Below are positions 1-64,000 of a stretch of 64,000 nt of DNA, in pieces. Both the position numbers and the translations under genes were made by a program. Every line of letters starts with the position of its first letter. Positions within the stretch are counted from its first letter, which is position 1. The stretch covers positions 1 to 64,000 of the forward strand of contig MU130617.1 in the NCBI GenBank assembly GCA_015039465.1. Reading direction: 5' to 3'. The notes beneath the pieces were generated by a model, which did not search any database, was not told where the DNA came from, and saw nothing but the letters and a program-made list of their open reading frames with translations. This DNA comes from Phlegmacium glaucopus. Taxonomy: Eukaryota; Basidiomycota; Agaricomycetes; Agaricales; Cortinariaceae.

Positions 1-157
1 AGCAATGATGGTGCAGTTGGTAGATCACTGATGCAGTGTGGGAATTATGTCACATGACCTTTCTCAAGGTCTTTGGTTCAATCCTCCTTACTGGTATTCT
101 TTTATTTGTCATATGCTACAAGTCAGGTGATTAATTACTTGATTAGGAAGTTGGCAA

Positions 158-478
158 TTGGAAACACTTGGAATCCTTGGACTCCACTCGGAATCCACTT
201 GGAATCCACTCAGAGTCCACTCAGACTCCATTTGGAATCCACTAAGAGTCCACTCGAACTCTATTTGGAATCCACTCAGACTCTACTCGGACTCTACTCA
301 GACTCTGTTCGGAATCTACTTAGTGACTTGGACTCCAAGCAGAGTCCGAGTGGAGTCCGAGTGGACTCCATTCGGAATCCATGATTCCACTCAGACTCCA
401 CTCGGACTCCACTGGGAATCCAGTCGGAATGCTCGGACTCCACTCAGATTCCGTTCGGAAGCGTGGGGCACTGTAAAG
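158..478. repeat. Degenerate GGAATCC/GGACTCC short-repeat array ending in an element terminus
   Basis: About 300 bp of imperfect 12-15 bp units alternating GGAATCC and GGACTCC with CACTC spacers. The right edge reads GTGGGGCACTGTAAAG and stops at 478. The same terminus, inverted or direct, recurs at 1137, 7794 and 9518, so this is most likely the right subterminal region of a TIR DNA element whose left part lies outside the window. Open frames here are by-products of the repeat, not genes. Confidence 0.7.
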
Positions 479-1136
479 TACTGCTCTGAGCAGCAGAGGT
501 GGTCTCAACATGAATCATTCAAGAGCCTGATGGTAGAGATTCTGCATGAGTCAATGACAGAATAAGAGAGTACCCAGATAAAGGATTCCACATTATGGGG
601 AGTTTCATGCACAAGCTGTCCAACAAAGATATTGACTGCTTGCAACAAGATATGCTGGGGTATGAATTGAGCAGTTCCCTATGAAATGCTTTCAATGTAA
701 TAAAAATGCTTCTGCATCAACATAACTTACAGTTATATCTGCCTCTTGTTTAACTGTCACTGTTGATGGGAAAGTGATGTGCATGTAGGTCATTGGCTCT
801 GTTCTAGAATACAAATGCCCCTGATTATCATATTTGTTCCCTGGGCCAACATCAGTTGTGGCAGTCCTTTTCCACTTTGAGAGAGTGGGGCTTTCAATGT
901 GAGCAAACTCCAGGTTGGTAATAAAGCCTCACAGCAGAATATTATGGGCCTTGGTTAGCATAACATTACCTGGACTGATGTCATGGTGAAGTATACTTTG
1001 ATCACAGAGGGCCTTGTGAGCTGAAAGATGGTGAGAGATAATTGCAACTGACTATTAACAAGGAGGGGGGCATGGAAACCAATTATCAGATCAAGTTCTA
1101 AAGTATGCTCCCATAGAAGATGCCCAACAGTGAGTA
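479..1136. other. No gene seen
   Basis: Unique-looking AT-rich sequence between two termini of the CTTTAC...CCCCCAC element family. I see no coding pattern, RNA gene or clear repeat. Confidence 0.5.
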
Positions 1137-1420
1137 CTTTACCGTCCCCCACACATTCCGAGCGGAATCCGAGCAGAATGGTTGGAATTGGTCGGAATGA
1201 GTTTTCAGTGAGAACCCAGCCAAATTTGACTCGGACTCGGAATGATTCCGACCAAATTCTGACCAAATTCCGACCAGTCTGAGCGGATTCACTAGGATCC
1301 GCTCAGATCCCAATCCTACTAGGATCCTATCAGATTCCGACTTGAAAAAAGGTCATTCCTAGTGCATTCCTAGTGCATTCCTAGGGTATTCTGAGTCAAT
1401 TCCAAGTGATATTTCCAAAA
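1137..1420. repeat. Left terminus and subterminal repeats of a second TIR element
   Basis: Begins CTTTACCGTCCCCCACACAT, the inverted counterpart of the terminus at 478, and runs into ATTCCGA/GGATCC-type short repeats. Weaker units (GGAATGGACTTGGAATAGAC and similar) reappear at 1780-1900. I could not find the matching right terminus, so the element's far end is undefined. Confidence 0.55.
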
Positions 1421-1424
1421 AAGG

Positions 1425-1770
1425 AAAAAATGTAAGAATGATAGACCATCCTTTTAGGACCCTGAATCTGTTGAAATTCTATTAATAGCTCCTTTTCTTA
1501 TTGAGAAAAATGCAAAATACATTTTTAAACACAGTGCTAAATGAGATTTGGCCTATGGGAAATTTTCCAAAAAAGGAAATAGTGTCTAAAAGGATGTTCC
1601 ATCCTTTTAGGACCCTGAATCTGTTGAAATTCTATTAATAGCTTCTTTCCTTATTGAGAAAAATGCAAAATACATTTTTAAACATATACATTTTTAAACA
1701 TGGCATTAAATGGGATTTGGCCTATGGGGAAAATTCTCCCAAAGAGGAAATATTGTATAGAATGATAGAG
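1425..1770. repeat. Dispersed repeat with two internal copies (inverted copy near 15.6-15.9 kb)
   Basis: Two roughly 170-bp units each contain AGGACCCTGAATCTGTTGAA, ATTCTATTAATAG and a CATTTTTAAAC tract. The same block occurs in opposite orientation around 15,595-15,915, where it also has repeated sub-units. There is no coding capacity, and the function is unknown. Confidence 0.75.
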
Positions 1771-1914
1771 GATCTTCTTAGGAATACTTGGAATGGACTT
1801 GGAATAGACTCAGAATTGACTTGGAATTGACTTGGAATGACTAAGAATGGACAAGGAATCTGGGCTAGGAATGGACTAGGAATAGATAGGGAATGTCATG
1901 GGCTACCCTGGGGT

Positions 1915-2215
1915 TTTCCAGGGCAACCTGCACCCGTACCCGTCAAAACCCGTACCCACGTCCACGGGTGCAGGTTTTGACAGGCACGGGTGAGGGTTTT
2001 GCAAAAACCCGAGGGTATATAACCCGTGGATGGGTACATGTCCAAAACCGACATTATAATTAATATTAATTATTAATTTATTATTTACTTTGTATTTACT
2101 GGTAGTAAATCAACCGCAGGTGACTTAATCACACTGACCGGCAAATCCCGGGACATCCGTCAAACCCGTGTCACAGGTACGGGTTAGGCAGGGGTTACAA
2201 AGTTGCAACCCATTA
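1915..2215. repeat. ACCCGTACCC-rich element, probably a small non-autonomous transposon
   Basis: Both ends carry runs of ACCCGTACCC/GGGTACGGGT motifs in opposite orientation (about 1930-2040 and 2125-2200) around an AT-rich centre. This gives a foldback-like structure. It directly abuts the LTR-like unit that begins near 2220. Precise termini were not resolved. Confidence 0.45.
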
Positions 2216-2219
2216 TAAA

Positions 2220-3517
2220 TCGTTGTTTGTGTTGTTATAAAACACCAACCAGAGAGCAATGGACTAGTCTTTAAGTCAAAAGCCTCCCTGTTGTTCGTTT
2301 AGGGAAGGTGTAACCTTGACTTGTAACACACAGAGGTAGGGAGCAAGAGAAGAGAGATGGGGAGGATGAGGATGAATGAGAAAGAGTCTTTAGTAAGACT
2401 ATAGCAGCTGACAGAAGGTTGACAGTAAAGGACTGAAAAAGCGAACTCAGAGGGGTTAAGGAAGAGGATGAGGAAGAATAAGAGGGAGTCTTCAGCAAGA
2501 CTATAGTAATTGACAGTGGGGATAAATTGACAGTTAAAGGCAGAAAAAAGTGAACTTGGGGAGGGAATTCACTGGAATTCCACTGAGATGATGATTGTTG
2601 GGGGGTAAGAATGAATTGAACTGAACTACCTATCCTGGTACAAAAGAGCAGTATTTATACCTAAGGATGAGGCTATGTAAAACAATAAAAAGAAACAAAG
2701 TACGCGCTGTCAAAGGAAGAAAGATAAAGAGAGGACAGCTGCGAGAAGAAAAGAACAATGGAAAAGAAAAAGGAACAATAAAAAAATCTGTAAAGTGTCA
2801 AAGTGCGAGAGAAAAGAAGAGAACGCAGTGTACATAGTCCAATAGCAAAAATATATCGACTCCATAGGCGTGTGGTCATGTCAAAAATGTGAAAGGTCCT
2901 GAGTCAACACTTGAAAGGCGCAGCCTTGTTCCCGAGAAAATCACTACTTGCCCATGGAAACATATTGTGTCGCAGCCTTGATAACACTTGACACACTGCG
3001 AGAATAATCCTCTGCTGCTGATTCATCTGCAATTCCTGCTTAGTCGTGATCCTCCTGGACTTCCTAAATTGTCATAAAGAGGGTGGGAAGGCTTCAGGTA
3101 CCGCGTGAATGATGGTTTTGGCAGTGAATGATAAGATAAGAGGTAGATGAGTGAGGATAGGGGACTGAGTGAGATCCAGGAGCGAGGTATGGCAAGATAG
3201 ATAGCTGAGGAGAAGACTTGTGGGTCCATAGCCACAACAACGATGACAAAGCCTTTGACATAATGGGAGATGTAGCTGATGCGTCCATAAACGGGCCGTT
3301 CTTGAAATGATGGGCCATAGATGCGATCAAATGCGAGCCGATGACCGATGCGAATAGTAGAGTGATCGCTTTGTTGAATCGCTAGCCAAGGAACGAATGG
3401 ATGGTAGATGTTAAGGAGCATGTCAATGGTGTAAATGATGGATAGCATAGTGGAAGACATTGAGGATATGATGAGCGATGAGGAGGTTATCGTTGAACGA
3501 ATGGTTTTGTTGACCAG
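2220..3517 (-). mobile_element. LTR-like unit, minus orientation; inverted partner of 6166-7415
   Basis: Over about 1.2 kb this is the reverse complement of 6172-7412. On the minus strand it carries a promoter-like GGTATAAATACTGCTCTTTT (complement of about 2645-2665) and ends near GTTGTTATAAAACACC. It retains many CpG sites that are TpG or CpA in its partner. Open frames inside it (for example 3023-3460) are conserved between the copies but match no family I know. It may be a solo long LTR or an LTR plus adjoining internal sequence. I found no convincing target-site duplication. Confidence 0.6.
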
Positions 3518-3954
3518 GAGTCCTTATCTCTGTAAGCACGCAGAAGTTTGGAACCTTCTAGTGTATGCAATTGTGTTGAAGTCATAGCAGAAGCAAGGAG
3601 TCTTCTAGTGTATGCAAATTTGTTGAAGTTGTAACAAAGTCTTGGACTTTTGTGTATACAAGTTAAATCAATCAGTAAAGTCTTAGGAATTCTTTGACTG
3701 ATTGTTGGTGCAAGCCATAAATTGGTGTGTACTAGCTGAAGTGAAATTCAAAATCTTGGAAAGGTTATACTTTCTAGAAAACCCAACTTGCATTATAAGA
3801 TTGTATAAAGTATTGATTGAGTTATTGTTTTGAGTAGAGATTTTATAATCTTGAAAATACACTTTTTCTCAACAAACTCTCTGCAGTTACATCATCAGGA
3901 CTAAGATTGGGTTTGGGCCCAATCGTGAGTCAGGAGTTGGGCTTGAAATCGGGT
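3518..3954. other. No gene; short direct repeats
   Basis: Contains two nearby copies of a CTTCTAGTGTATGCAA unit (about 3557 and 3602) and AT-rich sequence. No coding pattern was seen. Confidence 0.4.
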
Positions 3955-4460
3955 GTCCCCTAACACCCAGCTCCTTCATTGTCCTAATTTCTGAGCTGAA
4001 AGGAAACAGAATAGAAGCAGAAGCCCAAAGGACTGAGAGGGAGAACAAGATAGGGAAGCTAAGTTGATATTCAAAATGAAGGCAAAACATACAAGTCTGA
4101 GTACTTAAATATTGTCAAAGAATAACATCAAAATGTGAAGGATAAAAATAAAGTACTGTGCTCTGCTCCTGGAAAGTCCTTCATTCTTAAGTGAATAATC
4201 CAGCTATGGGTTGCTGACTGATAATGGGAAAGTGCTGACAGAGATAATGATAAGATAAGATGGTTGATAAGGTGATGATGAAGAAGACAAGCTTGGGTTA
4301 ATGGCAGAGGGGCTGGAATAATATGGAAACCTTCAGACCTGAAGGTAGGAGGAGTAATTCCAAAGACAAAAGAAGTAACAGTTACAGAGTTGGAGCTAGG
4401 TGATCCAATCATGGCTCTGTTGGAACTGGTGATGGAATAACCAGTGACTGAATTGTAACA
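3955..4460 (-). mobile_element. Decayed LTR related to the solo LTRs at 12,042 and 22,425
   Basis: On the minus strand it begins TGTTACAATTC at 4460. It then follows the other two family members through the CAGCATACC/TGGATTATTCA region and the CTTTCCAGGAGCAGA block. It is CpG-poor compared with them, and its other end (expected TTAACA) is not recognisable, so it is truncated or strongly diverged. Confidence 0.65.
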
Positions 4461-6165
4461 GACATGAACAGATGTGTGTAGTCAGCAAATTAAGTGACAA
4501 TTAGGGGTATTGTTCCAGAGATTGCAGGTTTTGGTCCCTGCTTGTTTGAAGGCTTTACTTCACCAAAAGCATTTCAATCCCACCATAACATTTAGACATG
4601 TCTGTTGGTCTTCTGGAATTTACAAGTGGTGGCCTGGTCAAAGTTGGCTATGTGGCTGAACAAATGCACCTGTAATAAAGAGTCAGAAAAGGAAGAAAAA
4701 ATCATGGAGAGTATTACACACTGGAGGATCATACATCTTCTTCTCTTCAGATCTATGATTACCACTCCTCTCTTCCTTCTCAGAGTTGTTGGCATTATCC
4801 TCATACTCCTCCTCTTCCAAGGCATCTGGCATCTTCTTTGAAGCTTGTTCTGCTAATTTCACCAAAATATCTATATTGTTTGTGTTCACAGTCTTGAAGG
4901 ATGCTGTGCATATTGCAACAAAATTATTGTCACCTGATCAACTTGCAGAGGCCTGAACACAGCAGGTGATTGTAGATAATTTTATCAAGCAAATCAGCCT
5001 TGATTGTGTCTTGATTGGACCTGACATGAGATTCAACAACATTGTTAAGCATATTAGAGCTCAGGGACTAAGGAGTGATGTTGGAATCTGATGAAACACT
5101 ATGAGACCAGTGGGTTTTGTCTTGGACTACAGTGGATTCTGGACTACAGCAGCTTACATGGTTTAATTCATTGGGTTATATTGGAATCCAATGGTTGGAA
5201 CTGGACCTAAATAGTGATGTGACACAAGTCATGCAAAGTCATGCAAAGCCATGACTCTTCAACCCAGTCAAAGTCAGTTATGAGCTAAGCTGTTCAAATA
5301 TGAGCTCTACTGTGCATGCAGAGAAGCAAGGTAAAGCACAAAGTTTGTCCATTCTGCAGAATTGTTTCTGGGCTTTTCTGCACTCATTTTATGAATGTCA
5401 CCTCCTATCCTTCAGATTTTTCTGTGCCTTTCTGTGTTAGTCTGAGGTATGATGTGTATATATGCTCATTGCAGAATTTCTACCATGACTACAGAATACA
5501 TATCCACTTTCTAATACTGAATTTTGGTGCCCATCTGTGTTCATCTGTAGTCTTCTCAACCCTGTAAGGGCAACTGAAAGTCAGCTGGTCCTGATCGGGA
5601 TCGGGAGTTCATCCAAGTATTTGGGAGTTTGGTTGGGGCCAAATGTAACCAAAAATTGGGTTGAAGCTGGGCATACTAGCAGGAGATCCAAAGTTAATAA
5701 TATTATAAGTATCAACTACTACTAACTCACCTAGCAGGAGATCCAAAGAGGAAAGGATGGGGATCTCTGCTAGGATGGGAAAGTATTTAAGTATGAGTAT
5801 GGACATATCAGACATATGAAAATAAATAAATAATGGTGTGATAATAAAATAATTAAAATGGTGTCATATGAGAATAAATAAAATAACAAGTTGAAGTTCT
5901 GTTCAGGTTCAGGCCTGAATGAAAGTTGGAAATAATGAGAGTTGGGACCAGGCCTGAATGAAGATTGGGAGAGGAGATGCTAGGGTTGACAATAGGGTGG
6001 GACGTACAGGTTGCCAACCAGTCAGTCCACCTGCCAATTTGGTTGAGCTAACAACCGGTATCATGCACCAATACTGATTGGTAGCATGGGAAAAAGCTTA
6101 AAAGTTGCCATTATGAAAATAAAGCAGACTTTGAATTCACTTGCCTGTTTTGGAAGCAGCCCTGA
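4461..6165. other. No gene seen; old repeat debris
   Basis: AT-rich sequence with no convincing coding region on either strand. A CTAGCAGGAGATCCAAAG motif is repeated directly near 5668 and 5730. Short open frames at 4600-4890 and 5316-5725 show no family resemblance. Confidence 0.4.
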
Positions 6166-7415
6166 ATTGTGTTCCTGGTCAACAAATCATTCATTTGATG
6201 TTATCATCCTCATTGCTCATCTTATTCACAATGTCTTTCATCATGCACTATTGACATGATCCTAAACATCTACCATCCTTTCATCCCTTGGCTAGTGATA
6301 CAACAAAACAATCAATCTACTATTCACATCGGTCATTGGCTCATGTTTGATCATATCTATGGCCCATCATTTCATGAATGGCCCATCTATGGACACATCA
6401 GCTACATCTCTCATTATGTAAAAGGCTTTGTCATCATTGTTGTGGCTATGGACCCACAAGTCTTCCCCTCAGCTATCTACCTTTCCATTCCTTGCTCCTG
6501 GATCTCACTCAGTTCCCTATCCTCACTTATCTACCTCTTATATTATCATTCACTGCCAAAACCAACATTCACGTGGTACCTGGATCCTTCCCACCCTCTT
6601 TATGACACTGTAGGAAGTCCAGGAGGATCACGACTAAGCAGGAATTGCAGATGAATCAGCAGCAGAAGATTATTCTCACAATGTGTCAAGTGTTATCAAG
6701 GCTGCATGACATTGGATTATAGGCAAGTGGTATTTTCTCAGGAACAAGGCTGTGCCTTTCAAGTGTTGACTCAGGACCTTTCACATTTTTGACATGACCA
6801 CATGGCTATTGAGTTGATATATATTTTTGCTATTGGACTGTGCACACTGCCTTTTCTTCTTTTCTCTCGCACTTTGACACCTAACAGATTTTCTTATTGT
6901 TCCTTCTTCTTTTCCATTGTTCTTTTCTTCTCACAGCTGTTGTCTCTTCATCTTTCTTCCTTTGACAGCATGTACTTCTTTCTTTTTTATTGTCCCTACA
7001 TAGCCTCATCTTTAGGGTATAAATACTGCTCTTTTGTACCAGGATAGGCAGTTCACCCTAGTTTCCCTCAATCCACTTCTTAGTCCTCTACAGTCATCAT
7101 CTCAGTGGAATTCCAGTAAATTCCTCCTCTAGGTTTGCTTCTTCAGTCCCCTTCTGTCAACCTATTGTCTACTGCTATCTGCTATAGTCTTACTGAAGAC
7201 TCTTTCCTATTCATCTTCATCCTCATCTTCTACCTCAGTCACCTTTCAAGACATTCATCCTCATCCTTCTCACCTCTACTCTTACCCCCTACCTCTGTGT
7301 GTTACAAGTCTAAGGCTAAGCCTTCCCTAAACAAATAACAGGGAGTCTTTTAACCTAAAGACTGGTCCACTGCTCTCTGGTTGGTGTTATATATCAACAC
7401 AAACAATGATTTACA
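6166..7415 (+). mobile_element. LTR-like unit, plus orientation; inverted partner of 2220-3517
   Basis: Homology to the partner begins at TCCTGGTCAACAAA near 6173 and ends near GATTTACA at 7415. A TATA-type promoter (GGGTATAAATACTGCTCTTT) sits at about 7016. An alternative LTR start is the TGTGTCAAG at about 6684, with an end at CAACACA near 7402, giving TGTGT/ACACA termini. Compared with the partner, nearly every difference in the sampled stretch is CG to TG or CA, so this copy appears older or more heavily methylated. Confidence 0.6.
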
Positions 7416-7793
7416 CCGGGTGAGATATTGTTCCTGAGCTGATACAGGAAACTTAGGTCCACACTTGATTGGTTCCTGATGGGTGTTGGTTGAGAAGTAA
7501 ATCCCAATTGGGCAGTGTAGGTAGAACAGAGTGTCCCCTTACAAACCCCTCCATTGTCCTGTCCTTTGAGTCCACTAGGCACTAAGTTCAAGGAATTTAA
7601 CAATAATATACATACACATACCTCACATCAGTATCTTAAGTAGCAACCAAATCACCTTGAGCTGTCTTTCCTGCTACTTTCAATTTCTTGCTTTGTGCTT
7701 CATATTACTGCATAAGCAACCCAATAAGCATAGTACTGTATCAAGGAAAGTACATTCCTACCTTTACTATCTCTTTGTCAAGTCTCTTGAGGT
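7416..7793. other. No gene seen
   Basis: AT-rich spacer between the LTR-like unit and the TIR element. A short stretch near 7500-7560 (GTGTCCCCTTAC, CCTCCATTGTCCT) weakly resembles the end of the decayed LTR at about 3950, suggesting another LTR fragment. Confidence 0.35.
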
Positions 7794-9518
7794 CTTTACA
7801 GTCCCCCACATTTTCCGGGCGGACTCCGGGCGGACTGTCACCGGAAAATCTCCGGAAAACACCAAATTTTCACTGGTGAAAATAGATGTTTTTTTCCGGA
7901 GACTGTCCAATGGCAATTCTGCTGTTTGTCCGGTCGGATAATTAGTCCACCGGACAGTACCAACGGACATTCCGGTGGACAATCACCGGAATTGGGCCAA
8001 TGAAGTCCAACAGACAGTCAGTGGACAGCACCGGACTCAACCACTAGTAATATTTAAAAATGTACTAATAGTAGAATTAATATTATTCATTAATATATGG
8101 TTGCAATGTCGTATTGCCATCCAAATCTTGTGTTTTGTTCAGCCCACGAGTTGGTCATGTGACCACATGTGACCCACAACAACAAGCACCATCACCACTG
8201 TTACACAACCACAACAAATAACCCGTAACCACCAACCACCTACCACAACGAAGACAGACAACAACGGACAACAACAACAACAATGAACAACAACAACAAC
8301 AACGATGGGTGACGACAAATGACGACAATGACGACAACGACGACAACGATACTCCCCCCTCACTGGGGGGGGTATTTGGTTTGTTTTTTTTATTTTAAAT
8401 TTCAATTTACTAATTACTACCCTTAGATTACCTCTGCCTTGACACACCGCCATCACCACCCCCCCTTTCACCAGGGGGGGTTTTTTTTAGTGTTTTTTTT
8501 TAGATTTCAAACCACAAACAACCAAATGACGAACGAACGACAAATGATGACGACGTTTGATGAACGAACGACCAAACGACGACAAACGACGAATGAACGA
8601 CCAAACGACGACGAACGACGACAATGTTCGACGAATGAATGACCAAACGACGACGATGATGGCAACCCCCCCTTGCTGGGGGGGTGTTTTTGTTTGATTT
8701 TACGGTACAGCGAGACAAACCCCCCTTACCGGGGGGTTTTTTTTTGTTTCAACAGGCTACAATGACAACAACGACGCCTCGTCGTCGTTGCCTGTTTCAA
8801 CCACCCACCAACACCGTCGTTTCACCCCCACACCCGTTCCAGCCCCCGAGCGCCCGTATCGACCACCCACCCACCCGTTTTGGCCCCGTTTCGACCACCC
8901 AGCCCCCTTTTGGACCACCACCAACCCATATCGACCACCACCTGCCCATATCAACCACCTACACCCACTGCCCACACCGTTTCGACGACCTACCCACCTG
9001 TTTCGGCCACCTTCCACGTTTAGCGCCCGTTTAGCGCCCGTTTCCACACCTACCACTTCATTTTGACACCCCCTCCCCCTAATATCTTTGTTATTCATTA
9101 TAATTTTGTATTTCAAATGTATTAGTGACCTATTCCCCTCACAAGGGATAATTAATTGATTTTAATTTTTATCTTAAGTCTTATTAAAAAAAATTATGAA
9201 AATTCAGTGAATTAGTAGTGATTGAATATGAGTTAGCATGAATTGACTTGGTACTGAGTAAATAAAAATAAGTAAATTGTATATACTAATAGTGATGGAG
9301 ATGATGGTGCAGAAATAATAAACAAATTGTATATACATAAAATCTGCTAAAAGTCCGGTGAAAGTCCGGTGGACATCCACCGGACAGCCACTGGACTTTG
9401 ACCAGACTTTTAGCGGAGTCCGGTGGAATCCAGTGGAGTCCGGTGGACGTCCACCGGACTTTCACCGGACTAGCGGAGTCCGGCCGGAGTCCACCGGACA
9501 ATGTGGGGGAGTGTAAAG
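7794..9518. mobile_element. 1.7-kb TIR DNA element with CCGGACTCC subterminal repeats, no transposase
   Basis: The left end is CTTTACAGTCCCCCACATTT. The reverse complement of the right end is CTTTACACTCCCCCACATTG. About 25 bp of terminal inverted repeat with two mismatches is followed inward by TCCGG. Both subterminal regions (7815-8035 and 9350-9500) are packed with CCGG-flanked GGACTCCGG/GTCCACCGG units in both orientations, typical of transposase-binding arrays. The interior is low-complexity ACAAC/GACGA and CGACCACCC repeats plus four G/C hairpins. No transposase frame was seen, so it looks non-autonomous. No clear target-site duplication was found. Confidence 0.7.
8350..8752. repeat. Four C-run/G-run hairpins each followed by a T tract
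   Basis: At about 8352, 8458, 8666 and 8719 the strand reads six or seven C, a 3-8 nt loop (TCACT, TTTCACCA, TTGCTG, TTACC) and six to eight G, then a T-rich tract. Between them lie GACGA/AACGAC simple repeats. Each looks like a bacterial intrinsic terminator, but they sit inside a fungal DNA element. See findings. Confidence 0.7.
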
Positions 9519-9639
9519 TACACAGTCTCTTGTATATCTCCCTGAACTCAACCTCTGTAATGTTGAGGTGGGTCTCCTTATAAAATATTGTGTACATATT
9601 TCTGAATAAGAATAAGTAAGATACAATATAAGGGAAAAG

Positions 9640-11070
9640 ACTGATAGATATTATGCAGTCATTAATGTCTTTGAAGGCTCTAACACCTTTGATTTCTTTG
9701 GCTTAGTCAGTACCTTTGGCAGAGTCAGACCAGTTGCTTGGGTATTGGCTTGAAGTACTTCATTTGGAGGAGCTGGGACTGACAAGCCAGCACTATGATA
9801 ATCAACTCAATGTCAGCAATAGCCATAACAGGGGTTGTTGTTAACATACAGCAGGTCCATCTTTGTAGGGTAGTCATTAGTTAGAACATCTATTTTAAAA
9901 AGGAGTCAGCCAAATGAGGGGCCATTACCGGTGCTTGGTGTTATTGTGTAGTTTGAGCACCTTCCTTGCCCAGTGCTGTACTTGTAGCCTGCTTAAAGAT
10001 AAAAATGGAATTAATGTGAAGCTATAAAGAAATATACTTACTGTTATGTGACTTATTGTCAGCAGTGGATGGAGTTTCAGTCACTTCAAGTGTAGAAGTT
10101 GTGTTGGAGATGGAAGTTGCATTGAGGATAGAAGTTGAGTTCAAGTTGGGGATAGAGGTGCTTCAGGGGTAGATGTTGCATTGAGGATAAGAGGTGCATT
10201 GAGGATAGATGTTGCATTTAAGATAGAAGTTGCTTCAAGGGTAGATATTGTTTTGAGGGTAGAAATAGTACCAGCAGGAGCCCTTGAGTTTGTCCTTGAA
10301 CTCAGAGACACAATCCCTAAAGACAAAGCATATTATACATGCACCCATAAAAATTGAATTAACCAATACTTACTTTTGTGCCTCAAGCTGGTATTTCACA
10401 TGCATATAATCCTCAAATAAACACATATGTGCCTCATTACTAGCTACCATTAGTGCAAAATGAGTTGCTGATCGGAGTATAGCTTGATATCCTGCACAGA
10501 TCCAGATGTACAAGGATAGGCCTAAACAAGGCATATTTTGACACTATGATAAAGGGGGAAAATCTCTAAATACATTATAGCAATTCACCACAACCCTGTT
10601 GTATGTTGTGTTTATTTGATTTTGGACAGCAGAGATCTCATAGTCAGTCAAAGATGCATAGAGTTCATGAGTAAGAGAATTATTGTAATGTTCTATCAAT
10701 GTCTTTTGATTGTTATTTTGCTCATGAGGGTACCTTTGCATTTTGGACAGGGGCAAGGCATCTTTTGAGGATCCATGACAGGAGATGTGGGCTGGTTGAC
10801 TTAGAAGAAAATAGATCCAACTGTTGAACAGGCAAGAGTTGAGTGTTGAGTAGAGTGAAGGACATGCACTGTACAATGATCAGCACAGATTTCAATGAGT
10901 GGTGCTGTAATTCTTGGAAAATCTCATAATTTGCTCTTGTTGTGCTCATAACTGACTTTGACTGCTTGCCCACACAACAGAAATGTTCCAAAAAGGCAAT
11001 GGCAGGCTGAATTTGAATCTGAGGCTCAATTTTAAAAAAGATTAAAATTAAAATTTTTCTATGTATCAAT
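9640..11070 (-). pseudogene. Degenerate coding-like region with an internal minisatellite, unknown family
   Basis: I do not recognise a family. The minus strand has several open stretches, such as 10,876 to 10,544 with a plausible amino-acid composition. A 10,101-10,265 array of 24-27 bp units (TTGCATTGAGGATAGAAG-like) encodes repeated ATSILNA/STLE peptides. The frames do not join into one gene without lesions. It lies upstream of, and parallel to, nothing recognisable, and may be the remains of a repeat-encoded gene. Confidence 0.3.
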
Positions 11071-11150
11071 TTATTTATTTTATTTGTGCCTGCAATTTGA
11101 CTTTATTACCAAATCCAGCTTTTGCATCAAAAGTTGGTTCCAAACAAACA

Positions 11151-11463
11151 CTGCTGTGGTGGGACTATTTTGTAGCTATCCAAAATACAATCCAAATATG
11201 CAAAATTTTATAAATATATTTTGTTTTTCACAAAAAGAAGCTGTAATTTTAGCTTTTGTATAAAATAAAATTAACTTATTTAGAAAGTCATTTTGCAAAT
11301 AATTTTTAAAAAAAACAATAGGATGCTAAAATGTTCAACTTTGGGGCAATTTATACAAAAGCTAAAATTATGGCTTCTTTTTGTGAAAAACAAAATATAT
11401 TTATAAAATTTTACATATTTGGATTGTATTTTGGATAACTACAAAGTAGTCCCACTGCAGCAG
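11151..11463. mobile_element. Foldback MITE with about 110-bp inverted arms
   Basis: The left arm, 11,151-11,262, starts CTGCTGTGGTGGGAC. The right arm, 11,352-11,463, is its reverse complement with few mismatches and ends GTCCCACTGCAGCAG. The loop is about 90 bp and AT-rich. There is no coding capacity and no obvious target duplication. Confidence 0.85.
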
Positions 11464-11689
11464 TGAAAAGTATGGCAGATGGCTGTTCACAGCTTGTGAC
11501 TGGCCTGCGACATATGCTGAGCTGGCACATCACTAGACCCCAATGTCCACAACAACATTACATAATCATAGAAAAAATGAGGAAAGATGTAAGTAAAGAC
11601 ACCAGGCATCTTCAGCAAGTGCCACAAGGCTATGTACTATTACTATTGTCCAACTCCCACCCTAAGACAATTTCCTCCTCTTTCTTAAG

Positions 11690-12735
11690 TTTGTGTAATG
11701 CAAACTGGCATGCCAGTCCAAGTGGGGAAATATTCTGCACATTTATTATATTGTCACCAGAAATATATTTTATCCCCCAAAAACAGTTAAATTTGCACAC
11801 AATTTTATATTATAGTCCCCATAATATTATGAGTCCCCTGAATATATTTTAAGTGTGCCAAAAAAATTTACTTGAGTGCCTGAACATTTATATATCAGCC
11901 CAGAATATTATTATGCTTGCCCATATATTCTTATGTTGACCCCACAAGTATTTCAATGTCCCTGAGGACTTTGTGGCATTCCCCAGAAATTTATTCATTG
12001 CAAAAAAATATTTTCCAACCCCTGAAAACATTTTATCAGTCTGTTACATTCCGTCATATGTTACTCTGGTCCAGCTCCGTCGGAGCTGTCTCCGGTAGTC
12101 CATACTCCGTACAGTGCTTTCCCTTACATCCCGAACTACTCTTCCTATGTTCAACTCCGAGACCTTTCCGTGTCACTCCGGCTCCTCCATCTATACTCCA
12201 AACCCATTACCACTTCTTTGCCACTACCACTATTCTTTGTCATCATCTTTCCCACTATCAGTCAGCATACCTGCTATGGATTATTCACCCAAGAATGCAG
12301 GACCTTTCCAGGAGCAGAATGCAGCACTTATATTTATATTCTATATTTTGGTTGCTATTCCTTTTATTATTTAAGTACTCAAAACTTGTATGTTTTCCTC
12401 AGTTCGAATATCAACTTAGTTTCCCTCTCTTGTTCATCCTCTAAGTTCCTTGCAACTTCCAGTTCCACTCCGTTCCATTCTTATCCTGAAATTAGGACAT
12501 GAAGGTTCTGGGTAGCACAGCACATAAGCTGAGGCTAAGTCCTTATCCTTTCCATAACTCTATTCTGTTACTCCATCTGAAACTCCAGAATAGAGTTCTC
12601 AAACTTAACACAGTCCCCTTAAATTTATTGTGTTTCATGCACAGATTTTTTGGTTCCTTCCTTTTTGGGAATGCCGGTTTGCCTTGATTATGTAAATGAT
12701 CCATTCTTGGCAACTTTGGCACTTTAGGCAGAGTT
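11690..12735. mobile_element. Short dispersed element interrupted by a solo LTR
   Basis: The two outer parts (11,690-12,041 and 12,611-12,735) together match, in inverted orientation, the uninterrupted element at 23,945-24,358. Shared landmarks are GTGGGGAAATATTCTGCACA at one end and GGCACTTTAGGC at the other. The LTR at 12,042-12,610 therefore landed inside a pre-existing repeat. Confidence 0.8.
12042..12610 (+). mobile_element. Solo LTR, 569 bp, with CAGTC target-site duplication
   Basis: Begins TGTTACATTCCGTC and ends CAAACTTAACA, giving TGTTA/TAACA inverted termini. It is flanked by CAGTC at 12,037-12,041 and again at 12,611-12,615. It belongs to the same family as 22,425-22,997 and 3955-4460. 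The related element at about 24,075 preserves the unfilled site. Confidence 0.92.
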
Positions 12736-13059
12736 TAAATATCTTTTGCTATCTGAATTCATCCATCCTGCAGATCCATTATTGTGGCTCTGAGGCTCTT
12801 TGCAAAACTGATAAGGCTTAAACTGACTGTATTATATGGTTTTGTATAAAAGAATGTATTGTAGTTAGAATAACACATGTGGGTGATGTGACTATATAGA
12901 AGGAATGTTTGTCTTTCTGACTCATTCAGTGGTAATCAGGAAATCCAAGGATTTCCTTCATCACCAAAATTCATTGATGAATTGAAGTAGTCCTGGATAG
13001 TGTTAACATAAGGAGGGGTGGATGCATTGACTACTGGTGTAGGCTGCTCATCATTTAGA
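12736..13059. other. No gene seen
   Basis: AT-rich spacer with no coding or repeat signal that I can support. Confidence 0.4.
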
Positions 13060-14275
13060 GTAGGATTGTATCATTTAAACTGTTAATTTAAATGTATAAA
13101 TCAATTTCTTACTAGAAATGCTGCCAGTTGAAATACTGATAATGTCTTCCTCAACCTCATCCTCACTCCTATTCCAGCAAAGTTGTGAAGGTGGTGGTAG
13201 AATACTTGGGAAAGACAATGGACCTGACATCAGGCTAGAAGTCTCACCCTTAGCATCATCAGAGCTCATGTCTTCAACATCAGAGTCTCTCTTTGAAGTA
13301 GAAATCTGTTGAAAAGGGACAATTGGATGCCACTTCTTAAGGATTCAACTGGGAACAGGTTCCTGAGTAACTAAAATAAAAGTAGCAAGTATTGATATAA
13401 AGCATCAAACAAATTAAATAGAAGAGCTTACCAAGTCAAAGAACCTGGTTCTGGACACCTACTTTACTCTTGGCAAGCTTACAGGCAGTCATGATGTCAA
13501 AACCAGTTGGGAGAGACTGGTCATCTGAATAGACAACAAGGGACCTTCATGCATATGGAGGCTTCATACAAATGAGCCAAGAGGAAGTGGTTGCATCATC
13601 TGGTTCAGATTCACATATCCAGTCAAAAAGGTCAGGGAAGAGAATGTGAAGCTTGTTGTCAATGATTGAGTAGGTGTCAGAAGAAAGGAAGTTGCATCAA
13701 GCATAAGACCTAGCTGGGATTTGAAATCATTGTGAGGACCACCATCAAAATTAAAGTCCATCTCAATATGGACAAGATTTCCTTGGAGCCAGGGATGTAA
13801 GTGGTAGTAGGTAAGGAAAGGAGAGTGTGTCATCCATGCCCTCCTATTATCCTTCTTTAAGAAGCATGGTGGGCATTCAAATAAAGTAGATTCTTCATCC
13901 TCCTTGAAATTGAAATCTATACAGTCTGTGCAAATGGAAATAGTCTCACAAGTTGTGCAAAGGACAACTGTTCCACCATTTCTACAACCACTGCACCACT
14001 TGATTATTTATTTAGCACAGTAAATTAGAGAGGAATAACAATCACTTACAGCTCCCACAGGCAACTTGGGGCCTTTGATAGTGTAAACTAAATCACCATC
14101 AGTGTGAGTTGGTCTTGAGGCTTTTTTTGGCTTGACTAGTTTGGTTGAAACAGTCCCAGAACTCCTTTTCAGGCTTGCTTTTGGAGCAGGGGCACCACAA
14201 GTGTTTTTATAGGACCGCTTAATATTAGCAGAGAGAATGTGTGGGGGGAGGAGAGGAAGCCATGAAGAATTAGGA
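13060..14275 (-). pseudogene. Decayed gene encoding a cysteine-cluster (PHD/zinc-finger-like) protein
   Basis: Read on the minus strand, about 14,010 to 13,830 encodes a zinc-binding pattern: WCSGCRNGG, then LCTTCE, SICTDCI and ECPPCF. This is reminiscent of PHD/ADD-type fingers. Upstream (14,230-14,060) a basic Lys/Pro-rich segment ends near a probable splice site. The finger frame stays open to 13,564. Downstream, 13,310-13,080 encodes an acidic Ser/Asp-rich tail. Breaks include an in-frame TGA at about 13,345 and an apparent frameshift just after a candidate ATG near 14,263. The exact family is not recognised. It is probably a relic of a repeat-borne gene. Confidence 0.5.
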
Positions 14276-14854
14276 TAGAAGTGCTTTGTTTTGCTGGAAA
14301 TATAGGATGTGTTTATAGAACAGGTTACAGAGGATGATTAAGTGAGTAGTCAATGAGGCTCTGAGTAGCCAATACCTGGTGTATTGGTGTAAACTCATGA
14401 AGATTCACCTCAATTAGTTAATCTTCTTATATACATCCAGTTATGGCTATGTATCTACCAATGATTTATGCAAATGTCAGATATTCTGTACTAATGATGA
14501 TTTAATGACAATGCAATAATGATGCAATTAGATCAAATATTTCAATATGTTTATCTACTTATCATCTATCTGGCACAACCAATTGTGTGCAATTTTTATT
14601 TCATTTTATACCTCTTTATTTTGTCAATTTCATTGAATAGCCTATAGATGGCCATAGACAACCATCAGCAGTCACAAATTGTCACACATAGACTGTAGTC
14701 ACTTGTTGTGACAGCTGGGCTTTGATAACATATGCTAAGACCATGTGATTACAGTAATCACGTGGGTCTTTGTTTACTTTCCAAACTTAGCATTTTATGG
14801 TTTGTTTTCAATCACTACCATCCTCCCTCAGTGGAATTGTCCCCAGGTCCCCAG
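14276..14854. other. No gene seen
   Basis: AT-rich sequence of unknown origin, with no coding pattern on either strand. Confidence 0.4.
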
Positions 14855-15078
14855 ATGTCCAATGGCAAGTGGTGTGTACTCCTGTGAGGTACACACCATG
14901 CAAGAGCCCTCCTGTGAGGGGTTCTGGCAGTCAGAGGATTGATGGAGCCTTGGGCAGTTCCACCTCCCATCACTCATGTACCCTCAACATCCAATGGCAA
15001 GTGGCCACATGTACTCCTGTGAGGTACACATTATGCAGGAACCCTGTGAGGGGTTCTGGGCAGCCAGAGGACTGATGG
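14855..15078. repeat. Two-copy tandem repeat, unit about 130 bp
   Basis: Two units (about 14,858-14,943 and 14,989-15,072) share ATCCAATGGCAAGTGG, TACTCCTGTGAGGTACACA, CCTGTGAGGGGTTCTGG and the GAGGA-TGATGGAG ending. The GAGGTACACA portion also forms a short palindrome with TGTGTACTCC in the first unit. Confidence 0.75.
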
Positions 15079-15094
15079 AGTTGATATATACATA

Positions 15095-16786
15095 TATATG
15101 ATAAAATAATAAATTGTTACAGTTGCCTGCAAAATGCTAGGCCATTTCAAAAGTTTCTGTGTCCACCCTGGTTTGGTGTAAACATCTGCTTCAGTCTTTT
15201 GTATACTTCAGTACATATTTCATTTATATATATTATTTTCAGCCTTGTAAGCTAGAATCATGTATCAAACTGGGCAGTTGCCCATGAGAAAATATATCAG
15301 GGGGGCAATCTACCCATTGGCAACTTGCCCACTGTTCCACATGGTGCTAGGGTACATAAGACAGTGTGTACTTTTGACATATTTGGATTTTGATGGGATC
15401 AATTTCAAAAGTATGACCTTCTATTTGGCTCAATTTCTATGTTTAGAGTTCAATTATATGATTTTATGGCCTCAAATGCAAACAAATATAAAAATATAGT
15501 CTTGGCAGGCACACAGTATTTATATTTAGCTATCATCCAAGAAAGGCAACTCCAAATAATAGAACTCAAATTTGGACTTAAGTTTGTTTAATATAGCCCT
15601 TTCTCAATAAGGAAAGAAGCTATTAATATATTTTAAATAGATTTAGGGTCCTAAGATATACAATATTTCCTCTTTGGGAAAAATTTCCCATAGGCCAAAT
15701 CTCATTTAGCACTGCATTTAAAAATGTATTTTGCATTTTTCTCAATAAGGAAAGAAGCTATTAATAGAATTTCAACAGATCTCATTTAGCACTGCATTTA
15801 AAAATGTATTTTGTGTTTTTCTCAATAAGAAAAGAAGCTATTAATAGAATTTCAACAGATTCAGGGTCCTAAAAAGATGATCTATCATTCTTACAATTTT
15901 TCCTTTTTTGGAAATATATGTATCTATAGGCAACTTGCCTGACAGGCAGATTGCCCCCCTGATATATATGCCTTGTTACAACTTTGAACAGTTCAGATAA
16001 CTCTGACTGTAAGCAGTGGGGATGAACAATCCTTGATAAGTGTGACACCGGTCACATCAATGTGACACGATGTGACACCGCCCATTTTGTGAGACATTGA
16101 GTTTCTACTTGCTACAACAGTGAACTGTTAAATATTCTACTGTATATACCTCAATAATATCATTTTCCATCGCCCTATAAGAGCCATTTTTTTAATTGTG
16201 CAATATTTGTCCTGAAAATGTGCAGTCACATGCAAACACCAGCCAAATATGAGCCTCCAAAGTGTTTGGGCCATATCTTATGAAGGACTCCATGTATTGG
16301 CTTCATTTTTGGATGCTTTCTGCTTAGAATTTTAATATAAATCGAGCTATAAGAGCGGATTTTTAAAATGTGCCCCCTATCACAAGATAGGTGTGTAAAA
16401 CATGCAGTTTATGTACTTATATGACAAAAAATAAAAATTCTACTCTTATAGGCCTCTTTCTGGGAAAATTTAAAGCAATTTTGGTCTGCAAAACTAGTCC
16501 CAAAGTGCTCTTGTTGCAAAGTTACAGCCTGAGCACTGTTTAGCACCCATATTTGGCAGGCACAGCCACTGATCTCATGCCAAAACGAGCCCATGGAGTC
16601 CATGCAGCTGCTGCATGCACATTCTTACACCTACACCTCCACTACAGAGCTCATAACACCCTATATTTCACCATTTCTACCTAGTTTTTTCTAAGAAACT
16701 GCTAAAACAACCAGGTATGAGTTAAATAAACTCTTTTAAGAATAGATAACTAAATAAAACAATAAAAGCTCCATATTTCAGGTTGT
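15095..16786. other. Source segment of the mis-written copy that follows
   Basis: This 1,692-base stretch is repeated immediately afterwards as its own complement in the same left-to-right order (position n pairs with n+1692). It includes the TIR element above, a GTGACAC-rich tract at 16,040-16,080, and sequence around 16,150-16,700 in which I recognise nothing coding. Confidence 0.95.
15288..15968. mobile_element. TIR element of about 680 bp enclosing a dispersed repeat
   Basis: The left end, TATATCAGGGGGGCAATCTA (about 15,292), and the right end, AGATTGCCCCCCTGATATAT (about 15,943), are inverted copies, and GGCAACTTGCC follows inside on both. The interior contains the inverted relative of the 1425-1770 repeat. 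A GGGCAGTTGCCCATGAGAA motif just left of it (15,268) recurs inverted at about 21,600. Confidence 0.65.
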
Positions 16787-18478
16787 ATATACTATTTTAT
16801 TATTTAACAATGTCAACGGACGTTTTACGATCCGGTAAAGTTTTCAAAGACACAGGTGGGACCAAACCACATTTGTAGACGAAGTCAGAAAACATATGAA
16901 GTCATGTATAAAGTAAATATATATAATAAAAGTCGGAACATTCGATCTTAGTACATAGTTTGACCCGTCAACGGGTACTCTTTTATATAGTCCCCCCGTT
17001 AGATGGGTAACCGTTGAACGGGTGACAAGGTGTACCACGATCCCATGTATTCTGTCACACATGAAAACTGTATAAACCTAAAACTACCCTAGTTAAAGTT
17101 TTCATACTGGAAGATAAACCGAGTTAAAGATACAAATCTCAAGTTAATATACTAAAATACCGGAGTTTACGTTTGTTTATATTTTTATATCAGAACCGTC
17201 CGTGTGTCATAAATATAAATCGATAGTAGGTTCTTTCCGTTGAGGTTTATTATCTTGAGTTTAAACCTGAATTCAAACAAATTATATCGGGAAAGAGTTA
17301 TTCCTTTCTTCGATAATTATATAAAATTTATCTAAATCCCAGGATTCTATATGTTATAAAGGAGAAACCCTTTTTAAAGGGTATCCGGTTTAGAGTAAAT
17401 CGTGACGTAAATTTTTACATAAAACGTAAAAAGAGTTATTCCTTTCTTCGATAATTATCTTAAAGTTGTCTAGAGTAAATCGTGACGTAAATTTTTACAT
17501 AAAACACAAAAAGAGTTATTCTTTTCTTCGATAATTATCTTAAAGTTGTCTAAGTCCCAGGATTTTTCTACTAGATAGTAAGAATGTTAAAAAGGAAAAA
17601 ACCTTTATATACATAGATATCCGTTGAACGGACTGTCCGTCTAACGGGGGGACTATATATACGGAACAATGTTGAAACTTGTCAAGTCTATTGAGACTGA
17701 CATTCGTCACCCCTACTTGTTAGGAACTATTCACACTGTGGCCAGTGTAGTTACACTGTGCTACACTGTGGCGGGTAAAACACTCTGTAACTCAAAGATG
17801 AACGATGTTGTCACTTGACAATTTATAAGATGACATATATGGAGTTATTATAGTAAAAGGTAGCGGGATATTCTCGGTAAAAAAATTAACACGTTATAAA
17901 CAGGACTTTTACACGTCAGTGTACGTTTGTGGTCGGTTTATACTCGGAGGTTTCACAAACCCGGTATAGAATACTTCCTGAGGTACATAACCGAAGTAAA
18001 AACCTACGAAAGACGAATCTTAAAATTATATTTAGCTCGATATTCTCGCCTAAAAATTTTATACGGGGGATAGTGTTCTATCCACACATTTTGTACGTCA
18101 AATACATGAATATACTGTTTTTTATTTTTAAGATGAGAATATCCGGAGAAAGACCCTTTTAAATTTCGTTAAAACCAGACGTTTTGATCAGGGTTTCACG
18201 AGAACAACGTTTCAATGTCGGACTCGTGACAAATCGTGGGTATAAACCGTCCGTGTCGGTGACTAGAGTACGGTTTTGCTCGGGTACCTCAGGTACGTCG
18301 ACGACGTACGTGTAAGAATGTGGATGTGGAGGTGATGTCTCGAGTATTGTGGGATATAAAGTGGTAAAGATGGATCAAAAAAGATTCTTTGACGATTTTG
18401 TTGGTCCATACTCAATTTATTTGAGAAAATTCTTATCTATTGATTTATTTTGTTATTTTCGAGGTATAAAGTCCAACA

Positions 18479-19038
18479 AATAAAACAAATTAATCTTTAT
18501 CACGTATTGATAATTCATATTTAAGAAATATTCGACTATCTAGATAGATTGTTGAAAATTTGGTTAGTCCGGGTAGGGGTTTAGAGAATCGTACGGAGGT
18601 TTATCTTCTTGTGATTGACTCTTAAATCGTTTCCCGTCTCGTTAATTCCGACTTTTAATACACGAAACTGAGGGTGTATCTCTCTAGTCGACGTTCGACT
18701 CTCGTGAAGAATAACCTGAATAGTTCGAGTTGAACGTTAACAAACGTGAGTCTCGAAAAGACCTATTGGAGTTCGAGTTCGAGTCATTATGCGTTAAAAC
18801 GTCTGACGTTCCTCGAGGTCTCTAGTAGGTCTCGTCTAAGTCTTCTATGAACCCGAACGAAAAGTCGGAATTAACGAGACGGGAAACGATTTAAGAGTCA
18901 ATCACAAGGAGATAAACCTCCGTACGATTCTCTAAACCCCTACCCGGACTAACCAAATTTTCAACAATCTATCTAGATAGTCGAATATTTCTTAAATATG
19001 AATTATCAATACGTGATAAAGATTAATTTGTTTTATTT
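18479..19038. repeat. Inverted pair of about 175-bp arms inside the mis-written block
   Basis: Arm 18,479-18,655 is the reverse complement of arm 18,864-19,038; the second ends at the N gap. A reverse-complement relation survives plain complementing, so the foldback is real. After re-orientation each arm holds the upstream region and the first 24 or so codons of the coiled-coil gene family (MPPNR...), making a head-to-head arrangement. Confidence 0.85.
18625..18924. pseudogene. N-terminal fragment of the coiled-coil gene family, legible only right to left
   Basis: Reading the printed strand from 18,924 down to 18,625 without complementing gives a 99-codon open frame. It begins MPPNRGTLTENLAKGRA and contains heptad-like stretches such as RITELELEV and CKQLQVELDKSNKKCSQLA. 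This matches the start and coiled coil of the gene at 28,107 (MPPKGARAQ, SLEVELEKSHEQCSKF). It then runs into the second inverted arm and stops. It is a 5' fragment, not a functional gene. Confidence 0.8.
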
Positions 19039-19583
19039 NNNNNNNNNNNNNNNNNNNNNNNNNNNNNNNNNNNNNNNNNNNNNNNNNNNNNNNNNNNNNN
19101 NNNNNNNNNNNNNNNNNNNNNNNNNNNNNNNNNNNNNNNNNNNNNNNNNNNNNNNNNNNNNNNNNNNNNNNNNNNNNNNNNNNNNNNNNNNNNNNNNNNN
19201 NNNNNNNNNNNNNNNNNNNNNNNNNNNNNNNNNNNNNNNNNNNNNNNNNNNNNNNNNNNNNNNNNNNNNNNNNNNNNNNNNNNNNNNNNNNNNNNNNNNN
19301 NNNNNNNNNNNNNNNNNNNNNNNNNNNNNNNNNNNNNNNNNNNNNNNNNNNNNNNNNNNNNNNNNNNNNNNNNNNNNNNNNNNNNNNNNNNNNNNNNNNN
19401 NNNNNNNNNNNNNNNNNNNNNNNNNNNNNNNNNNNNNNNNNNNNNNNNNNNNNNNNNNNNNNNNNNNNNNNNNNNNNNNNNNNNNNNNNNNNNNNNNNNN
19501 NNNNNNNNNNNNNNNNNNNNNNNNNNNNNNNNNNNNNNNNNNNNNNNNNNNNNNNNNNNNNNNNNNNNNNNNNNNNNNNNNNN
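19039..19583. other. Assembly gap (545 N)
   Basis: A run of N inside the mis-written block. Sequence on both sides is in the same wrong sense, so the gap belonged to one scaffold piece before the error was made. Confidence 0.99.
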
Positions 19584-20616
19584 GAATAAAGAATCTTTAT
19601 TTATATAGAACTTTAAACTCCGGTCTTCAAACTTCATAACCACAATATTGATACTGTAGTGATTTTCATTTGTACTTTTGTTTTTTTATGATGTTTTAGT
19701 AAAACGGTTGATCACTGTTGGGACTTAACCTAAGAACGTTATCCTCATATAATTATAATTATTTTGGACTTCAATATTTCATTTACTCTGTATAATAACT
19801 AATACATGATACGGTCTGGTTTTTTACTACATGAAGACTAACCTTTATATAACACAACCACTGAACTTATTTATAAAAGTAATGTCTATGTCCATGTAAC
19901 ACGGTAAATTGGACATTTTATTACGTTTATTCATTTATATAATGAATTTACAAACGGAACCCTATATCACCAAGTCTTACCAAACTTGGCCAAGTCTTGG
20001 CCAAGAGTCTAAAGACCGGTTAGTTCTTGGTCTTGGTCTTGGTGTACCGACTCCGGTTTGGTCTTGGTCTTGACTTGGTTATGAACCAAACCAAACCAAC
20101 CAAGACCAAGAGACCTGACCAAGTCTTGGCTTGAAGTCGTAGGGATGAAATATACTGACAAATGTGAGTCTCAGTAGACTTGGTAAACTTCAACATTGTT
20201 TGACATAAGAGATCGATCAAGAACTCTTAGATGAACAAATGAGAGTTAGAGAGAGTTTGAGAATTTCTGTTAAGGAACTCTGCTAGAGAACCATAAGAAA
20301 ACTCGAGTGAAACTTGTTGTTTTTGTAGAAATATGTTGACGAATACCCCTACTTGTTAGGAGTCACTGCAGTGCCTGCGCACTGTATCGCACTGTGCCGG
20401 TAAACGCAGTGTTTGTAACTCTGTTGTGTTGACGAGTTCGAGAACTAGTAAAGGGAACCAAAAAAAACATATTATCAGAAGGAAATCGGAACTATGTAGT
20501 ATAATGACAACATGAATCATATATTTGAGTCTTTATTAACGATTTTTACTTGGTCTTACTACGTTCAAGTTATATTATATGTACGAGAGTTTATATTCAC
20601 TATTTACGTTACAGAG

Positions 20617-20775
20617 AGTCAACAGTAGAAGGGTTGGTGAGAGTAGGAGGAGGAGACTTAGTAGTGATGGAAGGAGACATAGACTAAGTTCATCGGTAAA
20701 TGGTAGAAGTATGTTTAGTTAACGTAGTCTATTACGGAAGGCCTACAGTCGTTGGAACCAACCGTCGAACATGTA
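20617..20775. pseudogene. C-terminal fragment of the coiled-coil gene family, legible only right to left
   Basis: Reading the printed strand from 20,775 down to 20,617 gives MYKLPTKVADIRKALSDAI and then an acidic tail ending in SGWEDDN and a TGA. The gene at 25,040 ends with KVAEKREAIKAAI and then an acidic tail with SGWEDE. The match in order and motif shows homology and confirms the wrong sense of the text here. Confidence 0.8.
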
Positions 20776-20845
20776 ATTTTAGAAAATCAAATTTAAAATG
20801 AGAATTTCTTGTCTAATTGGTGATATCCTAACAAAAATCTATTTT

Positions 20846-20960
20846 TAACTGGTTCTTATGGTTCAAACTGGTTCTGGTTCTGGTTATGGTTTTCCTAAGT
20901 GGTTCTGGTTCTGGTTCTGAGAAAATGGGTCCCGAACTGAACTGAACTGAACTTTGGCAT
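20846..20960. repeat. TGGTTC simple repeats in normal orientation
   Basis: Several (TGGTTC)n and (GAACT)n runs followed by GGCATCCCTAAA. A homologous tract lies at about 19,980-20,140 in the mis-written block. The change from CTTGGT to TGGTTC spelling brackets the right edge of that block. Confidence 0.7.
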
Positions 20961-21090
20961 CCCTAAATTATAAAGATGGATTTGTTTGTTCAAAGTGAGC
21001 TCAGAAGAGTACCAAGAGATTGTCTCAAGGAATTGTCTTAAGAGGGAAGGTCTAGGAAGAAAAGTGGATATGATTCTCAAGAACTAGAAT

Positions 21091-21597
21091 ACAGTTGGTG
21101 TAAATATGGTATTTATACTAAATAGATGAGTTGTGCATAGGTATGAGTCGTCCTCATGAAAAGAGTGAGACATAGGTAAAAATAGAGATGACTCATGCAA
21201 TGAGTCATATGCATGTTTGTGAAACGATGAAAAAGTAAAGGTAAACATGTGTAAATGGAAATGAAAAAGGAATGTTGAACATATGTAGGTGAAACAGTCT
21301 CATGTTCAGTGGAGTTAAAGAAAAAGAAAAATAAAGTTCATAACAGTTGGTGTAAATATGGTATTTATACTAGATGGATGAGTTGTGCATAGGTATGAGT
21401 TGTCTGCATGAAAAGGGTGAGTCATAGGTAAAAATAGAAGTGACTCATGCAATGAGTCATACACATGTATAGGTGAAACAATGAAAAATGTAAGGTAAAC
21501 ATGAGTAAGCGGAAATGAAAGAAAGAAGTAAAACATATGTAGATGAAACAACATCATGTTCAGTGGAGTTAAAGAAAAGAAAAATAAAGTTTGTAAC
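21091..21597. repeat. Two tandem units of about 253 bp
   Basis: Units 21,091-21,343 and 21,346-21,597 share ACAGTTGGTGTAAATATGGT at their start, repeated TGACTCATGCAATGAGTCAT palindromes in the middle, and CATGTTCAGTGGAGTTAAAG near the end. There is no coding capacity. Confidence 0.85.
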
Positions 21598-21599
21598 AT

Positions 21600-23085
21600 G
21601 CCTTCTCATGGGCAACTGCCTATTTTGATACATGGTCCTAGCTGCTAGAGGTGTTGGTTCTGGGTGAGATAAGGATGGAGGGTCATCATCAATGACAGCA
21701 ACAATGGCAGAGTCAGAACAATTGAGTGTTTTGCATTCGATGTCCTCTGGCATGTTCACGACACAGAATCAAGCTTGATGATTTGGTTGTCCACACCTAT
21801 AGCACCCCCCTCACAATTCTTTGAATTCCCCCAATCAAAACCTTCATCCTCATCACAACTGCAATTCCTCCCTTTCCACTTCAATTCACCTCCTTTTCCT
21901 CTGGCATATAACACCAAATCACCATACTCTTTCTTCACCACTATTTCCACCACCAATTTGTTTGCCTCATATTGCTGGAGGGCTGAGGTGATTTCGTCAA
22001 TGGTCAGGGATTTCAGCTGAAGCATAAGAGCAGTGCAAACTGGAGCCCAGGATGAATCTAGACCAATGAGGATCTTGTCGCTAACCTCAAGATCGTCAGG
22101 TTTGTGACTGATGGCATTGAGTTTTTGTATGATTGACAATACATTATTGGTGAATTTGGATATGGGAAGGGAGGGGTTGTGAGAGATGGAATAAAATTGT
22201 TGACAGAGACAGATTTGATTTGTGGCACTATCCTTCTGGTATTCAGAGATGACTTTAGCCCTTTCCAGATTTGGTGGTGACAATTGGGGAGTGGTGGTTG
22301 GGATCAACTAGGAACCAGATTGTGGCATATACCTTCTGATCTTGGACCTCCCATTCCAAAGCTTTCTCACCCTGAGGTTTGGTATTAGCCAGGTGCCTCC
22401 CACAACCAATCAGCATGAGGTAAGTGTTAAGTTCGAGAACTCTATTCCGGAGTATCGGACAGAGTTTGACCGGAACGGAACCACAGAACAGGAAAGGACT
22501 ATAGCCTCAGTGTATGTGCTGTGCTACCCTAAACCTTCGTGTCCTAATTTTGGAGTAAGAACGGAATGGAGTGGAACCAGAAGTTGCAGTAACTTAGAGG
22601 AAGACTAGGAGGAGGAAACTATGTTGATATTCGAACTGAGGGAAAACATACAAGTTCGAGTACTTAAATAATAAAAGGAATTGCAACCAAAACATAAAGT
22701 ATAAATATAAAGTGCTGCGTTCTGCTCCTGAAAGGTCCTGCATTCTTGGGGTGAATAATCCATGGCTGGTGTGCTGACTGATAGTGGGAACATGATGACA
22801 AAGAAATAGTGGTAGTGGCGAAGAAGTGGTAATGGGTGCGGAGTATAGACGGAGGGACCGGAATGACACGGAGAAGTCTCAGGGTTGAACGTAGGAGGAG
22901 TAGTTTGGGATGTGAGGGGAAGCACTGTATGGAGTACGGACTACCAGAGACAACTCCGACGGAGCTGGACCAGAGTAACGTATGACGGAATGTAACAGTA
23001 AGTCTCAACCTCCTTTTTCCATTCAAACCAGTTGTTGCCAGTGAGTTCAGGAAGGGAGAGCATAACAGTGTGATCCATGTTGCCA
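21600..23085 (-). pseudogene. Ty1/copia-type Gag remnant split by a solo LTR
   Basis: The minus strand starts at about 23,080 with MDHTVMLSLPELTGNNWFEW, typical of a copia Gag (UBN2-like) N-terminus. It is cut at 23,002 by an LTR and resumes left of 22,420. It then reads through QKDSATNQICLCQQFYSI, LIGLDSSWAPVCTALMLQLK and LTIDEITSALQQYEANK. A CCHC zinc knuckle (CYRCGQPNHQA-x-FC) follows near 21,790 in a shifted frame with an in-frame TGA, and the frame continues to about 21,600. No protease, integrase or reverse transcriptase was seen. It is a dead fragment. Confidence 0.8.
22425..22997 (-). mobile_element. Solo LTR, 573 bp, with GTAAG target-site duplication
   Basis: On the plus strand it runs from TGTTAAGTTCGAG to GGAATGTAACA, flanked by GTAAG at 22,420-22,424 and 22,998-23,002. 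It is close in sequence to the LTR at 12,042-12,610 in the opposite orientation. It sits within the copia gag frame, so it inserted after that element, and its internal region was lost by LTR-LTR recombination. Confidence 0.93.
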
Positions 23086-23263
23086 AGGTAGGGTACTAGA
23101 CAAGTATATATGGATGTGGAGATAGTTCTTGACACAATTTGTTGACAGAAAACATGAAAAATGGTGCAAAAAAGACACAGAGAAGGCCAGAAAAACACAA
23201 AAATGCATGTAAAAGCTCAGAAAACACAGATACATGGACTCAAAGAGATCAGTCACAAGTGGG

Positions 23264-23533
23264 TGTTGGAATTATTTTAGTGCAAGCTGAAATGTGTTAA
23301 AGAATATGAACCTAAGTAGATAGCTAGGAATACTGACCAATAGCGGATACTGCTCATAGATAGTTATCAGCTACCCAGAGTATGTAGTTTGTATAAGTAG
23401 TAGACCGTTGAGGGTGGAATCCCTCATCGGTTTGAACCAATACAAAGTGTATTCCCCCTCCATCTAAGTGACCACCTGTGTTAGCTCCCTAGTTGGCTAT
23501 TTGTACTTCAACCTGATCACCAAAATTTCAACA
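23264..23533 (+). mobile_element. Solo LTR, 270 bp, with GTGGG target-site duplication
   Basis: Starts TGTTGGAATTATTTT and ends AAAATTTCAACA, flanked by GTGGG at 23,259-23,263 and 23,534-23,538. It contains a TATA-like TTTGTATAAGTAGTAGA near 23,390. It is a different family from the 570-bp LTRs. Confidence 0.9.
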
Positions 23534-23702
23534 GTGGGGCCCATAACCTGTTGGAATAAATACCAAGGCAAGGCAGTGGGACAGCAAACAAGTGACGAGC
23601 TATGAATCTGAAGTGAAGTTTTATTGTTGTTTACTGCGGAGTATTAAATAAAATTATGTAATCTATCATCTATGGTAGTGGTGGGACTCATATTTCAACA
23701 TA

Positions 23703-23935
23703 ACAGAACAGCACCAGCAAGTTTGACTTGCTGGTGTGTCATTGCTGTCAAAACAGAGGTCATTAGGTGGTGGTGAGGTGTTGAAATGCCAGAGCAACAA
23801 AACAGCACCAGCAAGTCAAACTCACTGGTGCATCGTTGTCATCGAAACAGAGGTGGCTAGGTGGTTGGTGTTGAAATAGAGCCCAGAGTAGCACCAGCAA
23901 GTCAAACTTGCTGGTGTGTCATTGTCAAAATGGAG
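23703..23935. repeat. Three tandem units each with a GCACCAGCAAG...CTTGCTGGTG palindrome
   Basis: Palindromes at about 23,711, 23,804 and 23,890 (GCACCAGCAAGTCAAACTTG type) are spaced 85-95 bp apart and separated by GTCAAAACAGAGG-type linkers. The middle copy has a decayed right half. They could form cruciforms. No gene is present. Confidence 0.8.
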
Positions 23936-23944
23936 GCTGGTTGG

Positions 23945-24358
23945 GGATATTTAAACTCCGCCTAAAGTGCCGAAGTTGCCAAGAATGGATTATTTATATA
24001 ATCAAGGCAAACCGGCATTCCAAAAAAGGAAAGTCCCAAAAAATTTGCACACAAAACAGAATAAATTTAAGGGACTAACAAAATATTTTCACAGAATGAA
24101 TAAATTTCTGGGGAAGTGCCAAAAAATCCTGGGGGACCAACAAAATATTTGTGAGGTCAACATAAGAATATGTGGGCAAGTGTAATATTATTCCAGGGCA
24201 GTATATAAATGTTCTTGGTACAGTTAAAATATATTCAGGGCATTCATAATGTTGAGGGAAGTATAATATAAAGTTGTGGGCAAATGAAAATGTTTTCAGG
24301 GGATGAAATGTATTTCTGGTGACAATATAATAAATGTGCAGAATATTTCCCCACTTTG
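23945..24358. mobile_element. Uninterrupted copy of the short element found at 11,690
   Basis: Inverted relative of 11,690-12,735 without the LTR. The site that carries the CAGTC-flanked LTR there reads as the unfilled AAGGGACTAAC here (about 24,071). It is about 410 bp with weak GGGGATATTTAA/GGGGAAATATT-type ends. Confidence 0.75.
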
Positions 24359-25039
24359 CCAAGCATAGATCCCTATCAAGAAAAAAAAACAATGCTCACT
24401 TTCGGTTCTGCATCCATTCTAATTTATTCTCACAAATCTCTCAACCTTTTCTTTTTCACCCTGCCTTGCATACAACTTGCATATATATATAGTTCATCAT
24501 CATTCACAAGTACAACATTTATGTACTTCGTATCCTCACTGCAATACCTTTTTTTTTTCTTCTTTACAATATGTTAATTGGTTTAATACACCCACCAGAT
24601 CCTTGTATTGCTTTTCGAGCGTCTAAAATTCTATTCTTAGGTACCACTGATAAACAGATGGTTAACGATCACTATCCCCCCCTCTCTTCTCACAATTGAA
24701 ATATTCAAGGCTGCTGAAACTTGAAAGACTACATGTGGGGGTCGGCAATGTCACATATAGCCGTGGCAATGTTTTGTCATGTCACATCACACAACTGGTC
24801 ACAAAACCTGGTACAACATGTTTTCAATGAGTTCTGCACTGTTTCACAAGATTTTTTCACTGTATAAAGCATGATATGGTATAGTTATAAGCTGTACAAC
24901 AGGGAGTCGTATGCCTGGATTAGTGGGAGGTTTTTTTCGACGCGGACTTTCAGATGCTCAGAGGTAGAAATAGTACCTAAAATATGGTTCAAAAATGAGA
25001 ACAAGTAGAAATCTTCATCTAACTAGCATTACTAAATTA
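24359..25039. other. No gene seen; 3' flank of the coiled-coil gene
   Basis: AT-rich sequence with homopolymer runs. It probably includes the 3' untranslated part of the minus-strand pseudogene that ends at 25,040. Confidence 0.4.
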
Positions 25040-28000
25040 CTATTCATCCTCCCAGCCACTATTCTCATCTGAGGAGCAAAAATCATTATATCCATCAAAT
25101 ACCTCTCCTTCATCTTCATTCTGTATTCCAGGATCTACATATTTTGGTGACAATTTCCATTCTCCCTTGTTATATGATCTGATTGCTGCTTTGATAGCTT
25201 CTCTCTTCTCTGCAACTTTTGACTTGCTGTTAATTGTGCCAAGATTTGGAGCACCTGCTTTCTTGAAAGCCTGAAAATGATCCTTCAGTTTTTCTCCTTT
25301 CAGCTTGTCAATCTCATCCTCCTTGAAAATTAATGCAACTTTGGAAATACGATCTGCAACTTGAACTGCACGTTTTGTACGTTTTGTTTTAGCAGCTACC
25401 TTCTTGGCAATTTTCTCCTCAGTATGCTGAACAATATCTTCAAGATGCTCCTTCTCAGAAGTATCTCTCTCTCTTGAAACTGCTCAGATATATTGATGAG
25501 TTGTATCTGAGAACATTTCATTCATAAATGCCCCAGTATTGTTCCAGAAGAACATTGTCTGTGCATTGTATTGTAGAAGAGTAAGTTGAGGTTGACGCCG
25601 CATCAGAACATGGAATGATCCCAGTGCTCCTTCATTAATATCATTAGTTGAAGGCATCCATGCTAATTCTCTTTCTTCCTGTGTAGCCTCATCAATTAAG
25701 CCACCAGGTGCAAATTCAGATGTGAAATGCTTCCAGGTCACCAGTGCTCCAGTACAGAATGCAACTAAAGCTGGCTTAAGATGTGGAAAATCAGGTGCAA
25801 GCTTATTGATTTTATCAATAACCTCCTGTGAATGCCAAGGTGTGCCATCAAAGGTCCCAACTGTATGTGAAACATGTTCACCAACCAGAAATGTAGGATC
25901 TTCTATAATTCGCACCAAAAATGATTCAATCTTTTTATGCAAGGGTCCAAGGTTTAGAGCATTTAAACTTGCATCTTTTTGTATTGCTCTCATATAGGGA
26001 TGGCTAACTGCTTGAGAATAAAGAGCCAAAACAGCAAGTTCTGTTCTAGTTGGAATATCATGAAGGGCTTTCCACAAATTTTCCTCCATATGGCTATAAC
26101 GTGCACGCTCCTTTTTGTCTTTTGCATATTTAAGATATTCAACAAATTTATCATGGTGGAGTGTTAATGCTGCTGCAGCCTCACAATGGGATTGAAAATG
26201 TGTATTGGACATATCAGAAAAGGTGAATTTTTTGCCTACTTTTGTTTCCCACCAGGTATGGAATTGATCATGATGCCCAGATTTGTCATTTTTGTTGTTC
26301 AAGATATCACCTGCAAGTTTTGTTGCTTTAATACCACCTTGTGAGGAATTTTTAACAGCTCATTGGGCAGCCTCAGAATCATTTTTGTCTTCTTTAGCAG
26401 CCTCCTGAATTATGGCTTCATTGAATTTGTTTGGAAGTAAGACAGGTGGCTCCAGCCTATGCTCAACCCAAAATTTTCTCAGAGCAATATAACCTCCAAG
26501 TACAGTATTTAGATCCTTATGACACCCACATCCAACCCAGACAAATAGCTTGAAAATAGCTTTCTCCTTATCAGATAGTTTTTCAAATGCATCTTGACCA
26601 AGATCTGTTGTAAGCTTTTCCAACATTGCTGCTTTGTGCTCTTTTTGTGCAGATTCATCAAGGTTGTTCCAATCAGCCTCTCCACCAGCTTTTTCCACCA
26701 TTTCTTTATGTGCAGAAAGAAAAAAAGGCATAAGCTCTTCATTTGTATCATCAATAATCCTCCTTTTACCAAGTACCTGGTGAACTGCTTCTGTTTTCTT
26801 CTTCCCCATCAAGTCATAATCTTTTTTTTCTTTAGCACAGTGATCTGCATGCATTCCTGCAAGCTTTGAATAGACATTGATAAGACGTGTGAAGCTACTT
26901 TGTTCTTTGGCAAGTGGACTATCATTGTAAATATCAAATATTTTCTGCAATTGATCATTCCAGTCCCTCATAGCTTGCTCACTGCTTCCATCTAAGGATC
27001 TCTGAAGCCCTAGAAAGCATGTGACCTGTGCTTGTTCACCATCAACATCCCTAACCTTATAGTGAGCATAGCGAGAGTTGTAATTTAGGTTTTTATGGCC
27101 TGTTCCATCTGAGCCAAATGTAACAGCTATGACATAGTTTATAAACTATTTGCATTATAGCAAGAGGAATTTACCTTCTGTTTTATCAAGCTCAAAGCCT
27201 AATTGTATACATGCTGCAATATACCCCTCCCGGATAATTTGAGCTACAGTACGAGGACTGATGTTTCCAACTGTAGTTATTCCTGCAATACCTAAAACAG
27301 CCTTAATGACACCCATGATATTTTTAGCTGAGACACCAGCTTGAACAAGAATGCGGACAAGATTCCGAGTCTGTTCTGTAAATATACCCCCTTCTTCAAA
27401 AGATAGAGGGTAGATTTTTCCAGTAAAACCTGAGACCTAGCTTTCTGAACAGCATTTTCCTTGACTGCTGTAGCCCTTGCACATTTTGGCTTTAGATTGT
27501 ATACCTCTGACTTAGAGCCTTTCAATGCACTTTGTGATGATTTCAGCTTTTCACAAGTATATGCAAGCTCTTTTGCATAGTGTTCTGAATTGCTTGAGAG
27601 CTCTTTCTGCAAATGTTCATTGTCTGACTTTAGAACATCTACATATTGAGCATCAAGAGCAGAATGCTTTTGGAGCTCCTTGGCCTCCTTCATTATTTTC
27701 TGCTTATATTCCACCAACTCAGCAACTGTTTCCTTAAGAACAGCTTTGCCTTTACTGGCACGCTGCCGAGCACGACATTCATTTTGCAACTGGCGATAAA
27801 GATCTTTGTAACAATCTTTTTCAACTTCAAGTGCAGATCTTAACTGCTCAATATATTTTTGAGCATTCTCCAGAAGCTCTGAGAATTTAGAACACTGCTC
27901 ATGAGACTTTTCTAGCTCAACTTCAAGAGAAGTAATTTGAGCCTCCATATCTGCAAGTTGCTGCTGATATTGAATTACTGTACTCTCAAAGTTTGCAGAA

Positions 28001-28107
28001 GCAGAAGCTGAAGCTGAAGCTGCAGGATCTTTTAGAAGGTTAGCATCTCTTGCCTTTTGGAGATTTTCAAGGTTAGCTGTTTGGGCTCGAGCTCCTTTTG
28101 GGGGCAT
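25040..28107 (-). pseudogene. Large coiled-coil protein of an uncharacterised Agaricomycete multicopy family, with three lesions
   Basis: The start is MPPKGARAQTANLENLQKAR, followed by a long coiled coil (residues about 45-220). A conserved block resumes in another frame near 27,405 (GGIFTEQTRNLVRILVQAG) and continues across an intron (about 27,129-27,177) to VTFGSDGTGHKNLNYNSR. Later landmarks are GMHADHCAKEKKD, GCGCHKDLNTVLGG, TFDGTPW, WMPSTNDINEGALGS and an acidic end, SDENSGWEDE. Lesions are the frameshift near 27,405 and two in-frame TGA codons (26,360 and 25,484), after which the frame continues with conserved sequence; both TGA fit CGA to TGA. I recall similar multicopy hypothetical proteins in mushroom genomes but know no function. 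The spaced Asp, Asp and Glu motifs make a transposase-like enzyme conceivable, but this is unproven. Confidence 0.65.
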
Positions 28108-28727
28108 GACTGGTCAAAAGGTAAAAATGTGAGGAAATTTGGTGAATTGTAACTGTAGATTGAAGTTTTGAACAGTTAGAGCTTTAATATACTTGAGAAA
28201 CATAAGGAAATTAAAACTTACATGTTTTTAGATATCAAGAACTGCAATACCAGGATATCAGTCCAATCAGATCAAGATCAGAGCTAAATCTTGAAGGCTA
28301 AGTATAATTTAGAGGTAGAATAGGCTTGTTTACCAACACTATATGACTAAATGAACAATATTTGAAAGCTAGGACAGATGAGAGAACAATATGGTGGAGG
28401 TAGAAGTGAAAGGAAGTCAGATTGGTGGATGAGAGCTGCTTACAAAGCAGCTCTCAGGCTGAATTTGGCAGCACAAACAGAAATTGTCTATAGACACTAT
28501 CAGGAACTCAATATGGTGCTTCAGTCCAATAACAAAGTATCATTTTTTCATCAATCTGGACAGCTATCGGAAGCGAAAGATAAAAGGAGAAAGTTTTGTA
28601 CAAATATAGAAAGGCAGAGAGGAAAAAGACGACACGAAAATACGACAGAAGTATTATACATATATTACACTTTATTTTCCTTCGTAACTTGTTGTACACG
28701 AAGATCTTTCAAGGCTTTTTAGGTTTT
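28108..28727. other. Spacer between the repeat desert and het-C
   Basis: Carries the 5' flank of the pseudogene and the 3' flank of het-C. An open frame at 28,378-28,722 on the plus strand has no recognisable homology. Confidence 0.4.
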
Positions 28728-31700
28728 TCACCACCCACCACCACCACCACCACCACCACCATATGGATAAGAAGGAGGATTATTACCACCAGGGAATTCA
28801 GATGGCGCCGAACTTCCAGAAGGGTACGTGTCAGTTCCAGGGAACCCGAACGGGGCAGGAGGTGGACCGCCTCCTCCGAAACCAGCAGGACCACCAGGGA
28901 ATCCCCCATATCCATCACCGTGTGGAGGAGGAGCATGGTATCCACCACCACCATGATGTCCATGATGACCGCTATGACCACCACTAGGGAAAGAGGGAGG
29001 TCCGCCAGGGAAAGAAGGTGCATTACTGTCAGGGAACGAGAGTCCGGGACCTCCAGGTGAGGAGAATCCATCGTCTCCTTGTCCAGGGAAAGAAGGACCG
29101 CTACCAGGGAACGAAGGCGGTGCGTTTGGTGTATTACCGTAAGAAGGTGCATAGGAAGGTGTGTATCCTCCATGTTGAGGTTGAGGTGGACCCGCATGAT
29201 GAGGTTGAGTTGAACCCGAATGATGTTGAGCCGGACCTGAATGACCTGAATGAGGTAAAGGCGGTACTGCCGCAGAAGGTGTATACATCGATGTGGACCC
29301 ATATCCTCCTCCTCCGCCACCTGGTGGTTTATTTTCATTATAATACGAACTGCTTTGTCCAGCCATAGGAGGGGCACCACCATGTTGATGGCCCCCACCT
29401 CCCATCGGCCCACCAGGGTACCCAGGGCCTCCACTAGGAGGACCACCATATTGATGCCCTCCAGCCTGTGGATATCCACTCGGTGCACCAGGGGGGTACC
29501 CCGCACCTCCACCCACCCCAGTCCCCTTCGAATGCCCATGCCCACCCGTAAACATGCCCACCCCAGGTACAACACTCTGCGCATAGTCCGAAACAGAATG
29601 CTGCAATTGATGAGCCTGGCCCTCCGCAAACGATCCCTGAGCAGCCGGTGCGCCACCTTCACCTTCACGTCTCACATTCTGATGATTCTTTACCGATTCT
29701 TTGCTGAGTCGTTGAAGAACCGAGTGTTGGCTGGGTACTCTGGAGAGCCAGTCTCGCACGCATTGCATCATTTCACGTTGGATTTGGGATTGGGGGTTGT
29801 GGAAGTCAGGGTGGAATCTAGGGGTGGAAGGTTGTGGTTAGTTGAGGAGGAGGAGGGGATGAGAGACGTACAAGCATTGAAGAACGTCCTCTGTCAATTG
29901 ATGTACATTCACAGAATTATCATCCCATGCTTTCGTCACAAGCTTCACTGTATGCAACTATCAAAAAAATAAAAGCTCCTTCCGTATGTTCATTATAACA
30001 ACCAAAAAAAAAAACGTACCACGATTCGTTGCGCAATCTGTCCAGCAGGTTCATTGAGAAGTAGATTCTAAAAGTATCCAACGATGCAAGGTCAACCAAT
30101 GGATGCCCTAGCAATGAAAAAATAACTCACGAAATGATCTTTACTCAAGAAGGAATGCGTTGGATCGGACTAACGAAAAAAAAGAACATTCAAGAAAATC
30201 TTTCATACTACACAAATAGAAACTCACCGCTCGAGGATCATTGAACACTTCATATTGATCACGGTTATCGATGACATCTCCAGATGCAGTTTGTAAGCTA
30301 CTAGTAGCGGTTTGTAAGATTGGTTTTAAGAAAGGCTAATAGAGCCACATTCAGTTATCGAACCAATCCTACAAGAATGAAAATGGTACGGACCTCCAAA
30401 CTGGTAAAGACGAAAACTAGGAGAACAAGATCAAGAGGAAGAACAACGTAATAGGTCTTGGAGAAGAACTTACCAGAGATGGAATCCATAATCTTATCAA
30501 CCAACGACTCCAAACCTGGGATTTTCTCTACAGAAAAAAAGTGCATCAACACAACTGCTCTTATATAAAAAACCATCAAACACAAGGAGTAATCACCAAT
30601 TGTTATCGCAATCTTCTTCGCAACTAAGCAAGAAAAAACATCAATCAGAGCCCACCCAACACAAAACCAAAATAACCCACCCGAATCTCGGAACGTCAAA
30701 ATCTGCCAAAGTGCCGAATGCAACTCCTGAGGAGTCATATCCTCCGGTCTCTTTCCCCCTCCTGAAGTAGGACCGGCTCGCATCCTCTCAATTGAATCTA
30801 AATCACGACTCATATCACTTCCTGTCCCTCCTGGCAGTGTAAAAAGGAGTCCCCTGAGAACATCCGCTGGGGAATTGGCGCCAGGACCGCCACGCGATTG
30901 TGATTCGAGTGATTTAGAACGCGCTTTTGCTAGTTCTTTGTTTAAGTCTGTTACGGATGCCTGTGGGAGCGTATAGTTAGTGGGGAGAGGATTAGAGAGG
31001 GGGTAGAAGAGTGGCGTACTTCACTCTATAAAGAATGATAGGGAGAATATATGCGTGTTTAGTTAGAGGTGGAAGCCAAAGTATATGAATGGAACACATA
31101 CCAAATGATCGCTAGCCTCTACAAACACAAAAAAGAAGAAGCAACAGTCAATTGGATCTGACAAGAAGGGAAAGAAACACCCCGCACCTCCAAGCAATGA
31201 ATGAGTAAAATCACTCGACCCAAACGTTCCAGTCACAAGCGGAGCCACATATTTCCCATTCGGTGCTTGAATACGAACGTGTTCACCTACATGTGGAAAG
31301 ACTTCTTCATGACCCATTGATATCAAAGTGAGTTCACAAAAGTTGGAATGGGCTGAGAAATCTTCTAGGGTGTGAAGCTGTTTGTTTTTTGATTCAATAA
31401 TGTGAGTTCAATAGCATGGAAGAAACGTACGGCTTGACCGAGGAGTCTGAAAGCTTCGTATTCATCATGTTTTTGACCTGATGCTCGATTTTGTCTTCCT
31501 ATCTGAATACATCTTTCGAGGGTTCGTCTGACTAGAGCCTTGGATGTATCCCAACGACCTTGTTCTGTACACAGATACATAAAAGGATTAGGTCAAATCT
31601 AATAGGGCACGTACCATTAGCGATGTAATTTTTCATTCCTGTTTGGTGGTCAATTTCCAACTCTCTGGGCTAGGAAAGTAAAATGCATTTAGATCGATTG

Positions 31701-32602
31701 AAAACTATAGAGGGTATAAACATACATCGACTGGACCTCGTAATTGCGGGTGATATTGCCTCGCATCTTCACCATCTGCATATCCTTTTGGATTATCAAT
31801 ATGTTCAGTCTGTTGTGAATGCAAGGTCGGAGCCAGACCAGGTTGTGGAGTAGATTAAGATCACGTACAGGAAGATAAACTCCAAGTCGTTCTGGGGTGA
31901 CCTCGAATTCATGTGTAGCATAACCATGTGCCTAGATCAGATGGAAGGCGATCTCAGAGAAGATGTATGTATATAGATGAGATCTGATTACCATGAAGCC
32001 TAGAGCCATGCAAAGTGTGATGATCGTCTATATGTTATTGGTCAGATGGAATGGAGTGTGAGCGGATCACGATACAGACCTGGAGCTGGACTTTTTTTAA
32101 AGAGGTAACATCTACAGCCTAGTTTGATTCATTCAGTGCGATTGAAAGCGTAAAGATCGTTAGATCTGACCTGACTGTAATCGCGTAACCAATTTCTATG
32201 AACATATTAGATCGAGAGAGATTGTATTTACAGAAAGAGAGATAGATACCCAAAGTAAACTCTTTTGATATCCAAGCCATTAAATTTAGATCCTTTTGAA
32301 AGCATACTAACTAGACCACCAGCTCCTCGTTTGATCAGTTGTGAAAGGACATCTTCCTATAATCTCCATGATGAGAGAGGAAGAGGGAGAGAGGTGATTG
32401 TTATCGTACAATATCACCATGACGGAAAGCTTTTCCTTCCATATAGGCGAAACTGGGAGATATATATATAACATATATTGTTGAGGTAAAATAAAAATAC
32501 TGACGATGGGATATTCCCTGCGCCAAAAGCATGAACAACATTCTGAGAGATACAGAAAACACAGATGAAGACGACGATAAGCAGAATTGTGTTCCGTGCC
32601 AT
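28728..32602 (-). CDS. hetC: Het-C family protein (heterokaryon incompatibility C)
   Basis: This is a multi-exon gene of about a dozen short exons. The start MARNTILLIVVFICVFC is a signal peptide ending near VVHA-FGAG. Family landmarks follow in order: SYMEGKAFRHGDI; a segment encoding an EFEVTPERLGVYLPTEHID-like stretch near 31,870; EQGRWDTSKALVRRTLERC; MGHEEVFPHVGEHVRIQAPN; DSIERMRAGPTSGGGKRPED; KIPGLESLVDKIMDSIS; DNRDQYEVFNDPRASDPTHS and FLSKDHFALILNEPAGQIA. The C-terminal 250 residues are Gly/Pro/His/Ser-rich repeats ending in poly-Gly and Trp, as in Neurospora het-C. That protein governs vegetative incompatibility in ascomycetes; the role in basidiomycetes is unproven. The start codon lies 151 bp from a divergent gene. 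Confidence 0.92.
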
Positions 32603-32753
32603 TGTGGACGGGGTAAAGAGGTAATAGCGCCGGCAAAGTCCGAGAAAAAGTTGTAAAATTGAAAAAATAAGTGTTTGAGGCTTGTCATCGTCTGTCACAC
32701 AGCAAAGACTCTTTTGCGATTTCATCTCTTCTTGTATTCCATCCTTCATCGTC
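32603..32753. promoter_or_regulatory. Divergent promoter region between hetC and the G3BP-like gene
   Basis: Only 151 bp separate the two start codons, so both genes must share promoter sequence or have short overlapping ones. No clear TATA box was seen. Pyrimidine-rich stretches precede the right-hand start. Confidence 0.6.
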
Positions 32754-34578
32754 ATGACCGGTGTTTCGTCACAAGCCTCAGCGCCGACTTCAAACCACAG
32801 CAGCGTCGTTCCTTCAGAAGTGGGATGGCAGTTTGTTCCTCAGTACTATACCTTTGTCAACAAAGAACCCCATCGCTTGCATTGCTTCTACAACAAAAAT
32901 TCAACCTTCATACATGGCACTGAAGGCGAGGATGGTAAACCATGTTACGGCCAGCAGGTATGTTCTCTTCTCTTGAAATTCCCAACTCGTACATTCCACG
33001 TGCTACCTACACATCTAACCAAACCATTTATCAGGAAATCCACAACAAGATCACGTCCATCGGGTTTGAAGACTGCAAAGTCTTCATCCACTCTGTAGAT
33101 GCTCAATCTTCTGCAAACGGCGGCATCATCATTCAAGTTATCGGTGAAATGTCAAATCACGGCGATCCTTGGCGTAAATTTGTTCAGACTTTCTTCCTCG
33201 CTGAACAACCCAATGGCTACTTTGTCCTCAATGATATTTTCCGCTTCTTGAAGGAAGAAACACTTGACGGTGATGGCATGGATGATGTTGATCTTCCTGA
33301 ACCTGCTTCCGTTCCTGAGTCTGTTCCTGCAGCTCAAACTGTTGTATCTGCACCAGAACCGACTTATGAACCACCTCGTGAACCTACCCCACCACCTGCT
33401 GTCGTAGAAGATCCAGTACCAGTTGTTATTGCTTCGGTCGTTGCTGATGAAGCACCCACCACCGACATCTCTGAACCCCATATCACTCAAACACCCACAC
33501 CTGCCCCGGAGGACATCTCCCCATCACCACTCGTAGCTACAGCAGCGCAGCCCAACGGTATTCATACCCCAGAGCCTGAGAAGCAAGCTCCTGTTGTCGT
33601 TGCGCCTGTTGAACCTTCTCCTGTCCCTAGCCCAGCTCCTGCTTCAATACACTCTACGCCAGCAACTGCTACCATTCCTGTACCCACTCCTGCCACGGCT
33701 CCGGCTCCGGCTGTCACACATACCCAACCTGCTGCTGCTCCGGCGCTTGCGCCAATACCGGCTGCTCCTTCAGCTCCACGTTCATGGGCTTCCCTCGCGG
33801 CTTCTAATTCAAAGAAGTGGGGTGCAGCCGTGAACCCAGATTCGCGTGGCACAACCGAAATACTATCCATTCCGGCACCAGCTACTAATGGTATACCTGC
33901 ACAGGCCCCTCAATCGGCCGTCGCACCCAACTCTGCTCCTCAACACCATCAGCACCAGCAGCAGAGAGGCGGAGGACAACATGGAGGGCCAGGTGGTGGA
34001 GGAAACCAAGGTGGACCTCGACATGAATATCCAGCATTGCTAGCTGCTCAAAGCGTATCCCACGCCCATTGTTTCGTCAAAGTAAGCTCTCATTCCTTTT
34101 CTTTCCCTTCTTTCTTCTTTAACTCACCCACCCCTTCTCTTACCACCCCTAGGGCATTACAGATCCAATTTCACAACTTCTCCTTCAAACGACTCTCACA
34201 TCCCGTTTCGGTCCCATAAAAGACTTAGAAATCGTCCGTTCCCGAGCATGTGCTTTCATCGAATTCTCATCCGTAGATTCAGCACGAAAAGCTATAGTGG
34301 CAAGTCTACATCAAGGACAAGGGGGTGAAGGTGGTATTTGGGTGGATGTCGGTGGGGATGTTGGACAAGTTAGGATTTCTGTCGAGACCAAGAAGGAGAA
34401 GGCAGACAGACAGGTTGGGAGAGGTAGGGGTGGAGGTGGTGGTGTTGTCGGTAGCGGTGGTGCACAGGGTGCGGGTAATGGGAATGCGGAAAATAGAGGT
34501 GGAGGTGGGGGTGGTAGTTTTAGAGGACGTGGGGGAGGTGGACGCGGTGGACGCGGTGGTGCTTCTGGTCCAAAGTAA
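32754..34578 (+). CDS. G3BP-like protein: NTF2-like domain, disordered linker, RRM, RGG tail
   Basis: Exons are 32,754-32,957, 33,035-34,081 and 34,153-34,578, with GT-AG introns and phase 0 at both junctions. Residues about 18-150 form an NTF2-like domain (VGWQFVPQYYTFVNKEPHRL, FIHGTEGEDG, GEMSNHGDPWRKFVQTFFLA, YFVLNDIFRFL). A roughly 230-residue Pro/Ala/Val-rich linker follows, then SWASLAASNSKKWG. The RRM starts at the third exon (FGPIKDLEIVRSRACAFIEF), and the tail is Gly/Arg-rich (RGGG, GGRGGRGG). This order is that of G3BP/Bre5 proteins, which bind RNA and a ubiquitin protease and assemble stress granules. An in-frame ATG at 32,682 is an alternative start; 32,754 fits the family better. 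Confidence 0.9.
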
Positions 34579-35482
34579 AAAAATTGTCTTTGTAATGATG
34601 ATGATGTAGGGCGGTTGGTCGGTTGGTGGTAGTTGCTATTCTTTCCTACATGCATGTGTTGTGGACGATGACACTTGGTTTTTTGGATCGCTCTTCATCA
34701 ACACGACCCAATAATCCTTTTTTCTTCATATACAACCCCAAACCCACCTTTTTTTCCTCTTTCTGACTTTCTGGTCCGTCCATTGTTGTTAATTTTCAGT
34801 TGTTGTTATCGTTGGTCCATCATGATCTTGCTCTCCTTGCATTTTCTTCTTTCCTCACATCCCACTTTTTTTTTTTGAATCCCACTTGCACGTTCCTTTT
34901 TTTCCGTTAGCCCATTATGTAATGGAAATTAAAACAAGCCAAAAAAAAAATCATGCATGATTCATTCATTTAATTGACCAATCCTGTTATGCAGTTGTCG
35001 CAGTGATGATGACGATGAAACGTTAATGTTAACAGTAATAAAAAAAAGCAGAAACGCGACGAGAAGCATCTTTGAATAACAACACAAAAGGATGGTATAT
35101 TTATTGAAACACAGATAAATTAACAAGGATGTCATAAATCTTTTCCAGGACCACAACGCACGACCACCTAAGCGACAGGGACAAGGCAAGCGAGAGGCGA
35201 GAGATAAAATGATTGAATTGAATAAATGATTGGACTTTGGATTGCAACATATATAAAAAAAAGACAGCCGTATTATATAGTGGGTTTTTTTCTTTTTCTG
35301 TTTGAGTTCAGAAGCGACCAGCGAGCAGTGGTTAGAACGTTTAACATAATGGTACAGTTCGATAAAACTAATAAATCAGTCAGTATTCATGAATGATAAC
35401 ATGAGAGATAACAATATAAAAAAACTCACCTACACAGAAAGGACAAGAATTCTACTAGATGAGTACACAATTTGGAACTAAT
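34579..35482. other. Convergent 3' intergenic region
   Basis: AT-rich, with T runs and A runs typical of 3' untranslated regions and polyadenylation signals of the two converging genes. No coding pattern was seen. Confidence 0.6.
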
Positions 35483-37104
<1,622 letters not shown>

Positions 37105-39635
37105 TGATCGTTGTTATCTGAAGGTGGGTGTGGTGGTCGTCAAGAGGAAAGGAGAGAGAAGCTGGATCAGGTCAAAAGGAACGAAGACAACAAGAGGCGA
37201 TATATATCGGAGAACAATAAATACAACAAAAGTAATCCTTTTCAGGGTCCTCTTATTCTGGCCACCCGCCTTTATGCAAAAATGGGTCATCGTGGCCGCC
37301 GTTCCCTAGGCATTGTTATGGGAACCAGCAGCCAGCCAAATCCAGCGTTTTTTTCACCTGACAGTACACTTTGCAAATTTATCACCCAGGTCCTTTTTGG
37401 AGTTAAACATTGTATTGGTTGGGGCCTTTGAATCTGTCTGATACCTGGATTCTAGAAGTAAGTACTCCATCCCGGCAAATTTTCCTGATTTACACGCTGC
37501 TCTATGTTGCATCTTACTTACCATGACGACAGGTAAAATCCCAAGTAGACCCATCAATCATCATCTCATTGATAAAAGCTGTGCGTACTACAGGCATATG
37601 TCCTTCTGAGCGAAAATCATCATTTTTCGTTACATGGAGAATGTACACATCGAGGTAAATCCTGGACTACTCTTTCTAAAATATGACATATCTGTCATCC
37701 TAGTAGCGGTTTCCTCTCCGACGAACAATCAAATTACTATCTGACATTTATTGATCATTCCTTCATGCCAACTTTTTACAGGAGGAATACTTTTAGCGCC
37801 TTCAACTAAGATCCCTACCTGACGACCAGACTTGTCCTTCTCTACCTTGGTGCTATAAATTGTTCTCCTCCGAGGGTGATTACTGCCCGTTCAAAGGCTC
37901 TCGGACTCTGCTTAATAATACAAGGACTGCCGCCTCGCTTCGGTTATCGAGGATTTCTCTGACATGGATCAGATCATGCAGCAAATTTACCATATGAAGC
38001 ATGCCAGATATGCATGTAGATGCTGCAAAACTTCAAATATAGACCAAGTGTCAATCGCGGAATTTCAACCCTCGGTATCCTGGTACGTTATATTTGACTG
38101 CCCTCTTCATTTCTTCAAAAAAATTTCAGACTCATTGGGTTTTTTGATAGGACTTTCTTCTTCCGGTGTGTAACCCATCAGTCTTTTACCGTCATTTTGA
38201 GATGCAATGTTTCATCTATTGATTTGCAGGTCGAGACGCCAACGTCCATTGACAGCACCGAAGCATCACATTTTTTCCTATCAATGACTCTGAGTCGTCA
38301 AGCACATTGAACGTCCGGTTCAACGATTGATGAACAGTTTGATTTAAAGAAAAAAATTCACACACCATCCTTGCCAGCTTCTTTGATAGTTCTAGAATGA
38401 AGATTCTGAAATTTTTACCAGCGCCTGGAGACTAAAACCCGAAAGCGCCGGCCGCATCTCAATGATTATATCTTGAGGAAAAGTTATCCATAAAAGAAAA
38501 CATCGACTGGTCTTTGAGGAACTCCGAGATACAAAGACGGGCCAGAGAGTCGTGAACTCTGTCCTCTCTTTTTGTTCTTTATTGACACCCTTTCAGATTG
38601 TTGCACTTAGGTCTTCAAGCTTTAAGGTCTATCCAAATAACTGTGCTTAATTAGTTTAAAGACTGCGGATATCTAATATAGACTGTAACCTCGTTAACGA
38701 CAACAGGTCCGTTTTGCTGATCCGGTGCGTCGCAAAAGGCTGCTAAGCCGCTGATTTTCAGATGAGTTAGTCCAGTCAAGTACAGTATCATTAGAAGACC
38801 AGAGTTCTGTCGGCGATGCTAACCGAGCTGCCGAAGCTTCATGTTTCAGCACTCTCCAAAACACAGTCCCAAACCCACGATCGATATCCAATGACAGGCG
38901 GGTTGGAATTCAATGAACTGCGTCCTCTCATACGAACGTGCCCCGCGTATTTTCTGGACTGTTCATCACGAAAAAATTAGGGCACCAATGTCTATATATC
39001 TGTGTTTCAAGATTGATAACAATTCCTCAGACGGTTTGATTTGATTTATAGATGATTGTCCCCGGGGCTGGAATAATCATCAGGAAGGTTTTCATTCGAA
39101 CACCATCATTCCAGTATTTAAACTTCAGGGTTGATAATCAGGGTTTAATGAGGGATGCTCTTAGATTACTTCTTGCGTGAATAGCCTCGTCTTTAGAGCA
39201 TATCTATATAGGAAATGAGCTGCCCAGAAAATGTGCAAGACATGCCAGAGGCTAGACATTGCAAATCACCTTCGTTGATGAAGACAAAAAAAGACGTACA
39301 GTCTTTCCAAAGCCTAAACCGAACGTATTAAACATCTGTCGCCCAAATAAGGAGAATGAAAAGTCGAGGAGGGAACGGAAAAGCTGGATCAATTGGTTAA
39401 CCCTCGGAATCAAGTCGGTGTTGTGGTGACAAAAAAATGCTCACTGATGCTGCCGCAATAGCGTTATTCGCATAGGTAGGACATCCACCAGGCATCCACC
39501 AGATATAACGCAATCGGCAAGCTGGAAAGCGAATCAGTGTCGCGGCTTGGGGAGCCTGTGACTGACATAGCACGTAGTACTTACTATCTTGTCCGAGTCA
39601 CAGGTAAAATATTAGCCAACCTATGCGTATCTGCA
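37105..39635. other. 2.5 kb without a recognisable gene
   Basis: The first 200 bp are the kinase promoter. The rest has only short open frames (for example 37,964-38,173 and 38,694-38,891) with no family resemblance and no consistent splicing pattern. It may hold relics or non-coding transcription. Confidence 0.45.
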
Positions 39636-39639
39636 TAGA

Positions 39640-40330
39640 ACTCACCAAGTATCTATCCCACACACGATTATATATAATTGTCGATGGGTGGATATTACGC
39701 CAGCAGGCATAAATACTATAGGGATCCGGGAATTAGCACTGAAGTGCGAATCTCTTGCTTTCCAATTCCGCCAGCTGTGATATATACTCATGAGAACAAG
39801 AGTGCGGGTTTTCGATTTCTTAAATAACAATCACACTCACTTCCTGTACAACTCATAGCCGAACTTTGCGTCAAATAGTGTTGTGCCGAAACCTAGGTAG
39901 GCGAGGCCCCCAGCTCCAATATTCCACACTTAGATCGATTTGAAGTCTCTGCCGGCGTCATACCAGGACGGTGTCTACAGCCAACTAAGCTTACCAAGGA
40001 ATGTAGTTTTTGGCGGAGAACATGTCCCTAAGCTCATTGGGCCATGATATCAGCTACGGCCACCGGGTACAGAGCACACACCTGGCACTAGCTTCTGGTT
40101 CCTTTCGAAACAAATTATTTTCAGGAATCAATTTCGAGAATCTAGGTCATTCAAGCCAAGTTTAAGCAAGCTCAGAGCTCGTAAGCTTGCTCGTAAAAGT
40201 GTTGGATCAGAATGTATCAAGGCACTGGGCTAAAAATACCATCGGCGTAACGCAAAATTCACCGAGATGAGCAAATGTTTGAACGATGGTCACTGGATAG
40301 AACTTTGCGACCGAGATTAATTGTTTCTCC
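39640..40330 (-). pseudogene. MFS transporter relic
   Basis: On the minus strand about 39,930-39,838 reads NIGAGGLAYLGFGTTLFDAK and then GYELYRK. This matches the GVGGLAYIGLGVGFVTATLF region of the two intact transporters to the right. About 39,775-39,690 reads GGIGKQEIRTSVLIPGSL, matching their GGVATPEMRIPALAFGSI, but is followed by a stop. Frames are broken and the N-terminal half is not recognisable. It is a decayed third family member. Confidence 0.6.
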
Positions 40331-40746
40331 AGATAGCTGTGTTTAACCATGTTGCCCCTGTGTGACCGTGCCTGTGAAGAATAAACACCTTGACCAGAGC
40401 GTTCACTTAGCTCAGTCAGAAAACATAGCAAAAGACACAGGAGAGAACTTGTGTGTTGATCATTGCAGTGGCAGTCGATTTTGCTGCCACGACTCGACTA
40501 GCCGTATAAATATCTCATGTGCGCTCGGCTTTGCGGCGTGTTTCTGTGCGAGTCAACGCCGGACCTGGCTGTGGACCATAAGAAGCAGCAAAACATCTCT
40601 TCAACTGTGTATATAAACTCATCAATCAGTATTCTGACCAGTCAGTAACTGCCATAATTAAGATGAATAACGAGGGGAAAATATAAAGCTGTAAAGGTTG
40701 AAATATTGAATTTAAACCAGTATAAAATGATGACGATTGTACAATT

Positions 40747-41690
40747 CTACGCATCTTCATCTTCGACCTCCTCCACGCGTGCACTGCGACTTTGTGGTCG
40801 TCCGTTATCCGAATCAGCAACTTCTTCAATGAAGGATCCCCCATTGTCCTTGCCTTTTTGGCTTGACGATTTGCCTTTCTCTTTTTTATCGCCTTTCTTT
40901 TTCTTTGACTTTTTCTTGGGAAGATCCCACTCCCAGAGAGGTATAAATGAGTCGACCTAAATAAAAGATCAATGAAAGCTTGATTAGACTGTAGATCACG
41001 AGCTGTTAGAAAATGCCACGCACAAATCCAACGTCAGCGAATAGTTGCGGAAATATCCATATTCCTGGACTCGCAACAATGACGGTGATGATGTAGAATA
41101 TCAAACGAAGAATGGCGATGACGAAGAACAAGCCAACGAGACCAAGCATGGCCATACTCAGATACCATGCGCCTAATCGCATTACAGGTGGCCACAGAGG
41201 GAACATGACAGCAGCCAGCATGATAAATACCATGAGCAGTCCACCAGCATATGTTGTCCATTGCGAACCCTCATAGAACCATGCATAATATTCCTCGGAC
41301 GAGAACATTTGTTCAGAAATGATTTGAAGAGCCTTGGGTGATGACGAGGAAGATCCTGTTGGCCCGCCACGCTGCACACGGAGGAAGAAGGCATATGCAT
41401 TCACGTTTTTCAGTACTGTCTCTGCTTCACTTTCGGATGTTACTTTTGGTACGCCTTTGACTTTGGCGAAGGCAGGTGAAAGAAGGGCTTTAATTGCAGA
41501 TTTGCCTAGAGAAAGATAGCATCAATTAGCGTTATTCCTCGAAATTTTATTTGGCCCCGCCCGCACCTTTGAAATAATCTAAACGTTTTCCATTCAAGGC
41601 CCCGACACGAACTTTCATGCCTGCGCCTCCGCCACGAAGGAATTGGGCCGCCTTTTTGATTTCAGGAGGGGCTTTCAGTTGTTGCTCCAT
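40747..41690 (-). CDS. SEC62: SEC62, ER protein-translocation subunit
   Basis: Starts MEQQLKAPPEIKKAAQFLRG, typical of fungal Sec62. It continues through LNGKRLDYFKGKSAIKALLS (joined over an intron at about 41,517-41,570), FFLRVQRGGPTGSSSSSPKA and SEEYYAWFYEGSQWTTYAGG. Two transmembrane segments follow (LLMVFIMLAAVMFPLWPPVM and LVGLFFVIAILRLIFYIITV), then IWIFPQLFADVGFVDSFIPL with a phase-0 intron in it. The tail is Lys-rich (KKKSKKKKGDKKEKGK) then acidic, ending EVEDEDA. Sec62 works with Sec63 and the Sec61 channel for post-translational import into the ER. Topology and length (about 270 residues) fit the family. Confidence 0.93.
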
Positions 41691-41988
41691 TTGTACGATA
41701 GATTTCGGATGGCAATTTGAGAGTTTAAGATGCTGGAATATGAAGAGATCTAGAAACCCAATTGATTTTATAATAGATATGTAACTGACCTCAAGCTGAG
41801 CAGTATAGACAATGAGACGGACGAATAGAGCACAGCGGCCCTGTGTGCTGGCGATGAAGTAGGCCAGACACGTCACACTTTTGTGATGTGGCATCACCAG
41901 CACAGCCACAGATAAGTGTATTAAAATAATAAGTAGTGGACCTGGTACTAGGCGCGATAGTCGATATCAATGACAATGGAAATGAAGA
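41691..41988. other. Short intergenic region
   Basis: Promoter of SEC62 and 3' flank of the secreted-protein gene. An open extension upstream of the SEC62 ATG lacks conservation and was not used. Confidence 0.4.
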
Positions 41989-42831
41989 TTATGGGAATAA
42001 GAGGATGTATTGTTTAAATTCTGCTTCCCAACTGCAGGAAGGAAGCTCGGTGGAGTCAGTTGTTCTATTGCCTCCGCATATAGCCTTTAACTTTGACTGG
42101 AACTGTCCCAAGATCGACTGAAGTCTGTCCCTGATGTGCTCCGTCCGTTTTTCGAAACTCTTGCTCTTGTCGAAACCCACCGGGGGTTCAGCTAACCAGT
42201 CGGCCTCACGCATAAATCTGACCATCCGTTGTCTGTTTTCTGCGGGGGGGTTCGAGGACGTAGCGGAGATGACGCCTTTTTCAAATTTCTGGTATGCGGT
42301 GGAACTAGGTTTGATGATTTCATCAAAGAGATGGACGATTGCGTCAAAGGCGAGAGTGACGAATTTGCTGTAGAAATGGACTATAGATCCAGGCGTTCCA
42401 CATACGACGGGGCAATCTGGATTCGGGCAACCTGCTGGGTCCCTTCCCGTTGTAGGATCCTCGCACTTTCCATGAAAGTAGGATTTGAAAATGGCGTTCT
42501 CCATGTAGTCGTAACCACGCTTGTTGTATTCATCTAGAAGGGGGCTAAGGAAAGATGTAGGCTGGGTAGACTTTGAAGTTGTCGGTCCAATGACCTGGGA
42601 ATAGATTGCGCTGTCCTATAAAAAAGGAAAAAAACCCTCAGCTCGGGACGCAACCAAAAACTCGATGCTTACGATTTCCGAAAAAACCATTTTCATGGGC
42701 GTTGTGTAGTTTCCTAGCAAGGCGTTTGTGATGCCAACGATGCATTCCCCTTCGCAGGCCAGAACGATTGTTGCCGGTAAAATAAATGCGACTATGACCA
42801 AAGCCAGAACGCGAGAACATAATCGAAACAT
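41989..42831 (-). CDS. Small secreted cysteine-containing protein, unknown function
   Basis: Two exons. MFRLCSRVLALVIVAFILPA is a signal peptide with likely cleavage after VLA, before CEGECIVGITNALLGNYTTP. The mature part has a CEDPTTGRDPAGCPNPDCPV cluster and CGTPGSIVHFYSKF, then a helical, charged C-terminal half ending ILLFP. The spliced joint is SEI-DSAIYSQV over an intron at about 42,617-42,674. A GTG 15 nt upstream is in frame, but the ATG gives the cleaner signal peptide. I recall similar agaricomycete hypothetical proteins but no assigned activity. The single CEGEC and CPNPDC motifs suggest disulphide bonding. Confidence 0.75.
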
Positions 42832-44665
42832 AGTATATTTAGGCACGGAGAAACGCTCGCAGAACGTAGATGTCGGGAGAGAGTCGAAGAAGCTTGCGAT
42901 CGCAAGGCTGCCTTCAACGATCGAGGAAGCCGCGTCAGCGTCACGATCAGGTGTGGCTCAATTTGAATAAAAGTCAAAACACATGCATTGGGCACGGCTA
43001 CTGTATTTTTGAAGGTCACTCTGGAGACAGAAGTGGGCCCGGAAGTTTTCTATCACATAACCTGATTCAGAGTCTGACTGTTTTCCTTAGTTCGAAGTAC
43101 TTAGGTAATAAGCATTGGTAGGAGATGTCGTTGGATTATATAGGCGACGCGAGAACCAAGACGTAAACAGCAAAAGCGCTAGCACCATTCGCTTCGGAAC
43201 GTTGAAGTAATGCAAGTGTAACCGATAAACACTGAAATGCATGGAGGTCGGGGACATGAAACAGCAGTAGTGTCAATGCAAGCCAAGTTACTTGACGGTT
43301 CGACGCCAGCCTGGTCCCAGAAGTTCCATACAGATCAAACCAATCGAATTTAGGTAGGCAGCATATGATGGCATGCTCACTCCAGGCTCAGCAATATCAC
43401 TGGCAATGAGGAATGCACCCTCCCATTTGTTAGGTTAAACTTTACATTTGAAATGGGGGAATTCCAAGTTCAACCTACGCTGCATGTAATAATGGCCAGC
43501 TGAAGCAAAGTTGCAGTGTTGCAGTTGTTCGTAACAACCTGATAATAATTGTGACATAACCAAACAAACCACCAATGATAATATCTTGCTCAGGCTAACT
43601 TATTGATTCCAAGTTTACTTAGTTCCAACAAGCGCAATGGAAAATTATCTTTCAAAAAAGGGGGAGGTATCTAGCCTACGTTCAAGAGATAGTAAGTAGT
43701 TGTTGCGTTACAAACTTTTCTTACGGCATGATCAAATGGATGGAGCGTGGTTTGTTCCGAGTGACTACTTCCTGGCAACCTAATCAAACCTTCCAATTCA
43801 AAGCTCCTATTCTTGTCATTGCGTGCGCAATTACAGCTGTCTGCAGCTGGAAAGACAGCTTGCGGCACACATGCGTTGAAACTTGAAATTTTGAAAGGCC
43901 GAGTTGCTGAGTACTGTATGGACACTGGATGGAACTTCTTTCAAAAGGGCCATTCCGAGTTGATATATCCACTGCCAGCCGTGTGACTGATGTGGACCAG
44001 GTTTTGGATACAGGCAATGACCTGACTACGGAGTGTTCAATCGACCTCCGAATCGTTTCGACCGCAAGGTACATATGCTACTCTGGTGTCACTCATTCCG
44101 GTTTGCTTACCTTCCTTTTTTATAAAAAAATCAAGTATCACTGGTAGTTTTGAGAGGTCTTCAGTGCTCAAAAGTTAAAAACGTTCAAGCTCGCCTAAGG
44201 GTCAGGAACCGGTGTCTGTCAAAATTCCAGAGTTCCACAGATATCTTTCTTCTAGGCCAGTCTAGGACAACGGCGCCCTATTTTCTGTGGCAGTGACACT
44301 CAGGGTTCGATGGTCGCTCCCGTAACCTCAAACAGTTCCTAGTACTAACCTACGAACACCAGAGAATATCTGGAAGCGGTACATATCTCTCACTCTGTTT
44401 CGAATCATTTTTAGAATCTGAATCAAACGTTGGCACTGGGGCTATGGACAGCCTTCCGCAGGATATCGAACTGGCAGCGATCATGACTAAGCAATCAAAT
44501 AACAGCACTGTTCACTGCGACCCTGCATGGAGTTCATTACCTATATGGTGAATGACGCGACGAAGAAATGCTTTTCCTCGCTTCTGTGATCGCTTACTGG
44601 TCTCATTTTTCAAACCTTTAGGGGTGGCAGGTTGCCACGTCCTATCTCTCTTCTCAACCACCACA
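42832..44665. other. 1.8 kb without a recognisable gene
   Basis: Short open frames on both strands (43,671-44,147 region) show no family resemblance. The last 200 bp are probably the promoter of the next gene, ending in a pyrimidine-rich stretch and CCACCACA directly before the ATG. Confidence 0.45.
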
Positions 44666-45624
44666 ATGTTCCCAAATGTTGAGAATGTTACCCTCTGCAA
44701 TCAGCATGAACAACGGTTAGCTTGGATAGGACTTCAAGAACGGGTTTTATCTTGGCTCCGTGGAATTCATGATCCAGAACCGTGTCCTATGTCATCTATT
44801 AGGCGTGGTTCCAAAGACAGAAAACGACACCATTATTCTCCGTATCCAACGCGTTGTGAACTTCCTCACGCACCTTCTCCAGTCTTATCTCACAAGACTC
44901 AACTTGAGTCTACTCTGGAGCCCGAGTTCCTTGTGTCCGCATCCGAACCTTCTCCTATCTGGGACGTTCAAGAAAATTTCGACCGAGTCGAGTACCGCAC
45001 AACGTCATTGATCCAATTCAAAGTGGCGGATGATTTACCAGATCCCGAATATAATCCCCTGGTAAATAAAAAAAATCGTGTACTAAATTTCCTTTTTTCC
45101 CTTTCTGACGTTACTTCTTTTTTTTTTGGTATAGATCACTTTTTTCGCAACCGACATTGAACAGGAATACTGCCGATTACTTTTTCTCTGCAGCAAACTC
45201 GAAGCCGATAAACTCGAAGCTGACCTTAGATGGAAGCGCGACATGTCTCACGCAGCTATGCGAGAACTTCTTGACATTGAGATATCCATTCGACGTGTTC
45301 TCCAATCCGCCCAATACGTTATAGACTATAGCCATAATTGCAACCTCAACCTTGATTTTCAAACACTCTTTCTTCAACACTATCGTTCTCCTTTCCAACA
45401 TTTATCCCCTGAGAAGCCGATTCACGAAATGCAATATTTTGACGAGAGCTGGGCTTACTCCGGCGAGGCACCACAATATCCGTCACAGTATATACCGTAA
45501 GTTTTCTAATATCCATCATTTGACCGTTGCTCATAATTCTTATTTAAGGGATGTCCGAGAACAAGAGGTATCAGGCTTTGATTGCCAAGCTTTCACCAGC
45601 CTAAACCCGGATGCGCGTGTTTGA
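44666..45624 (+). CDS. Unrecognised fungal protein
   Basis: Three exons: ATG at 44,666 (MFPNVENVTLCNQHEQRLAW), a GT-AG intron after the PEYNPL codons (about 45,061-45,135), a second exon from ITFFATDIEQEYCRLLFLCS, and an intron at about 45,499-45,548 before DVREQEVSGFDCQAF and the TGA. The protein is about 280 residues, hydrophilic, with no signal peptide or membrane segment and a likely helical middle (SHAAMRELLDIEISIRRVLQ). An in-frame ATG at 44,552 exists, but the added residues look untranslated. I know no function. It is tail-to-tail with the RMD1-like gene, 188 bp apart. Confidence 0.7.
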
Positions 45625-45812
45625 ATCAATCCCTTCTTTACCTACTCTGGCGGTTCACCTCAATTATTAGTATTCGTAAAAAGCAATTAATTAGCCCATT
45701 ATAATTAATACATTAAGTAGTCAGTTACGTGTTGTCCATGCTTCGATGAAGAAGGCGTACAAGAAGCGCGATGAGCAGCGCCACAACAAATTTAGCCATC
45801 TCAGGGTCTGTA

Positions 45813-47853
45813 CTACTTATTCATCATCCGCTCTAAGACTTGTAATGCCTCCGCCTGTGAGATAGGAGGTATCATGGCCTTGATTTTCCCCGCTCCTTTT
45901 GCTTCGTGGAATATGATTCGTGCTAACACCTCGCCCTATGATGATAGTTGTGTAAGTAACATATTTAAGATGTGGAACTGAAGCAGGACGTACAAGTTCA
46001 ACAAGACAAGCTACAACGATGAGCCTTTGGGTTCAAAACAGAGAAGGATGTGAAAAAGGATCAATGATGAAGGGAAAAATTCCACCTACCAGATAACAAT
46101 CCATGTTATCCGTTCCATAGCAGAATTGTTCAAATGGTCGTGAATCGCTTCCAACTAGAGATTAAATTTATCAGTGATATGTTTTCCGTCTTCAAGGTAT
46201 AATAAGAAAAAAGAAAAAAACTCACAAAATCGCTGGCAACGCCTAATTTTTCATTCAGAACCTGGACACGAGGCGTGATTTCCATGTACTCTCTCACTGC
46301 GTCGTATAGATTCTTTAGGCTTGCTTCACTCCAAAATAGTTCTGGCACGTCCAAGACATTTGAAACGAGGTTGACGTCCAGGCGCAGCTTGAACAAGCGA
46401 CCAGTCAATTTGAGTGCTTCGTTCCGTCGGAGTCGTAGGGCGCCTGACTCCGCTAGCTGTTTGGGTATGGATAATGTGAGTGGAGAGGATAATACCCGTT
46501 GTGCGTTGGTTTCGTAGCGGGCGAGAAGCGTTGATTGAGCAAGAGCGTGGGCAATAGAAAGTTTGAGGAGATGTGACCGAGATTTTAGTGCTATTCAAGA
46601 TCATTAGGGAATATTTCACTCCGGGAAGGCTAGACTTACTGAAAAAGTCGTTGTAAATCCGCGGGTAAGCGATCTGTGGATCATGCTATGGAAAAGCAGG
46701 GGACGTGGAGTTAGCAAAAAATCAGTTGGTGAGTCATAGAAAGACATACAGCAAAATGACATTCTTCAATTTCCCAGTCACCTTCAGCCATTGGGCGTTT
46801 CAGGATTCCTGCGCTAGTAATATCTTCCAGAATATCCTTCTCATGTCGTTCCTCTAATCCAAAGAACACAACTACCCCGAATTCAAAGAAAACGACCTCA
46901 GCAACCACTTCCTCCTTGATTCTCGTTGGTGGAAGGACTTGAATATCATCTGCAGGTTTCCATGTGCCATATGAACCGGGATCTGCTTCTGCTCCGGGCT
47001 CTACGTCTGTTGGGATTGTTGGAAGGCTGTCTGAAACTGACGTGGCTGGTTCCATATACTGTTCAGGCCCCTCGTCAGGCGGAAGATTTGTTGTTGGCAC
47101 TGGTATAGTCTGTGGTGGATGGCGAGAATCTAAGGGTGAGCTCGACGAGATATAACCTTCCCTGAGAGAGGTTGATGATCGTGAAGCTTGTGAAGTGAAA
47201 TATGTGCCCTGGTATCCATTTTCTTCGGCTTCGGAGAGATGTGCTAGGAAGGATTTGCCATTGGTTGTCACAGCAGCTACTGAGGAGCGGATGTTTACGC
47301 CGGGACCATATCCCGGAAGTAATGGAAGATGATACATCTAAGATAATTTTAGCCGGTAGAACGTCATGATATCTTTTTGTGTACTTACAACGTACAGAGC
47401 TTCGTCAAAGACTCTCGGAGATACGTTATGCTCCCGTTTCAGGAAAGACGACAACAACTTCATTTTGAAAGACTCTGCAACACAATAGGCTGTTATCCTC
47501 TTGAAACCTGCGTTTTTGCGTTGATCTTTTGTCATCCGCTCCGCCTGGCTTTTATACTCTCGTACACCTCCGTCGGTTTCGTGCCCAAGAGTCAAATCAT
47601 CATCAACGTCGGTTGAAAAAGGTTTAGTTTGAGGCGCGGAGGGCAGAACAACAAGTTTATGAGTGGTTTTTGAACTGCGTTGTGTTTTTGGTCCAGTTGT
47701 AAGGCCCGCCTTTGAAGCGCGAAGCGACATAGATGCGGGTGGTGCATGTCTGTCAGCTATACCAAGTTGCGCAAGTCGCGATGTAGGTTTTCGTCTACCA
47801 GGCAGAGAGGTTGTGGCCTGGAAACGACTAGTGGGATTTGATTTTAGTGACAT
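45813..47853 (-). CDS. RMD1/RMND1-like (DUF155) membrane-anchored protein
   Basis: ATG at 47,853 (MSLKSNPTSRFQATTSLPGR), with a basic, Ser-rich N-terminus of about 100 residues. The DUF155 core runs through KNAGFKRITAYCVAESFKMK, EVVAEVVFFEFGVVVFFGLE and ERHEKDILED, then HALAQSTLLARYE, SLTLSIPKQLAESG, LFKLRLDVNLVSNVLDVPEL and FWSEASLKNLYDAVREYMEI. A single C-terminal transmembrane helix (WIVIWLIVVACLVELGEV) spans two introns. It ends ALQVLERMMNK. Members include yeast Rmd1 and Rmd8, fission-yeast Sad1-interacting factors and mitochondrial RMND1. The variable-length Pro/Ser-rich insert argues for the Rmd1/Sif group. Molecular role in fungi is poorly defined. Confidence 0.88.
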
Positions 47854-48148
47854 AGACGCGATCACTGGCGGCTCAGCAACTCAATATCACCGTGACAACA
47901 GGTATGGCGGTGTCTTATGTAATACCGTCGAGGCGCTGCCGTATCTGAATTTTGAAACCGATACCCCTGAGAGGTCTGCCGGGTCCTACTGATCATTGAT
48001 GTCCCTTCAAGTCTCTGTTCCTTTCGGCGCTGCGGGTGGCAGTAGATAACGTTATTTGAATCTTTGTTTGATCAGGTGTGTCGTGCGTAACATATAAATA
48101 CCTAGAGGTGCAATTTTCATTTCTCATCTTCATTCCCTTATCCCCACC
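47854..48148. promoter_or_regulatory. Divergent promoter region
   Basis: 295 bp between the start codons of the RMD1-like gene and the first BRI3-like gene. CATATAAATACC near 48,090, about 60 bp before the right-hand start, is a good TATA candidate. Confidence 0.6.
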
Positions 48149-48606
48149 ATGTCTGAAAAGCAGCAACCTCCTTCCTACCCAGTTCCCCAGGGCTACCCTC
48201 AAGGGGCTCCAGTTGGAGTTGCCCCAAATGTTGTTAATGTCATTCCCCCTGCGAACGCTGGCCAGCAATACCGTGACCAATGTAATTATCGCCCTTATTG
48301 AGCTAAACTTTGTCAGAATTCTGACCACCTGACAGTGTTTGCGCTGTGCGCCCAGGGTCAGCATGAAAGGAAGACAGAGTATGGCGTGTGTGGAATCATC
48401 ACAGCAATTGTATGTCTTATTTTTTTCCTCTCCAGAGAGAAAGGTTTCATTGATTTTCTCTTTAGGCTTGCTTCCCAATTGGTCTTATCTGTCTATTGTG
48501 AGTCTGCTCGGTCATAATTCCCCTTGCCGTCTAATAACATTCTTTTCATCTCAGCATGGACACGAACGTCAAATGTTCACGCTGCGGTGTATCGTTACCT
48601 AAATAA
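48149..48606 (+). CDS. BRI3-like small membrane protein, copy 1
   Basis: Four exons. The first encodes MSEKQQPPSYPVPQGYPQGA with a Pro/Gln-rich head ending QQYRDQ. Then come LFALCAQGQHERKTEYGVCG, an intron inside the hydrophobic segment, ACFPIGLICLF, and the last exon MDTNVKCSRCGVSLPK. The pattern of CxxGxHxRxTxxGxxG, hydrophobic helix and CxxCG matches the BRI3/brain protein I3-like family. These are tail-membrane proteins of endosome/lysosome in animals; fungal function is unknown. Introns interrupt codons at CAA-T|TG and CTA-TT|C. A strong paralog follows 1.3 kb downstream with the same intron positions. Confidence 0.85.
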
Positions 48607-49910
48607 ACAATCAAACATAACCATTACCACAAACTGTTCTGCTGTAATTGTTTCTCCGCTTTCGCTACGCATCCATTTTTTGGAGCTCATCCCTTGGATA
48701 AATCTTTATACTTAACATTTGTTTGATGTACTAAGATTACTTATTGATTTGAACTATAATTTCGACTCCGTAGAGTATGGACAGTCCTGTCAAATAACAT
48801 AGCAATTGGAATAGGTATCAAAGACATGATTATCACTTAGCCACTGACTACAGTGATTGATCAACAAAGTTCAGAATCCGTGTTGCAACCCATCAAGTCA
48901 GATCAGGTCAGATCGTCACCCTCGAATTTGGCGCCATTTGTGGTTGATTTCAGGGCAGGCCTTATGCATTTATGGCATGCTGTTTTATGCAATCTTGTAC
49001 CTTTCTCACCTGGTCTTCGAAATCCCGTCTCTACATAGCCTCATACATGGATAATTGTATTCAGAAACCCCAATATTCGAAGCCCGACCATGCTCGGCGG
49101 CGGCTGGTTTGTTGCCGAAACAATTTTCAAGCTCTGCCTTTTATAAAATCTTATACATTCTCCTGTTAAGGTCCATTTAGAGGTTTGGTTAGGGTCCAGT
49201 TAGGATTTTTTTATGGTCCAGTTAGGGTTAGGATGTTAAGAGTTAGGGCAGTATCATTATTGACAATTTTATTGTAAGGGGTTCCGATCACACGGCACCG
49301 GTCCGGCACCTCTGGATTCATCTCCGACATGGGAAAGGGGTTTCTGATTAGAATCATCCCTCATACATACCAGTACATACCTCATGGACGCCGAGCTTGA
49401 ATATAGGACGGAGGATATATTGAAGGAGCAAATACTAAATTAATCTTGATATCCCTGCCAAGCGTCAATATCTTGGCACATGAAGTAGCGGCAGCAGACA
49501 CTTAATGCGAATAACCTTGATTGAATGGGCAGCGTGTGCGGACTGACCGGTACCGTTCAACAGTCGGGCTAATCGAAATCCCATGAACGCTGTTATTGTT
49601 CGTCGCCTCGCAGTTTGGAGCAACAATATCATCCCTGGAAACATGCATTGACTTGTACCTTTGTTACTTCATCCGTGGCCTGAGGTAAGTAGTAACACGA
49701 CAGGCAGGCAGGGTCAGTTTGACATTTGATGCAAATTTGATACCCCCCATGACTTCAAAATTAAATTGTGACTAGGGCCACGGTGCCACCGCTAGCAGCC
49801 TAATTGAATCTACATATATATACATAAAAAATGCAACAATTTTCTTTTCGGTAGTTAACGTTGTTAAAGCACCCTTCTTCCTTCCCTTCACGCTACCCAC
49901 TACCACCATA
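48607..49910. other. Intergenic region with a short TTAGGG-like patch
   Basis: No gene seen. Around 49,180-49,260 a few GGTTAGGG/GTTAGGGTTAGG motifs are scattered but do not form an array. TATATATATACATAAA at about 49,813 may be the TATA region of the next gene. Confidence 0.5.
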
Positions 49911-50447
49911 ATGTCGCAAGTCAATATGTCGCCTCCCCATATCTCGCAGATTCCCCAGTCTTATCCCACATACCCAGTACAGCAGCAACAGCAGTACCAG
50001 CAACCACAGCAGTACCAGCAAGCACCTGGTGACCCCAACTTCCAAGCTCAAAATGCAATGCTCGCTGGCCAAAGTTATCGGGATCAATGTCGGTTCCCAT
50101 AAACTTTTATCTTATAACCAGCTATTCTAAAATGAAACTGCCGTAGTGTTCGCGCAATGCGCTCTTGGAAACCATGAGCGAAAGACGGAATATGGAATGT
50201 TTGGAATTATCATGGCAGTCGTGAGTTTCTTTTTTGAACCCCATTTTTTGCAAAAGGCGAATTGAATCCTAACCCTGTTCTTTGCTCCCTTAGGCGTGTT
50301 TCCCATGTGGTCTGATTTGCTTGTTGTGAGTCACTGCTATTATTATCAAATTCTCCCTTCAAGTTGTGAACTAAATAAAACTTACTTTTCAGCATGGACA
50401 CGCAAGATAAATGCTCGCGTTGCGGTGTTTCCTTGCAAAAGCAATAG
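49911..50447 (+). CDS. BRI3-like small membrane protein, copy 2
   Basis: Four exons with intron positions identical to copy 1. The head is MSQVNMSPPHISQIPQSYPT followed by a Gln/Tyr/Pro-rich stretch and SYRDQ. The core is LFAQCALGNHERKTEYGMFG, then a hydrophobic helix and ACFPCGLICLF, and the tail is MDTQDKCSRCGVSLQKQ. The low-complexity head differs from copy 1 while the core is nearly the same, so the duplication is old enough for the disordered part to diverge. Both copies are intact. Confidence 0.87.
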
Positions 50448-51088
50448 GCGTATTTACATAGTGGATTTGAGGGATTTATTTGTTTATTTCCCGATCTATA
50501 TAGGACCCATTTTCCTTTTCAAGTTACCACTCTTATTCCTATCTCGTCATGTGACATAGTGAACTCGAGGCGTCTTGCCCATACAGTCGTCTGTGTGTTA
50601 GCACCCCGTGGCCATAGAAATTTTGAGCTACCAAGTTGGTACAGTTGCGGGCAGGCAAATCCATCAAATTTGGTATATCAGGAACGCGAGTTATTTTGGG
50701 TAAAAATTGTGCCTAAAATCGGTGTGCACCAAATGGGTACAGCTGCGGACAAGCAAAGACAAGGCAATGTTTTTTGGACTGCAGATTAAGAATGTTCGTT
50801 ATTGTGAAATCAGCTTGCGCCAATCAATTTATTGTTTCGAAACAACAATACTATTCTGACAGTTTTCGGGGTATAGTGGAGTACCCCAAGAAGGAAGGAT
50901 GCTTTTGCTTGTCCACAATTGTATGCAGGGATTTCGAAGCCATATAAGCCATACTCGAGTACTCTCTGATACATCCCCCATAGCATTTTCGGAGCAAACT
51001 CCATACAATATACTATTTACACTTGTACTTGGTGTACTTGTTTTTGACCTGAGACCGACTAAAACAGCCCCGGTGGGTGATAGTGATT
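50448..51088. other. No gene seen
   Basis: Convergent 3' region between the second BRI3-like gene and the first MFS gene. Two related stretches (GGTACAGTTGCGGGCAGGCAA and GGTACAGCTGCGGACAAGCAA type, about 50,638 and 50,736) hint at a short direct repeat. Confidence 0.45.
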
Positions 51089-53560
51089 TTAATTATTTAA
51101 TGAATGCTGAACCACCTCGTCGATGAGGATTTTTGAGCTATTCTTTGGTATAGTTGACGCATGCGTTAGAGGATTTCTAGCGCGCATTGCTTCTCCTTTG
51201 TAATAGAGCCAGACAGGGAACGGGATGCCAAGGATAACGGCCAATGCAGCCAAGATCTGTGTGCAAGTCGATTCAGTGTGAAAGTATCAAGTGGCGAGCA
51301 AATGAAAAAAAAAAAGAAAAAAGAAGAGAAAACATACGGAACTTCCACCTCCGAGCCCGAGCACATTGAACATCTGTTGACCAATAGGGGAAAACGAATG
51401 CCAAGAGCGATCGGAAGAACTGGGTGTTTATTTCAATTGATGACCATGGTAAGAAAGATCAAAAGGAAAACTTACTGCAACAGCAGACATGGCCCTTGCT
51501 GCATAGGTGAAGGAATCGACCAAGTAGAGCTGGATCGGAAGGCTGCAGAACGGTAGAAGCGAAACCTAATTTAGATGTGCTGCATCCATTCGTTTAATGA
51601 CATTGAATACGCACGAGGTTGTCGGCATGCCTTGAGAGAATGTAACAGATTAGCTTCACGTTTAGAATACAGACAGGATGATGGATTTATCTTACCAAAA
51701 CCGAAGATACCACTATCAATAATGGGCATGATCCAGTGAACCTTAGCAGCAGCCGACCATCCATACCAGCTGAACCCAATATGGTGAGCGACAAATGTTG
51801 ACTCCTTAACCAGGAAGGGCGCACAGAAGACCGATAGGAACGAAGATTGATCCAAAGAATAGCGCTGGAATACGCATTTCTGGTGTGGCTATTCCACCAT
51901 TCTTATCGGCGAGCTATAAGACAGAAAACAAATTTTAGAAAATCCGACCATGTTTGAGTGAAGGCAGATACTTACATGTTTGTAAATCTGATCGGAAATT
52001 CTGGCTCCGAACAGCGTAGCGGTAAGAAAGCCAATATAAGCAAGGCCCCCCACTCCGGCGCTGAAGTGATATGTCGTAGCGAAGATTTCTTAAAGATGGA
52101 AGGACTCAATCACGGAACGGGAAAAGTAGGGGATCTAGACATACCGGGAAAGGTGGTGAACATGAGGTAGAATATGCCTGCAGTTTCAAAAACTCGATCG
52201 ATTAGATATGCAATAGACGACTTTGATGCTTTAGTACACTGACCATACATGCTAAAAATATAATATCAGCATCAGAAAAAAAGAGAAAAAACTACTTGAT
52301 AACTCACAAAGCCATGTAAAGACTGAGTACAAAGCAAATGAAGCTTCCAAAGAGTAAGGTGACAGGGCGTGAGAGGTTGAGCCAAAGGTAATAGAGCTTT
52401 CCATGCCCATTGACAATGGCGAGGTGACTAGACACAGTGTTCTCTCGATCACCAGACTTTGCAGCCCGTCTTTGACGAATGACGGGAGCATACGTCTCTC
52501 GTAGCAAGGGAATGGTGACAACGGATATTACACCACAAACGACTGGATACAAAATAGATGATGAATATTTCGCGCTAATATAGAAAAGACAGGACGAACT
52601 GGATACCACGATAAGGACCCATTTCACTCCTATGGACTGTGCGAGAAAGGCTCCAGCGATAGGACCCACGATTGGACCTTGCAGTTGACAAAAGGAGTTT
52701 AGACAATGCCGTCATTGAGGAAATCGTTTACGTACCAATGAGAGGTCCAAGATTGTACAATGCCATAGCAGATGCTCTATCGCGCTCTGAGAACAAATCA
52801 CCTATCGACCCACCACCCACCGCTATCGGTGCACTTCCTGATATACCAGCTACATCCGGATGTTAGAATTTGAATAGAGCGTGCGGATGTTCACATACAC
52901 AGGAAACGGAATCCTATCAAGGCGCCTGTCGTTGGCGCAAATGCACAACCCAGACTGAAAGCTGCGGACATGAAGTTGCCGATATGGAGGACCTGGAAGA
53001 TAGTATGAAAACCCGGACGGGCAATGAGGTAAGGACGATGCTTACCCAAGTTCGTCCATACATTTCTGATAAAGGTACCAAGACAAGGGGCTATTATTAA
53101 TGAGTCAGTTGGGGTTGGGGATAAAGTGAGATGTTACCGACACCAAGGCCATAAGGAATCATAAATATACTCAAAGTCAAAGCGATGAGAGTAGTGTTTG
53201 TGATCCCATACTTAGATGCAACTTCCGGCAAACCGGGTGCCATCATTGAACTGGCCAGTGGGGGAATAAAAGTGTAAAACGAGACCTGTGAGGAAGAAAC
53301 ACATTAGATTGGAAAACAAGATATGCAGAAGCAAGGGCATGCACAATCGCTGTGGCCGCCCATTTCTTTTTAGCAGACCAATTCCTTGCGTTGTCGGGGT
53401 CGTTCTCCCAGTCGTCTTCAAGGTCTGACTGTTCTGAGAGAGCTGTGACTTTGTCCTCAGGGTGAGCGGATTCACTGTAGCCTTTGGAAATATGGATTAC
53501 GCAGGAAGCCAGAGAATGCGGCGTTCTGTCAGGTGATTGGATTTCGACACTGCCAGACAT
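51089..53560 (-). pseudogene. MFS multidrug-type transporter, left copy, with a C-terminal frameshift
   Basis: Starts MSGSVEIQSPDRTPHSLASC, with a roughly 80-residue acidic cytosolic N-terminus (DDWENDPDNARNWSAKKKW). DHA1-type membrane segments follow: PPLASSMMAPGLPEVASKYG, the motif-A region PLVLVPLSEMYGRTW, SERDRASAMALYNLGPLIGP and IPLLRETYAPVIRQRRAAKS. Introns match the right copy throughout. Near 51,385 the exon reads FPY where the right copy has FPLFGQQMFN, because two nucleotides are missing. The last two membrane segments would then be out of frame, ending at a stop near 51,166 instead of 51,089. Apart from this the gene is intact. It could be a recent loss or a sequencing error. Confidence 0.8.
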
Positions 53561-54110
53561 GAATCTTGGAACGAGAAACGAGAGGCTTAGGAAAAGGCAG
53601 AGAAAAACATGTGGAAGCTTTATAGGCAGAGAGATAGACACGTTATATGCACTTCCGCGGTTGGCAGCAAGATATCCTGAGAGTTCAAGAGGCCAATTTC
53701 CTCCATCCAGTTAATTTCGTTGATATACGTTACTGACCATTATCAGCGCAGCAAGCGCATTCTACGACCACTCTATTTGAGAGTGTGAGTTTCTGCATGA
53801 TGAAAACGGAAACATTTCCAATGGTTGGGAACTTGTTCTATCCTAAAGTTGCCATGCTAGCTTTGTTCAAAAACGGTATGCAGAAGCGACAATGAATTGA
53901 CGACGTAAGATGAAGCGTGGAATCTGAGTCGAAGTTTACCCAAAATGATCGTTCATGCCAACCTATGCACGAATGACGAGGAGGTTCTACAGCGGACAGG
54001 CGGACAACGGTGGGGACAGGCGGACAGTGCGGACTTTAGGGTTATGATAATGTTAACACGCAAATGTTAAATCCGACAACTGTTAGTGACTAGCGGTCGT
54101 CGAGAAATTA
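53561..54110. other. Promoter of the left MFS gene and spacer
   Basis: No gene seen. About 53,985-54,040 contains several GGCGGACA/GGACAGGCGG units. The right side abuts a small transposon. Confidence 0.5.
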
Positions 54111-54501
54111 CAGTGCCTTGCATATTGTTTTGCACAGCGAAATTTCCAGCGAGCTGTTTGATGTGACCACTGTGTAGTCTCTCGTAGATCACGATATAAC
54201 CACTGTGTCACTTCAAACTTTATTTCGGAAGCGAACAACGGAATTGAGGACGGATCTTGGTGTACCAGTCCTATTGTCAGTGGCAAGGTTTGCTCGTCGG
54301 GGGTTCTTGTGCTGTACACGAGACGCGGATAAGATCCAGAATGGCGGCCTAGCCACGGAACGAGGCTCTGAAGCCGTGAAGGGGTCAGTCAAGACTCAGA
54401 AGAAAACCCGACCGTTTTGAGTTGCCGTGGGAGAGTGACTCTGAAGTCACATCAAACAGCTTGTGAAAATTTCGTTGTGCAAAACAATATGCAAGGCACT
54501 G
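54111..54501. mobile_element. MITE of about 391 bp with TA target duplication (Tc1/mariner-like ends)
   Basis: The left end CAGTGCCTTGCATATTGTTT and the right end AACAATATGCAAGGCACTG are exact inverted copies over about 20 bp. The arms stay similar for about 65 bp (GCACAGCGAAATTT against AAATTTCGTTGTGC, then AGCTGTTTGATGTGA). TA flanks both sides (54,109-54,110 and 54,502-54,503). CAGTG-type ends with TA duplication fit Tc1/mariner-type non-autonomous elements. No transposase is present. Confidence 0.88.
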
Positions 54502-54678
54502 TATGTAGTTATAAATATTACACAACGTATATCTTGCTCTTATCGAGTCGCATGGTACCACTGCTTGCGTAAATTTGAAGTCGTAAAATACAATGAGGAG
54601 TGTACATCAACTGCGTAGTGAGATATCTATAAACAAATTGTACTCCTGTGGGTCGTTCGTTAGTGCTGAACCATCTCA

Positions 54679-57115
54679 TCACTGAGGGATTTTTGATTTA
54701 TTTTTTGGTATAGTTGACGCCTGCGTTAACGGATTTCTAGCGCGCATTCCTTCTCCTTTGTAATAGATCCAGATAGGGAATGGGATGCCAAGAACAATGG
54801 CCAACCCAGCCAATAACTGTGTACAAGTTGATTCAGTGTGAAAATATCAAGTGGCGGGGTGAACAAAAGAAAAACATACGGAATTTCCACCTCCGAGCCC
54901 GAGTGCATTGAACATCTGTTGACCAAATAGTGGGAAAGCAAATCCCAGGAGCGATCGGAAGAGCTGGATGATGGGTGATACATTGGTGGCCGTAGTAAAA
55001 GAAAAGTCAGAAGGATCACTTACTGCTGCAGCAGAGATGGCACTTGCTGCATAGGTGAAGGAATCAACCAAGTAGAGCTGGATCGGAAGGCTGAAAAAGG
55101 GTAGATGGGAAACTTAATTTAGAGGCGCTGCATCCATTCGTTTAATGACATTGAATACGTACTAGGTTGTCATCATGCCTTGAGAGAGCGTAACAGATTA
55201 GCTTCATGTTTAGAAATACAAACATGATGATGGATTTTTTTATCTTACCAAAACCGAAGATACCACTACCAATAATGGGCATGATCCAATGGATCTTAGC
55301 AGCAGCCGACCATCCATACCAGCTGAACCCAAAACGGTGAGCGATAACTGTTGACTCTTTAAACAGGAAAGCCTTACAGAAGACCGATAGGAACGAAGAT
55401 TGATCCAAAGGCTAGCGCTGGAATACGCATTTCTGGTGTGGCTACTCCGCCATTCTTATCGGCGAGCTATAAAGACAGAAAATAAATTCGATCAGGTTTG
55501 AGTGAAAGCAAATACTTACATGTTTGTACATCTGATCGGCGAATCTGGCTCCGAACAATGTAGCAGTAACGAAGCCAACACCCAAGCCAATATAAGCAAG
55601 GCCCCCCACGCCGGTGTTGAAGTGATATGTCGTGGAGAAAATTTCTTAAAGATGGAAGGACTTAATCGCGGAACGGGAAAGGTCGGAGATCCAGACATAC
55701 CAGGAAAAGTGGTGAACATGAGGTAGTATATACCTGCAGTTTCAAAACATCGATCGATTAGATATGCAATAGGTGACTGACGCTTTAGTGCACTGACCAT
55801 ACATGCTAAAAATATAATATCAGAAAAAAAAGAATTAAAGAGAAAAAACTACTTGATAACTCACAAAGCCATGTAAAGACTAAGTACAAAGCAGATGAGG
55901 CTTCCGAAAAGCAAGACGATAGGACGTGAGAGGTTGAGCCAAAGGTAATAGAGCTTTCCATGCTCATTGACAATGGGGAGGTGACTAGGCACAGCTTTCT
56001 CGCGATCACCAGACTTTGCAGCCCGTCTTTGACGAATGACGGGAGCATATGTCTCCCGTAGCAAGGGAATTGCGATAGCGGATGTTACACCACAAAGGAC
56101 TGGATACAAAAGATAGATGATGAATATTCCGCGCTCATATAGAAAAGACAGGACGAACTGGCTATTATGATAAAGACCCATTTCACTCCTATAGATTCTG
56201 CGATGAACCCTCCCGCGATAGGACCCACGACTGGACCTTGCAGTTGACAAAAGGAGTTTAGACAATGCCGTCATTAAGGAAATCGTTTACATACCAATGA
56301 GAGGTCCAAGACTGTACAATGCCATAGCAGATGCTCTATCGCGCTCTGAGAACAAATCGCCTATCGACCCACCACCCACCGCTATCGGTGCGCTTCCTGA
56401 TAAACCAGCTACATCCGGATGTTAGAATTTGAAAGAAGCCTGCGGATGTTCACATACACAGGAAACGGAATCCTATCAAGGCGCCTGTCGTTGGCGCAAA
56501 TGCACAACCCAGACTAAAAGCTGCGGACATGAAGTTGCCGATATGGAGGACCTGGAAGGTAGCATGAAAACCTGAACAGGCAATGAGGTAAAGACGATGC
56601 TTACCCAAGTTCGTCCATACATTTCTGATACAGGAGCCAACAAAAGAGGCTATCATTGAACGGGTCAGTAAGAGTTGCAGATACAAGTGAGATAACACCG
56701 ACACCGAGGCCGAAAGAAATCAGAAATATACTCAAAGTCAAAGCGATGAGAGTAGTGTTTGTGATCCCATACTTAGATGCAACCTCCGGCAAACCGGGTG
56801 CCATCATTGAACTGGCTAGTGGAGGAACAAGAGTGTAAAACGAGACCTGTGAGGAAGAAAAACATTAAATTGGAAAACAAGATTTGCAGAAGCAAGGGCG
56901 GGTACAATCGCTGTGGCCGTCCATTTCTTTTTAGCAGACCAATTCCTTGCGTTGTCGGGGTCATTCTCCCAGTCATCTTCAATGTCTGACTTTTCTGAGG
57001 CCGCTGTGACTTCTTTCTCTTTAGGATGACTGTAGCCTTCGGATACGTGAGTAGCGCAGGAAGCCAGAGAATGTGGCGTTCTGTCAGGTGATTGGATTTC
57101 GAGGGTGGCAGACAT
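54679..57115 (-). CDS. MFS multidrug-type (DHA1) transporter, right copy
   Basis: Starts MSATLEIQSPDRTPHSLASC, with an acidic N-terminus (SDIEDDWENDPDNARNW). Twelve membrane segments are expected over about ten exons. Landmarks are ASSMMAPGLPEVASKYGITN, motif A PLLLAPVSEMYGRTW, VLHIGNFMSAAFSLGCAFAP, SERDRASAMALYSLGPLIGP, LPIVNEHGKLYYLWLNLSRP, NTGVGGLAYIGLGVGFVTAT, KNGGVATPEMRIPALAFGSI, FWYGWSAAAKIHWIMPIIGS, YLVDSFTYAASAISAAA, LGFAFPLFGQQMFNALGLGG and IYYKGERMRARNPL-like end. This is the fungal polyamine/multidrug proton-antiporter group; the substrate cannot be told. An intron near 56,105-56,160 uses a GTTCGT donor. All joins I checked keep the frame. Confidence 0.88.
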
Positions 57116-57976
57116 GAATCTTGGAATGGGAAATGATTAATGAGGAGCCGAAGAAGAGGGACAGCAAATTTAAAGGAAATGGAAGCTTTATCAACAGAGG
57201 CTCTGATACGTTATACATCTAGTCAAATCGCGGTTGGCATCACGAGGTCGGCAGTTCAAAAGACCAGTTTGTTGATGTGCTGATACGTTTGTGTTGACTA
57301 ACCATCACCAGCGCAGTAAGTGCATTTCACGACTGTGAGTTTCTTTTCTGTGTCATTAAAATGGAAAAATTGAGGTCAGCTATTGATTTTTCAAAGGTTG
57401 GGAACTCGTTCCAGCCAAAAAAAAAGTTTCCTGGCTTTGTTCCGGTAACAATAAGGTCATCACCCGTACCAGCGCTAGAATGGAGTGTGGACTCCGGCTG
57501 AGAGCGGCTGAGTCGTTTCTGTGAGAGTCACGTAATTGTATTTCGTCATCCATCGACGATCTTTTTATATAAGCTTGAACAGTCATGTGGATGATTATAA
57601 TCTGCTCTTAAGGAGATTTTCAAACCTATTGATCCTCTCGCAATCTCTACCCTCACCCTCATCGAGTGTGTAAGGTAGAACTATTTACGAGTCCAAGAAA
57701 AAATAGTATACAGCACACACGTCGCATTGATTGATGTGACGTGACGTGCTTGTGGCCATTCACGTCAGTCGATGGCGAAAACAGACTCAGTCTGCTCTGT
57801 ATTCATTATACTAAAAACACAAGATCCTAATGTATATACAGTTTGTTAGATTTGCGCGCTTCTAATTCCAAACTTCCAGAACGTCCAGGGCAAAACAAAA
57901 GAAAGTGAATGTGAGGTTATGTAGAGAGCGTGTCAGGGGGGAAAATGTGAAAAAGAGCGACAACATTTTCCCTCCC
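57116..57976. other. Promoter of the right MFS gene and 3' flank of the GT61 gene
   Basis: No gene seen. An open frame at 57,380-57,586 has no family resemblance. Confidence 0.5.
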
Positions 57977-59814
57977 CTATATATCACGAGAAAGAAGGTC
58001 GTGGATAGTTTGCACCAAAGCTTGCGAATCGATCAGCACTGGTTCGTCATTGGGTGGTGATATTGGAGGAAGATCTGTAGCATATGATCTTTACAAATAG
58101 AAAGGATTTAACGTTCGTTCAAGGCCACCAAGAAACAGAACTTACTGGTTCTCCCACCAAGCCATATATCTGAGACCGCGTGCATGTATCACAAACTCTC
58201 GATCCCGGGAGAACTTGTTCGTGGGGAACAATTCTATCACGGTTGATTGAGGCGAAGGTTGCATGAAAACACTATCCATTAGATGATTCCCATGCACGCC
58301 CAAGATAATCTATAAGCAGTTGGATAAACATTATTGCAGTGAAAGTAGGACATTTCAACGAACCGAGGACTTGACAACAGCAGTCATTTTAGTAACCCAA
58401 TCTGTCTGATTCGTCTGCGTGGAGACAACATGTACCTCATACCCATATTTCTGACCCATTTTATTTAAAGCACGCGAAATTGATTCGTGGTCTCGATCCA
58501 ACAATTTCGCGCCTTGCGATTCGCCTTGCGTATGGATATAAGTAACGACCTTTTGGGCCCCTGGTTTGCTTTCGTGCTCTCCCAAGTATGTCGCCAGATT
58601 AGTGCGCACAGGTTCCCACCAATGGCTTGAAGCACCTTCCAAATCAAAAGCAGGCGAGTACACTGGTTGACCCGCTACAATGGCACCCTGTGTCGCTGAT
58701 CGGTCCGCAATTACAAGACGTTCAAAGACAAAAGGAGTCGCCATCTTCTGGTAATCATTCCAGTCCTCGAGATATTGTAAGGTCAGCTGTGGAAAAGCGG
58801 CTTTGGCTAGGTAAGGATGAAACCCAATGTTAGCACGTGAGAGTTTTCGCCAGTGTTCCTCGTTTGGGGGCTTAGGGTCGGAGAAAGCGTGAGTATTGGG
58901 GAAGAGGAGACGATGGGGCGGGGCGAGCTTGGTGCGGCCAGCGCTATCTATCGATGGGTCCAATGAGCTGTATGTTCGCCATAGCGCGAAGAGGGTAGAA
59001 TTGTCTAGGATATATATATCAGAATAATTGAACAGTTTATGTTTAATAAACCATACCGGGTTTCGTGTCAGCTGATAACCATGACACGCCACGGATACTA
59101 TTTAAAAAAACATAGTTGTGAAAACAAGGGGAGGGTCAAATGAAGGCAACGTACGTTGCTCCATGACTTCCTAATAGCTCGCGAGCTTTCTCCGAAGATA
59201 GGACAGTGCAATTATTGAGGCCCTCGCCTCTGCTTGCGAAAATTGACGAAATTGGAGGGAAGACTTGTTCGTTATCGGTGACAAGATAAACAGAACCATT
59301 GAAGATATAAACTTTATCAAGGATGGTGTAACCTACACGAGATGGTTAATTTCGACGAGTTAAATTCCTGAAAGCTACACAAACCTGGAGCATGTTTCAG
59401 CAACTGTGTCTGAGGGATATCTCCTCCCCACCTCTGCAGCGCATCATTTACCGTCAGTTCACTAAGTCTCTCGCTTGTGTCTGCCTTCCCAATCCAAGAT
59501 GCACCGTGTCTCCCGGAACCTTTTGGGTGACTTCTTTGTAGATTATCGAGGGCGATATGGCCCTCATCCCACTCCCAGTCACCATATACGTCCGCCTCTA
59601 AGGCATCTCTCCAACCTGGGGGTTTCCGACCATCTTTTCCAATAACTTGGGTATTGCCAAGACCAAAGCCGCTAAAAACCACACGCTGAGTCGCGACGGG
59701 ATCTATACCTAGAAAATCCATAGACATCTCGAAGTTATACGCAACGAAATACACGATGAGGGAGACAAGGACCAGGGCAATTTCCCGTTTTTCTGGCGGT
59801 GCTGTCCAGCGCAT
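57977..59814 (-). CDS. GT61-family glycosyltransferase (DUF563), type II membrane protein
   Basis: Starts MRWTAPPEKREIALVLVSLI; one N-terminal membrane anchor (about residues 11-30) gives type II Golgi topology. The lumenal part includes GWRDALEADVYGDWEWDEGH, YIFNGSVYLVTDNEQVFPP, FIKHKLFNYSDIYILDNSTL, FPQLTLQYLEDWNDYQ, TPFVFERLVIADRSATQG, the core VVTYIHTQGESQGAKLLDRD and YGYEVHVVSTQTNQTDWVTK. Near the end come the family signature ILGVHGNHLMDSVFMQPSPQ and STVIELFPTNKFSRDREFV. It ends in a short helix, LLSRDI. Relatives are O-GlcNAc or xylosyl transferases. The exact donor is unknown. Introns are at about 58,305-58,365 and near 59,020, among others. Confidence 0.85.
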
Positions 59815-59993
59815 AATGATAATGCCAGCAGATGAGTGTACTAGTAGAGATTAATGACTATATTATTTCCGACCATTGCCCTGGAGGCATAACAGACTCA
59901 AACAATTTCGACTCAAAGGTATATGCATGGCAAAATAATTGTAAAATACGGATACAGATAAATACAAGGAGAAATAATAAGGTGCAACAGATT

Positions 59994-60747
59994 TCAGTCC
60001 TCCTCTGCGTCTTTCTTGGACTTGCTAAAGGGATAATTAGCCATCAGACCTGCGAGGTGGGTAGAATGGATGCCATACCTCGATTTGCTAGGAAGAAGTT
60101 CCTGAAAACAACGAATAAGATAATTACTAATGAAGAGTATACAGAACATACCGGTGCAATGTGTGGAACGACACCACCCTGGGAGATGACAACACCACCC
60201 AATAGTCTGTTCAACCTACAACCAGATTCCATGAATGAGAGAAGGACTAAGCAAGAGCAAACATACTCTTCATCGTTTCTAATTGCCAATTGAAGATGAC
60301 GAGGGACAATACGCTGTTTCTTATTATCGCGGGCTGCATTACCAGCTAGCTCAAGGATTTCAGCAGCGAGGTACTCAAGAACGGCAGCCAGATAGACTGA
60401 GGGAAAGGGGGAAAGTGAGCTGTTTGGATGCAATGAGAGGGGGCAGACATGACGAACCTGGGGCGCCGGCACCAACACGCTGGGCATAGTTACCCTTCTT
60501 CAACAGACGATGGACACGACCAACGGGAAACTGGAGACCAGCCTTTGCGGATCGCGATTGAGACTTGCCCTCACCGCCCGTTTTGCCACCGGAAGCGGAT
60601 TTGCCAGATTTTCCTGTCAAGCGATTTCTATTAGACATCTTCCGTCAAAAATTTTCCAGTGTGCGGATAAAATATACCTTTGCCGCTCTGTGAGGAGATA
60701 GCTGGTCAACACATGCCACCAGCAGTGAATATAACTTCACACACCAT
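59994..60747 (-). CDS. Histone H2A with an ATG-only first coding exon
   Basis: The best model has exon 1 coding only ATG (60,745-60,747), then GTGTGTGAAG...CTCCTCACAG. The second exon encodes SGKG, an intron covers about 60,617-60,675, and then come [100 protein letters not shown] and [20 protein letters not shown]. The end is [13 protein letters not shown] with no SQE motif. The acidic patch and L1/L2 loops are those of canonical H2A rather than H2A.Z. A downstream ATG at 60,638 would give [12 protein letters not shown], a less natural start. The last intron (54 nt) is in frame without stops. Confidence 0.85.
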
Positions 60748-60930
60748 AGTGATAAGTTATTTACAGGTAAGTAATACAAAAGAAGGAGAGGCTTGTGGTG
60801 GTTTAAGTTCAAGAAAGTCGATAAACAAGCCTGCGATAAACGCGTCAATTTATGTGTAGATGTTTATCTGTATCATGTGACTGGACGTGTTTCAACTGGA
60901 ACTCTAGTTTTTTAATCCACTTTCTTGAAA
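60748..60930. promoter_or_regulatory. Divergent H2A/ATP10 promoter region
   Basis: 183 bp between start codons of opposite genes. No TATA box is obvious. H2A transcripts must start here, because the first coding exon is only three bases long. Confidence 0.6.
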
Positions 60931-62025
60931 ATGTCCATATTTTCCCCATGGCCAACTCGTAAATGTCTCGTGGGCCATCCAGAATATTTGAGATGCTTGC
61001 GGCGCACTTTCTATGGAAGCAGCCCGAGACTGCAGACTACCAACGACGTTAGCGGCAAACCCTCCAATACAAAAGATTCGCCATTACCATCGCTGAATCG
61101 GCCACTAGGTGTCCGACAGCGACCAACAATTATTACGAAGACCACAGGGCAAAGGTTGAAAGAACTTATGGACCAGGAGGCTCGAATGGCACAACGAAGA
61201 CATCTGTATGTCAAGCCTTGCCGTTTGATGATGATATTTCAAGTTGATTATACAAAAGGATCAAAGAGGCAGGAAAAGGATATTTCCATGACATGAACAT
61301 GACCCGAAAACATGGTGGCAAAACTTGGATTGCTCCCAACGTACTTATCCGGGAGGATGTACGTTTCTCAGTAATGCCTCTTCTACAGGGGTAGATCTCA
61401 TTCCTTTCCCAGAAAGCACTTTACTTTCCCAATATATCCGGGAGGAGCCTAGACACCAACCTTAGCAAGGACACAACAACTATGTTTTTTGGTCGTATCA
61501 CACTCCTTTCTGTGCTCGGAACTCAAATATCACAGGTGACATTCAAATAAACATGGAGTCAGTCTCGAGTGTTAACTTTTATCTTAGGTTCACGCGAGAG
61601 GCTTTGTTGAAGCTACCCATGCTCGTTTTTTCAACCATCCTCTATACCAATATGTTCAAATCAATCTTCAAGAAAATTTGCTCAAATCCTTCCTAGTCAA
61701 GCTTTTTTCCAATTCACTTCGCGCTGATGTCCCACCAGAACTCCACGCCACGTACTTGGTGTCAAGCCAGAATTTGGAGTATGTTCGAGACCCTTTGGGT
61801 ATGACTAACAGCAAGGTTGGGTATGTCTATCTTATTGACGAAAATCTCAAAATACGTTGGGGCGGTTGTGCGGATGCCACTTTGAAGGAAGCGCAAGCGT
61901 TGGAAAGTTGCACTGGCGTTCTTTTGAAACGGTTGGAAGAGATCCAGAACGAGAAACCGAAGGCGGCAGCTGAAGGCCCTATTCATGATAGCGCCCCATC
62001 CACCACAGCAGAAATTGCGGCATGA
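60931..62025 (+). CDS. ATP10: ATP10, mitochondrial F1Fo ATP synthase assembly factor
   Basis: Four exons. MSIFSPWPTRKCLVGHPEYL and the following Arg/Ser-rich stretch form a mitochondrial presequence. Next come QRLKELMDQEARMAQRRHL, IKEAGKGYFHDMNMTRKHGG, KTWIAPNVLIRED, ALYFPNISGRSLDTNLSKDT, TTMFFGRITLLSVLGTQIS, an intron (about 61,536-61,588), VHARGFVEATHARFFNHPLY, QYVQINLQENLLKSFLVKLF and the signature GYVYLIDENLKIRWGGCADA. The Ala/Glu-rich tail ends TTAEIAA. Atp10 is an inner-membrane chaperone for Atp6 insertion. Length (about 300 residues) and motif order fit. Start at the ATG of 60,931. Confidence 0.93.
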
Positions 62026-62726
62026 CGTGGTACAGGCCATCATATTCCTCCAATTATTTATCGCGCCATACCTTACTATCATCAACTTGAATGCATACCA
62101 AAATCTTAAATACATCTGCAGGCAAGAGGTTATAAAACGGTCAGTGGAAGCGTAATGGAAATTTCTGCAACGTTGATGTAGCATACTATAGTCTTCCTAA
62201 ACGATACCAGCTCACTTGGCCCTTTGTGACTGCCGCGGGGTGAGGTTCTCATCTGATTGTCCAAACCATACATACCTCTATCACAACAGTTTTACAAGCA
62301 GTCCTCTAATATCAGGACCTATCAGGAAAACCGATATGTTCATAGCCGGAAGTCTTCAGCTCGCAACGGAAGGAGGGTCATGGATTGATCATTTTAGAAA
62401 GGTCTCACTCATGATAGTGATTGAGTCTAAAAGTTCCTGAAGCCGGTAAGATTGGCATTATACCTTCTGAAGAGAATGGCCAGTAGTACGAAAAGAATGG
62501 CTAGTAGTACGAAAATGATAAATAGCACTGTCCTCAACCTGGAATATCTAATACTCGAAAAGAAGAATAAACATAGGACTTCTGACGGGAGGCAGTCAAG
62601 CTTTGGTGCTCTAATAATTTCTCAAATAGTCATTTACGTTGATGAGCAAGCACAAATGAAGGAGTCGATTTTCAAAATGCTACGATGTAGTCTAATGATA
62701 CATAAAAAACATGTCCCAACCAGCAA
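62026..62726. other. Convergent intergenic region
   Basis: 3' flanks of ATP10 and the E3-ligase gene. An open frame at 62,452-62,802 on the plus strand overlaps the end of the E3 gene antisense and is not supported. AGAATGGCCAGTAGTACGAA is duplicated in tandem near 62,475-62,515. Confidence 0.5.
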
Positions 62727-64000
62727 TCATACCCGTTGGAGCCATCCGACTTCTAGACCCGTCATCGTTCGCATACTCTGGGGGTACGCGGAATTGCTTT
62801 GATTAAGGATACCTGCAAGACGACGACATACGGACATCGGGTACGACAGAAATTCAGCTTGCGGAAATCCAGGGTACTTGTTCAGTATACTGAAATTAAT
62901 AGCTAATTAGTTTGGAAAAGGGGTGGACTTATTGATGTGAAAAAACCTTTTGATATCGGTAGGGCTATCCGTAGGTACTAGGAGTTTGTAAAGAACTTTG
63001 GCTGCGAGAACGCTTGCACTTGTTGACATTGCTCGGGAAGTGGGTGTTGTATAAGCCAAAGACATTTTCGGTTTGAATAACCAGATCTAATGATTCAATA
63101 TTTAACGCCAAATCCCCTGGATGTGAGTCGAGAACCTACAAGGATACGTGGCTTTTCGTCTTCCTCATCGCGAATGACGAAACGGTAAGATGCATGGGCC
63201 TGAACAAACTCTATCATATCTTCTACCACGAAAGCAGACAATGGAATTTGTAGAGACCTAGAGCCAAAAATCAGGTACTGTCAACGACCTGTCTCATTCA
63301 TTAGGACTCACTCTGCTGCCTGACTGACTAGCCGTACGGCATACTTGAGTACTCTGTAAATTGTCGTCTTCCCGCCATCTACGGGTCTTTCTTGGCATCG
63401 ACCTATTACAGCGCCGCATAAACATCGCGAAAGTCGCCAGTTGTCTTCGAACTGAAAAAATAAACATTAGTTTCGCGAACCAGGTTTGAGAAATGGAATA
63501 AACATGTGTCCTCAAGAGTAGCTCCCATGACGTGAACCTCTCTCAACACGGGAGTTGTTTACACGAGCAACTGACTCATCCGAGCCTCAATCTAGGACGC
63601 TTTGTATCAACTAGTACACTGCGCCAATCATGCTCGTCCGCAGTAAAGCGCGACTAACCAATCTCCCCAAAACCGGTGAGGGCTTTCGAGAAGACTGAGA
63701 GAGCCATGCCAAGGGTCGTGCATTGATTGACAGCAGCCAACGGTGGAATGCCGTCGCCAGTCTTCTTAACGCCCGAACAATGAAAAAATCACGGAGAAAA
63801 AACATACCGCAGGTTCTTCCTCCATATGAAAGTTATTCCGATTCATCGCGGACTCTTCAAATAGTATGTAACTCCCGCCAACAAGAGCTTGTCCAGGAGA
63901 TGGCCAAAATCCTCTCTTCCCATGCTCAGTGACATGGTCATGCAATTTCTGGTCGCCATGACACATCCACGCTTCGACCAACTCTTCCCAATGTTCGGAA
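62727..64000 (-). CDS. UBE3D-like (HECT_2) E3 ubiquitin ligase, C-terminal part; continues beyond the window
   Basis: Only the C-terminal exons lie in the window. They encode HWEELVEAWMCHGDQKLHDH, GFWPSPGQALVGGSYILFEE, NRNNFHMEEEPA, an exon from KTGDGIPPLAAVNQCTTLGM, the cysteine motif LSRCLCGAVIGRCQE, TTIYRVLKYAVRLVSQAA, a segment IPLSAFVVEDMIEFVQAHAS, EKPRILIWLF and a conserved end, AGILNQSNSAYPQSMRTMTG then LEVGWLQRV. The last intron (about 62,887-62,943) gives DIKSILNKYPGFPQ. WMCH near a C-x-C motif, the late GWL end and the order fit UBE3D/E2C-binding proteins, which act with an E2 on cyclin-type substrates. The N-terminal third is missing because the window ends. Confidence 0.8.

Follow-up and report, generated by a model that had tools for sequence, protein, structure and literature searches.

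The parallel complement at 15,095–18,478 of the analysed DNA is almost certainly an assembly error, in which both edges of a 545-N gap carry sequence printed backwards without being complemented, likely through mishandling of strand during gap filling. It is an artefact of the record, not biology. Compared with other copies of the same repeats, 16,787–19,038 and 19,584 to approximately 20,770 run backwards, and each becomes continuous with its flank when reversed. The window (the whole stretch of DNA analysed, 64,000 nucleotides) is the start of contig C219 in the 60.5-Mb, 259-contig genome of Phlegmacium glaucopus, an Agaricales mushroom that we take to be the same species as Cortinarius glaucopus.

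The parallel complement and its composition

When 15,095–16,786 was compared with 16,787–18,478 at an offset of 1,692, 1,691 of the 1,692 positions were Watson–Crick complementary in the same left-to-right order, with no indel. The earlier note had claimed, from about ten spot checks, that position n pairs with n+1692 with neither indel nor mismatch; the pairing and the lack of indels stand, but there is a single mismatch, G at 16,370 facing T at 18,062. At any other offset the longest exact parallel-complement match in the whole window was 35 bases, and the six longest of the 103 such matches, which are those listed, fall in a tandem repeat of 80 bases within these two segments. The pairing at offset 1,692 is far beyond chance.

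The backwards state does not end at 18,478, where the earlier description stopped. It reaches approximately 20,770, spanning the only N run of the window, and it recurs elsewhere in the assembly, which that description likewise lacked. The region can be divided as follows.

15,095–16,786, plus strand: contig end, correctly printed, with its last ~770 bases (from ~16,017) in a repeated element; recognized by copies elsewhere and by CpG depletion like that of the flank
16,787–19,038, no strand assigned: left gap patch, reversed and not complemented in place; recognized by the CpG/GpC swap and by its reverse, which meets 16,786 as in other copies
16,787–18,656, no strand assigned: fold-back copy within the left patch, seen as arms after reversal; its source is the 1,870 bases starting at 15,095
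18,660–19,038, no strand assigned: 379 bases of the left patch by which the repeated element genuinely extends into the gap; recognized by five other copies
19,039–19,583, no strand assigned: residual gap, a run of 545 N
19,584–20,770, no strand assigned: right gap patch, backwards in place, its right edge located to within a few bases (20,768–20,771); recognized by genome copies
20,771–20,965, plus strand: right flank, correctly printed, in the repeated element that also forms the end of the right patch; recognized by genome copies

Observed/expected ratios of CpG and GpC were 0.09 and 0.99 in the left flank (10,000–15,094) and 0.14 and 1.45 in the contig end (15,095–16,786). Within the block the bias was inverted, with CpG raised and GpC lowered: 1.45 and 0.14 at 16,787–18,478, 1.92 and 0.05 at 18,479–19,038, and 0.79 and 0.36 at 19,584–20,600. 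Such a swap is expected alike from sequence that has only been complemented and from sequence that has only been reversed. A two-state composition model placed the block at 16,625–20,776; copies elsewhere put its right edge at 20,768–20,771. The patched gap is also flanked by diverged inverted repeats at 12,006–12,743 and 22,424–24,315, which lie approximately 10 kb apart and are 84–93% complementary in several pieces.

Reversal of the left patch and its fold-back

The repeat at the contig end has ten copies elsewhere in the genome, with 95–100% identity over most of query positions 920–1,692, and in ten near-identical copies genome-wide no match to the deposited order runs more than 16 bases beyond the left join. 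We aligned three orders of the region to seven repeat copies (L002–L008): the deposited order, the repair proposed in the earlier note, and the patch reversed in place. In the deposited order alignments stopped 16 bases past the left join in six copies and one base before it in the remaining copy (L007). Reversing the patch in place allowed five of the seven copies to align as one run of 1,149–1,152 bases with one to three gap openings, the lone gap in L002 being a single T at the join. The runs were shorter in L007, at 1,092 bases (with a deletion of approximately 29 bases), and in L005, where an N run cut the alignment to 886 bases. The proposed repair, complementing the block and dropping the 1,692-base overlap, did not restore the genomic order, as all seven copies aligned in two pieces on opposite strands. 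Because the order of the repeat is restored by reversal and not by complement, the base order of the patch is reversed, not merely complemented. The broader suggestion of the earlier note holds: strand was mishandled in assembly, where one of reversal and complement was applied and the other was not. The extension at 18,660–19,038 matches five other copies over its full length at 97.6–100% identity, and its order is right only once it is reversed.

Read in reverse, the left patch runs onward in the repeat for 379 bases (plus 3) and then enters the reverse complement of the 1,870 bases starting at 15,095, that is, of the 1,692 contig-end bases and 178 bases of the left patch itself. After reversal the arms of this fold-back are 1,871 bases long and 99.84% identical, with a spacer of approximately 200 bases. 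The parallel complement described in the earlier note is the 16,787–18,478 portion of the fold-back at 16,787–18,656. By this geometry, a reverse complement that is reversed would turn into a plain complement, with the patch's far end landing beside the contig end to give the exact tandem. The parallel complement would then arise because the backwards patch holds a fold-back copy of its own flank, with no contig overlap involved.

All six readable copies of the repeat continue instead into another sequence, in which they are 95–100% alike among themselves, so the return is special to the left patch. Fold-back artefacts (inverted chimeras) occur in amplification and in hairpin-adapter reads, and the patch resembles them in having a forward run, a short spacer and the reverse complement of the same stretch. 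It differs from them in being also printed backwards, which makes it look like a parallel complement, and in missing the reverse copy of the 200-base spacer. A read with a missed hairpin adapter was rejected as the sole cause of the fold-back: its two passes should meet at one turning point, yet the reverse pass starts approximately 200 bases before the turn, and the reverse complement of the 200 bases preceding the turn (18,660–18,859) is absent. With this reverse copy lacking, an inverted chimera of some other form or a genuine rearrangement may underlie the fold-back; we infer that a chimeric long read would be its origin.

Natural fold-back duplications can have such a shape of arms and spacer, and the long, almost identical arms around a short spacer would suit a real inverted duplication in the genome, of which only the backwards printing is an error. 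We regard this as unlikely, since every readable copy of the repeat in which the fold-back starts goes on differently, and since the inverted arm lies entirely within a patch bounded by the residual gap.

The right join and the turning of the gap edges

The right side of the gap behaved in the same way. The reverse of 19,584–20,776 gave 498 first-look candidates in the genome (40 scored), versus 19 for the deposited form (all scored, the window itself included). When the reverse was placed before the right flank, all 40 candidates scored, out of 446, aligned across the join, and nine further rows were short pieces; the edge in this construct was set at 20,776, approximately six bases too far to the right, and the alignments cross it with small gaps. 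When this 917-base span was searched in its deposited form (40 of 394 candidates scored), only the window itself crossed the join and none of the 41 other rows did so, nearly all of them beginning at query 585–589 or later, which is the block edge. Copies of the right flank mostly begin at query 585–589 (20,768–20,772) and finish at or near 782 (20,965). Twelve copies appear in both lists, and these run through the join with the patch reversed but end there in the deposited order. A copy of the right join was sought among the fetched loci described below and none was found there. Inspection of four joins for a regular one-base duplication gave an extra base at three and none at the fourth, which is no firm signature.

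These results bear on the cause put forward in the earlier note, namely that two overlapping contigs, one of them complemented without reversal, both stayed in the assembly since their overlap went unrecognized. This would explain why the tandem is exact at offset 1,692, and the complemented 16,787–19,038 does match repeat copies piecewise at 97–100%. However, those pieces lie on opposite strands in each of the seven copies, and the overlap account fails at 19,584–20,776, which meets its flank by reversal and not by complement. Gap edges in three other contigs (C44, C62 and C213) likewise need reversal. An overlap of contigs is consequently very improbable as the explanation.

Reversing each patch alone matched its outer join to genomic copies, on the left in seven copies and on the right in the 40 scored. 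As each join is restored by its own reversal, the two gap edges were turned round separately. Turning the whole of 16,787–20,770 as one unit, gap included, would also leave both sides of the gap backwards, but it would not make each edge continuous with its own flank when reversed alone, as is seen, and we consider it scarcely credible. The preferred reading, backwards printing of each gap edge, could be accounted for by a patching step in which the reversal (or the complement) was dropped for minus-strand patches. A minus-strand patch that was complemented but not reversed would give the backwards text that is observed.

Spread, possible source and hidden coding sequence

As deposited, 16,787–19,038 has 36 genome matches besides itself and its two inner arms, and 19,584–20,776 has 29 besides itself; some in each set are short, and they were not individually checked. 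First-look candidates for backwards versus normal queries (31 versus 431 on the left side, with queries of differing length, and 19 versus 498 for the right patch) suggest that some percent of the repeat copies are backwards. Around left-patch matches we fetched 20 stretches of 9.9 kb, chosen for matching and not at random. The composition model called backwards blocks in all 20. In 11 of them the block reaches an N run, as judged by the model or by backwards homology, and the other nine contain no N within their 9.9 kb and could represent closed gaps. In the window itself the N run at 19,039–19,583 lies between the two blocks. The switch from normal to backwards in C44, C62 and C213 occurs inside the same repeat at three different points; in each, the block at the gap edge runs on from its flank once it is turned round and not before, and turning it in place brings the repeat back into order.

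It is vanishingly improbable that the sequence is real and stems from some biological process copying DNA in parallel orientation: the pattern does occur at many places in the assembly, but we know of no chemistry for such copying, and the backwards blocks reach N runs at more than half of the fetched loci, begin at different points of one repeat and in one case hide domains that are readable only when reversed.

To compare the sense of homology with the composition label, 28 sequences were matched with one another, and matches of 150 bases or more were kept. Homologies in the same sense joined regions with like labels in 394 of 421 classified pairs (27 disagree and 7 more are unclassified). 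Backwards homologies joined regions with unlike labels in 277 of 304 classified pairs (27 disagree and 10 more are unclassified). Homology sense and composition label agree across the 28 sequences.

The composition model, for which the window supplied all the training data, should not be trusted unaided. Its call of another backwards block, at 8,198–9,053, was rejected because the deposited form has copies over all 1,001 query bases at 82–94% identity on five other contigs; this is a CpG-rich tandem-repeat stretch with many normal copies as deposited, which the model mistook. Also rejected was L037 974–2,130, where the model overran a gap and the sequence reads normally, with RVT_1 and RNase H domains as deposited. 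Composition alone is thus misleading, and blocks with swapped CpG and GpC need to be confirmed by homology.

A related element, approximately 83–85% identical, forms near palindromes with arms of approximately 510–590 bases and a spacer of approximately 110 bases.

L032 4,319–5,556 (C128): near-palindromic related element, backwards
C10 164,303–165,529: near-palindromic related element
C81 127,016–128,212: near-palindromic related element

Reverse-strand database entries, which are usually whole entries given as the reverse complement, similarly reflect a slip of strand handling in a deposited record. In contrast, the pieces described here lie inside scaffolds and are reversed without being complemented. 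Phrase searches of the literature, which had limited coverage, found no report of the same fault.

Long-read patching is the likely source of the backwards pieces, while the tool is unproven. A methods sentence in PMC7550596, a paper that mentions Cortinarius glaucopus, describes hybrid assemblies generally as generated with ALLPATHS-LG and patched with PBJelly, and PBJelly would have been used on this genome if it was one of the hybrids. PMC8480192 lists the species as the ectomycorrhizal Cortinarius glaucopus among genomes assembled with Velvet, AllPathsLG or Falcon with finisherSC. In the pertinent passages of the PBJelly paper (English et al. 2012; PMC3504050), extensions from the two flanks are retained even where they fail to meet, with the gap shortened, resembling the present case, in which both gap edges are extended around a reduced residual gap. 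The same passages report that approximately 1% of reads keep unremoved hairpin adapters, giving two subreads on opposite strands, and that PBJelly detects and splits such reads, which counts against a simple adapter account of the fold-back. The parts of PMC3504050 consulted differ from our case in that they describe no backwards-printed patches.

Backwards DNA escapes ordinary homology search and looks like orphan sequence without counterparts. Hidden by it in this genome are parts of repeats and the domain-coding stretches of a likely NACHT/WD40-type gene, and repeat counts and dinucleotide statistics would be distorted. It is conceivable, though somewhat short of probable, that one strand-handling fault in the genome centre's pipeline wrote long-read patches backwards throughout the genome and that other assemblies from the same pipeline share it, with genes hidden. 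Should other hybrid assemblies share the fault, many records would need correction. The diagnosis is cheap, requiring only that an assembly be queried with its own repeats reversed and uncomplemented, or be scanned for blocks with swapped CpG and GpC. The value of the finding lies in this diagnosis, applicable to other assemblies, and in the warning it gives about the present one.

The hidden coding sequence was found in a model-called backwards block of C164.

L039 4,624–9,601 (C164, ~412.7–417.7 kb): 5-kb model-called backwards block that yields NPHP3_N (NACHT-like) and WD40 domains when reversed; no N within its 9.9 kb

Pfam was run on eight of the twelve longest printed reversed frames, leaving out three repetitive frames of L045 and one 174-residue frame of L034. 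Three of the eight carry domains, all from L039, with NPHP3_N and WD40 above the Pfam cut-off and NACHT below it (21.9 versus 26.7); no Pfam domain was found in the other five. Among eight frames read as deposited, two carry Pfam domains, both from L037 974–2,130, and the single L039 frame tested in this form had none. By eye, WD40-like repeats carry on in the right flank of the L039 block, on the strand that the reversed block uses, after approximately 1.8 kb of other sequence. The domains of the reversed block and the repeats of the flank would belong to one gene, which to judge from its predicted domains is likely of NACHT/WD40 type.

Bacterial gene, RNA and tRNA readings of the window gave nothing relevant, the window being eukaryotic. 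Elsewhere in the window, a frame with an NTF2 domain at 32,942–34,219 on the plus strand predicts a G3BP-like protein and is 100% identical over 82% of its length to a protein listed under Phlegmacium glaucopus, and a DUF155 (RMND1/Sif2-Sif3) fragment just above the Pfam cut-off lies at 46,711–47,337 on the minus strand.
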